Positions 1 to 39,440 are shown, counted from the first letter of the stretch. The stretch is 39,440 nt of DNA from Polyangiaceae bacterium (GCA_025453595.1 JALOQB010000023.1:1-39440); one strand, 5' to 3'. Numbers and translations: made by a program. The notes: a model not told the origin generated them from the letters alone.

Positions 1-423
1 CATGACCCGGATCGGATTGAGAGCGCTCTGGAAGGCGGGGCGACGCAGGGGGAGATGCGCCAGGGCGGCGGCCTCCAGGGTGCGGAGGTAAGGGAAGAGG
101 ATCCGTTCTTCCTTCTGCATGTGGACGGCGAGCTCCTGCGAGAGTTCGTCGAAGGTCCGGGCGATCTCCAGCAGCACCGGGAGGCGAGCGCCGTGGGCCG
201 CGATGACCGGAGGGAGCTGCGCCTCGATGCGCGCCAGCACGTCGCGGGTGAAGGCGTGGTGCTTCTGTTCGAGGTGATCGATGAGGGTCCCCACGTTCAT
301 CGCAAGGAGGGCCTGCTCTCCGGGAGGGGTGTTCGGTAGGAGCACTGGCTCTTCGGGAGGGACGATCGGGGCGAGGGGAGGGATCATGGTGCGCTCGCTG
401 TTCTGGGGATCCGAGGGGATCAT
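1..423 (-). CDS. Hemerythrin-domain (RIC/ScdA/YtfE-like) protein, partial
   Basis: The minus-strand frame from ATG at 423 stays open to the window edge, giving 141 codons of N-terminal part. After a Pro-rich lead, the visible domain reads as one four-helix hemerythrin-like bundle with metal-ligand-type motifs: IDHLEQKHHAF, then HMQKEERILFPYL about 55 residues later. The His and Glu residues fit a non-haem di-iron site. Proteins of the RIC family (ScdA/YtfE) repair iron-sulfur clusters damaged by nitric oxide or oxidants; that role is inferred from the family. The ATG is preceded by AGGAG at a normal distance. The C-terminus lies outside the window, so full length and any extra domains are unknown. 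Confidence 0.8.
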   Translation of the reverse strand, partial: MIPSDPQNSERTMIPPLAPIVPPEEPVLLPNTPPGEQALLAMNVGTLIDHLEQKHHAFTRDVLARIEAQLPPVIAAHGARLPVLLEIARTFDELSQELAVHMQKEERILFPYLRTLEAAALAHLPLRRPAFQSALNPIRVM

Positions 424-558
424 GGGTAAAATCTCCTGGGTAGGAGCGTGGGGTCCGGGGAGGGTCGGACGCCATGATCGAAGTCATCCGGGGAGACCCC
501 TTTTTCGACAGGAGCCTTGGCGTGGGCGTAGTGGTCCTGCCCAGCGGCTTCCGCCAGC

Positions 559-891
559 TCAGCGCCCCGGGGTGATGACGGTACCGGGGGCGTAGCGCCG
601 GTGGGCCCACCAGGACAGCGTGATCCCCGCCGCCACCGCCACCGGCAGCGAGTTGTTGACGCTGTAGAGCGGGATGGCGAGCACGTCGTCGCAGCGAGGC
701 AGGAAGCCCGGGGGGAAGCAGTGGCGCTCGCTGCCGAAGGCCAGCACCACGTCCTGCGGGAAGGAGCGGGCCTCGTAAAGGCTACGGCGGGAGAACTCTC
801 GCTCCAAGGCCCACACCGGGCGCCCCTGAACCCGCTCGAAGAAGGCCTCCACGTCCGGGAGCCGGTGGACCTCCTCCAGATGATGCATGCC
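559..891 (-). pseudogene. SpoU/TrmH-family RNA 2'-O-methyltransferase, 3' remnant
   Basis: About 108 codons upstream of the TGA at 559 match the C-terminal half of a SpoU (SPOUT) RNA ribose methyltransferase. The signatures are VVLAFGSER (motif 2) and IPLYSVNNSLPVAVAAGI (motif 3), followed by a typical WWAHRRY helix. These form the S-adenosylmethionine-binding trefoil knot. Motif 1 and everything before it are missing: upstream of about 890 the same frame is only the antisense of the neighbouring hydrolase fragment. It reads cleanly to its stop and could be expressed as a stub, but without motif 1 it should not be active. I read it as the end of a gene cut by a deletion or rearrangement. Confidence 0.72.
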
Positions 892-1552
892 CTGCTCGCG
901 TACCCCCGCGCCGCCCGCCACCTGATCGATCCGTCGAAGCTCGTCGCCAGCGCTACCCAGGTCTACGGCGCCGAGATCTTCGCGCGCCTCTACGGCACCA
1001 TCGAGCCGCATCGATGCGGCCCGGGTGCGCGTCCTCGACGATGGTGCCGAGGTGGAGCTGGGCGGCGCGAAGCGCCAGGTGTTCTATACACGAGGCCACG
1101 CCAACTACCACTTCGTCATCGTCGACCGGAGTGCCTCGGCGCTCTTCAACAGCCACACTTTTGGCCTGGTGTACCCGCGGCTCCAGCGGGCGGGGCACAT
1201 CGCGCTGCCGTCCACCAGCCTCACCGACTACGACGGCGCGGAGGCCCGCGTCAGCATCGACAAGGGCCTCGGCCTTAGCGTGGAGCGGGCGTTCCTCACG
1301 CATTTCGGAGAGATCTGGGATCTGGATGTGGTGGCGGGGCAGCTCCGGCGCTGGCTCGACGTCTCCGACGCGCTGGTGCAGGAGGCCGCCAGCCTCGCCC
1401 CCGAGGCCCGGGAGCCGACCCTACGCGGTAAACCGACAAAGAGCGGGGCCCGATGCCGTGGGAAGATCAAACAATGTCCGTGCATGGTGCAGGTGAATTT
1501 GGGCAACCCGGGGTGGATTCGGCTAGGCTACGCCTCCCCACGGAGGGCATAG
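886..1552 (+). pseudogene. Metallo-beta-lactamase-fold hydrolase, truncated and frameshifted
   Basis: The plus strand from about 886 encodes LLAYPRAARHLIDPSKLVAS and continues to LYGTIEP near 1008. It then resumes one base later in another phase as RVLDDGAEVELGG, YTRGHANYHF and the C-terminal helices. Together these are the middle and end of an MBL-fold hydrolase. The HxHxDH metal site, which lies just before the first segment in this family, is missing because coding homology begins at the junction with the methyltransferase remnant. Skipping one C near 1009 makes the two halves continuous (EP-IDAARVRVLDD). With no metal-site half and a shifted frame this should be a dead gene. The frame runs to a stop at 1552, only 5 bp before nth. 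Confidence 0.75.
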
Positions 1553-1557
1553 AGACC

Positions 1558-2220
1558 ATGACCGCCAAGAGTGCGACCGAGCTGGTTCCGATCCTGCTGA
1601 ATCGACTGGGAGAGAAGTACCCGAACGCTCGCTACGAGCTTGACTGGACGACGCCGCTGGAGATGCTGGTGGCGACGATCCTGGCGGCGCAGTGCACCGA
1701 CGTGCGGGTGAACAAGGTCACGAAGACGCTGTTCCAGAAGTACAAGACGGCGCAAGATTACCTGGATACGAAGACCGCCGAGCTGGAAGAAGACATCAAG
1801 CCCACGGGGACGTACAAGCAGAAGGCGAAGGCGATCCAGGGGGCCTGCAAGGTGCTGGTCGAGAAGTTCCAGGGGGATGTACCGCAGACGATGGATGAGC
1901 TGCTGACGCTGCCCGGGGTGGCCCGCAAGACCGCCAACGTGGTGCTGAACAACGTATGGAATATCCCTTCTGGCATCATCGTCGACACGCACGTGAACCG
2001 GACGAGCCAGCGGATGGGTCTGAGCCAGAACGACAAGCCAGACGCCATCGAGAAGGATCTGATGAAGATCGTCCCCAAGGACCGGTGGACGTTCTTTGGC
2101 CCGGCGATGGTGCTCCACGGGCGCTACACCTGCACGGCCCGGGGCCCGAAGTGCGGGGAGTGCATGTTCAACGACGTTTGCCCCAAGCTCAACCTCGATA
2201 GCGGCAAGGACGACGAGTGA
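1558..2220 (+). CDS. nth: Endonuclease III (DNA glycosylase/AP lyase)
   Basis: A 220-residue base-excision-repair enzyme that removes oxidised pyrimidines and cleaves the resulting abasic site. The helix-hairpin-helix LPGVARKTANVVL carries the catalytic lysine K124, and the conserved aspartate D143 follows in IVDTHVNR. The C-terminal [4Fe-4S] cluster loop is complete with C192-X6-C199-X2-C202-X5-C208. Length matches the family (about 210-220). The frame is open upstream to 1453, but family homology begins at ATG 1558. A GGAGG lies somewhat far upstream and TAGGCT near 1532 is a possible -10. ung follows after 4 bp, so the two repair genes are probably co-transcribed. Confidence 0.95.
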   Translation: MTAKSATELVPILLNRLGEKYPNARYELDWTTPLEMLVATILAAQCTDVRVNKVTKTLFQKYKTAQDYLDTKTAELEEDIKPTGTYKQKAKAIQGACKVLVEKFQGDVPQTMDELLTLPGVARKTANVVLNNVWNIPSGIIVDTHVNRTSQRMGLSQNDKPDAIEKDLMKIVPKDRWTFFGPAMVLHGRYTCTARGPKCGECMFNDVCPKLNLDSGKDDE

Positions 2221-2224
2221 TCTC

Positions 2225-2971
2225 ATGACAAAATCAGCGATTCCAGCCTCCTGGGAGGCCAGCCTGGGCCCCGAGCTCTCGAAGCCGTACTTCACCGAAT
2301 TGATGAAGTTTCTGGCAGAAGAGCGGGCGAGCAAGCAGATCTTCCCGCCAGAGAACGAGGTCTTCTCGGCCCTCGAGCTGACGCCCTACGAGAACGTCAA
2401 CGTGCTGCTGCTGGGCCAGGATCCGTACCACGACGACGGGCAGGCGCACGGCCTCTGCTTCTCGGTCAAGCCTGGCATCAAGGCCCCGCCCTCGCTGGCC
2501 AACATGTACAAGGAGCTCAAGACCGACATCGGCTGCAAGATCCCCAACAACGGGTACCTGGTTCCGTGGGCGAAGCAGGGCATGTTGATGATCAACGCGG
2601 TGCTGACGGTGCAGGCTCACACGCCCAACTCCCACAAGGACAGGGGCTGGGAGCAGTTCACCGACGCGATCATCCGCAAGGTGAACGAGCGCCCGCACGT
2701 GGTGTTCCTGCTGTGGGGGGCCTACGCCCAGAAGAAGGTCAAGCTGATCGACGCGAAGAAGCACACCATCCTCAAGTGCGCGCACCCGTCTCCGCTCTCG
2801 GCCACCAAGTTCTTCGGTAGCAAGCCGTTCTCCCAGACCAACGCGGCCCTCAAGGCCCACGGTCAGCCGGAGATCGACTGGCAGATCCCCGATCTTTTAG
2901 CCCCCAGTCCTGCCCGTGGCAGCACCCGGGGCGCTGGAAGAGGGGGGCGTGCTGGCAGTATAAGCCTCCTC
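2225..2971 (+). CDS. ung: Uracil-DNA glycosylase, in frame with MurD
   Basis: Family-1 uracil-DNA glycosylase, which excises uracil from DNA. The water-activating loop GQDPYHD (residues 64-70, catalytic D66), the core strand VVFLLWGAYAQKK and the minor-groove loop HPSPLS (H187) are all present. Homology runs from the ATG at 2225 to about residue 224 (IDWQIPDL), the normal end of the enzyme. No stop occurs there: the frame continues through a Gly/Arg/Ser-rich linker of about 25 residues (2897-2971) directly into the first methionine of MurD. Removing one T from the TTTT run at 2895-2898 would create TAG straight after residue 224. The separate-gene and fusion readings are both possible, so the end given is the boundary with murD rather than a stop codon. 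Confidence 0.9.
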
Positions 2972-4324
2972 ATGGAGCTTGCCGGGAAGACCGTCGTCGT
3001 TGTGGGTCTGGGGCGCAGCGGGGTCGCCGCCGCCCGCGTTTGCTTGCAGCGAGGGGCGCGGGTGCTCTGCAACGATGCAGCCCCACGGGAGCGGCTCTCC
3101 GCGGCGGCCCTCGCCCTCGAAACCGCAGGAGCGACGCTCGTCCCGGGGGGCCACGACCGGCTGGACTGGTCGCAGGCCGAGCTGATCGTGGTGTCCCCCG
3201 GGGTTCCGCCCTTTGCAGAGCGGCACAAGGCCGAGGCCCGCGGGGTGCCGGTCCTTGGCGAGCTTGACCTGGCGTGGCAGCTCTTTCAGCCCGCCCTCCC
3301 CACCGCAGCCATCGGCGGGACCAACGGCAAGAGCACCACCACCTCCCTCGTGGGCGCCATGATGGAAGCCGCCGGTCGCCGGGCGTTTGTGGGGGGAAAC
3401 CTCGGGGTTCCGCTGGCTGAAGTGGCCCCTGCGCCGGGCGCGATCAGCCCCCTGGATACGCTGGTGCTCGAGGTCTCCAGCTACCAGTCCGAGAAGATGC
3501 CGACCCTCAAGCCCCGGGCCGCCGCCATCCTCAACGTGACCCCCGATCACCTGGATCGTTATGAATCCTTCGACGATTACGCGGATGCCAAGGGCAACCT
3601 GCTGGTCCGCATGGATGCCGGCGACACCGTGGTCATCCCCTCGCAGGACCCGATCTGCGAGCGCCAGGCGCGGCGCGCTCGCCCCGGCGCTCGCATCGTC
3701 ACCTTTGGCCCCCACGGGGATGTCCGTATCGAGCGTGAACACGTCATCGATACCATCCACGGGGATCGGTACGACCGGAGCGCCATGTTCCTCCGTGGTG
3801 AGCACAACATGCTCAACGTCGCTGCGGCCATCGCCCTGGCCCGGGGCATGGGTCTGGATCAACCTGCCATCGCCCTGGCCCTCCGTACCTTCCAGGGCCT
3901 CGATCACCGGATTGCCTTCGTCGCCGAGCTCGGCGGCGTCCGGTACTACGATGACTCCAAGGGGACCAACGTGGGGGCCTCCGTCGCTGCCCTCCGTGGC
4001 CTCGCCGAACCTCGCGCGGTGCTCATCGCCGGTGGCCGCGACAAGCTGGGCGATTATGAACCACTTATCGAAGCGCTTCGTGAACGAGGGCGCGCCCTCG
4101 TGGTGATAGGCGAGGCCGCAGAGCGCATCGCCGCGGCGGCTCGCGGGGTGCTCCCGATCGTGGCGGTGAGGTCGATGGAGGAGGCCGTGGAGGCCTCACG
4201 AGAGCTGGCTCAGCCTGGCGATGCAGTGCTCCTCTCGCCCGCCTGCTCCAGCTTCGACATGTTCCGCGATTACAAGGACCGCGGGGACCGCTTTGTCCAG
4301 GCCGTGAAGGCGCTGCTGCCATGA
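2972..4324 (+). CDS. murD: UDP-N-acetylmuramoylalanine--D-glutamate ligase
   Basis: The cytoplasmic Mur ligase that adds D-glutamate to UDP-MurNAc-L-Ala in peptidoglycan synthesis. From ATG 2972 it is 450 residues, normal for MurD. The N-terminal Rossmann-like domain starts TVVVVGLGRSG (7-17). The ATP P-loop is GGTNGKSTTTS (115-125), followed by VLEVSSYQ, NVTPDHLDRY and YYDDSKGTN. The C-terminal domain ends with LLSPACSSFDMFRDYKDRG. The same frame is continuous with ung upstream, and no good Shine-Dalgarno precedes 2972, so translation may be coupled or the product fused. The stop overlaps the start of the next gene (ATGA). mraY and murF, the usual upstream neighbours, are absent. Confidence 0.95.
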   Translation: MELAGKTVVVVGLGRSGVAAARVCLQRGARVLCNDAAPRERLSAAALALETAGATLVPGGHDRLDWSQAELIVVSPGVPPFAERHKAEARGVPVLGELDLAWQLFQPALPTAAIGGTNGKSTTTSLVGAMMEAAGRRAFVGGNLGVPLAEVAPAPGAISPLDTLVLEVSSYQSEKMPTLKPRAAAILNVTPDHLDRYESFDDYADAKGNLLVRMDAGDTVVIPSQDPICERQARRARPGARIVTFGPHGDVRIEREHVIDTIHGDRYDRSAMFLRGEHNMLNVAAAIALARGMGLDQPAIALALRTFQGLDHRIAFVAELGGVRYYDDSKGTNVGASVAALRGLAEPRAVLIAGGRDKLGDYEPLIEALRERGRALVVIGEAAERIAAAARGVLPIVAVRSMEEAVEASRELAQPGDAVLLSPACSSFDMFRDYKDRGDRFVQAVKALLP

Positions 4325-5076
4325 TCGTGCTCGTCACCTGGAACCTCTGGTTTTCCCCTCACCGGCAGGCAGAACGCACGGCGATGCTGCTGGAAGAACT
4401 CGGGGCGGCAAGCGCAGATGTGGTGTGCCTCCAGGAGGTCACCCCCGAGATCGTTGCGGTGCTCCGCCAGGCCCCGACGCTGGCCGGCTATACCCTGCTG
4501 GATGACAGCTTTGACCCCGAACAGCTCTACGGGACCGTGATCCTGTCGAGGGTCCCCGTGCGCTCCTGGGAGCGCCGCCCCTTGCCTTCCACCATGGGGC
4601 GCGACCTGCACCTGGCCACCCTGGGCCCCCCGGGATGCCCGGAGCTGACCGTGGGAACGGTGCACCTGGAGAGCCGTCGCTGGAATGGTGATGTTCGCGC
4701 CGAGCAGCTGGAGGTTGCACTCTCGACGCTTCGCTCCATCTCTCAGGATGCCGTGCTCGCCGGTGATTTCAACTTCGATGACGGCTGGCCCGAGGCCTCA
4801 AGGTTGAAGGCCTTCCCTGACTTCACGGACCTCTGGCTGGCCCTGGGGCGTGAGGGCCCTGGTTTCACCGTGGATACCCGGCGCAACGCCATGACCGCCC
4901 AGAGCAAGGGCGTCGAGAAACAAACCCGCTACGATCGCGTGCTGCTTCGCTCTCAGGGCGGGGCCTGGGGTGGGCGTCGTGTACACCTGCTTGGCACCAC
5001 TCCCCATGCGCAAGAGGAGGCGCTGCACGCGTCCGATCACTTTGGTTTGCGGGTCGAACTCGAATCTCGGTCTTGA
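4321..5076 (+). CDS. Endonuclease/exonuclease/phosphatase-family protein, TDP2-like
   Basis: 251 residues with the complete EEP catalytic set: TWNLW (6-10), metal-binding QEV (38-40), the HLESRRW strand (115-121), GDFN (148-151), RYDRVL (203-208) and C-terminal SDH (238-240). The TWN start and the HLES-R-R-EQL pattern resemble tyrosyl-DNA phosphodiesterase 2, which removes tyrosine adducts from DNA 5' ends. A general phosphodiesterase role cannot be excluded. It overlaps the murD stop by 4 bp, so it is translationally coupled to a cell-wall gene, an unexpected neighbour between murD and ftsW. No signal peptide is seen, so it should be cytoplasmic. The repeat block starts directly after its stop. 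Confidence 0.8.
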   Translation: MIVLVTWNLWFSPHRQAERTAMLLEELGAASADVVCLQEVTPEIVAVLRQAPTLAGYTLLDDSFDPEQLYGTVILSRVPVRSWERRPLPSTMGRDLHLATLGPPGCPELTVGTVHLESRRWNGDVRAEQLEVALSTLRSISQDAVLAGDFNFDDGWPEASRLKAFPDFTDLWLALGREGPGFTVDTRRNAMTAQSKGVEKQTRYDRVLLRSQGGAWGGRRVHLLGTTPHAQEEALHASDHFGLRVELESRS

Positions 5077-5760
5077 GGGGCTGCGCCCCGGGGGCTTCGC
5101 GGGAACGATGGGCCTTGTGGGGGCCCACGCCCGGGTAAGGGGGTTGGTGGGGCTGCGCCCCGGGGCTTCGTGGGAACGGTGGGCTTGCGCAGCCCACACC
5201 CGGGCAAGGGGGCCGATGGGGCTGCTTTAGGGAAACGGTGGGCTTGCGCAGCCCACGCCCGCGGCAAGGGGGCCGATGGGGCTGCGCCCCGCGCGGCACG
5301 CTTCGCGCGGGACCCGCGGGGCTCGACACTTGGTGCACCAACCGTCACACACGCCCGTCACACCCCGATACGATTTGAGCACAAACGAACGGTAGAGACG
5401 GAGAGGTACGAGCCCCGCGGGTCCCGTCCCGAAGGGATGGGCAAGGGGCGCTTCTGAGCTCGAATCGATGCTCGGCGTCTCGCCCGGATGCCTGCTGATG
5501 AAGGGGGAGCCGGGGGATGCAAGGGGGCCGCGCGGGGCGCAGCCCCATCGGCCCCCTTGCCGCGGGCGTGGGCTGCGCAAGCCCACCGTTCCCACGAAGC
5601 CCCGGGGCGCAGCCCCTGCTCAAGTCCTTGCCGCGGGTGTGGGCTGCGCAAGCCCACCGTTCCCAGGAAGCGCCCGGGGCGCAGCCCCTCCCATCCCTTG
5701 CCGCAGGCGTGGGCCGCGAAGGCCCACCGTCCCCACAAGACCCCGGCCCCCTGATGGGTG
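5077..5760. repeat. Inverted array of ~70-bp GC-rich palindromic repeat units
   Basis: Three units in one orientation (about 5077-5290) face three in the opposite orientation (about 5529-5760). Each has a hairpin core: imperfect near 5108-5128, then GTGGGCTTGCGCAGCCCAC at 5179-5197 and 5238-5256, and the inverted form at 5568-5586, 5639-5657 and 5709-5727. Most units also carry a second small hairpin, GGGGCTGCGCCCC. Spacing between cores is about 59-71 bp. The innermost arms (5230-5294 and 5529-5592) are almost identical inverted copies of about 63 bp, so the locus could form a large cruciform or a long RNA hairpin. No coding signal is evident. This occupies most of the 758-bp gap between the EEP gene and ftsW. 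Confidence 0.85.
5309..5425. repeat. 17-bp inverted repeat flanking an 83-bp core
   Basis: GGGACCCGCGGGGCTCG at 5309-5325 and its exact reverse complement at 5409-5425 sit inside the unique centre of the larger inverted array. The enclosed core also holds the 10-bp palindrome TGGTGCACCA at 5330-5339. The nested symmetry suggests a small mobile cassette or a structured RNA; no protein can be recognised in it. Confidence 0.8.
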
Positions 5761-5834
5761 TGAGAAACCCCACTCTGTCCAAAAACTTGGCCTCTTGCTG
5801 CGTGGCAGTGCTTTGTGCGGGGCGAGCGCCTGCC

Positions 5835-7061
5835 ATGAGCCTATTTGGCCGAATTTTCCCAAAGAACACGGGGCCTCGCGAGCAGGTCGGGGGAGTGGAC
5901 CCGGTGCTGGCGGCGGTGACGATAGCCCTGATCGGGTTCGGGGTGGTGATGGTGTACAGCGCCTCGGCGGTCGAGGCGACGGTGAACCACAAGGATCCCC
6001 AGTATTTCCTGAAGCGTCAGGCGATCTTCGCGGTGCTGTCGCTGGTGGTGATGTGGCTGGCGAGCCGGTTTGATTACCGGAGGCTCCAGAAGGGGGCTGT
6101 GACGTACCTGATTTATGGAGGGGTCACGGGGTTGTTGCTGGCGTGCGTGGCGGGGCTCGGGAAGCGGGTCGGCGGGGCGACGCGGTGGATCGATCTTGGG
6201 CCGATCCGCGTGCAACCTGCGGAGATGGCGAAGCTGGCGCTGGTGCTGTGGCTGGCGTATTCGCTGGCGAAGAAGGGGGACAAGATCAAGAGCTTCTCGG
6301 TGGGGTTTGTGCCGCACCTGATGGCTGCGGGGCTGATGATGGTGTTGCTGCTGAAGCAGCCGGATCTTGGGTCCTCGGTGGTCTTGTTGTTGATCACGTT
6401 CTCGCTGCTGTTCTCGGCGGGGGCGAAGCTGGGGTACCTGCTGGGGGCGGCGCTGGTGGCGGGGGGTGGGGTGGTGGTGCTGGTGATGTCGAAGGCGTAC
6501 CGGCTGGCCCGGTTGATGGCGTTCATTGACATGGATCACCACCGGCAAGACGTGGCGTACCAGCCGTTCCAGTCGGTGATGAGCTTCGGGTCGGGGGGCT
6601 GGACGGGGCTGGGGCTGGGGCGAGGCTTGCAGGTGCTTTACCTGCCGGAGGCGCACACGGATTTCATCGCGGCGATCGTGGGGGAAGAGCTGGGATTTCT
6701 CGGGATTTGCGGTCTGGTGAGCGCCTACCTGTTGCTGGTATCCCGCGGGATCCGGATCGCGCTTCGGGCCACGGATGACTACGGGAGCTACATCGCGTTC
6801 GGCATCTCGACGCTGTTCGGGATCCAGGTGCTGGTCAACCTGTCGGTGGCCATGGCGATCGTGCCAACGAAGGGGCTCACGCTGCCTTTCCTGAGCTACG
6901 GAGGTTCGTCGCTGGTGGTGAACGCGGCGGCGGTCGGGCTGCTGCTGTCGATCTCGCGCCCCCGGTCGGCGATGGCGGTGGTGACGCCGGCGCGGCGGGA
7001 GAGCAGGGACGAACCTGGTTTTGATGCCTCGTTCCTGGAGGGCGGAGAGGTGCGTTCGTGA
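5835..7061 (+). CDS. ftsW: Division-associated lipid II polymerase FtsW
   Basis: A SEDS-family polytopic membrane protein of 408 residues that polymerises lipid II into septal glycan with its partner class-B PBP. It has about ten hydrophobic segments and the family landmarks: MVYSASAV near the start, GATRWIDLGPIRVQPAEMAKL, KQPDLGSS, and PEAHTDFIAAIVGEELG in the large periplasmic loop. It ends with LTLPFLSYGGSSLVVN. FtsW and RodA are hard to separate by sequence; the position before murG and murC argues for FtsW. The frame is open upstream to 5517 through the repeats, but homology begins at ATG 5835. The stop overlaps the murG start by 4 bp. Confidence 0.93.
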   Translation: MSLFGRIFPKNTGPREQVGGVDPVLAAVTIALIGFGVVMVYSASAVEATVNHKDPQYFLKRQAIFAVLSLVVMWLASRFDYRRLQKGAVTYLIYGGVTGLLLACVAGLGKRVGGATRWIDLGPIRVQPAEMAKLALVLWLAYSLAKKGDKIKSFSVGFVPHLMAAGLMMVLLLKQPDLGSSVVLLLITFSLLFSAGAKLGYLLGAALVAGGGVVVLVMSKAYRLARLMAFIDMDHHRQDVAYQPFQSVMSFGSGGWTGLGLGRGLQVLYLPEAHTDFIAAIVGEELGFLGICGLVSAYLLLVSRGIRIALRATDDYGSYIAFGISTLFGIQVLVNLSVAMAIVPTKGLTLPFLSYGGSSLVVNAAAVGLLLSISRPRSAMAVVTPARRESRDEPGFDASFLEGGEVRS

Positions 7062-8152
7062 CGGCGCGGGTGCTGCTGGCGGGGGGAGGATCGGGGGGCC
7101 ACGTGTTCCCGCTGGTGGCGGTGGCGGAGGCGGTTCGTAGAGAACTTCCGGGGGCCCAGGTGAGCTTCGTCGGGACGGCCTCGGGGATGGAGGCGACGCT
7201 GCTTCCGAGGCGAGGGGAGCGGCTGGAGCTGCTGGAGATTTACCCGATCAAGGGGGGTGGGTTGAAGGGGGCGTTGCGAGGGATCTCGCGGGCCGCCGGG
7301 GTGCTTCCGGAGGCGCGAGCGCTGGTGAAGCGGCTGGAGCCGGACGTGGTGCTCTCGATCGGAGGGTACGCGGCGGGGCCTGTGGGGGTGGCGGCGTACG
7401 CGCTGGGGGTACCTGTGGCGCTGCTTGAACCGAACAGCGTCCCGGGGCTCTCGAACCGGCTGCTGTCGCCCTTTGTGAGGCGCGCCTACACGGTCTTTCC
7501 CGAGGCAGAGCGGCGCTTCAGGCCGACGACGGTGAGAGGGTTTGGCCTGCCGCTGCGTCCGGGGTTCGTGGCCTCGGAGTACGAGCCCGCGGAGGGGCGG
7601 GGGCGCGTGCTGTTGCTGGGCGGGAGCCAGGGGGCGGCGGCGCTGAACGAGGCGATGCCGGGGGCGGTGGCGCGGGTGCGCAAGGAGCTGCCGTGGTTGA
7701 CCGTGCTGCACCAGGCAGGGAAGGGGCGCGGAGATGAGGTGCGCCGCAGGTACCAGGAGCTGGGGATCGAGGAGGGGGTCGAGGTCAGGGATTTTGTGGA
7801 AGATGTACCGGCGGAGCTGGCGGCGGCGGACGTGGTGCTGACCCGCGCCGGGGCGGGGGCGATCTGCGAGGTGTGCCTGGTGGGTCGCGCGGCCATCTAC
7901 GTGCCGTATCCCTTTGCTGCGGACGATCATCAGCGGAAGAACGCGGAGGCGCTGGCGGAGGCGGGGGCCGGGGTGTGCGTGCGCCAGGGGGAGGCCTCGT
8001 CGGAGCGGCTGGCGCAGGAGCTGATCGCGCTGCTGCTGTCGCCGGAGCGGCGGGTCGGGATGGCTTCCCGGGCGAAGGAGCGGGGCCGACCGGGGGCAGA
8101 GGCACAGATCGCCAGGGATCTTCTGGGACTGATCTGGGGCCAGGCGAGGTAA
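7058..8152 (+). CDS. murG: UDP-GlcNAc:undecaprenyl-PP-MurNAc-pentapeptide GlcNAc transferase
   Basis: The peripheral-membrane GT28 glycosyltransferase that converts lipid I to lipid II. Its 364 residues start at GTG 7058, overlapping the ftsW stop (GTGA). The first glycine loop is [20 protein letters not shown] near the N-terminus. The second is [16 protein letters not shown] at the start of the C-terminal nucleotide-sugar lobe, followed by [11 protein letters not shown] and [17 protein letters not shown] for UDP-GlcNAc binding. Length is normal. murC follows 10 bp after the stop. Confidence 0.95.
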
Positions 8153-8162
8153 AGAAGGCGCC

Positions 8163-9551
8163 ATGTTTCGAGGACGCGTCAGGCACATTCACTTTGTCGG
8201 CATCGGTGGCATCGGCATGAGCGGTCTTGCCGAGATCCTGCGATCGATGGAGTTCGAGGTCTCGGGCTCCGATCTCAAGGAGAACAGCACCACCAAGCGC
8301 CTCGCGTCCCTGGGGGTGCGGGTGTTCATGGGGCACCGGGTCGAGAACATCGAGGGGGCGGACGTGGTGGTGTACTCGAGCGCGGTGGCGCGCTCGAACC
8401 CGGAGGTGACCGAGGCCCGGAACCTGGGGGTCCCGGTCATCGCCCGGGCCGAGATGCTGGCCGAGCTGATGCGCGTGAAGTACGGGGTCGCCATCGCCGG
8501 GAGCCACGGCAAGACCACCACGACCTCCCTGGTGGCCACCGTGCTGCGGGCCGCGGGGCTTGATCCGACGGTGGTGGTGGGGGGCAAGATGGCGGCGCTC
8601 GGGTCCAACGCCAGCCTGGGGGCCGGGGATCTGCTGGTGGCCGAGGCGGACGAGAGCGACGGGTCGTTTCTTCGCCTGTCGCCCACCATCGCGGTGGTGA
8701 CCAACATCGACCCCGAGCACCTGGATCACCACAAGACCCACGACGCGCTCAAGGATGCGTTTGTCGAGTTCGCGTCGCGGGTGCCGTTCTACGGGCTCGC
8801 GGTGCTCTGCCTGGATCACCCGCATGTCCAGTCGATCCTGCCCCGGATCCACCGGCGGTACGTGACCTACGGGCTCTCTTCCCAGGCGGATTACCACGCC
8901 AAGTCGGTGCGCCATGACGGGCTCTCGATGCATTTTCAGGCGTACCGGCGGGGCGATGTGCTCGGGGAGTTTTCGCTCCGGATGCCCGGGTTGCACAACG
9001 TCCAGAACGCGCTCGCGGTGATCGCCATCGCGGACGAGCTCGGGGTGCCCCTGGGCACGACCCAGGAGGCCCTCGCGACCTTCAGCGGGGTGGCCCGCCG
9101 GTTCACGATCGTGGGCGAGGTCAACGGCATCACGCTGGTCGATGATTACGGCCACCACCCGGCGGAGATCGAGGCCACCCTGGCCGCGGCCCAGTCGGCC
9201 TACAACCGCCGCGTCATCGTGGCCTTTCAGCCGCATCGTTACACCCGTACCCGCGACCTTTTTCACGAGTTTACCCGTGCCTTCAACCAGGCTGACGTGC
9301 TCCTGATCACCGACGTTTATGCCGCCGGCGAGGCTCCGATCGAAGGGGCCACCTCGGACGCGCTGGCCCGGGCGATCCGGCACCATGGCCACCACGCCGT
9401 GCGCCATATCCCGGACAAGAACGCCGTCGCGGACGCGCTGGCCGAGCTGGTCCAGCCCGGTGATATCGTGATCGCGCTGGGGGCAGGGGATATCAACCAG
9501 TCCGTCCGGGAGCTGCACCAGCGGCTCCAGGGAGCCAGCCCGACGCCATGA
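8163..9551 (+). CDS. murC: UDP-N-acetylmuramate--L-alanine ligase
   Basis: The first Mur ligase of the cytoplasmic pathway, adding L-alanine to UDP-MurNAc. It is 462 residues. The N-terminal dinucleotide-like loop is [17 protein letters not shown] (10-26). The ATP P-loop is [10 protein letters not shown] (113-122), followed by [20 protein letters not shown], and [10 protein letters not shown], which marks the MurC C-terminal domain. AAAGAAGG precedes the ATG at ribosome-binding distance. The stop overlaps ftsQ by 4 bp. In many proteobacteria murB and ddl sit between murC and ftsQ; both are missing here. Confidence 0.96.
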
Positions 9552-10546
9552 GCGAGGAGCGCCCGCTACCCTCCAACCGCCGCGTGCGGCCGCGCGGCGT
9601 GCCCCTGTTGCCGCCGGACATCGCGGAGCAGGCCCTCGCTCCGTCGCGTCCGGCGCGTGGTCGGTCTCGAACCAAGGAGACGAAGGCGAAGAGCGAGGCT
9701 CCCGAGGTTGCCCCGCAGGAGGGCGCTGCCCGGAAGCCCGCTGGCCCCCGGTTCAAGCTGCCGACGCTCCGGAACCCGCTGCGAGGGAAGGGCGCGGTGC
9801 TGGCGGCGGCGGGGCGTATCCTGGCCGGGGCGCTGCTGTTCCTGGCGATCGCTGGCTCCTCGTCCCTGGGACTGTACCGCTACGTGAGCACCTCGCCCCG
9901 GTTCGCGGTGAAGACGATCCTGATCGAGGGCTCGGCGCACCGTTCCCAGGCGTACGTCGCCGAGAAGGCCGGGGTGACGCTGGGGAAGAACGTGTTCACC
10001 ATCGACCTCGAAGCGGCCCGCCGGAAGCTGATCGCAGACCCCTGGATCGACCGGGCCGTCGTCGATCGCAAGCTGCCGGGGACGCTGATGATCCAGGTGA
10101 CGGAGCGCGAGCCCCTGGCCCTGGTCGCGCTCAGCGGTGAAATTTACCTCTCGGGCCGCGGAGGCGAGGTCTTCAAGCGCTTCGAGGAGGGGGATCCGAT
10201 CGATCTCCCCCTCATCACGGGCCTCGGTGGTACCGGGGAGCTCATGCGTGATCGGGAAGGGCTCATGGCCTCGGTCCGCAGGGCCCAGGAGCTCGCCGCG
10301 GACTACCAGCGTCTTGGCCCGCGTTCGCTCGGTCTCCAGGAGGTTCACGCCACGACCGAGGGCACCTTCGAGCTGCTCGTCGGTCGCGAGGGCATCCGGC
10401 TCGTGATGGGCAAGCCGCCTTACCGACCCAAGATCGAGCGGGCCGCCCGCGTGCTGGCCGAGACCAGCCGCCGCAAGGGGCAGCCCCTCGTCATCTTCCT
10501 CGACAACGAAGCTCACCCGGAGCGGGTCGTGGCCCGGCTACGGTGA
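9548..10546 (+). CDS. ftsQ: Cell division protein FtsQ (POTRA domain)
   Basis: A 332-residue bitopic inner-membrane protein of the divisome. It has a basic, Pro/Arg-rich cytoplasmic tail (1-80), one transmembrane helix at about 85-110, and then the POTRA domain (about 118-190: [16 protein letters not shown] through [20 protein letters not shown]). The beta domain that binds FtsB/FtsL follows. The N-terminal tail is longer than in E. coli. The ATG overlaps the murC stop by 4 bp. It is the last gene of this run; ftsA and ftsZ do not follow, a tRNA gene does. Confidence 0.9.
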
Positions 10547-10582
10547 ACCCAACCAAAGTGTCGATGGCCTGAAAAAAGATCG

Positions 10583-10610
10583 TTGACAGAGCAAACGCTG
10601 GTGGTAGGGT
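10583..10610 (+). promoter_or_regulatory. Promoter of tRNA-Gly
   Basis: A consensus -35 TTGACA (10583-10588) and a -10 TAGGGT (10605-10610) are separated by 16 bp, 17 bp before the mature tRNA 5' end. This is the strongest housekeeping-type promoter seen in the window. Confidence 0.75.
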
Positions 10611-10627
10611 ACGTCTCACCAAACGCC

Positions 10628-10702
10628 GCGGGAGTAACTCAGTGGTAGAGTGCCACCTTGCCAAGGTGGACGTCGAGGGTTCGAATCCCTTCTCCCGCTC
10701 CA
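10628..10702 (+). tRNA. tRNA-Gly (anticodon GCC), CCA encoded
   Basis: The full cloverleaf folds by eye. The acceptor arm GCGGGAG pairs with CTCCCGC (10692-10698). The anticodon stem CCACC/GGTGG encloses loop TTGCCAA with anticodon GCC at 10660-10662. The T arm contains GGTTCGAATCC. The discriminator is U (10699), as expected for glycine, followed by genome-encoded CCA (10700-10702). Confidence 0.97.
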
Positions 10703-10705
10703 ATC

Positions 10706-10738
10706 ACCCACCCAATCCAACGATTCGGTGGGTTTTGA
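10706..10738 (+). terminator. Intrinsic terminator after tRNA-Gly
   Basis: ACCCACC (10706-10712) pairs with GGTGGGT (10727-10733). Inside it AATC/GATT stack around a CAAC loop, with a C-C mismatch between the two stems, and a T-rich tail (TTTGATATTT) follows. It begins 3 bp after the CCA end. Confidence 0.8.
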
Positions 10739-10775
10739 TATTTCTGGCCCACCTGCAGCCACGAGGGCTGGCTGT

Positions 10776-11189
10776 TCAGATGGACTCGACCAGCGGCAGG
10801 GTGAGCTTGTCGAGAGGGTAGGCTTGCTGGGCCCGGTGTTCGGTGCGGAATTTGGGCTCCAGCTCGGGTTCGACGGGCACAAGATCGGCCCCCATGGGCC
10901 CCAGCACATCGCTCCCGGTCAGGAAGAGCACCGCGGTCGCGGGGACGCGCTGTTGCTTGTAGTAACTTCGCACCCAGACCTGACCCTGGGGGGCCTTGCT
11001 CAACCGGTACCGAAGGGCGCACTTGGGGGTATCAAACCCCTGGATTTTGCCCTGAACTTCGATCTCTGCGAACCACCGGGAGGTCGGATCCACGACCATC
11101 CCGCAGGAGGCACAGCGAGGGGGGCTCTTGCAGGCCGCCGGGAAGAACAGCACCGGGAGGCCAAGGACGACGCGGCGTGGCAACGTCAT
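10776..11189 (-). CDS. NosL-like lipoprotein (copper-site family)
   Basis: 137 residues from ATG 11189. A basic hydrophobic leader ends at Cys20 (FFPAAC), a somewhat atypical lipobox. CASCGM (26-31) follows; NosL proteins use Cys and Met in this position to bind Cu(I) for delivery to periplasmic copper enzymes. The rest fits NosL: FDTPKCALRY, then ATAVLFLTGSDVLGPMGADLVP and a terminal helix. The frame is open to 11267, but the lipoprotein leader and a GGAGG before 11189 fix the start. No nitrous oxide reductase gene is in the window, so the copper client is unknown. It is transcribed divergently from the acyl-CoA synthetase. Confidence 0.75.
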   Translation of the reverse strand: MTLPRRVVLGLPVLFFPAACKSPPRCASCGMVVDPTSRWFAEIEVQGKIQGFDTPKCALRYRLSKAPQGQVWVRSYYKQQRVPATAVLFLTGSDVLGPMGADLVPVEPELEPKFRTEHRAQQAYPLDKLTLPLVESI

Positions 11190-11251
11190 GACGCCTCCAG
11201 GGTAGCACGGGGGAGCATCGAATCCGGGTGAGGGGAGGGGGAGCGAGGGCG

Positions 11252-11257
11252 TAGCAT
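11252..11257 (+). promoter_or_regulatory. Candidate -10 box of a short-leader/leaderless transcript
   Basis: TAGCAT lies 8 bp before the ATG of the acyl-CoA synthetase at 11266. With a normal -10 to +1 distance, transcription would start at or next to the start codon. A purine-rich stretch further upstream is too far away to be the Shine-Dalgarno. Confidence 0.45.
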
Positions 11258-11265
11258 GGGCGGCC

Positions 11266-12795
11266 ATGAGCCTGAACCTCGCGACATTGCTGCGCCAGAG
11301 CGCCCGTCGGTACCCGGAAAAGACCGCGCTGGTGCTGGGAGAGACCTCGATCAGCTACGCCATGCTGCACGGGATGGCGTGCCGTTTTGCAGGGGCGCTT
11401 CGTGGCCTGGGGGTGCACCCAGGGCAGCACGTGGCGCTGCTGTTGCCGAACGTGCCGCACTTCACGGTGGCCTATTTCGGCGCGCTGTACGCGGGGGCCG
11501 CGGTGGTGCCGCTGAACGTGCTGCTGACGGCGGAGGAGATCGCCTACCACCTGTCGGACTCGGACGCGGTGGCGCTGGTGGCGTGGGAAGGGTTTGCGGA
11601 GCAGGCGCTCGCCGGGGTCCGGCGCGCCGAGAGCTGCAAGCATGCGATCCTGGCGAAGGCGAACCCGGCGGATACGACGGCGCCGGAGGGGGCGTTGAAC
11701 ATGATGGCGCTGCTGGGGTCGAGCGCCCCGGTGGTTGATCTGCCGGCGACCAGCCCGGACGACACGGCGGTGATTCTTTACACGTCGGGCACCACCGGGA
11801 AGCCGAAGGGCGCGGAGCTGTCGCACTTCAACCTCTTCCATAACGCGGAGTACGTTGCGAACAAGCTGTTGCCCGGGGACAGCTCGCGGGTCGCGCTGGC
11901 GGTGCTTCCGCTGTTTCATAGCTTCGGACAGACCTGCATCCAGAACGCGACGCTCTCGCTCGGGGGGTCGCTGGTGCTGATGCCTCGTTTCGACGCGAAG
12001 GGGGCGTTCGAGCTGATGAGCAAGCACCGGGTCAACCTGTTCGCCGGGGTCCCCACGATGTACTTCGGGCTGCTGAATTACCCGGAATCGTCCCAGTTCG
12101 ATCTGAGCGCCCTCAAGCTCTGTGTGTCCGGCGGGGCGGCGATGCCGGTCGAGGTGATGCGGGCGTTCGATCAGAAGTACGGTGTGAATATCCTGGAAGG
12201 TTACGGGCTCTCGGAGACCTCACCGGTGGCGAGCTTCAACGTCCTCGACCAGCCCAAGAAGGCGGGGAGCATCGGGCTCCCGATCGTGGGCGTCGAGTTC
12301 CGGCTGCTGGACACCGAGAACAAGGTGATCGAGCAGAGCGGCGTGCCCGGAGAGATCTGCATCAAGGGGCCCAACGTGATGAAGGGGTACTACAAGCGCC
12401 CCGAGGCGACCGCGGAGGCGATCCAGGAGGGGTGGTTCCGTTCGGGGGACGTGGCCCAGCGCGATGACGATGGGTACTACTTCATCGTCGATCGCAAGAA
12501 GGACATGCTGATCCGCGGCGGTTTCAACGTGTACCCGCGGGAGATCGAGGAGATCCTGTACCAGCACCCGGCGATCCTGGAGGCCGCGGTCCTCGGTGTG
12601 CCTCACGAGAGCCATGGCGAGGAGGTGAAGGCGGTGGTGGCCCTCAAGCCCGGCCACCAGGCCACCGCAGAGGAGCTGATCGACTACTGCAAGCAGCGCC
12701 TCGCCGCCTACAAGTACCCGCGCATCATCGAATTCCGTGAGTCTCTGCCGAAGGGCCCCACGGGCAAGATTCTCAAGCGCGAGATGCGGGGCTGA
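11266..12795 (+). CDS. Long-chain acyl-CoA synthetase (AMP-binding, FadD-like)
   Basis: A 509-residue ANL-superfamily enzyme that activates a carboxylic acid to acyl-AMP and then acyl-CoA. All core motifs are present: P-loop ILYTSGTTGKPKGAELSH, adenine-site GYGLSETSP, GWFRSGDVAQRDDDGYYF containing the ribose-binding Asp, hinge-region DRKKDMLIRGGFNVYPREIE, and the catalytic lysine in GPTGKILKREM at the C-terminus. Sequence and length fit medium/long-chain fatty acyl-CoA ligases of the LcfB/FadD type; the exact substrate cannot be read from sequence. The ATG at 11266 matches the family N-terminus. It is a single gene, convergent with the stalked lipoprotein. Confidence 0.92.
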   Translation: MSLNLATLLRQSARRYPEKTALVLGETSISYAMLHGMACRFAGALRGLGVHPGQHVALLLPNVPHFTVAYFGALYAGAAVVPLNVLLTAEEIAYHLSDSDAVALVAWEGFAEQALAGVRRAESCKHAILAKANPADTTAPEGALNMMALLGSSAPVVDLPATSPDDTAVILYTSGTTGKPKGAELSHFNLFHNAEYVANKLLPGDSSRVALAVLPLFHSFGQTCIQNATLSLGGSLVLMPRFDAKGAFELMSKHRVNLFAGVPTMYFGLLNYPESSQFDLSALKLCVSGGAAMPVEVMRAFDQKYGVNILEGYGLSETSPVASFNVLDQPKKAGSIGLPIVGVEFRLLDTENKVIEQSGVPGEICIKGPNVMKGYYKRPEATAEAIQEGWFRSGDVAQRDDDGYYFIVDRKKDMLIRGGFNVYPREIEEILYQHPAILEAAVLGVPHESHGEEVKAVVALKPGHQATAEELIDYCKQRLAAYKYPRIIEFRESLPKGPTGKILKREMRG

Positions 12796-12819
12796 AGGGC
12801 GCCGCTCGGTACCGCCTCC

Positions 12820-14580
12820 TCATGGCAAGCGAGCTGCGCTCACCGTGAGGGCGTTGCTGGTCGCGGCCACGTCGTTCACCTGGAAGGTGGTGCCGTCGTA
12901 GCGCGCGTGGCGAAGGGCTCCGCCGCGGGTGAAGAGCACCTCCGCGATCGAGCCTCCGACCCCGGCGAGCACCACCGGATCGCTGGTCACCGGGCCCCCT
13001 CCCACGATGGTTGCAGGCTTGGACCAGACGCCCTTGCCCCCCCGGCTGAAGTAGATGCCCTCGTTGTCGAGGCCGTGCCAGACGACCAGGTGATCATCGG
13101 CCCCGAGGCGGAGGAAATCGGGGGTCCTGCCGGTGATGGCGTCCGCCCCCACGGTCTGCTCCCCTGCCCAGGTGTTCTGCGGCGTCTGCAGCGTGTTCAC
13201 GGCGATCCGCTTGTTCTCCTCCAGCACGTACACCAGCGTCACGCCGTTCTCGTGGGCCTGCACCGCCGGCATGATCGTGTTCACGACCGGTGAGGTCGGG
13301 GCGGCCGAGGAGAAGCTCCAGGTGGAACCAGGGCCCGCCTTCGAGCTCACGAAGAGCGCCTTGTTGTCCCCGGCGTAGGCGCCCCAGAGCTCGACCCCGC
13401 TGCTCGACAGCTTGATGCCGCTCGGGCCGAAGGCTTGATCCCCCGGTTTGCCCCCGGGGAACGAGGCGAAGGGGCTCCAGATGCCGAGCTCTCCGTACTG
13501 GACCCCGTAATGCTTGAAGTCCTGGCCCAGAAAGACCGCTTCCAGCGCCACGCCGCTGCTGGCGATGGAGGGCCCACCGACCGCGAAGCCTCCCTGACCG
13601 ATCTTCGCGAAGGCGCCGAACCCTGTCCCTGCCTTCCAGGTCGCCCAGAAGAGCTCGTCCTGCTCGGCGGCGATCTTGCTCGCGCGCCGTGCCACCGCCA
13701 TCACCCCGCCCTGGTGTGCCGCGAGCGAGGCGCGCTCCACGAACAGGTTCAACCCCTGCGGTGCGGTCCAGCCATCCTGGGGCGAGAACGAGATCGCCTC
13801 GGCCTGTGCTGGTCCCTTGCCGAGCAGCGCCACCAGCACGCCAGGAGAGCCTCCCTGACCGCCCGCTCCGGCAGCGCCGGCCTCCCCTCCCGCTCCACCC
13901 GCAGCGCCGCCCCCACCCGCAGCGCCGCCTTGTCCTGCTTCCCCCGATTGTCCGGAACCTCCGGATCCGCTCTGTCCGGAACCTCCGGATCCTGCATCGC
14001 CGGCTTGCCCGGCATTCCCGCCGGACCCAGCCTCGCCCCCCGCCTCACCGCCAGCGCCGCTCTGACCCGCGCCCCCGCCCCCGGCCTCCCCCGCGCTGCC
14101 GGCGTCTCCACCGCCACCAGCGTCCCCGCCGCCGCCAGCATCTCCGCCGCTGCCGCTGTCTCCACCGCTGCCAGCGTCGCCCGCGGCCCCTGCCTCGCCG
14201 GCGTTCCCGGCCTGGCCGCCCTCACCCGCCCCGCTCTGTCCGGAACTTCCGGATGCTCCGCCCTCTCCGGCCACGCCGGCCTCGCCCCCGCTGCCCCCTG
14301 GGGTGGCGCCGGCCTGGCCTGACTGACCCGCGGCGCCAGCTTGCCCGGAGGCGCCAGCCACACCCCCTGCCCCCGGAGAGCCCCCCTGGCCCGAGGCCCC
14401 GCTCTGTCCGGAAGCTCCAGAACCGGCGGCCCCTCCGAGCCCGGTGCCGGCGGCGCCCCCCTGGGGGGTTCCGGAGGGTGGGTCCTGGAGGGGCGCATCC
14501 TCACCACAGGCGAGGAGGGCCAGGGAGGTCAGCAGGAGGGAGGAGGCAAGAACGCGGGAGGCAGGGGAAAGAGGGCGCAT
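12820..14580 (-). CDS. Stalked lipoprotein: Gly/Ala-rich linker plus predicted beta-propeller head
   Basis: 586 residues from ATG 14580. The signal peptide ends LALLACGED with lipobox Cys25, predicting a lipid-anchored envelope protein. About residues 30-250 are low-complexity Gly/Ala/Ser/Gln/Glu (units such as GEAG, SGQSG, GGDAG), probably an extended stalk. The C-terminal 330 residues contain repeated W/F-rich motifs (DGWTAPQGL, LGIWSPFASF, GPGSTWSFSS, NTWAGEQ, KGVWSKPATI) spaced like the blades of a sialidase-type beta-propeller. Catalytic sialidase residues are not evident. Role unknown; surface display or ligand binding is inferred. The frame also has an ATG at 14595, but 14580 fits the leader and lies 6 bp from a TATCCT box. 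Confidence 0.78.
   Translation of the reverse strand: MRPLSPASRVLASSLLLTSLALLACGEDAPLQDPPSGTPQGGAAGTGLGGAAGSGASGQSGASGQGGSPGAGGVAGASGQAGAAGQSGQAGATPGGSGGEAGVAGEGGASGSSGQSGAGEGGQAGNAGEAGAAGDAGSGGDSGSGGDAGGGGDAGGGGDAGSAGEAGGGGAGQSGAGGEAGGEAGSGGNAGQAGDAGSGGSGQSGSGGSGQSGEAGQGGAAGGGGAAGGAGGEAGAAGAGGQGGSPGVLVALLGKGPAQAEAISFSPQDGWTAPQGLNLFVERASLAAHQGGVMAVARRASKIAAEQDELFWATWKAGTGFGAFAKIGQGGFAVGGPSIASSGVALEAVFLGQDFKHYGVQYGELGIWSPFASFPGGKPGDQAFGPSGIKLSSSGVELWGAYAGDNKALFVSSKAGPGSTWSFSSAAPTSPVVNTIMPAVQAHENGVTLVYVLEENKRIAVNTLQTPQNTWAGEQTVGADAITGRTPDFLRLGADDHLVVWHGLDNEGIYFSRGGKGVWSKPATIVGGGPVTSDPVVLAGVGGSIAEVLFTRGGALRHARYDGTTFQVNDVAATSNALTVSAARLP
13840..14490. repeat. Low-complexity DNA encoding the Gly/Ala-rich stalk
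   Basis: Degenerate tandem repeats of 9-18 bp, built of GCC/GGC/TCC triplets on the given strand, encode the stalk of the minus-strand lipoprotein. The tract includes copies of a palindromic 15-mer at 13951-13965, 13975-13989 and 14239-14253. Such tracts expand and contract easily. Confidence 0.75.
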
Positions 14581-14586
14581 GGGCCG

Positions 14587-14592
14587 AGGATA
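14587..14592 (-). promoter_or_regulatory. Candidate -10 box of a leaderless transcript
   Basis: On the minus strand TATCCT is followed by six bases and the ATG at 14580. No Shine-Dalgarno fits between them, which suggests that transcription starts at the initiation codon. Confidence 0.5.
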
Positions 14593-14651
14593 CACAAAGC
14601 GAGGAGGGATCCGCGCCAGGGAGGGGTCATTTGTGCGAAGGTGGAGGGATC

Positions 14652-15815
14652 ATGAACGTGGTTTTTTTGTCGCCGCAGTATCCGCCGCAATACTGGCATT
14701 TCTGTCGAGCGCTCCGGGAGCGTGGGGTGACGGTGCTGGGGGTGGGCGACACCCCGCCCTGGGAGCTACGAGGAGAGCTGGCAGGGGCGCTTTCGGATTA
14801 CGTGCATGTACCGGACATGGAGCGCCACGACGCGCTGCTGAGGGCGCTGGGGTTGCTGGTCCACCGCCACGGTCGCATCGATCATATCGACTCGCTGAAC
14901 GAGCACTGGCTGGACGCGGAGGCGAGGCTCCGGGATGACTTCAACGTGCCGGGGATGCGTCCGCGAGAGACGCAGTGGTACCGGAGCAAATCGGGGATGG
15001 CGGAGGTGCTGGAGGCGGCGGGGCTGGCGGGGCCGCCGGGGGTGCTGGTGAGGTCGCGAGCCCAGGTGGAGGCCTTCGCGGAGGAGCACGGGTTTCCGCT
15101 GATCTTCAAGCCAGACATCGGCGTCGGGGCCGAGATGACCTACCGGGTGGATTCGCGGCAGGAGCTGGAGAGGGCCCTGGCGAGGCTGCCGGTGGGCTTC
15201 GTGGTGCAGCGTTTTATCCGGGGTCGAGTGACGACCTTTGACGGGCTGACGGACCGGGAAGGGAACGTGATCTTCGCGGTCTCGTTTGTCTACTGCGACG
15301 GGGTGATGGAGATCATCCGGGAGCAGCAGGATGTTTATTACTACACACGGCGCGAGATCCCGGCGGCCCTGCGGGAGCTAGGGACGAAGGTGGTGCAGGC
15401 GTTCCAGCTCCGGGCGAGGTTCTTTCATGCTGAATTTTTCGAGACGCCGGAGGGATCGTTCGTGCCGCTGGAGCTGAACCTGCGCCCGCCGGGAGGGTTC
15501 ACGACGGACCTGATGAATTTTGCGTGCGACGTGGACGTGTACCGGCTGTGGGCCCGGGTGGTTGCCTTCGACGATGTGAGCGACTTTTCGTACCGAACGC
15601 CGTACCACGCGGCGCACGTGGCGCGCCGGCCGGGGCGCTCTTACCAGCACGGGGCCGCGGAGGTCCCCGGGTTGCTCGGGCCTGCCTTGATGGCGACGCC
15701 GCCGGTGCCGCCGGGGATTGCCCAGGTGATGGGGGCGCCGGTGTTCCTGATCCGCCACGGTGACGAGGGGGAGTTGATGCGCCTGATCTCGCTGGTGCAG
15801 CGGCGGAGCGGTTAA
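14652..15815 (+). CDS. ATP-grasp domain protein (carboxylate ligase-like)
   Basis: 387 residues. An N-terminal preATP-grasp Rossmann part (MNVVFLSPQYPPQYWHFC) is followed by an ATP-grasp fold: FPLIFKPDIGVGAEMTYRV holds the nucleotide-binding lysine, VVQRFIRGRVTTFDG follows, and the metal-binding region is AEFFETPEGSFVPLELNLRPPGGFTTDLMNF (E and N ligands). Members ligate a carboxylate to an amine or thiol through an acyl-phosphate; substrates cannot be assigned. GGAGG sits 5 bp ahead of the ATG. The gene stops at TAA in the palindrome GGTTAACC, and the convergent esterase frame runs about 440 bp antisense into it. Confidence 0.82.
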   Translation: MNVVFLSPQYPPQYWHFCRALRERGVTVLGVGDTPPWELRGELAGALSDYVHVPDMERHDALLRALGLLVHRHGRIDHIDSLNEHWLDAEARLRDDFNVPGMRPRETQWYRSKSGMAEVLEAAGLAGPPGVLVRSRAQVEAFAEEHGFPLIFKPDIGVGAEMTYRVDSRQELERALARLPVGFVVQRFIRGRVTTFDGLTDREGNVIFAVSFVYCDGVMEIIREQQDVYYYTRREIPAALRELGTKVVQAFQLRARFFHAEFFETPEGSFVPLELNLRPPGGFTTDLMNFACDVDVYRLWARVVAFDDVSDFSYRTPYHAAHVARRPGRSYQHGAAEVPGLLGPALMATPPVPPGIAQVMGAPVFLIRHGDEGELMRLISLVQRRSG

Positions 15816-16583
15816 CCCCCGCGAGAGCCACCGGAGCGCGGCGGGGAAGCGTCGCCCCCAGTCCTGTTCGCTGTGGAGGCCGCGGGGGTCGAGGACAAGA
15901 CGGAGCTCGTTGGCGTCGTAGCCGACGGCCTGGAGGTGCGCGTGGAAGGCCGCGACGTCGAGGCCGTAGTCGAGGGTGATGCTCCCGTCCTCGAAGTGCT
16001 CGCGGGAGCCGGCGTCGAGGTAGACACGCTGGAAGCGCCCCGGGTGGCGAGACCAGTAGCGAAAGAGCTGGCGCGCCGACCACATCACGGTGGGGGAGAA
16101 GGCGGCGACGCGACCCACCACCTCGGGGTAACGCCAGGCCACGTAGAGGGCCAGGAGGCCGCCCAGGCTGGAGCCGGCGATGGCGGTGTGCTCGGGGCCG
16201 TCGAGCAGCGGCAGGGAGGCGCGCGCCCAGGGGATCAGGTGCTCGGCCACGAAGGCGCCGTAGCGCTGGCCGCGGGCCTCCATCGGGGCCCGCGGGTCAA
16301 CCCATGGCGAGTAATCGCTGATGCGATCGGGGCCCCGGTGATCCACCGCGACCAGCAGCCAGGGGGCGCCGCCCTGGAGGGTCGATGGGTTCATGCCCTC
16401 CTCGACGTTCCAGGGGGCGAGGGCCGGGTCGTGGTCAAAGCCCAGGAGGTTCTGGCCGTCCTGCATGATCAGCAGGCGAAAGGTTGTCCCCTGGGGGGCA
16501 GGGGGCTGATAGACCCGGACCACGCGCTCGACCCCTTCCGGGAGCGACAGGAAGGCCCGATGAACCTCGTAACGAGGCGGCAT
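15378..16583 (-). CDS. Alpha/beta-hydrolase esterase (Fes/esterase D-like)
   Basis: The core domain (about 16583 down to 15820, roughly 255 residues) is an esterase of the enterochelin-esterase/esterase D type. YQPPAPQGTTFRLLIMQDGQ leads in, the nucleophile elbow is AIAGSSLGGLLALY (Ser of GSSLG), the acid is in VYLDAGSREHFED, and the catalytic His is probably in RGLHSEQDWGRRFP. It ends naturally at PAALRWLSRG near 15816. There the frame misses a TAA in GGTTAACC by one base and continues to 15378 as a basic, low-complexity tail antisense to the ATP-grasp gene. ATG 16583 is preferred; a GTG lies at 16595. A 16-bp palindrome about 100 bp upstream may control it. Confidence 0.82.
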   Translation of the reverse strand: MPPRYEVHRAFLSLPEGVERVVRVYQPPAPQGTTFRLLIMQDGQNLLGFDHDPALAPWNVEEGMNPSTLQGGAPWLLVAVDHRGPDRISDYSPWVDPRAPMEARGQRYGAFVAEHLIPWARASLPLLDGPEHTAIAGSSLGGLLALYVAWRYPEVVGRVAAFSPTVMWSARQLFRYWSRHPGRFQRVYLDAGSREHFEDGSITLDYGLDVAAFHAHLQAVGYDANELRLVLDPRGLHSEQDWGRRFPAALRWLSRGLTAPPLHQRDQAHQLPLVTVADQEHRRPHHLGNPRRHRRRRHQGRPEQPGDLRGPVLVRAPRPARHVRRVVRRSVRKVAHIVEGNHPGPQPVHVHVARKIHQVRREPSRRAQVQLQRHERSLRRLEKFSMKEPRPELERLHHLRP

Positions 16584-17854
16584 GACAGGGGACACCAGGG
16601 GGAGATTACCTGAAGCGGCGGTCGTCGCGACAGCCCCCAGGGGCCGGCATCAGGCGAGGTCTCCCGGCGCTGCTCTCTTCGCTTACCGATCGGTAAGTCG
16701 TCGCGTTCGTGGCCGTCCTGCGGGGGGCCCCGGTCGAGCCAGGCCCGGGCGGCGCGCTGTCCGGCCTCGTGCATCGCCAGCAGCGCCTTGCGCTCGAAGT
16801 ACAGGTAAGAGCCCGCGTTGAAGGTGCGGCTGGTCTCCGGCCGGATCGCCTCGAAGAGGTCGACCACGCGCAGGGTCGGGCTCTGGAGGTGCAGGGCCAG
16901 CGCGTTGCGCTCCAGCAGCAGCTTGCGGTCGGCGTTGTAGGCGTTCTCGAGGAAGGTGTCGGCGAGCTGCTCGACGGCGGCTCCGAAGCGCTCTTCCGGC
17001 TTGCCGCCCGGGCGTCGAGGGGTGACCAGCACCGGGACCAGCCTCCGGGCGCCCAGGGCGACCGCCGGGGCCATGGGGGTGTTGACCAGGAGGCCGCCGT
17101 CCCACAGCTCGAGCTCCCCCACCGTCACCGGGTTGAAGAGCAGCGGGATCGCCGCGCTCGCCAGCACCATGTCCGGGGTGATGACGGGCTCGTAGCGGTA
17201 GTGGCGGGCGGAGGCCTCGCTGCGCTTGTGTGGGCGGTGGTTGACGATGCGGATCACCGCGCCGGTCTGGGCGTCCACCGTGTTGAGCGCCAGCCTGGTC
17301 TCGGTGCGCAGCCCCCCGCGGCCCAGGGCCGCCTCCAGCCGCTCCGCCAGGGGGGAGATGTCAAACAGGTAGCGGGTGCGGATCGCATCCAGCACGTCGC
17401 TCACCGTGTCAAAGCGCGCGGTGAGCAGGAATTCGAGCGCCATCGACTCGATGCCGCTGGGGCGGAAGGCATGCTTGCGGAGCAGGCCGCCGAAGAGCCG
17501 AGCCTCCCGGATCCGGCGGTCAAAGGCCCGGAGCGGCTCTCGTAGCAGGAGCCGCCCCAGCTCGGCCTGGAGCGACGCGAAGAACGCGGCGTTCGCCTTG
17601 ACCGGTGGGCGATCCGCCAGGTCGAGCCAGAAGCCCAGCATGGCCTCCGGGGAGAGGCCCGCCGCCAGCAGCGCCGCGTTGATGGCCCCCGCGCTCGTCC
17701 CGCTGATGACCGACGGGAGGCGGCAGAAGCCCCGGGGATCGGTCTTCAGGATCTTCCATACACCGACCTGGAAGGCCCCCCGCGCGCCGCCCCCGGAGAG
17801 GACCAGGCCGAGGGGCCGATCCGGGTCAAAAAGAAGCGGGCGGTGCGGCCCCAA
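16469..17854 (-). CDS. Patatin-like phospholipase
   Basis: A Ser-Asp dyad lipid acyl hydrolase. The oxyanion loop GLVLSGGGARGAFQVGV opens the domain, the nucleophile elbow is VISGTSAGAINAAL, and the catalytic Asp is in ELWDGGLLVNTP. The domain is complete, and helices through ARAWLDRGPPQDGHERDD match a usual C-terminus near 16700. Beyond that the frame continues about 80 residues into the esterase gene region to 16469, without recognisable homology. The start is TTG 17854, separated by one base from the stop of the upstream gene, so translational coupling is likely. No alternative ATG or GTG precedes the glycine-rich loop. Confidence 0.85.
   Translation of the reverse strand: MGPHRPLLFDPDRPLGLVLSGGGARGAFQVGVWKILKTDPRGFCRLPSVISGTSAGAINAALLAAGLSPEAMLGFWLDLADRPPVKANAAFFASLQAELGRLLLREPLRAFDRRIREARLFGGLLRKHAFRPSGIESMALEFLLTARFDTVSDVLDAIRTRYLFDISPLAERLEAALGRGGLRTETRLALNTVDAQTGAVIRIVNHRPHKRSEASARHYRYEPVITPDMVLASAAIPLLFNPVTVGELELWDGGLLVNTPMAPAVALGARRLVPVLVTPRRPGGKPEERFGAAVEQLADTFLENAYNADRKLLLERNALALHLQSPTLRVVDLFEAIRPETSRTFNAGSYLYFERKALLAMHEAGQRAARAWLDRGPPQDGHERDDLPIGKRREQRRETSPDAGPWGLSRRPPLQVISPWCPLSCRLVTRFIGPSCRSRKGSSAWSGSISPLPPRGQPFAC
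16682..16697. promoter_or_regulatory. 16-bp perfect palindrome, TetR-type operator candidate
   Basis: CTTACCGATCGGTAAG is a perfect palindrome about 100 bp upstream of the esterase start, over the 3' end of the patatin frame. TetR-family repressors often bind TTAC-CGN(0-2)CG-GTAA-type sites. No TetR gene is in the window, so the regulator would act in trans. Confidence 0.5.
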
Positions 17855-17855
17855 A

Positions 17856-19562
17856 TCAGAGCCCCATCAGCAAGGCGATGACCGTCGGGAGGCTGGACTG
17901 CATGGCCTGCCGTCGCGCCTTGTCGACCTGCATCAGCACGGCGCCGTCGGCGCCCGCGCGAGCCTGCGCGGTGGCGCGGATGCCCTGGGCGCACTCGGGG
18001 GGGAGCACCGGGTCCCCGGCCTGGAGGGTCTTCTCGACGACCCCCTGGCGCACGATCTCGATGGAGCCGGTGCCGACCACGACCAGAGGGGGAGGGGTCT
18101 CGCCGTCGTGGATGGCGATCTCGCCGGGCGTGAGCAGGCGAGGCTGGAGCCAGGCGCAGAGCTGCTCGAAGGTGTGAGGTTCGAGGGAGCCCAGGAGGCC
18201 GCTGGACACGCCGACGAGGCCCAGGACCGGGTTGGCCTGGGCGCGGAGCTGGGCGTCCACCCACGGGCAACCCTGGAAGGTGGCGCTGAGGGGGGCTTCG
18301 CTCCAGGTGGCCACCTCGCACCCTTCCGGGCCCGCGACCATGCGGAGCGGGAGGGTCTTGCCGGCGGTCCCCCGGGCTCGCAAGGTGGATCCGGCCGGCA
18401 GCCGCGCCACGACGATGTCGGAGTGAAACCCGGTGACCAGGGCCTCGCCCTTGAGGACCACGCCGAGGGCAAACCCACGGACGAAATCTCGGGGCTGGAG
18501 CGTCTTGTGCTTGGCGTTCTCCAGGAAGGTGCGCCGCTGCGTCGGGGGGATGTCCGAGAACGCAGGCAGCTCGTCGAGGAGCGTCTGCTTCGGCACCGAA
18601 GCCTCGATCAACGCGGAAGGTACGCTCACCTTCTGCGTGGGAGGAGGGGAGGGGGTATCGGCCGGGTGTTGCGGGGGGGGGAGGCTCGGGGAGACACGCG
18701 CCGGGGGCTGCGGCTCCTTGAGGTCCCGGGGGGGAGGCGCGAGGCCGCCTGGTTTGCGCTGAAGCAGCGTGGTGAGCGTGGGCCCCTGGGGGGATGGCTC
18801 CGGGGGCCGGAAGGTGGCGGGAGGGCCGGCGTCCATCCAGTCGTCGTCGAGGTCAAGGGGCGCCGGGGCGGGGTGCGGCTTCGCCCGGAGCTTGCTCGAG
18901 GGCTCTGCCACGGAGGGGATGGGCGCCGATGGTTGCTCCGGCGCAGGGGGGAACATGGCGAAGAACTCCGCGCCCGCTCCCTTGGGGGGCCACTCCGTCA
19001 CGGTCTCCTCGATCGAGGGCAGCTCGGGCACTGGCGGTAGCGCCTCCACGATCGGGGGGGGCGGGGCGCTCGGGGCACTGGTCTGCGCGCCGGCGGGGGG
19101 CTCCCCGAACTGGAGCGGAGGCCATTCCGTCGCCGTGTTCTCGTCCGCGAATTCCGGCTTCTTTCCCGAGCTATGGGCGAAGGGAGAGGGGCCATCGGGC
19201 CTCGGGGGGGCAGGCGGAGGCTCGGAGGCGTTGCGCAGGGGCGGCGGTCTGGGGGGGGCCTTGGGAGGCGCCTTGGGGGCGGCCGGCGTCGCCTCGACCA
19301 GCTCCTCGATCTCGGCGATCTCCTCCACCGGAGGTTCGACCTCGACCTCGATCTCGACTTCTCGCGGCTTGAGGAAGGTGAGGATCACCTCCAGCTCCCG
19401 GGCTCGCCCCTCTTGCCCGGCTTCCCGGGCGATGGAGGAGGCCCGTCGGAGCCAGTTGAGCGCGTCTTCCCTGTCACCTCGCTTCCAGAGCGCGCTGGCG
19501 GTTTCGAGGGCCCAGGCAATGTCTTCGGGGTCTGAAGGGAGTGGAGCGGGAATTTCCGCCAT
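17856..19562 (-). CDS. Proline-rich protein with N-terminal helical repeat and C-terminal cNMP-fold-like lobes
   Basis: 568 residues, not recognised as a named family. Residues 12-60 (IAWALETASALWKRGDREDALNWL) look like a TPR-type helical pair. About 65-340 is Pro/Ala/Glu-rich and probably disordered. It contains two TEWPP motifs, which look like a repeated short docking motif. The C-terminal 220 residues hold two beta-rich lobes resembling cyclic-nucleotide-binding folds (FVRGFALGVVLKGEALVTG... and LTPGEIAIHDGETPPPLVVVGTGSIEI...), without a clear phosphate-binding cassette Arg. This layout occurs in myxobacterial signalling proteins of unknown function. It heads an apparent operon with the patatin and esterase genes. 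Confidence 0.65.
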   Translation of the reverse strand: MAEIPAPLPSDPEDIAWALETASALWKRGDREDALNWLRRASSIAREAGQEGRARELEVILTFLKPREVEIEVEVEPPVEEIAEIEELVEATPAAPKAPPKAPPRPPPLRNASEPPPAPPRPDGPSPFAHSSGKKPEFADENTATEWPPLQFGEPPAGAQTSAPSAPPPPIVEALPPVPELPSIEETVTEWPPKGAGAEFFAMFPPAPEQPSAPIPSVAEPSSKLRAKPHPAPAPLDLDDDWMDAGPPATFRPPEPSPQGPTLTTLLQRKPGGLAPPPRDLKEPQPPARVSPSLPPPQHPADTPSPPPTQKVSVPSALIEASVPKQTLLDELPAFSDIPPTQRRTFLENAKHKTLQPRDFVRGFALGVVLKGEALVTGFHSDIVVARLPAGSTLRARGTAGKTLPLRMVAGPEGCEVATWSEAPLSATFQGCPWVDAQLRAQANPVLGLVGVSSGLLGSLEPHTFEQLCAWLQPRLLTPGEIAIHDGETPPPLVVVGTGSIEIVRQGVVEKTLQAGDPVLPPECAQGIRATAQARAGADGAVLMQVDKARRQAMQSSLPTVIALLMGL

Positions 19563-19577
19563 CGTGCACCGGCCTTG

Positions 19578-19606
19578 ATTCTAGCGAAGATCGCCCGGAA
19601 ACCGAA
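19578..19606 (-). promoter_or_regulatory. Promoter of the TPR/cNMP-like-patatin-esterase operon
   Basis: Minus strand: TTCGGT (19606-19601), a 17-bp spacer, then TAGAAT (19583-19578), 15 bp before the ATG at 19562. This would leave a leader of only about 8 nt. Confidence 0.5.
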
Positions 19607-19663
19607 CAAACCGACGCCTTGTTGCCTCGTTGCCACGCAGCCACAGGCGCGGTCCTGGCGCTT

Positions 19664-21781
19664 TCACCCGTTAAAAGGCCCCGAGAGCCGGGCCCCGAGC
19701 CTCGCCACCTGGCGCGCCCCCCGGGTGGCCCAGCCCCCGAGCGTGTCGATCACCAGGCCCACCGCCCTCTGCGGAGCCTGCGTCGCCTCGGCCTCTTGCC
19801 ATCGCTCCGGGCGCTCCGTCCCGTAGCGAACCCGGGACCAGCGCGCCCCCAGCAACCCCGCTCCGGTGAGCAGCACCCACTGGATCACCATGAGCGCCGT
19901 CACCGCAGGTACCGAGGCCCGCAGCGCTGGCGTCGAGGTCAACCAGCTCGCCAGCGGCGCCTCGTACAGCGCCGACGCCCCCAGCGGCCCCACCAGCACC
20001 AACCAGGCCCCCAGCACCGGGGTCAGGCGCGCTGGCAGACCCGCGAAGGATGGGTCAACAATGATATCATCCGGTTCTTCCTCGTCGCGACGCTGGTTCT
20101 TGGGAGGCATCGGGAGGGGGCGCTCCCCCTCGGTCACGGCGTACACCACGCGACCGACGGAGGCCCCCAGCAGGGCAGCGAGGGGGAGATGGAGGAGGGC
20201 GCTCCTGCCGGGGACCCGCAAGGCCTCGAGGAAGCCAAAACCGACGGGCAAGAGGCCGATCAGCGCCGCGTAGGACAGCTTGAGCCAGCGAGCCTCCGTC
20301 GTGGAGGCGGTGCCCTGGAAGGAGGCGAGCTCGAAGGGGCGCCCAGAGGGTTCAAGCAGGGCGAGGATCCAGAGCCCGAGGCCCGCCGCGGAGGAGAGCG
20401 TGACCCCGAGGAGCACCGAGGCCGTGGTTGCCCCCGCGCTCGCCGCGGCGAGGCTGCTCACCACCGCCGCCGCCGCGCCCAGGCCGAGGGCGCGGCCTGG
20501 CTGGGTCTCGCGGAAGCTCACCAGGGCCATCCAGGCGGCGGCCCCCATGGCGGCCCAGGCAGGCCAGGTCGGCCACCCCCCCAGCACCCCCAGCAGCGGC
20601 AGCCAGCGCGCGCCGAGGTGCGTCACCACCAGCAGCGAGCCCACCTGGGGGACGAGCAGGGCGAGGGCCCTCGGGCGGCGCGCCATCGCCCCGGCCCGCA
20701 GCGGCAGCGCCTTGAGGGCGAGCCCCAGCAGCAGCAGACCGGCGGCCCAGGTTGCCACCGGGGCCCCGAGCAGCCGCCCCTCCGCCAGCCGGGAGCGCAG
20801 CACCACCAGCTCCTTGTCGTTGCGCAGGGCGAAGAGCGCCTGGCTCCCGTGGGGGTCGGCGGCGCCGTCCGCGCGCAGCAGCGAGATCTCCGCGCCCTCG
20901 GGTATCCGGAACTTCCGGATATCCACGGTGTTCATGCCATGGCCGGGGTCCACGGTGATGGTGTGGGGCCCGGAGGGGACCGGGACGCGGGCGAAGGGAG
21001 CCTCGGCGAGGGGCTGCGCGTTATTGTCAAGGAAGACCCTGGCGCCGGGCAAGCTGCCGAGGGTGAGGGAAGCGCCAGAGGAGGCCGGGCGGGTGGCGTT
21101 GGCGGCCTCGCGGATCACGGGGACAACGGCGGGGCGCGGGGCGAGGACGAGCTCGCCGGAAGCCCAGGAGCCGGCCTGGCCCCAGGTAAGGATGGCCGCG
21201 GCCGTCCAGAGGAGGATCTCCCCGGCGAGGGGGGATGCGCCCAGGGGAGCCTCCTCGTGGTGGGCCCGGATCGCGAGGAGCCCGAGGAGGGTCAGCGCGC
21301 CGGAGCCCAGGGCCGCCACCAGCGGGCAAGAGGCCAGGAGCGCGAGGAGCGCGGCGGCGGTGGCGGCGGCGGCGAAGGCGGCGAGGGTGAGCTGCCTTCG
21401 CAGGGGCAGGGGGGAGGTGGCCAGGGCCAGCTGACCCAGGGAGGCGATGAGCAGCAAGGTGAGCGCCAGGAGCGCGCCGGTCGGGTCGAAGGAGAGGCCC
21501 AGGTGCAGGTCGATGGTCCCGGCGCGGAACAACAGGGGACCCGGGGCGACCAGGAGGCGACCGGAACCATCCAGCCGTGCGAGCCGGTACACCAGGGGCA
21601 GGGCGGCGAGGAGCGCGAGCCAGACGGAGGCAGGGGCGAGCCAGCCGGTGCCGCCTTCGGGTTCTTCTTCCATGCGCGCGGCCCGGGCGGCCAGCAAGGC
21701 GCCAGCGGAGGGCACCAGGGGGAGCGCCCAGAGCAGCGGGGCCACCTCGACCGCCGGGGCTATCCCGGAGAAATCTGCCAT
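19664..21781 (-). CDS. Polytopic membrane protein, divergent NuoL-like, with PEGA-like insert
   Basis: 705 residues from ATG 21781, preceded by AGGAG. There are many hydrophobic helices in two blocks (about 10-210 and 315-670). The N-terminal pattern (LLWALPLVPSAGALL, then LHLGLSFDPTGALLALTLLL) recalls the start of NADH-quinone oxidoreductase subunit L and related antiporter subunits. The charged residues and central motifs of a working proton channel are not evident. Residues 236-300 form a soluble insert, GASLTLGSLPGARVFLDNNA through GPHTITVDPGHG, resembling a PEGA carbohydrate-associated beta domain. No other nuo genes are nearby. A degenerate complex-I-like or carrier role is a guess; the coding status is secure. 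Confidence 0.55.
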   Translation of the reverse strand: MADFSGIAPAVEVAPLLWALPLVPSAGALLAARAARMEEEPEGGTGWLAPASVWLALLAALPLVYRLARLDGSGRLLVAPGPLLFRAGTIDLHLGLSFDPTGALLALTLLLIASLGQLALATSPLPLRRQLTLAAFAAAATAAALLALLASCPLVAALGSGALTLLGLLAIRAHHEEAPLGASPLAGEILLWTAAAILTWGQAGSWASGELVLAPRPAVVPVIREAANATRPASSGASLTLGSLPGARVFLDNNAQPLAEAPFARVPVPSGPHTITVDPGHGMNTVDIRKFRIPEGAEISLLRADGAADPHGSQALFALRNDKELVVLRSRLAEGRLLGAPVATWAAGLLLLGLALKALPLRAGAMARRPRALALLVPQVGSLLVVTHLGARWLPLLGVLGGWPTWPAWAAMGAAAWMALVSFRETQPGRALGLGAAAAVVSSLAAASAGATTASVLLGVTLSSAAGLGLWILALLEPSGRPFELASFQGTASTTEARWLKLSYAALIGLLPVGFGFLEALRVPGRSALLHLPLAALLGASVGRVVYAVTEGERPLPMPPKNQRRDEEEPDDIIVDPSFAGLPARLTPVLGAWLVLVGPLGASALYEAPLASWLTSTPALRASVPAVTALMVIQWVLLTGAGLLGARWSRVRYGTERPERWQEAEATQAPQRAVGLVIDTLGGWATRGARQVARLGARLSGPFNG
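20903..20921. repeat. 19-bp perfect palindrome inside the NuoL-like gene
   Basis: TATCCGGAACTTCCGGATA is a 9-1-9 hairpin sharing its centre with 15-mers found in two lipoprotein genes of this window. Here it lies in ordinary coding sequence (DIRKFRIP), not in a low-complexity tract. Confidence 0.7.
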
Positions 21782-21879
21782 GGCTCCTCATGCACCGGGG
21801 GGGGCTGCCGCCGCAAGGGTCCGGTGACCCCCCTCGCCGTTCGCGGCGGTGCTATCGAGCACCGGGACGAGGTCCTTCG

Positions 21880-22941
21880 ATGAACACCGATGAGCTGGTC
21901 CACCAACGCGCCCGGGAGCTGGGCTTCGACGCCGTCGGTATCGCCCGCGCGGATGTCCCGCTCGACGTGGAGTTCGAGCGCTACGAGGCGTTCCTGGAGG
22001 CCGGGATGGCGGGGGCCATGGAGTGGCTGGGGGAGAACCGGGAGGCCCGGCGCAGGCTGGACACCCCGGAGCTGCTCGCCGGCGCTCGCAGCGTGATCTG
22101 CGTCGCGGTCCGTTACGGTCGCCCGGAAGGGGAGGTGGCCCCTGGCTCTGTCGCGGCCCTCATCGCCCGCTACGCCAGGGGGCAGGACTACCACAACAGC
22201 ATCCGCAAGCGGCTCCGCAAGCTCGCCGCCCATGTCCGCACCCTCGGGCCCGGCGTGGAGGCGCGCCCCATGATCGACACGGCCCCGGTCCTGGAGCGCG
22301 CCTGGGCGGCCCGCTCCGGCCTCGGGTTCATCGGGAAAAATGGGCTCATCATCGTCCCTGGTCAGGGCTCGTACCTGCTCCTCGGAGAGGTCATCACCAC
22401 CCTCGCCCTCACCCCCAGCACCCCCCTGCAGGAGCGCTGCGGATCCTGCACGCGGTGCCTCGATGCCTGCCCCACCGGCGCCTTCCCCGCCCCCTTCGTC
22501 CTGGACGCGCGGCGCTGCATCGCTGCCCTCACCATCGAGCAGCGAGGTCCGCTGGAGGAGCCCCTCCGCGCGGCCGTGGGCGAGCACCTCTTCGGCTGCG
22601 ATGTCTGCCAGGAGGTCTGCCCGTTCAACCGCACCCGCCCCGCTCCGCCGGAGCGTACCCGGGTGTTTGCGCCCCTGGAGCGCTGGCAACAGATGACCCC
22701 GGAGGCGCTCCTGGAGGAGGCCGATCTGGACACGATCCGCGGCGGATCGCCCTTGTTTCGTTGCCCTCCGGCGGAGCTGCTGCGCAACGCCATCTCGGTG
22801 CTCGCCCACCGCCGCGCCCGCCACGCGGCCCCCGCCATCGAGCGGATCGCCCGGGGCCACCCGGAGCCCTGGCTTCAGGAGCATGCGCGCTGGGCGCTCG
22901 GCTTGCTCTTGCCCCCCGGCGGCGTTTCTCCTGGGATGTGA
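21880..22941 (+). CDS. queG: Epoxyqueuosine reductase QueG
   Basis: The cobalamin- and iron-sulfur-dependent enzyme for the last step of queuosine synthesis in tRNA (epoxyqueuosine to queuosine). 353 residues from ATG 21880. The catalytic Asp is D133 in MIDTAPVLER. The LGFIGKNGLII segment follows. Two [4Fe-4S] sets are present: C187-C190-C193-C197 (CGSCTRCLDACP) and C240-C243-C247 (CDVCQEVCP). The C-terminal part reads as HEAT-like helices (LLRNAISVLAHRRAR). It is divergent from the NuoL-like gene and 3 bp upstream of the next gene, so it probably forms a two-gene unit. Confidence 0.94.
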   Translation: MNTDELVHQRARELGFDAVGIARADVPLDVEFERYEAFLEAGMAGAMEWLGENREARRRLDTPELLAGARSVICVAVRYGRPEGEVAPGSVAALIARYARGQDYHNSIRKRLRKLAAHVRTLGPGVEARPMIDTAPVLERAWAARSGLGFIGKNGLIIVPGQGSYLLLGEVITTLALTPSTPLQERCGSCTRCLDACPTGAFPAPFVLDARRCIAALTIEQRGPLEEPLRAAVGEHLFGCDVCQEVCPFNRTRPAPPERTRVFAPLERWQQMTPEALLEEADLDTIRGGSPLFRCPPAELLRNAISVLAHRRARHAAPAIERIARGHPEPWLQEHARWALGLLLPPGGVSPGM

Positions 22942-22944
22942 CCC

Positions 22945-23874
22945 ATGGCAAAGGCGCTCTCTCGCTGGCAAGTGTTCCCTCACGGGCCCCTCGAACAACT
23001 GGAAGACAACCTGTGGCGTGTGGAGCAGCCGCTGCCCCGCTCCCCCCTGCATCGCGTCTTCTCGGTGGCCCGGATGAACGACGGCAAGCTGCTCTTTCAC
23101 AGCGCCATCGCCCTGGAAGAGCCCGCGATGCGCACCCTCGAAGGGGCCGGCGCGCCGGCCTTCCTGGTCGTCCCCAACGGGTTCCACCGCCTCGACGCCC
23201 GCATCTTCAAGGACCGCTACCCCGCGATGCGCGTGGTCGCTCCCCGGGGGTCCCGGGTCAAGGTCGAGGAGGTGGTCCCCGTGGACCTGACCTGCGAGCA
23301 GTTCCCGGGGGATGAGTCCGTTCGTATGGAAACTCTGGATGGTACGGGGGAGCAGGAGGCGGTGCTCATCGTCCGCTCCGGCGAGCGCACCACGCTGATC
23401 TTCAACGATGCGGTCTTCAACATGCCCCACCAGCCGGGGCTCCCGGGCCTCGCGCTCCGGGCCCTCGGGTCCTCCGGGGGGCCCCGGGTCAGCCGCCTCG
23501 CGCGCCTGCTGCTCGTGAAGGATCGGGGGGCGTTCCGGTCTCACCTGGAGCGGCTCGCCGGGCTCCAGGGGCTGGCCCGGGTGATCGTCTCCCACCACGA
23601 GGTCATCGAGCGCGACGCCGCCGGTGTCCTGCGCCGCGTGGCCTCGACGCTCTTAAGTTCATGGTGGCGATGCGCACCACGGGCCCGAGGCGCACCGTCA
23701 TCTCGGGCCCCGGATGCTCGAGCAGATCGCCGTCGATCATGTAGGCGATCTTGCCCGTCGAGGAGCGCACCACGGCCTGGTGGGTCAGCCGATCGATGGC
23801 CTTGCCCTCCTTCATCGGGGCCGCGCGGTGGATGCGGGGGAGGTCCGCGACAAAACCGAGCGGCGAGGCCGTGA
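22945..23874 (+). CDS. DUF4336-like (metallo-hydrolase-related) protein
   Basis: The recognisable domain, about 235 residues to 23650, reads GKLLFHSAIALEEPAMRTLE, then VVPNGFHRLDARIFKDRYP, MRVVAPRGSR and a closing [12 protein letters not shown]. This follows the DUF4336 pattern, proteins related to the metallo-beta-lactamase fold and of unknown function. The usual HxHxDH site is absent. After ASTL at about 23650 the frame misses the TAA in CTTAAG by one base and continues about 75 residues as an Arg/Ser/Pro-rich tail antisense to the lipid-kinase gene, stopping at 23874. It starts 3 bp after queG. Confidence 0.68.
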   Translation: MAKALSRWQVFPHGPLEQLEDNLWRVEQPLPRSPLHRVFSVARMNDGKLLFHSAIALEEPAMRTLEGAGAPAFLVVPNGFHRLDARIFKDRYPAMRVVAPRGSRVKVEEVVPVDLTCEQFPGDESVRMETLDGTGEQEAVLIVRSGERTTLIFNDAVFNMPHQPGLPGLALRALGSSGGPRVSRLARLLLVKDRGAFRSHLERLAGLQGLARVIVSHHEVIERDAAGVLRRVASTLLSSWWRCAPRARGAPSSRAPDARADRRRSCRRSCPSRSAPRPGGSADRWPCPPSSGPRGGCGGGPRQNRAARP

Positions 23875-24604
23875 CCCCCTGGATATGGAAGCTCCCTGGG
23901 CGGCGCCCCGCCAGGTAATAAGGCTGGAACCCCAGCCCGATGTCCGGGATCGTCCCTGCGCCGACGCAGAGGTAAGGCTGCATCGGCCACCGCTCGCCGT
24001 CGCCAAGCTCGACCTCGACCCGCACCGGCTCGGTCATCCGGCGGATCATCGCCCCGTTCATCGCGGCGCTCACGATGCCCCGCGCCAGGGTCTTGGCGGC
24101 GGTCCAGGGCGAGGGGGCGCCGGTGTCGTAGTACTCCCGGAGGTAGGCCGGGATCACCCCGATGCCCCAGAGAAAACCCAGCTTCCCCTCGATGTTCATC
24201 GTCCGCTGCTCCACCACCGGGAGGCGTGGGGTCGCCATGTAACGACGCACCAGCCGGTCGAGCAGCCCCTCGGGCTGCCCGCCAGGTAGCCGGAGCGAGT
24301 TGGCCACCGTGTTCATCGTGCCGCCTCGCAGGAAGGCCACCGTCGGCAGCGGCTCGGAGCCGTACACTTCATGGAAGTGCGTGAGCGTCACGTAGTTGGT
24401 GCCGTCTCCCCCCGCTATCCCCAGCACATCGATCTTCTGCCGACGGAAATCTTCCGCCGCCTTCGCCAGCTCTTCGAGCGAGTGAGGCATGGCCACCACC
24501 CCTCGATCTCCGAGCTGACGGGCCAGCCTGGCGCCGGTGCTGGGGTCGCGCCGGTTGGCTCCGGCACGTGGGTTGATCACAAGACCGATCCCGGACATGT
24601 TCAC
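23603..24604 (-). CDS. Diacylglycerol/lipid-kinase family protein (DAGK catalytic domain)
   Basis: 333 residues. [14 protein letters not shown] opens the DAGK fold. The ATP-binding GGDGTN is at 65-70 and RGGTMN at 93-98, both diagnostic for the diacylglycerol/sphingosine/YegS-type kinase family. The C-terminal beta-sandwich follows ([19 protein letters not shown]). The substrate lipid cannot be named. Start codons available are GTG 24604 and ATG 24598. The domain ends near VRIATMN (23665). The last 19 residues are basic and run past the CTTAAG junction, overlapping the convergent DUF4336-like frame by about 270 bp. Confidence 0.85.
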
Positions 24605-24719
24605 CTCGAACGACCACCGTGCCCCCTCGGCTCGGCGCTGTCACGATCCGGTCATGCAACCGCCGTGCAACCGCTGCTTATCCCACATTTTGACGCAACC
24701 CCACGGCGGAAGGCACCTC

Positions 24720-24743
24720 GTTTACGCACCGCGCTGTGTAAAC
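24720..24743. promoter_or_regulatory. GTTTAC-N12-GTAAAC inverted repeat in promoter region
   Basis: It lies in the 286-bp intergenic region between the DAGK-type kinase and the DUF4215 gene. The inner bases extend the symmetry imperfectly (GTTTACGCA facing TGTGTAAAC). A candidate -10 TAGGGT (24811-24816) is about 70 bp downstream. An operator for one or both divergent genes is possible. Confidence 0.35.
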
Positions 24744-24890
24744 CCTTCCGCACAAAACCTTCCGAGGGGGAGAGCCAGCCGACCCACCCTCTTGTTTCTT
24801 GCTCGGCCCCTAGGGTATTTACCCGAGACAATTGCCCTGATCAGGCGCATTTCGTGCCACGACGGTGTGGGCAGCAAGTCGAGCAATCCG

Positions 24891-27959
<3,069 letters not shown>

Positions 27960-27990
27960 CCTGCACGGTCGCCTGCGAGCCGTTCTTTGC

Positions 27991-27996
27991 TATGCT
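27991..27996 (+). promoter_or_regulatory. Candidate -10 box of a leaderless transcript (MNIO operon)
   Basis: TATGCT stands 8 bp before GTG 28005, with no Shine-Dalgarno between. It would give the MNIO gene its own transcript even if it is also read from the DUF4215 gene. No matching -35 is seen. Confidence 0.4.
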
Positions 27997-28004
27997 CGCA
28001 GGCC

Positions 28005-29399
28005 GTGGCGTCGCCCCTCGCTCGATCGAACCAGCTCCCCTGCGGCGCAGGCATCGGGTTGCGGCCCGAGCTGAGCGCCGACCTGCTGCTCTCGCCGCGC
28101 TCCGCGGATTTCATCGAGGTGGTCGTCGAGGCCTGCCTGGCGTCCCCCCAGGCCCGCCGCGAGGCCATGGCGATGGCCGAGCTCTGGCCCGTCATCCCTC
28201 ACGGGATCAAGCTCTCCCTGGGCAGCGCTGACGGGATCGAGCCCGAGCGGGCCGCGCGCCTGGGGGCCCTGGCCCGCGAGCTCCGGGCGCCGCTCATCAC
28301 CGAGCATGTCGCCTTCGTGCGCGGGGGGTCTCGCGAGATCGGGCACCTCACGCCGCTCCCTTGCACGCCCGACGCGGTGAAGGTGGTGGCGCGCAACGTC
28401 GCCGAGGCGAGGCGGCGTCTGCCCGATGTCCCCCTGCTCCTCGAGAACATCGCCTGGACCTTCCGCTGGCCTGACGACACGATGAGCGAGGCGGCGTTCT
28501 ACACGTCGATCGTCGAGGCCACCGGCTGCGACCTGCTCCTCGATCTCGGCAACCTCCACGCAAACGCCATCAACGAGGGGAAAGACCCGGCGCAGGTGCT
28601 CCTCGACTTCCCCATCGAGCGGGTGTCGATGGTCCACATCGCGGGGGGCGTCCACGAGCACGGGGTTTACCTCGATACCCACGCGCACCCGGTCCCTGAC
28701 CAGGTCTTCGCGCTCCTCGATCTGCTCTGCGAGCGCCGGGGGCCTGTGCCCGTGGTCCTCGAGCGTGACGCGCTGTTCCCGCCTTTTCGTGAGCTGGAGC
28801 GCGAGCTGAGCCGGGCCCGGCAGGCCCAGCAACCCCACGACGGCGCCGTCTCCCCGCCCTGCGAGGCCCCCCCGCCGTGGCCTCCCCCGGAGCCCGCCGC
28901 CTGCGAGGCCCTGCTCGAGGCCCAGCGTCGCCTCGCGCTGCTCCTCACCTCCCTCGACGAGCCCCCCTCCGCCGAGGTCGCCTCTTACGGCGCCAAGGCC
29001 ATCGCCCTCAGCCGGGAGATCCTCCGGCGAAAGCGCGTCGACGACGCCCTGCCCCTGCTGCCTCGCCTCTCCCAGCGCCGCGACCTCCTCGAACCCATCG
29101 CGTACCGCTGCGTCGCCGGGGCTCCGCGCCCCGACCGCCTCGCCGCCATCGCGGACGCCTTGCTCATCGCCCGGGGCGCCGAGGAGCACCCCTCGCTCCG
29201 GCGCGCTGCCCTCCTCGATGGCCTCGTCCTGGAGGCTCGCTTTCTCCTCAAGGGCCCCGAGGTCCAGCCTCGCCGCGCCCCTTTCTTCCGCCGCCGTGGC
29301 CTCCCCGGGGGCCAGGTTTGCTGGATCTTCAAGGGCCCCGGCGCGTCCGCCAGCGTTCGCCTCCTCGAACCCGCCCCGCCCCTCTCCCGAGCCCCATGA
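28005..29399 (+). CDS. DUF692/MNIO-family multinuclear iron enzyme with C-terminal extension
   Basis: 464 residues from GTG 28005. The first 265 residues are a DUF692 TIM barrel (MbnB/TglH/BufB family), which use a di- or tri-iron centre to rearrange Cys or other residues in peptides. The candidate metal and active-site residues are all present: H66 (PHG), E100-H101 (TEHVAF), E147-N148 (LLENIAW), D180/N183/H185 (LLLDLGNLHAN), H211 (MVHIAGG), D224/H226 (DTHAHPV) and E253 (VVLERD). After a Pro-rich linker come about 170 residues of helical sequence ending RRGLPGGQVCWIFKGPG, not a standard part of the family. No separate DUF2063-type partner gene is present, so the extension may serve that role. 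A TTG at 27987 is a less likely start. Confidence 0.85.
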   Translation: MASPLARSNQLPCGAGIGLRPELSADLLLSPRSADFIEVVVEACLASPQARREAMAMAELWPVIPHGIKLSLGSADGIEPERAARLGALARELRAPLITEHVAFVRGGSREIGHLTPLPCTPDAVKVVARNVAEARRRLPDVPLLLENIAWTFRWPDDTMSEAAFYTSIVEATGCDLLLDLGNLHANAINEGKDPAQVLLDFPIERVSMVHIAGGVHEHGVYLDTHAHPVPDQVFALLDLLCERRGPVPVVLERDALFPPFRELERELSRARQAQQPHDGAVSPPCEAPPPWPPPEPAACEALLEAQRRLALLLTSLDEPPSAEVASYGAKAIALSREILRRKRVDDALPLLPRLSQRRDLLEPIAYRCVAGAPRPDRLAAIADALLIARGAEEHPSLRRAALLDGLVLEARFLLKGPEVQPRRAPFFRRRGLPGGQVCWIFKGPGASASVRLLEPAPPLSRAP

Positions 29400-29438
29400 C
29401 CGCTTCCTCTCCTCTCCTACCCCTCGCCCCGGCGCACC

Positions 29439-30818
29439 GTGGCTGAACCCACGGAGCCTGCCTTCGAGGTCCTCGACGCCCTCGACGGCTTCTGTCATCT
29501 CGAACGGCGCGATCGCTCCCTCGACGGCTCCGTTCCCCTCCGCGTCATGCAAGGCTGCGTCCCTTTCCTGGAGGGCAACGCCTTCGGCTTCCAGATCGTC
29601 CTCCAGAAACCCATGCACATCGAGCGCCACCTCGGTGCCTGGTGGTTCGCGCCGGACCCCGCCCACGTCCACTCCTTGCGCCGCTCCCTCGACGCCAACC
29701 TGCCTCGACTCCAGGCCCAGGGGTTCCTCTCCTCGGCCTGGGCGACGCACCTCCAGCGCTCCTCGTTCTACTGGGACGAAGGTGGCCTCCGGGGGCCCCG
29801 GCTCCGCCTCTGGACCGGCCTGCTCGTGCGCCCCCTCCGCGGCCGCTGGCTCCGCGTCTCCGACGCCACCAACCGGCGCTGTACCGCCGTGTCTATGGAA
29901 ACGTTCTATATGGAGGAAAGCGACAGGTTCACCCCCCTCGTGCTCTCCTTCCGCCCGAAGCACCCGGACCGTATCCGGCTGCAAGAGGAGATCGCCACGC
30001 TGGCGCCGCTGGCGCCCCGCGTGCGCTTCGAGCAGGCGCCGCTCGCCCAGGACCCGGGGGTCGGCGAGGCCCACGGGCGGTTCTACGATGCGGCCTACTT
30101 CGCGACGAAGAAGGGCGAGATCACGAGGAAGTACCGCAAGCTTGTCCAGCACCAGGGCGAGCAAGAAGACGAGGGAGGGGAGGCCACCGCGCGCCTGATC
30201 CACGCGGCCCCCGCGAGGTTCCTGTCCCATGCGATCGAGCCCGCGGGGCCCTTCCTCGGGCCCTCCTCCACGGCACCGGCGCCGGCCCCCCGGGGCCCTG
30301 GCCGGCTGGAGCAGGTGCTCTTCCGCAACCTGGTGACCTTCCGCACCTCCTTCGATGGCCACACGGTGACGACGGATCCAGACTGGGGGGTGCTGCCGGA
30401 GGCCGCGGCCGGGATAGAAAAAAACTTCACGGAGGCCCTCGGGAAACCCTTTGTGGAAGAGCACCGCGGAGCGCTCTGGTACCTGACGAAGTACTTCACC
30501 CCCCACCCCCCCGGTGAGCCGCATTTTTTCGTGAAACCCTGGTCCTTTGTGGTCACACCGCCCGGGTGGTCGTGCCTGCTGGATGGGGTGCATGGCGAGG
30601 GGTACGACATCCTGCGGGGGGTGGTCTCCACCGACCAGTTCCACGCGACCCCGGCGGTCTTCTGGATCCACACCCTCCACCGGACCCTGCGGGTGCCCCA
30701 CGGGGCCCCCTTGCTGCGGGTGATCCCGGTGCCTCGCGCGCTGCTCCGCGAGGGGTTTCGCACCGTATCGTTCCTCGACGTCGCCCCTCCCTCTTCTGCC
30801 CTGGAGCCCCGGTCTTGA
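29439..30818 (+). CDS. Unknown two-lobed protein, DUF6065-like in pattern
   Basis: 459 residues, start GTG 29439, 39 bp after the MNIO gene. Not firmly recognised. The N-lobe has VMQGCVPFLEGNAFGFQIVL and HLGAWWFAP, the C-lobe HFFVKPWSFVVTPPGWSCLL, GVVSTDQFHATPAVFWIH and GAPLLRVIPVPRALL. The order of an early Cys/Gly-aromatic segment followed by a GW/TPPGW segment and a closing IPVPR strand recalls DUF6065 proteins, from memory only. There are no membrane segments or signal peptide, so it is probably cytoplasmic. Its stop overlaps the TTG start of the oxygenase (TTGA), so the two are likely made together. A role as partner or substrate-handling protein for the flanking iron enzymes is inference. 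Confidence 0.75.
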   Translation: MAEPTEPAFEVLDALDGFCHLERRDRSLDGSVPLRVMQGCVPFLEGNAFGFQIVLQKPMHIERHLGAWWFAPDPAHVHSLRRSLDANLPRLQAQGFLSSAWATHLQRSSFYWDEGGLRGPRLRLWTGLLVRPLRGRWLRVSDATNRRCTAVSMETFYMEESDRFTPLVLSFRPKHPDRIRLQEEIATLAPLAPRVRFEQAPLAQDPGVGEAHGRFYDAAYFATKKGEITRKYRKLVQHQGEQEDEGGEATARLIHAAPARFLSHAIEPAGPFLGPSSTAPAPAPRGPGRLEQVLFRNLVTFRTSFDGHTVTTDPDWGVLPEAAAGIEKNFTEALGKPFVEEHRGALWYLTKYFTPHPPGEPHFFVKPWSFVVTPPGWSCLLDGVHGEGYDILRGVVSTDQFHATPAVFWIHTLHRTLRVPHGAPLLRVIPVPRALLREGFRTVSFLDVAPPSSALEPRS

Positions 30819-31771
30819 CCCTCTGCCCTCAGCTCTCGACCCACGACCCGGCGGTGCTCCGCGAGACCCTCGCCAGGTACGGCTGCGCGCTGCTCTCGCC
30901 TTCCTCCTCGTGGCGCGTCGAGGACGCCTCGCGAGACCCCTGGGGGCAGGCCGAGAAGCTCCTGGGGGTGCGCCCTCGCATGGTCGAGCGGCAACCGATC
31001 AAGGCCGTGGAGGGGGGGCGCTCCTTTGCGTCCACCAACCGCTTCACCCCCCTGCACTCGGACAGCCAGCTCTACGAAGGGGGGCCGCCAGATCTGCAGA
31101 TCATGGCCTGCCTGCACGCGGACGAGCGCACCGGGGAGAGCTTGCTGCTCGATACCTGGCCCCTGCTCGACGCCATCGAGCAAGAGGACCCGGCGCTGCA
31201 CGAGGCGCTGCTGCGCTCGCCCCGCCGGCACCCTTTTGTCTTCGGTGAGCTGACCGGCCCCACGGTCGCCCTCCGCGGCGGCGCCCTGGCCTTCACCCAC
31301 TCGCCGCGCTCCCACGAGGACCCGGTGGGCCAGCGCCTCGCCCCCTGGATGGAGCGGTTCCCACCCCTGCGCCAGCCGGTTCGCACCGGCGAGACCTTGC
31401 TGGTGGACAACCGGCGCCTGCTCCACGGCCGCATGGCTTTCCTCGACCCGCGGCGAGAATTCACCCGCCTCCTGGTCTGGCTCCCCGGGGCCCTGGGGCG
31501 CCACCCTCGCCGTGAGGCCCTCGCCCGGACCGTCGCCGCGGAGACCGCCAGCGCCATGGCAGATCTGACCCCCCTGGAGCGAGGTCGCGCGGGTTTGTCC
31601 GTGGAAAACGACCCCGGAGCCGAGGAGAAATTGCAGGTGGTGCTGGCGATGCTCCGGGGAGCTCCTCCCGGGGGGCTCGCCGCGCGCCACCGGATCCCGG
31701 AGCCTGAGCTCTACGCCTGGCGCGACGAGGCGCTCCGGGCAGCCCGGGCGGCCCTCGCGCGCAAGGGGTGA
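30815..31771 (+). CDS. TauD/TfdA-type Fe(II)/2-oxoglutarate oxygenase with C-terminal HTH
   Basis: 318 residues from TTG 30815, inside the upstream stop (TTGA). The facial triad is H81-x-D83 (TPLHSDSQ) and H204 (LLHGRMAF), with the 2-oxoglutarate Arg nearby (R214 or R218 in DPRREFTR). VDNRRLLHGR is typical of TauD and amino-acid or peptidyl hydroxylases such as AsnO/VioC. Residues about 270-316 (EEKLQVVLAMLRGA...LAARHRIPEPELYAWRDEAL) read like the helix-turn-helix of an IS3-type OrfA transposase. That domain is unexpected on an oxygenase. The substrate is unknown; tight linkage to the MNIO gene suggests a shared one. Confidence 0.83.
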   Translation: MTLCPQLSTHDPAVLRETLARYGCALLSPSSSWRVEDASRDPWGQAEKLLGVRPRMVERQPIKAVEGGRSFASTNRFTPLHSDSQLYEGGPPDLQIMACLHADERTGESLLLDTWPLLDAIEQEDPALHEALLRSPRRHPFVFGELTGPTVALRGGALAFTHSPRSHEDPVGQRLAPWMERFPPLRQPVRTGETLLVDNRRLLHGRMAFLDPRREFTRLLVWLPGALGRHPRREALARTVAAETASAMADLTPLERGRAGLSVENDPGAEEKLQVVLAMLRGAPPGGLAARHRIPEPELYAWRDEALRAARAALARKG

Positions 31772-31810
31772 CCCGGGGCGGAACGGGCCTTGCTTGGCCG
31801 TTGACCCCGC

Positions 31811-33031
31811 ATGAACAAGGTTGCGAGGGCGGTCGGAGGCTCGGGGCAAACTCGCCGGAGACAGGGAAGGATCGCGGCGGCGTTCACGTTGCTGCTGTCG
31901 TCCACGGTTCACGCGGAGGAAGCCCCGCTGCAGATGGACTGGGAAAAACCCACCCGGTGCCTCCGGGACGGCAAGGGGCTGGCCTGGCGTGTACAGTGCG
32001 ATGCAGAGACCAGGGTGTGCGTCTACGCACCGGAGGACGAGCTCGACGCGGACGGCAACCGCCTCCGACCCCTGGAGCGCATGCCCCCTTGCAGCGACGA
32101 GGGGCTCTTCGATCAGGACGCGCTGCGCGCCGACGGGTTTCGCCTGGTACAGGGCGTCCCGCCGACCCCTTATGGCTGGTACCGGGACCGCTTCGGCAAG
32201 GTGTTTCAGTACAATTTTGACCTGCACCGGCGCCTCTACCTGGGCGGCGGCTGGGCCCCCGAGATCCGGGACGGGGAGCAGAACGCCAGGCGCTCGGTGA
32301 TCGAGTTTGGCCTGCTCGAGTGGCAATCTTACAACCCTCTGGATCGCAACCCGAAGCGCCACCGGCTCCGGCTGGTGGAAGGTGAACTCCGGCTGGCCCC
32401 CTTCTGGGCGACCGGGTACCTGCTGCGCTACGATGTGTCGGTGAAACGCCGCGATCCGCTGGTGCGCTTCACCACCTTTTTCGGCGAACCCCGACGCTAC
32501 GACATGCGCTCCCGCATGGGGATGTTCCTGGAGGTGGCGGGCCTGGAGGTGCGCGACACTGCCGCGGGCAACGCGACCGTATGGAGGTACGGCACCACCA
32601 ACCTCACCTTTGACCTCTGGCAGTCGAGCGATCTGTACTCGTTCTTCCGGATACGGGGCGGCGGCCTGGTCGAGCGGCTTCTCCTGGAGCAAGGGGCGAC
32701 GCAGAACCGGACGTCCCTGACGCCAAACGTGGCCGCCGAGCTCGATTGGACGCTGGACGCCAACGGCTTCCACCACCTGACGGGGCTCGCCTCGCTCGAG
32801 TCTCCCCGGACGATCAACCCCAGGGACGGCCAGCAGACCTTTGCCACGCGCCTCCGGGGCGAGCTGGGGTACGAGGTGATCGCCCTCGCCCTCAACGACC
32901 AGCCCATCTCGTTGCGATTCTCCACCAGCGCGACGCGGCGCGACGACATCCCCGGGTTTTCAACCGGCTGGATCTACTCCGCCACCGCAGGCCTGCGCTT
33001 CAGCCTGTGGGCCCCCGCGCGAAACCGATGA
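31811..33031 (+). CDS. Exported protein, probable outer-membrane beta-barrel
   Basis: 406 residues with an N-terminal basic stretch (RTTRRRQ-like), a hydrophobic segment IAAAFTLLLSSTVHA and cleavage near AEEAP. Two early cysteine pairs (CLRDGKG...CDAETRVC) precede a long beta-rich region with alternating aromatic/polar strands (YGWYRDRFGKVFQYNFDLHR, RLYLGGGWAPEI, SDLYSFFRIRGGG, GWIYSATAGLRFSLW). It ends on an aromatic-containing strand, as outer-membrane barrels do. No named family is recognised. It lies 39 bp after the oxygenase gene and overlaps the next gene by 4 bp, and so probably belongs to the same transcript. Confidence 0.68.
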   Translation: MNKVARAVGGSGQTRRRQGRIAAAFTLLLSSTVHAEEAPLQMDWEKPTRCLRDGKGLAWRVQCDAETRVCVYAPEDELDADGNRLRPLERMPPCSDEGLFDQDALRADGFRLVQGVPPTPYGWYRDRFGKVFQYNFDLHRRLYLGGGWAPEIRDGEQNARRSVIEFGLLEWQSYNPLDRNPKRHRLRLVEGELRLAPFWATGYLLRYDVSVKRRDPLVRFTTFFGEPRRYDMRSRMGMFLEVAGLEVRDTAAGNATVWRYGTTNLTFDLWQSSDLYSFFRIRGGGLVERLLLEQGATQNRTSLTPNVAAELDWTLDANGFHHLTGLASLESPRTINPRDGQQTFATRLRGELGYEVIALALNDQPISLRFSTSATRRDDIPGFSTGWIYSATAGLRFSLWAPARNR

Positions 33032-33885
33032 AGCGTCTTGGCCTGGCCCTCTGGCTCGCCACCGCCGTCGCGCAAGGGCAGCCCGCCCAGGGGCCACCCG
33101 CGGCGAACCCTCCGGAGCGCTGCGAGGCGAACCTGGGGGAGGGCCCTCCCTCGGTGCTCTGCTTTGATCCCGGGCACCGGCTCTACCTGTCGGGCGGCAC
33201 CGCAGGGCTCGGGTGGGGCATCCAGCTCCGTCACCTGATCCGGACCGATGACCCGGGGCTCCACTGGCGCTCCGAACACGGATTGCTGCGGGGCACCGTG
33301 GCGGCGGATCGCTTCCGTGGCGCGGTCTACGAGGGGCGCTTTCTTCGCCACTCCCGCGAGGGGTACCTGCTGCTACCGACCTCACCCCCGCGCCGCATCC
33401 CGGTCCCCTTTGACGTGGGGCTGGAGACCTCCGTGGGGCGCCTGGAGGGGCGCCTCTCCTCCGACGAGATCCGCATGAACGCCGTGCGCGGCGCCTTGTT
33501 GCTGGATTTCGCGCGCAGCGACACCTTCCGCCGCCGCGCCGCCCTGGGCGCCGTCGCCCGCTGGGATCTTCTGGTGGACCGGCGCGCCCCCTCGATCCGG
33601 GAGCAGGCCATCGCCCCCTTCTCCGTCGGCCTTTTGAGCCTCTACGCGGAGTCCGCCAGCGGCCTCACCCTCGCCCAGGTCCAGGCCGAGGCGGGCTACG
33701 CGGCCCTGGGCCGCGGCAGCGGGTGGCGCCCGGTGATCGCCGTCGAGCTGACCGTCGAGCGCGTCCTGCTCGCCCTCAACGACCTGCCCCTGAGCGTGTA
33801 CGCCGCCGGGCGCTACGACGAGCCTGGCGAGGGCTTCCGCGCCGAGCTGGGCCTCCGCTGGGCGCTGCTCTCGGGGCGTCGATGA
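33028..33885 (+). CDS. Exported protein, probable outer-membrane beta-barrel, related in layout to its neighbour
   Basis: 285 residues from ATG 33028, overlapping the previous stop (ATGA). The signal peptide is MKRLGLALWLATAVAQG. Like its neighbour it has a short Cys-containing start (ERCEANLGEG...VLCFDPGHRLYLSGG) and then beta-strand-rich sequence ending LGLRWALLSGRR. The shared plan (CFDPGHRLYLSGG against NFDLHRRLYLGGG, and ALNDLPLSVYAAGRYDE against ALNDQPISLRFSTSATR near the C-terminus) indicates that the two are paralogues. Two hairpins follow directly. Confidence 0.7.
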   Translation: MKRLGLALWLATAVAQGQPAQGPPAANPPERCEANLGEGPPSVLCFDPGHRLYLSGGTAGLGWGIQLRHLIRTDDPGLHWRSEHGLLRGTVAADRFRGAVYEGRFLRHSREGYLLLPTSPPRRIPVPFDVGLETSVGRLEGRLSSDEIRMNAVRGALLLDFARSDTFRRRAALGAVARWDLLVDRRAPSIREQAIAPFSVGLLSLYAESASGLTLAQVQAEAGYAALGRGSGWRPVIAVELTVERVLLALNDLPLSVYAAGRYDEPGEGFRAELGLRWALLSGRR

Positions 33886-33892
33886 TTTGACA

Positions 33893-33911
33893 TCAAACCT
33901 TCATGGTTTGA
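33893..33911 (+). terminator. Hairpin after the MNIO-oxygenase operon
   Basis: TCAAACC-ttcat-GGTTTGA, a 7-bp stem 7 bp after the stop at 33885, followed at a short distance by AAAATTTT. A plausible though weak plus-strand terminator. Confidence 0.5.
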
Positions 33912-33938
33912 GCTGAAAATTTTACCCACAAAAAGCAA

Positions 33939-33964
33939 AAACCCCCGCGGGAGGGCGGGGGTTT
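33939..33964. terminator. Strong intrinsic terminator between convergent operons
   Basis: AAACCCCCGC pairs with GCGGGGGTTT around a GGGAGG loop. Read on the minus strand it is followed by TTTTGCTTTTTG, a good T-tract, so it chiefly terminates the coiled-coil gene pair. The plus side ends in TTT only. Confidence 0.85.
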
Positions 33965-33987
33965 GAGGGGTCAAGCGGCCGCGGGGG

Positions 33988-35001
33988 TCACTTGTTCTTG
34001 GGGGCGTTCTTCGCCTGCTCGAGGGCGATCTCGCGGATGGCGCCGAAGGTGCTGGCGCTGGAGGCACCCTCGATGGACTTGATCGCGAGGCTCTGGGCCT
34101 GGGACACGGCCTCGTTGAGCTGCTTCTGGAGGGTGGCGATGCGAGCGGAGTGCTCCTTGATGGTGTCCTCGAGGGCCTTGATCTTGAGGTCGAAGACGCG
34201 CTTCTCGCCCTCGATCTCCTTGGCGAGGAGGTCGGCCTCGATCTTGGCCTGGTTGAGGGCGATGCCCTTGCCCTCTTCGCGGGCCTTCTTGACGGCGGCC
34301 TCGAGCTTCTGGGGGAACTCGTCGACCTGCTTCTTGGCGTCGGCGTAGAGCTTCTCCTGCTCGGCGATGGTCTTCTCGCGCTCGTCCCACTCCTTCTTCT
34401 TCTTGGCCTGGAACTCGGCGAGGTCAGCCTCGGCGTGCTTCTTCTGGAACTCGTAGGCGTCCTTCTCGAGCTCGCGCTTCTGCTGGAGCTGGTAGGTGTA
34501 CTCCTGGCGCTCGCGCTCGATGAGCTTGCTGTACGCCTCGTTGTCCTCGGAGACGGAGCGAGCGCGGTCTTCCTTGGTCTTCTCCCAGCCCTTGCGGAGG
34601 TTGGTCAGCTCGGTGTCGAAGGCCTCCTGCTTCTCGGCGAGGGTCTTCTGGTGCTGCTCGGCGGCGAGCTGGTACTCGGCGATGATGGTGGCGAGGGAGT
34701 TGTCCTTGAGCTCGACGCCGTGGAGCTCGCGGATCTGGCGGATCGTGGTCTCGGTCTCGGTATGGAGCTCCTGGAGACGGGAGGCCTCGGCGGACTGCTT
34801 GGCGGCGAGCTCGTTGAGCGCGGAGCCGAGGGTGGAGCGGGTCTGCGCGAGGTTGGAGATGATCTCTTGCATGGTGGCGCTCGACAGCGGCGTTTCAGGG
34901 AGAGAGACGGAGGAAGAGACGGCGGAGGGGGCCTCGGCGGCGGGGCGCGGGGCGGGGGCGGGGCGGGCGGTCTTGCGGGGAGGAGTACGCTTTGCGGCCA
35001 T
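33988..35001 (-). CDS. Coiled-coil protein, paralogue of upstream gene
   Basis: 337 residues. The basic Pro/Ala head (MAAKRTPPRKTARPAPAP) is followed from about residue 45 by almost continuous heptad-rich, Glu/Lys/Gln-rich sequence predicting a long alpha-helical coiled coil (for example EKQEAFDTELTNLRKGWEKT). The C-terminal 120 residues (FPQKLEAAVKKAREEGKG..., then LAIKSIEGAS) align with the end of the upstream protein. There is no signal peptide or membrane segment. Filament-forming or scaffold function is inferred from architecture only. AAAGGAAA precedes the ATG; it lies 15 bp after its paralogue. Confidence 0.85.
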   Translation of the reverse strand: MAAKRTPPRKTARPAPAPRPAAEAPSAVSSSVSLPETPLSSATMQEIISNLAQTRSTLGSALNELAAKQSAEASRLQELHTETETTIRQIRELHGVELKDNSLATIIAEYQLAAEQHQKTLAEKQEAFDTELTNLRKGWEKTKEDRARSVSEDNEAYSKLIERERQEYTYQLQQKRELEKDAYEFQKKHAEADLAEFQAKKKKEWDEREKTIAEQEKLYADAKKQVDEFPQKLEAAVKKAREEGKGIALNQAKIEADLLAKEIEGEKRVFDLKIKALEDTIKEHSARIATLQKQLNEAVSQAQSLAIKSIEGASSASTFGAIREIALEQAKNAPKNK

Positions 35002-35016
35002 GGTCGTTTCCTTTCA

Positions 35017-36024
35017 TCAAGAGGCGTTGGCGGCCTTGGCCTGGCGGGTGCTGCCCTCGACGGCCCGGATGGCGAGTTCCTGGACCTCGCGGTTGGCGGT
35101 CTGGAGCTGGGTGGTGAGCGAGTCGATCTGGGCCTGCAGCTTCGTCGCCTGCTCTTCGAGGGACTTGATCTGAAGCTCGTACACCTTGCGGTTCGCCTCG
35201 ACTTCCTTCTCGAGGAGCCGCGCCTTGACGCGGGCGTCGCTGTGGGCGTCCTTGATCGACTCTTCACGGGCCTTCTTCACGGCGTCCTCGAGCTCCTGCG
35301 GGAGGGTGGCGATGCGGGCCTGGTTCGCCTCGAACTCGGCCTTCTTCTCCGCCAGCGCCTTCTCGCGCTCGGTCCAGGCCTTCTCCTTGGTCTGGGTCGT
35401 CTCCGAGATGTCGCGCTCGATCTTGCGCTTCTTCTCGTTGAACGCGTCGGTCTCGACCTTGTGCTTGCGCTCCAGGTCGTAGATGAAGTCGGCCTCGCCC
35501 TTGGCCCGGTTCTTCTTCTCCTGCTCCTCGGACTCCTTGCGGGAGATCTCGAGCTGCTTGCGCTCCTTCTCCCACTTGGCCTTGGTGTTCTCGATCTCCT
35601 GGTTGAGCGTCTGCCGCTTGGCGTTCTGCTCTTCCTCGCGCTGGCGCAGCTCTTCCTTGTTCTCCAGCGTCTGCACGTGGAGCGCGTCCGCCGCGATCTT
35701 CACGTCGCTCACGAGCTTGGCGTGCCGGGTCTCGATCTCGATCGCCTGGCGCAGCTCCTCCAGCTTCGCGTTCTCCTCCAGCAGCCGGGCCAGCAGCTCG
35801 TCCACCTTCGTGCCGAAGGTCAGCTGCAGATCCGCGACGCCCTTCACGATGCTCTCCACCGTGTACTTCGAGGCATCGTCGACGATCTGCCGCTCCTTCG
35901 CCCGGGCGGCCTGCTCTTCCTTCGTCACCACCCGGCTGGTCTGGCCCTGGTGCTCCTCCACAAGCTGGTGGAAGAGGGACGTGATCTCATCTTTCGACAG
36001 CGTAGCGCTCTGCTTCGGCGTCAT
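35017..36024 (-). CDS. Coiled-coil protein, first of a tandem pair
   Basis: 335 residues from ATG 36024, chosen because GAGGG lies 5-6 bp upstream and the first 20 residues (MTPKQSATLSKDEITSLFHQ) look like a proper start; the frame is open to 36111. A short head segment is followed by a long Glu/Lys-rich coiled coil (EIENTKAKWEKERKQLEI and similar) and a conserved tail: LPQELEDAVKKAREESIKD, LLEKEVEANRKVYELQIKSLE, ELAIRAVEGSTRQ. That tail matches LLAKEIEGEKRVFDLKIKALE and LAIKSIEGAS in the next gene. Probably a tandem duplication; the products may form a heteromer. Confidence 0.85.
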   Translation of the reverse strand: MTPKQSATLSKDEITSLFHQLVEEHQGQTSRVVTKEEQAARAKERQIVDDASKYTVESIVKGVADLQLTFGTKVDELLARLLEENAKLEELRQAIEIETRHAKLVSDVKIAADALHVQTLENKEELRQREEEQNAKRQTLNQEIENTKAKWEKERKQLEISRKESEEQEKKNRAKGEADFIYDLERKHKVETDAFNEKKRKIERDISETTQTKEKAWTEREKALAEKKAEFEANQARIATLPQELEDAVKKAREESIKDAHSDARVKARLLEKEVEANRKVYELQIKSLEEQATKLQAQIDSLTTQLQTANREVQELAIRAVEGSTRQAKAANAS

Positions 36025-36372
36025 AATTCCCTCGGTGTGCTTTGGTTTGTGCCGGGTATGGTGGCCAGACACATCAGCCCCTGAACTGCGGTCGCGAATG
36101 CTAACGACCACATCGGGGCCATCTCCAGCGAAAACGTCGTGACGCTACCTTTGCCCACCGCTCCCCCGCCCCGCAAGGGTCCCCCGCGTCCTTGATGGGA
36201 CAAACTATGTCCATCGCTGGGGCCTCGCGCGGTGCTTCCCGGCGCTCCTTGTTACGCGCCGCGTTGCAGGCTCGGGAGGTCTACCGGGGTGAGCCATCGG
36301 GCGAGCCCCCGGGTCCCATGGATCCCCGTGAAACTGGCTACAAGAGGGCCCTCAACAAGGGTATGATGGTTC
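36025..36372. other. Divergent intergenic region
   Basis: 348 bp between the coiled-coil pair and the IgGFc-type lipoprotein. Minus-strand -10-like boxes TAGCAT (36098-36103) and TAGCGT (36142-36147) could serve the coiled-coil genes. At 36194-36215 GGACA-aacta-TGTCC, extended by GAT/ATC with one bulged base, is a possible operator. TATGAT at 36362-36367 faces the lipoprotein. No convincing small gene is seen. Confidence 0.5.
36362..36367 (+). promoter_or_regulatory. Candidate -10 box of a leaderless transcript
   Basis: TATGAT ends 5 bp before ATG 36373. No Shine-Dalgarno is present and no -35 match is clear. Confidence 0.45.
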
Positions 36373-38403
36373 ATGCATTCAACGGTCCGTTTTCTTGCTT
36401 CTTCGTTGCTGGGCTGGTCGCTGCTGGCTGCTTGTTCGGGAGGTGGGGCAGAAGATCCAGGGGGCGCAGGCGGAGGGGGCAGAGGGGGGGCGTCAGGCAA
36501 GGGCGGCGCGGCGGGCAAGGGGGGCTCCGCCGGGACAGGTGGCGCAGGAGGCACCGGGGGTACCGCCGGGACGGGCGGCTCGGTCAGCGGCGGCACCGGC
36601 GGGGCGGGCGGCTCGGAGGCGGGGTCGGGGGGCGACAGCGGCGCCGGGGGCACCTCGGGCTCGGGGGGCGCGAAATGCGAGCCTGCCTGCGAGGAGGGGA
36701 CCGCCTGCTGCAAGGGCGCCTGCGTCGACATCCTGACGGACCGGAACAACTGCGGCGGCTGCAACATCAACTGCTCGGCCCTGTTCTCCTGCGTCGCGGG
36801 CAAGTGCGCCCAGTGTGTCCCTGGCGAGGTGAGCGCCTGCTACGACGGCCCCGCGGGGACCGAGGGCGTGGGCATCTGCAAGAAGGGCCAATCGACCTGC
36901 GGTGCGGACGGGGTGCCGGGGCCGTGCGTCGGCCAGGTCACGCCCAAGATCGAGAGCTGCGCCACCGAGGACGACGACAACTGCGACGGCAACACCCTCG
37001 TATGCGCGGGCGAAAATGAGGTCTGCGACACCAGCTCGGGCCAGTGCGTCGACCCCTGTGACCCGACGATCCTGGCCGCGAGTTACATCGGCTGCGTCTA
37101 CTACCCCACCGTCACGCCCAACCAGACCTCGGCGGTCTTCAACTTCACCCTAGCGGTCTCGAACACCAACACCACCCCCACCTCGATCACGGTCACCCGC
37201 GGCGGCAATCCGGTCAGCTCCGTCACCGTCGAACCCGGCAGCGTGCAGCTCATCAACCTGCCCTGGATCCCCGAGCTCAAGGGCCCCGAGAGCCTGGGCC
37301 CGGCCTCCTTCGCCGGATCGATCTTGCTCGGCGATGGAGCCTACAAGCTGGTCTCCAACCGCCCCGTCACCGTGTACCAGTACAGCCCCCTCGAATACAC
37401 CAACGGCTCGGGCTTCTCGTTCACCAACGATGCCTCCTTGCTCACGCCGGTCAACGCATGGCGGCAGAGCTACCTGGTGGCGGCCCGGGGCCATTTCTTC
37501 TCGATGTCCGCCTTCTACACGGTGGTCGCCTCCCAGGATAACACCACCGTCACGCTCAAGAAGGGCGCCCGCCCGGTCTCGGTGAAGCCCGGGGTCGCGG
37601 GGGTCGATGCCAGCAACAACGGCACCGTGGTGATGAACGAGGGGGACGTGCTCACCGTCGTCACCAACGACGGCGCGACCGGCGCCGCCAACGACCTGAG
37701 CGGCACCGTGGTTGACGCCGACAAACCCATCCAGGTGTTCGGCGGTCATCAGTGCACCAACGTCCCCGACAACATCCCCGCCTGCGATCACCTGGAAGAA
37801 TCCATGTTCCCCGTCGATGCGCTCGCCTTCAGCTACCTGGTGGCGGCGCCGCTCATCCCCAACGGCAACGTGCCCAAGGCCAACATGGTGCGCATGGTCG
37901 CCGTCGAGAACGACACCGACCTGGTCTACGACCCCCCGCAGCCCGGGGCCCCCGCCGCCATCGCGCAGGCGGGGGACTGGGTCGAGTTCCAGACCGCCGA
38001 GTCGTTCCAGGTGAGCTCCAAGAAGCGCTTCCTGACGGTGCAGTACATGCTCGGCCAGGAGGCCGGCGGCGGCTCCGGTGACCCGGCGATGGCCCTCGCG
38101 GTCCCGACCGCCCAGTACCGCCGCGATTACCTCTTCCACGCCCCCATCAACTACGAGAAAAACTTCGTCACCATCACCGCTCCGACCGACGTCCCGGTCC
38201 TCCTGGACGGCGCCGCGGTCGCGGGCTTTGCGCCCATCGGCGCCACGGGCTTCAGCGTCGCTCGCGTCCAGCTCCCCAGCGTCAACAACGGCAACCACAC
38301 CGTCTCCAGCGCCTCCCCCGTTGGCATCACGGTGTACGGTTACGGGCAGTACACCAGCTACTGGTACCCGGGCGGCCTCGACCTCAAGGTCATCAAGGAG
38401 TTA
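36373..38403 (+). CDS. IgGFc-binding-domain stalked lipoprotein
   Basis: About 676 residues from ATG 36373. The signal peptide ends LLAACSGG with lipobox Cys21. A Gly-rich stalk covers about 25-100. Then comes a Cys-rich part (CEEGTACCKGACVDILTDRNNCGGC..., CVPGEVSACYDGPAGTEGVG) of the type common in myxobacterial surface proteins. From about 235 follows an IgGFc-binding N-terminal-type domain (GCVYYPTVTP, PWIPELKGPES, NRPVTVYQYSPLEY, VFGGHQCTNVPDNIPACDHLEESMFP), ending YGYGQYTSYWYPGGLDL, a usual end for the family. The frame has no stop here: the TAA in GTTAAC is one base out of phase, and the frame stays open to the window edge at 39440. The end given is that junction. Confidence 0.85.
36435..36672. 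repeat. Low-complexity tract encoding a Gly-rich stalk
   Basis: GGC/GGG-rich degenerate triplet repeats (GGAGGTGGTAGTGG-type protein sequence) between the lipobox and the Cys-rich domain. Composition differs from the other two stalks: more Thr/Ser, less Glu/Gln. Confidence 0.7.
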
Positions 38404-39327
38404 ACCGCTCGCTCCCTCGCCGTGGCGCCACGCCGCCTCGGTCCGCGCGGCCCGGGCCTTCTCCGCCACGAGCAGCAGCGCGCTGTCCCGCTGCCAGCGC
38501 CCGAACCCCTCCGGATCGGCCCGGGACCAGCAAGCCTCCAGGGGCTCCAGGGTGGCGCGCATCCAGCGCTGCTGACCGTCCAGCGCCAGGTGCGTCGACG
38601 GAGACGCAGGGGTCGCCGCGAGGAAGCGAACCGCGGCGATCTGCGCCAGCAGCGCCGCTCGCTCGGGGCGAGGGAAGGCCAGCCGGGCCCCCTGAGCCAC
38701 CAGATGACCCAGCAACGCGCCGGTCACGTGCAGGTCCTCCAGCGTGCGAAAAGGCTTCAGATACCGCTCGTAGCCGTCCCCGGGGAGCCGCGCGTCCGCT
38801 GGCAGTTCGACCTCGTTCAGCTCGACCTCGAAGTGCGGGACCTCCGGGGCGAAGGGCGGCGCCGGCATCGCCTGCAGCGTGACTCCTGGGCGATCCGCCT
38901 CCACCCGCGCCACCGCCAGCCGGCTGCGCCCCTGCTCGTCCAGCCCCTCGGTGGCCACGATCAGCAGCTCCGAGGCGACCCCCGCTGCCGTGGCCCATCG
39001 CTTCTTCCCTTTGAGCACAAAGCGATCCCCCCGGGGGGCGAGGGTCGTCTGGATGGCGCGCGGGTGGGCGCCCCCCTGTTCGGTGGCGCAGAGGGCGAAG
39101 AATCGGTCAGGGGGCAGGGAAGGGACGAGGGCCTGGAGGGCCTCGCGGTAGGCGGCGGCGAAGGCAAACCCCACGCAGGAAGAGACAAGCCCCGCGGCGA
39201 TGGCGCGGTCGAGGGGGGAGGGCAGGTCGTGGGCGCGAAGCAGCCCGCGGCAGGCCGGCAGGAAGGCGTCGAGGGTGGAGCAGAAAAGGGCAGGGGGCGG
39301 GTGCAGGAGCAAGTCGTCGAGGCGCAC
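38401..39327 (-). CDS. Acyl-CoA dehydrogenase-like flavoprotein
   Basis: 308 residues from GTG 39327 to TAA at 38401. The middle part carries acyl-CoA-dehydrogenase features: FFALCATEQGGAHPRAIQTT (the ...TEP/EQG..-type FAD segment), RFVLKGKKRWATAAGVASELLIVA (beta-domain; in the family KGxKxWxTxA), VEADRPGVTL and FEVELNEVELPADARL. The C-terminal helical domain is shorter than the usual 370-400-residue enzymes, and no catalytic Glu base is evident. It may be a divergent or non-dehydrogenase member such as a monooxygenase-type homologue. Substrate unknown. The start is supported by TACCCT six bases upstream. Convergent with the IgGFc-type gene. Confidence 0.75.
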   Translation of the reverse strand: MRLDDLLLHPPPALFCSTLDAFLPACRGLLRAHDLPSPLDRAIAAGLVSSCVGFAFAAAYREALQALVPSLPPDRFFALCATEQGGAHPRAIQTTLAPRGDRFVLKGKKRWATAAGVASELLIVATEGLDEQGRSRLAVARVEADRPGVTLQAMPAPPFAPEVPHFEVELNEVELPADARLPGDGYERYLKPFRTLEDLHVTGALLGHLVAQGARLAFPRPERAALLAQIAAVRFLAATPASPSTHLALDGQQRWMRATLEPLEACWSRADPEGFGRWQRDSALLLVAEKARAARTEAAWRHGEGASG

Positions 39328-39333
39328 CGCCCG

Positions 39334-39339
39334 AGGGTA
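39334..39339 (-). promoter_or_regulatory. Candidate -10 box of a leaderless transcript
   Basis: Minus-strand TACCCT, six bases before GTG 39327. The spacing is the same as for the boxes at 14587 and 39402. Confidence 0.5.
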
Positions 39340-39401
39340 GCAGCCGCGAGCGCGGCGGGCGCGGCGGGCGGGGTGGTGTTGCGGAGGCGGGGGGGCGAGG
39401 G

Positions 39402-39407
39402 TAGCGT
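39402..39407 (+). promoter_or_regulatory. Candidate -10 box of a leaderless transcript
   Basis: TAGCGT, six bases before ATG 39414, back to back with the box serving the minus-strand gene at 39327. Confidence 0.4.
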
Positions 39408-39413
39408 CGCGCC

Positions 39414-39440
39414 ATGTCTCAGCACACCGCGACCAGGCGA
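39414..39440 (+). CDS. Possible start of a further gene, cut by the window
   Basis: ATG 39414 opens MSQHTATRR and then the window ends. Support is only the TAGCGT box at leaderless spacing and the divergent position relative to the acyl-CoA-dehydrogenase-like gene. No function can be given. Confidence 0.35.

Follow-up and report, generated by a model that had tools for sequence, protein, structure and literature searches.

Judged by gene order and homology, three adjacent genes of a Polyangiaceae bacterium, encoding an MNIO (DUF692) enzyme, a 459-residue protein and a TauD-family 2-oxoglutarate/Fe(II) oxygenase, belong to a gene set whose conservation extends across myxobacteria and to two acidobacterial genomes. 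We consider it likely, with a probability of about 0.7, that the three together form the enzymatic half of an MNIO modification system of the TIGR04222 type. From these comparisons we claim that the DNA analysed here would hold part of the system of its relatives, with the precursor encoded in trans. The analysed stretch (the window, 39,440 nucleotides) is contig C51 of a draft genome (G000; 7.65 Mb, 570 contigs, 81% complete), and the features relevant here are as follows.

28005..29399, + strand: MNIO (DUF692) enzyme (Pfam MbnB_TglH_ChrH, E 7.7e-76, 257 bits against a cut-off of 25)
29400..29438, + strand: 39-bp junction between the MNIO gene and the gene for the 459-residue protein; site of the nucleotidyltransferase and TIGR04222 genes in relatives
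29439..30818, + strand: 459-residue protein with predicted tandem dUTPase-like (beta-clip) lobes, distantly DUF6065-like
30815..31771, + strand: TauD-family 2-oxoglutarate/Fe(II) oxygenase (PF02668, E 7.5e-15) with a conserved C-terminal HTH-like tail
31811..33031, + strand: barrel-like exported protein A; adjacent, judged to lie outside the system
33028..33885, + strand: barrel-like exported protein B; adjacent, judged to lie outside the system

The five genes share one strand and are spaced, in order, by 39 bp, a 4-bp overlap, 39 bp and a 4-bp overlap, with gene calls and distances exactly as given in the initial annotation. We looked inside this run for a sigma-70-like promoter or a strong forward terminator and found none. 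Neither the 459-residue protein nor either barrel protein belongs to a family found in Pfam or NCBIfam, and a Cys-Gly pattern scan of the window yielded no short precursor peptide.

Gene neighbourhoods in relatives

The 459-residue protein has relatives in 12 of the 97 near genomes, in 30 of 290 from the class and on 16 GTDB contigs, in taxa that include Sorangium cellulosum, Minicystis rosea and Labilithrix as well as two Acidobacteriota MAGs (Vicinamibacteria and Terriglobia); the named holders of the cluster are mostly Myxococcota such as these three genera. Profile scans of the neighbourhoods revealed a fixed order of genes encoding an MNIO with a C-terminal domain, a nucleotidyltransferase (NTase), a TIGR04222 membrane protein, the 459-residue protein and TauD. 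All five lie on one contig in 17 loci (L027, L028, L029, L031, L032, L034, L035, L037, L041, L044, L046, L094, L095, L096, L097, L100 and L104), and the MNIO, 459-residue protein and TauD genes cluster together well beyond chance. The prospect that these homologues are never clustered elsewhere, on which the initial annotation would have fallen, thus does not hold, as the 17 full-length loci all keep the trio together. The deposited sequence has one frame break each in the MNIO gene of L041 and the TIGR04222 gene of L029. Two further loci (L030 and L033) are cut solely by a contig edge at the MNIO end, and L043 holds the first four genes of an otherwise typical cluster from which TauD is absent.

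The two barrel genes behave differently from the other three. In seven other genomes, homologues of barrels A and B occur as a conserved pair that is not next to the MNIO cluster. Where pair and cluster are present in the same genome (G019 and G039), they are separated by about 0.25 Mb and 2.8 Mb, respectively, and none of the other MNIO clusters examined has a barrel homologue as a neighbour. Because the pair stands apart from the cluster in these genomes, we regard the barrels as neighbours of the system and not as members. The initial annotation had instead taken all five genes for one system, a reading under which the barrels would be the exported or outer-membrane acceptors. The shared strand, the 39-bp gap and the 4-bp overlap speak for such an arrangement, and the barrels are likely co-transcribed with the other genes, as judged by position only; the neighbourhoods largely refute it, however, and we consider it very improbable. 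A DUF4215 gene near the barrel pair of another genome (G024) was considered as synteny with the window and rejected, as the similarity is confined to the common DUF4215 repeats.

The separated NTase and TIGR04222 genes and the Cys-Gly tail

In G000, the NTase and TIGR04222 genes do not lie between the MNIO gene and the gene for the 459-residue protein but are neighbours on contig C391 (locus L051).

764-1828, minus strand: TIGR04222 gene
1903-2616, minus strand: nucleotidyltransferase gene

The junction that measures 39 bp in the window is occupied in the 17 full-length relatives by about 1.8 kb holding these two genes, so that a TIGR04222 protein with a Cys tail is encoded beside the MNIO gene in all 17 relatives but not in G000. 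No target is visible in the window because the gene for the proposed target protein lies on another contig. The earlier observation that a precursor and a partner were not evident holds true of the window alone; the genome has a TIGR04222 candidate on C391.

In a tree of the MNIO and the 459-residue protein, G000 groups with Sorangium and Minicystis; in a tree of the NTase and the TIGR04222 protein it falls in the same wider clade, without resolution inside that clade, and its NTase and the Minicystis enzyme share 63% identity. The simplest reading of these sequences is that one ancestral cluster was split in G000. An assembly error at the 39-bp junction is possible given the draft genome, although C391 continues for 763 bp past the TIGR04222 gene without a gene for the 459-residue protein, and upstream of the pair lies a divergent ORF with a choice-of-anchor L match, so that two joins would have to be wrong for this to be a misassembly. 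We also considered whether the cluster is present twice and rejected this, since a single gene for the 459-residue protein and a single TIGR04222 gene were found in the draft; other copies could be missing from an assembly of this completeness.

The TIGR04222 model matches the precursors above its curated cut-off, the G000 copy scoring 49 bits against 43. Across 22 non-duplicate loci the C-terminus of this protein reads C-GGGGG-C-GGGGG-C-GGGGG-C, mostly followed by GG or S, and the tail of the C391 protein is CGGGGGCGGGGGCGGGGGC. The 19-residue tail has 99.5% pairwise identity in these loci, against 33% for the rest of the protein. In the DNA encoding it, 48% of comparisons at third codon positions show a difference, against 0.24% at first and second positions. 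Because the variation falls on third positions, which are free in Gly codons and partly so in Cys codons, we attribute the conservation to selection on the protein tail and not to copying of a DNA repeat. This is what a modification core or a metal-binding core would look like, whichever chemistry applies.

Among the loci found, only the window has an MNIO gene that abuts the gene for the 459-residue protein while the NTase and TIGR04222 genes lie elsewhere, and the NTase-precursor gap on C391, at 74 bp, is wider than in relatives. Both features would fit a scenario in which the MNIO, the 459-residue protein and TauD of G000 have been cut loose and act on another substrate, or in which a split system is decaying. 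We consider this unlikely, as none of the five genes is disrupted, the catalytic residues are retained and the C391 tail matches the family consensus exactly. Under our preferred reading of an enzymatic half with its substrate in trans, the G000 case means that the candidate gene for an MNIO substrate can sit far from the enzyme gene, and a locus is not necessarily of a new type just because it lacks a precursor.

Protein components of the set

The MNIO of the window has a catalytic TIM barrel (about residues 14-275) and a fused C-terminal domain (about 297-455) that is helical and then beta. Mapping the nine iron ligands of TglH (PMC10880893) onto it gave H66, H101, E147, D180, N183, H211, D224, H226 and E253, and all nine positions are invariant in the family alignment (A4). 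The AlphaFold model (pLDDT 87.6) shows the DUF692 barrel followed by about seven helices and five strands, and the best Foldseek matches were the DUF692 folds 3bww, TglH and MbnB; entries matched by fold include 8hci, 7dz9 and 7tcr. The TauD protein scores 56 bits against a PF02668 cut-off of 27, and its HxD...H site (H81, D83 and H204) and distal R218 are invariant in seven homologues. With these Pfam matches and conserved metal sites, the window does encode two different iron oxidative enzymes, as first described.

The C-terminal domain of the MNIO, of about 170 residues, is conserved in an alignment of 13 sequences and is also carried by the MNIO of relatives. Neither Pfam nor the PDB provided a convincing match to its sequence, and a PDB sequence search with its profile returned nothing, as did one with the profile of the 459-residue protein. 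In known MNIO partners an RRE-type domain comes after a helical domain at the N-terminus (PMC12452194; for TglI, PMC10880893), and the fused domain likewise has its helices first and its strands after them. An HHalign comparison with 23 DUF2063 proteins ran in register from near the N-terminal L..Q motif, although the match is weak (p 0.02, HH probability 2%) and the likeness suggestive only. G000 has four DUF2063 matches, none of them on C51. From the weak profile match we propose that the C-terminal domain may be a fused partner.

The initial annotation described the 459-residue protein as two-lobed, and its AlphaFold model (pLDDT 84) fits this description with a tandem dUTPase-like fold. 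The top structural matches to this predicted model (top VIA rows) are all dUTPases, with Z of 9-10; the match to the dUTPase of Epstein-Barr virus, a two-lobed monomer, has Z of about 10 and an rmsd of 5.9 over 218 residues, and the N-lobe superposes on many single-domain dUTPases with an rmsd of about 2.7 over 112 residues. The two lobes align to each other in register (p 0.017). By sequence, the protein has no dUTPase family match, and DUF6065 gave weak matches in 5 of 14 homologues (best E 0.0054); the 59 class genomes searched for a DUF6065 comparison set contained none. Nearly invariant in the family is the C-lobe motif YLTKYFTPHPPGEPHFFVKPWAF, in which the conserved positions read GVVxTD where dUTPases carry GVID. 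Our reading is that of a tandem dUTPase-fold protein that is probably not an active dUTPase.

The NTase of relatives matches PF01909. It also matches, weakly, a CBASS cyclase, MntA and the PADLOC candidate PDC-S09 (2.5e-11), and a defence system was considered and rejected, as these partial NTase matches stand alone. They bear on a further reading, in which the NTase, the TIGR04222 protein and the 459-residue protein form a core with a role unlike that of RiPPs, for example in nucleotide-linked signalling or defence, and the MNIO and the oxygenase are accessory. A divergent group of loci (L047, L048, L049 and L105) fits this reading, as it keeps the NTase, a TIGR04222-like protein and the 459-residue protein and lacks TauD; a more distant MNIO is encoded on the other strand in L048, L049 and L105, and none was found in L047. 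The dUTPase-like fold would fit as well. However, every NTase match to a named NCBIfam family is far below its curated cut-off, the other four proteins of the set have no PADLOC match, and in almost all loci that no contig edge truncates, the core has an MNIO gene next to it. Moreover, the invariant Cys-Gly tail resembles no known component of nucleotide signalling. Together these points make an accessory MNIO quite unlikely, and we retain the reading of an MNIO modification system.

Relation to known MNIO systems and a proposed pathway

TIGR04222 proteins with C-terminal Cys tails have been proposed as MNIO substrates, mostly in Actinomycetota, in a study whose authors noted many TIGR04222-MNIO clusters seemingly without a partner protein and found that one third of genomes with TIGR04222 genes have no MNIO genes (PMC12452194, Microb Genom 2025). 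The present set resembles these clusters in that, in relatives, a membrane protein with a C-terminal tail rich in Cys, Gly and Ser is encoded next to the MNIO, no DUF2063 partner gene is present and the MNIO is related to the bufferin maturases. It differs in its hosts (Myxococcota and two Acidobacteriota), in the fused C-terminal domain, the added NTase, the tandem dUTPase-fold protein and TauD, and, in the genome of the window, in a substrate candidate encoded in trans. The main text of PMC12452194 mentions no nucleotidyltransferase, TauD/2OG oxygenase, fused domain, Myxococcota clade or gene set of this kind.

Among better-known systems, the closest NCBIfam model to the MNIO catalytic domain is BufB of the bufferin (BufA/BufB/BufC) systems, at 189.7 bits and below the cut-off of 310; unlike those systems, the present set has neither a separate DUF2063 gene nor a signal-peptide precursor. 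With the methanobactin (MbnB/MbnC) and 3-thiaglutamate (TglH/TglI) systems it has in common a DUF692 TIM barrel with a tri-iron site, whereas no MbnC or TglI gene was found beside the MNIO and the proposed substrate is a membrane protein instead of a short free peptide. The MNIO scores 25 bits against the MbnB cut-off of 325 and is also far below the cut-off for ChrH, the chryseobactin maturase. The 459-residue protein compares, in its predicted tandem fold, with the two-lobed Epstein-Barr virus dUTPase and, through its weak matches, with DUF6065 proteins. The locus is thus not a bufferin, methanobactin or 3-thiaglutamate locus, as first noted. The accompanying proposal of a candidate new modification system stands insofar as the MNIO, the 459-residue protein and TauD form a conserved set, but the set belongs, as a variant, with the TIGR04222-MNIO clusters proposed earlier (PMC12452194) and so is not an unrelated new system; its novelty, as read from the genes, appears to lie in the new parts of a proposed kind. 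We found no support for the suggestion of an export system.

We propose that the gene set probably modifies the Cys-Gly tail of the membrane protein oxidatively. We infer that the substrate is the TIGR04222 protein, whose N-terminal part would sit in the membrane. The MNIO would oxidise Cys residues of the tail C-G5-C-G5-C-G5-C, each Cys being followed by Gly or Ser, and the result might be thiooxazole or thioamide/oxazolone groups like those formed by other MNIOs. Its fused C-terminal domain would stand in for the separate partner protein with which other MNIOs act, the 459-residue protein might hold or present the substrate (a carrier role that is a guess), TauD would contribute a hydroxylation and the NTase would serve in activation or regulation through nucleotidyl transfer. 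The end result would be a membrane-anchored ligand for a metal, probably copper, on the outer side of the inner membrane, with metal binding as the probable purpose of the modification.

More speculatively, the set could represent a new protein-level maturation class of Myxococcota, in which a partner-fused MNIO and a 2OG oxygenase modify a (Cys-Gly5)3-Cys tail with the help of a dUTPase-fold carrier and an NTase activator and so yield a metal ligand that is anchored in the membrane and bears a new modification of side chain or backbone; we hold this proposal tentatively. As PMC12452194 did not settle whether TIGR04222 proteins are modified, or in what way, the present clade provides a testable case, with a nearly invariant 19-residue core, a single MNIO that possibly carries the missing partner as a domain, and defined accessory genes.

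Counting against the proposed system, TauD is missing from L043 and from the divergent group, and the family of the 459-residue protein also occurs without an MNIO nearby (L036, L038, L045, L098, L099 and L111). At L036, L045 and L111 its gene is divergent to those for a different 2OG oxygenase and a second protein resembling another one, an arrangement that hints at a repeated link of this fold with 2OG oxygenases.

Neighbors of the MNIO gene

The MNIO gene (encoding a DUF692 iron enzyme) shares the window with the following features.

24537-27959: large protein upstream of MNIO that carries 11 Cys-rich DUF4215 repeats and whose C-terminal part is propeller-like
31811-33885, plus strand: barrels A and B, two exported proteins that form an unnamed pair
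33988-36111, minus strand: two adjacent coiled-coil proteins of similar make-up

A gap of 45 bp separates the gene for the DUF4215-repeat protein from the MNIO start. Neither barrel protein matches a Pfam family; within the order, eight or more genomes conserve the pairing. The coiled-coil genes, whose products were assigned to no family, are convergent with the barrel genes.

Divergent loci and homologs away from MNIO

We observed a divergent version at L047, L048, L049 and L105, in which the tail of the TIGR04222 protein, the proposed MNIO substrate, is spaced C-G6-C-G4-C-G4-C or C-G6-C-G8-C. TauD is absent from these loci. L048, L049 and L105 have an MNIO gene on the opposite strand, and none was found at L047.

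Homologs of the 459-aa protein without a nearby MNIO occur at L036, L045 and L111, in Terriglobia and Polyangia MAGs. At these loci the 459-aa family gene is divergent from two others, one matching 2OG-FeII_Oxy_3 (E 5.8e-18) and a second that carries a 2OG-like HxD...H pattern, as judged by eye.

Other MNIO genes of the genome

The window's own draft genome contains five more MNIO genes (contigs C473, C140, C400, C339 and C267; loci L052-L056). A DUF2063 partner adjoins or is fused to four of the five, the fusion being on C473, and on C400 a BufA2 bufferin precursor (E 5.5e-33) adjoins the MNIO gene.
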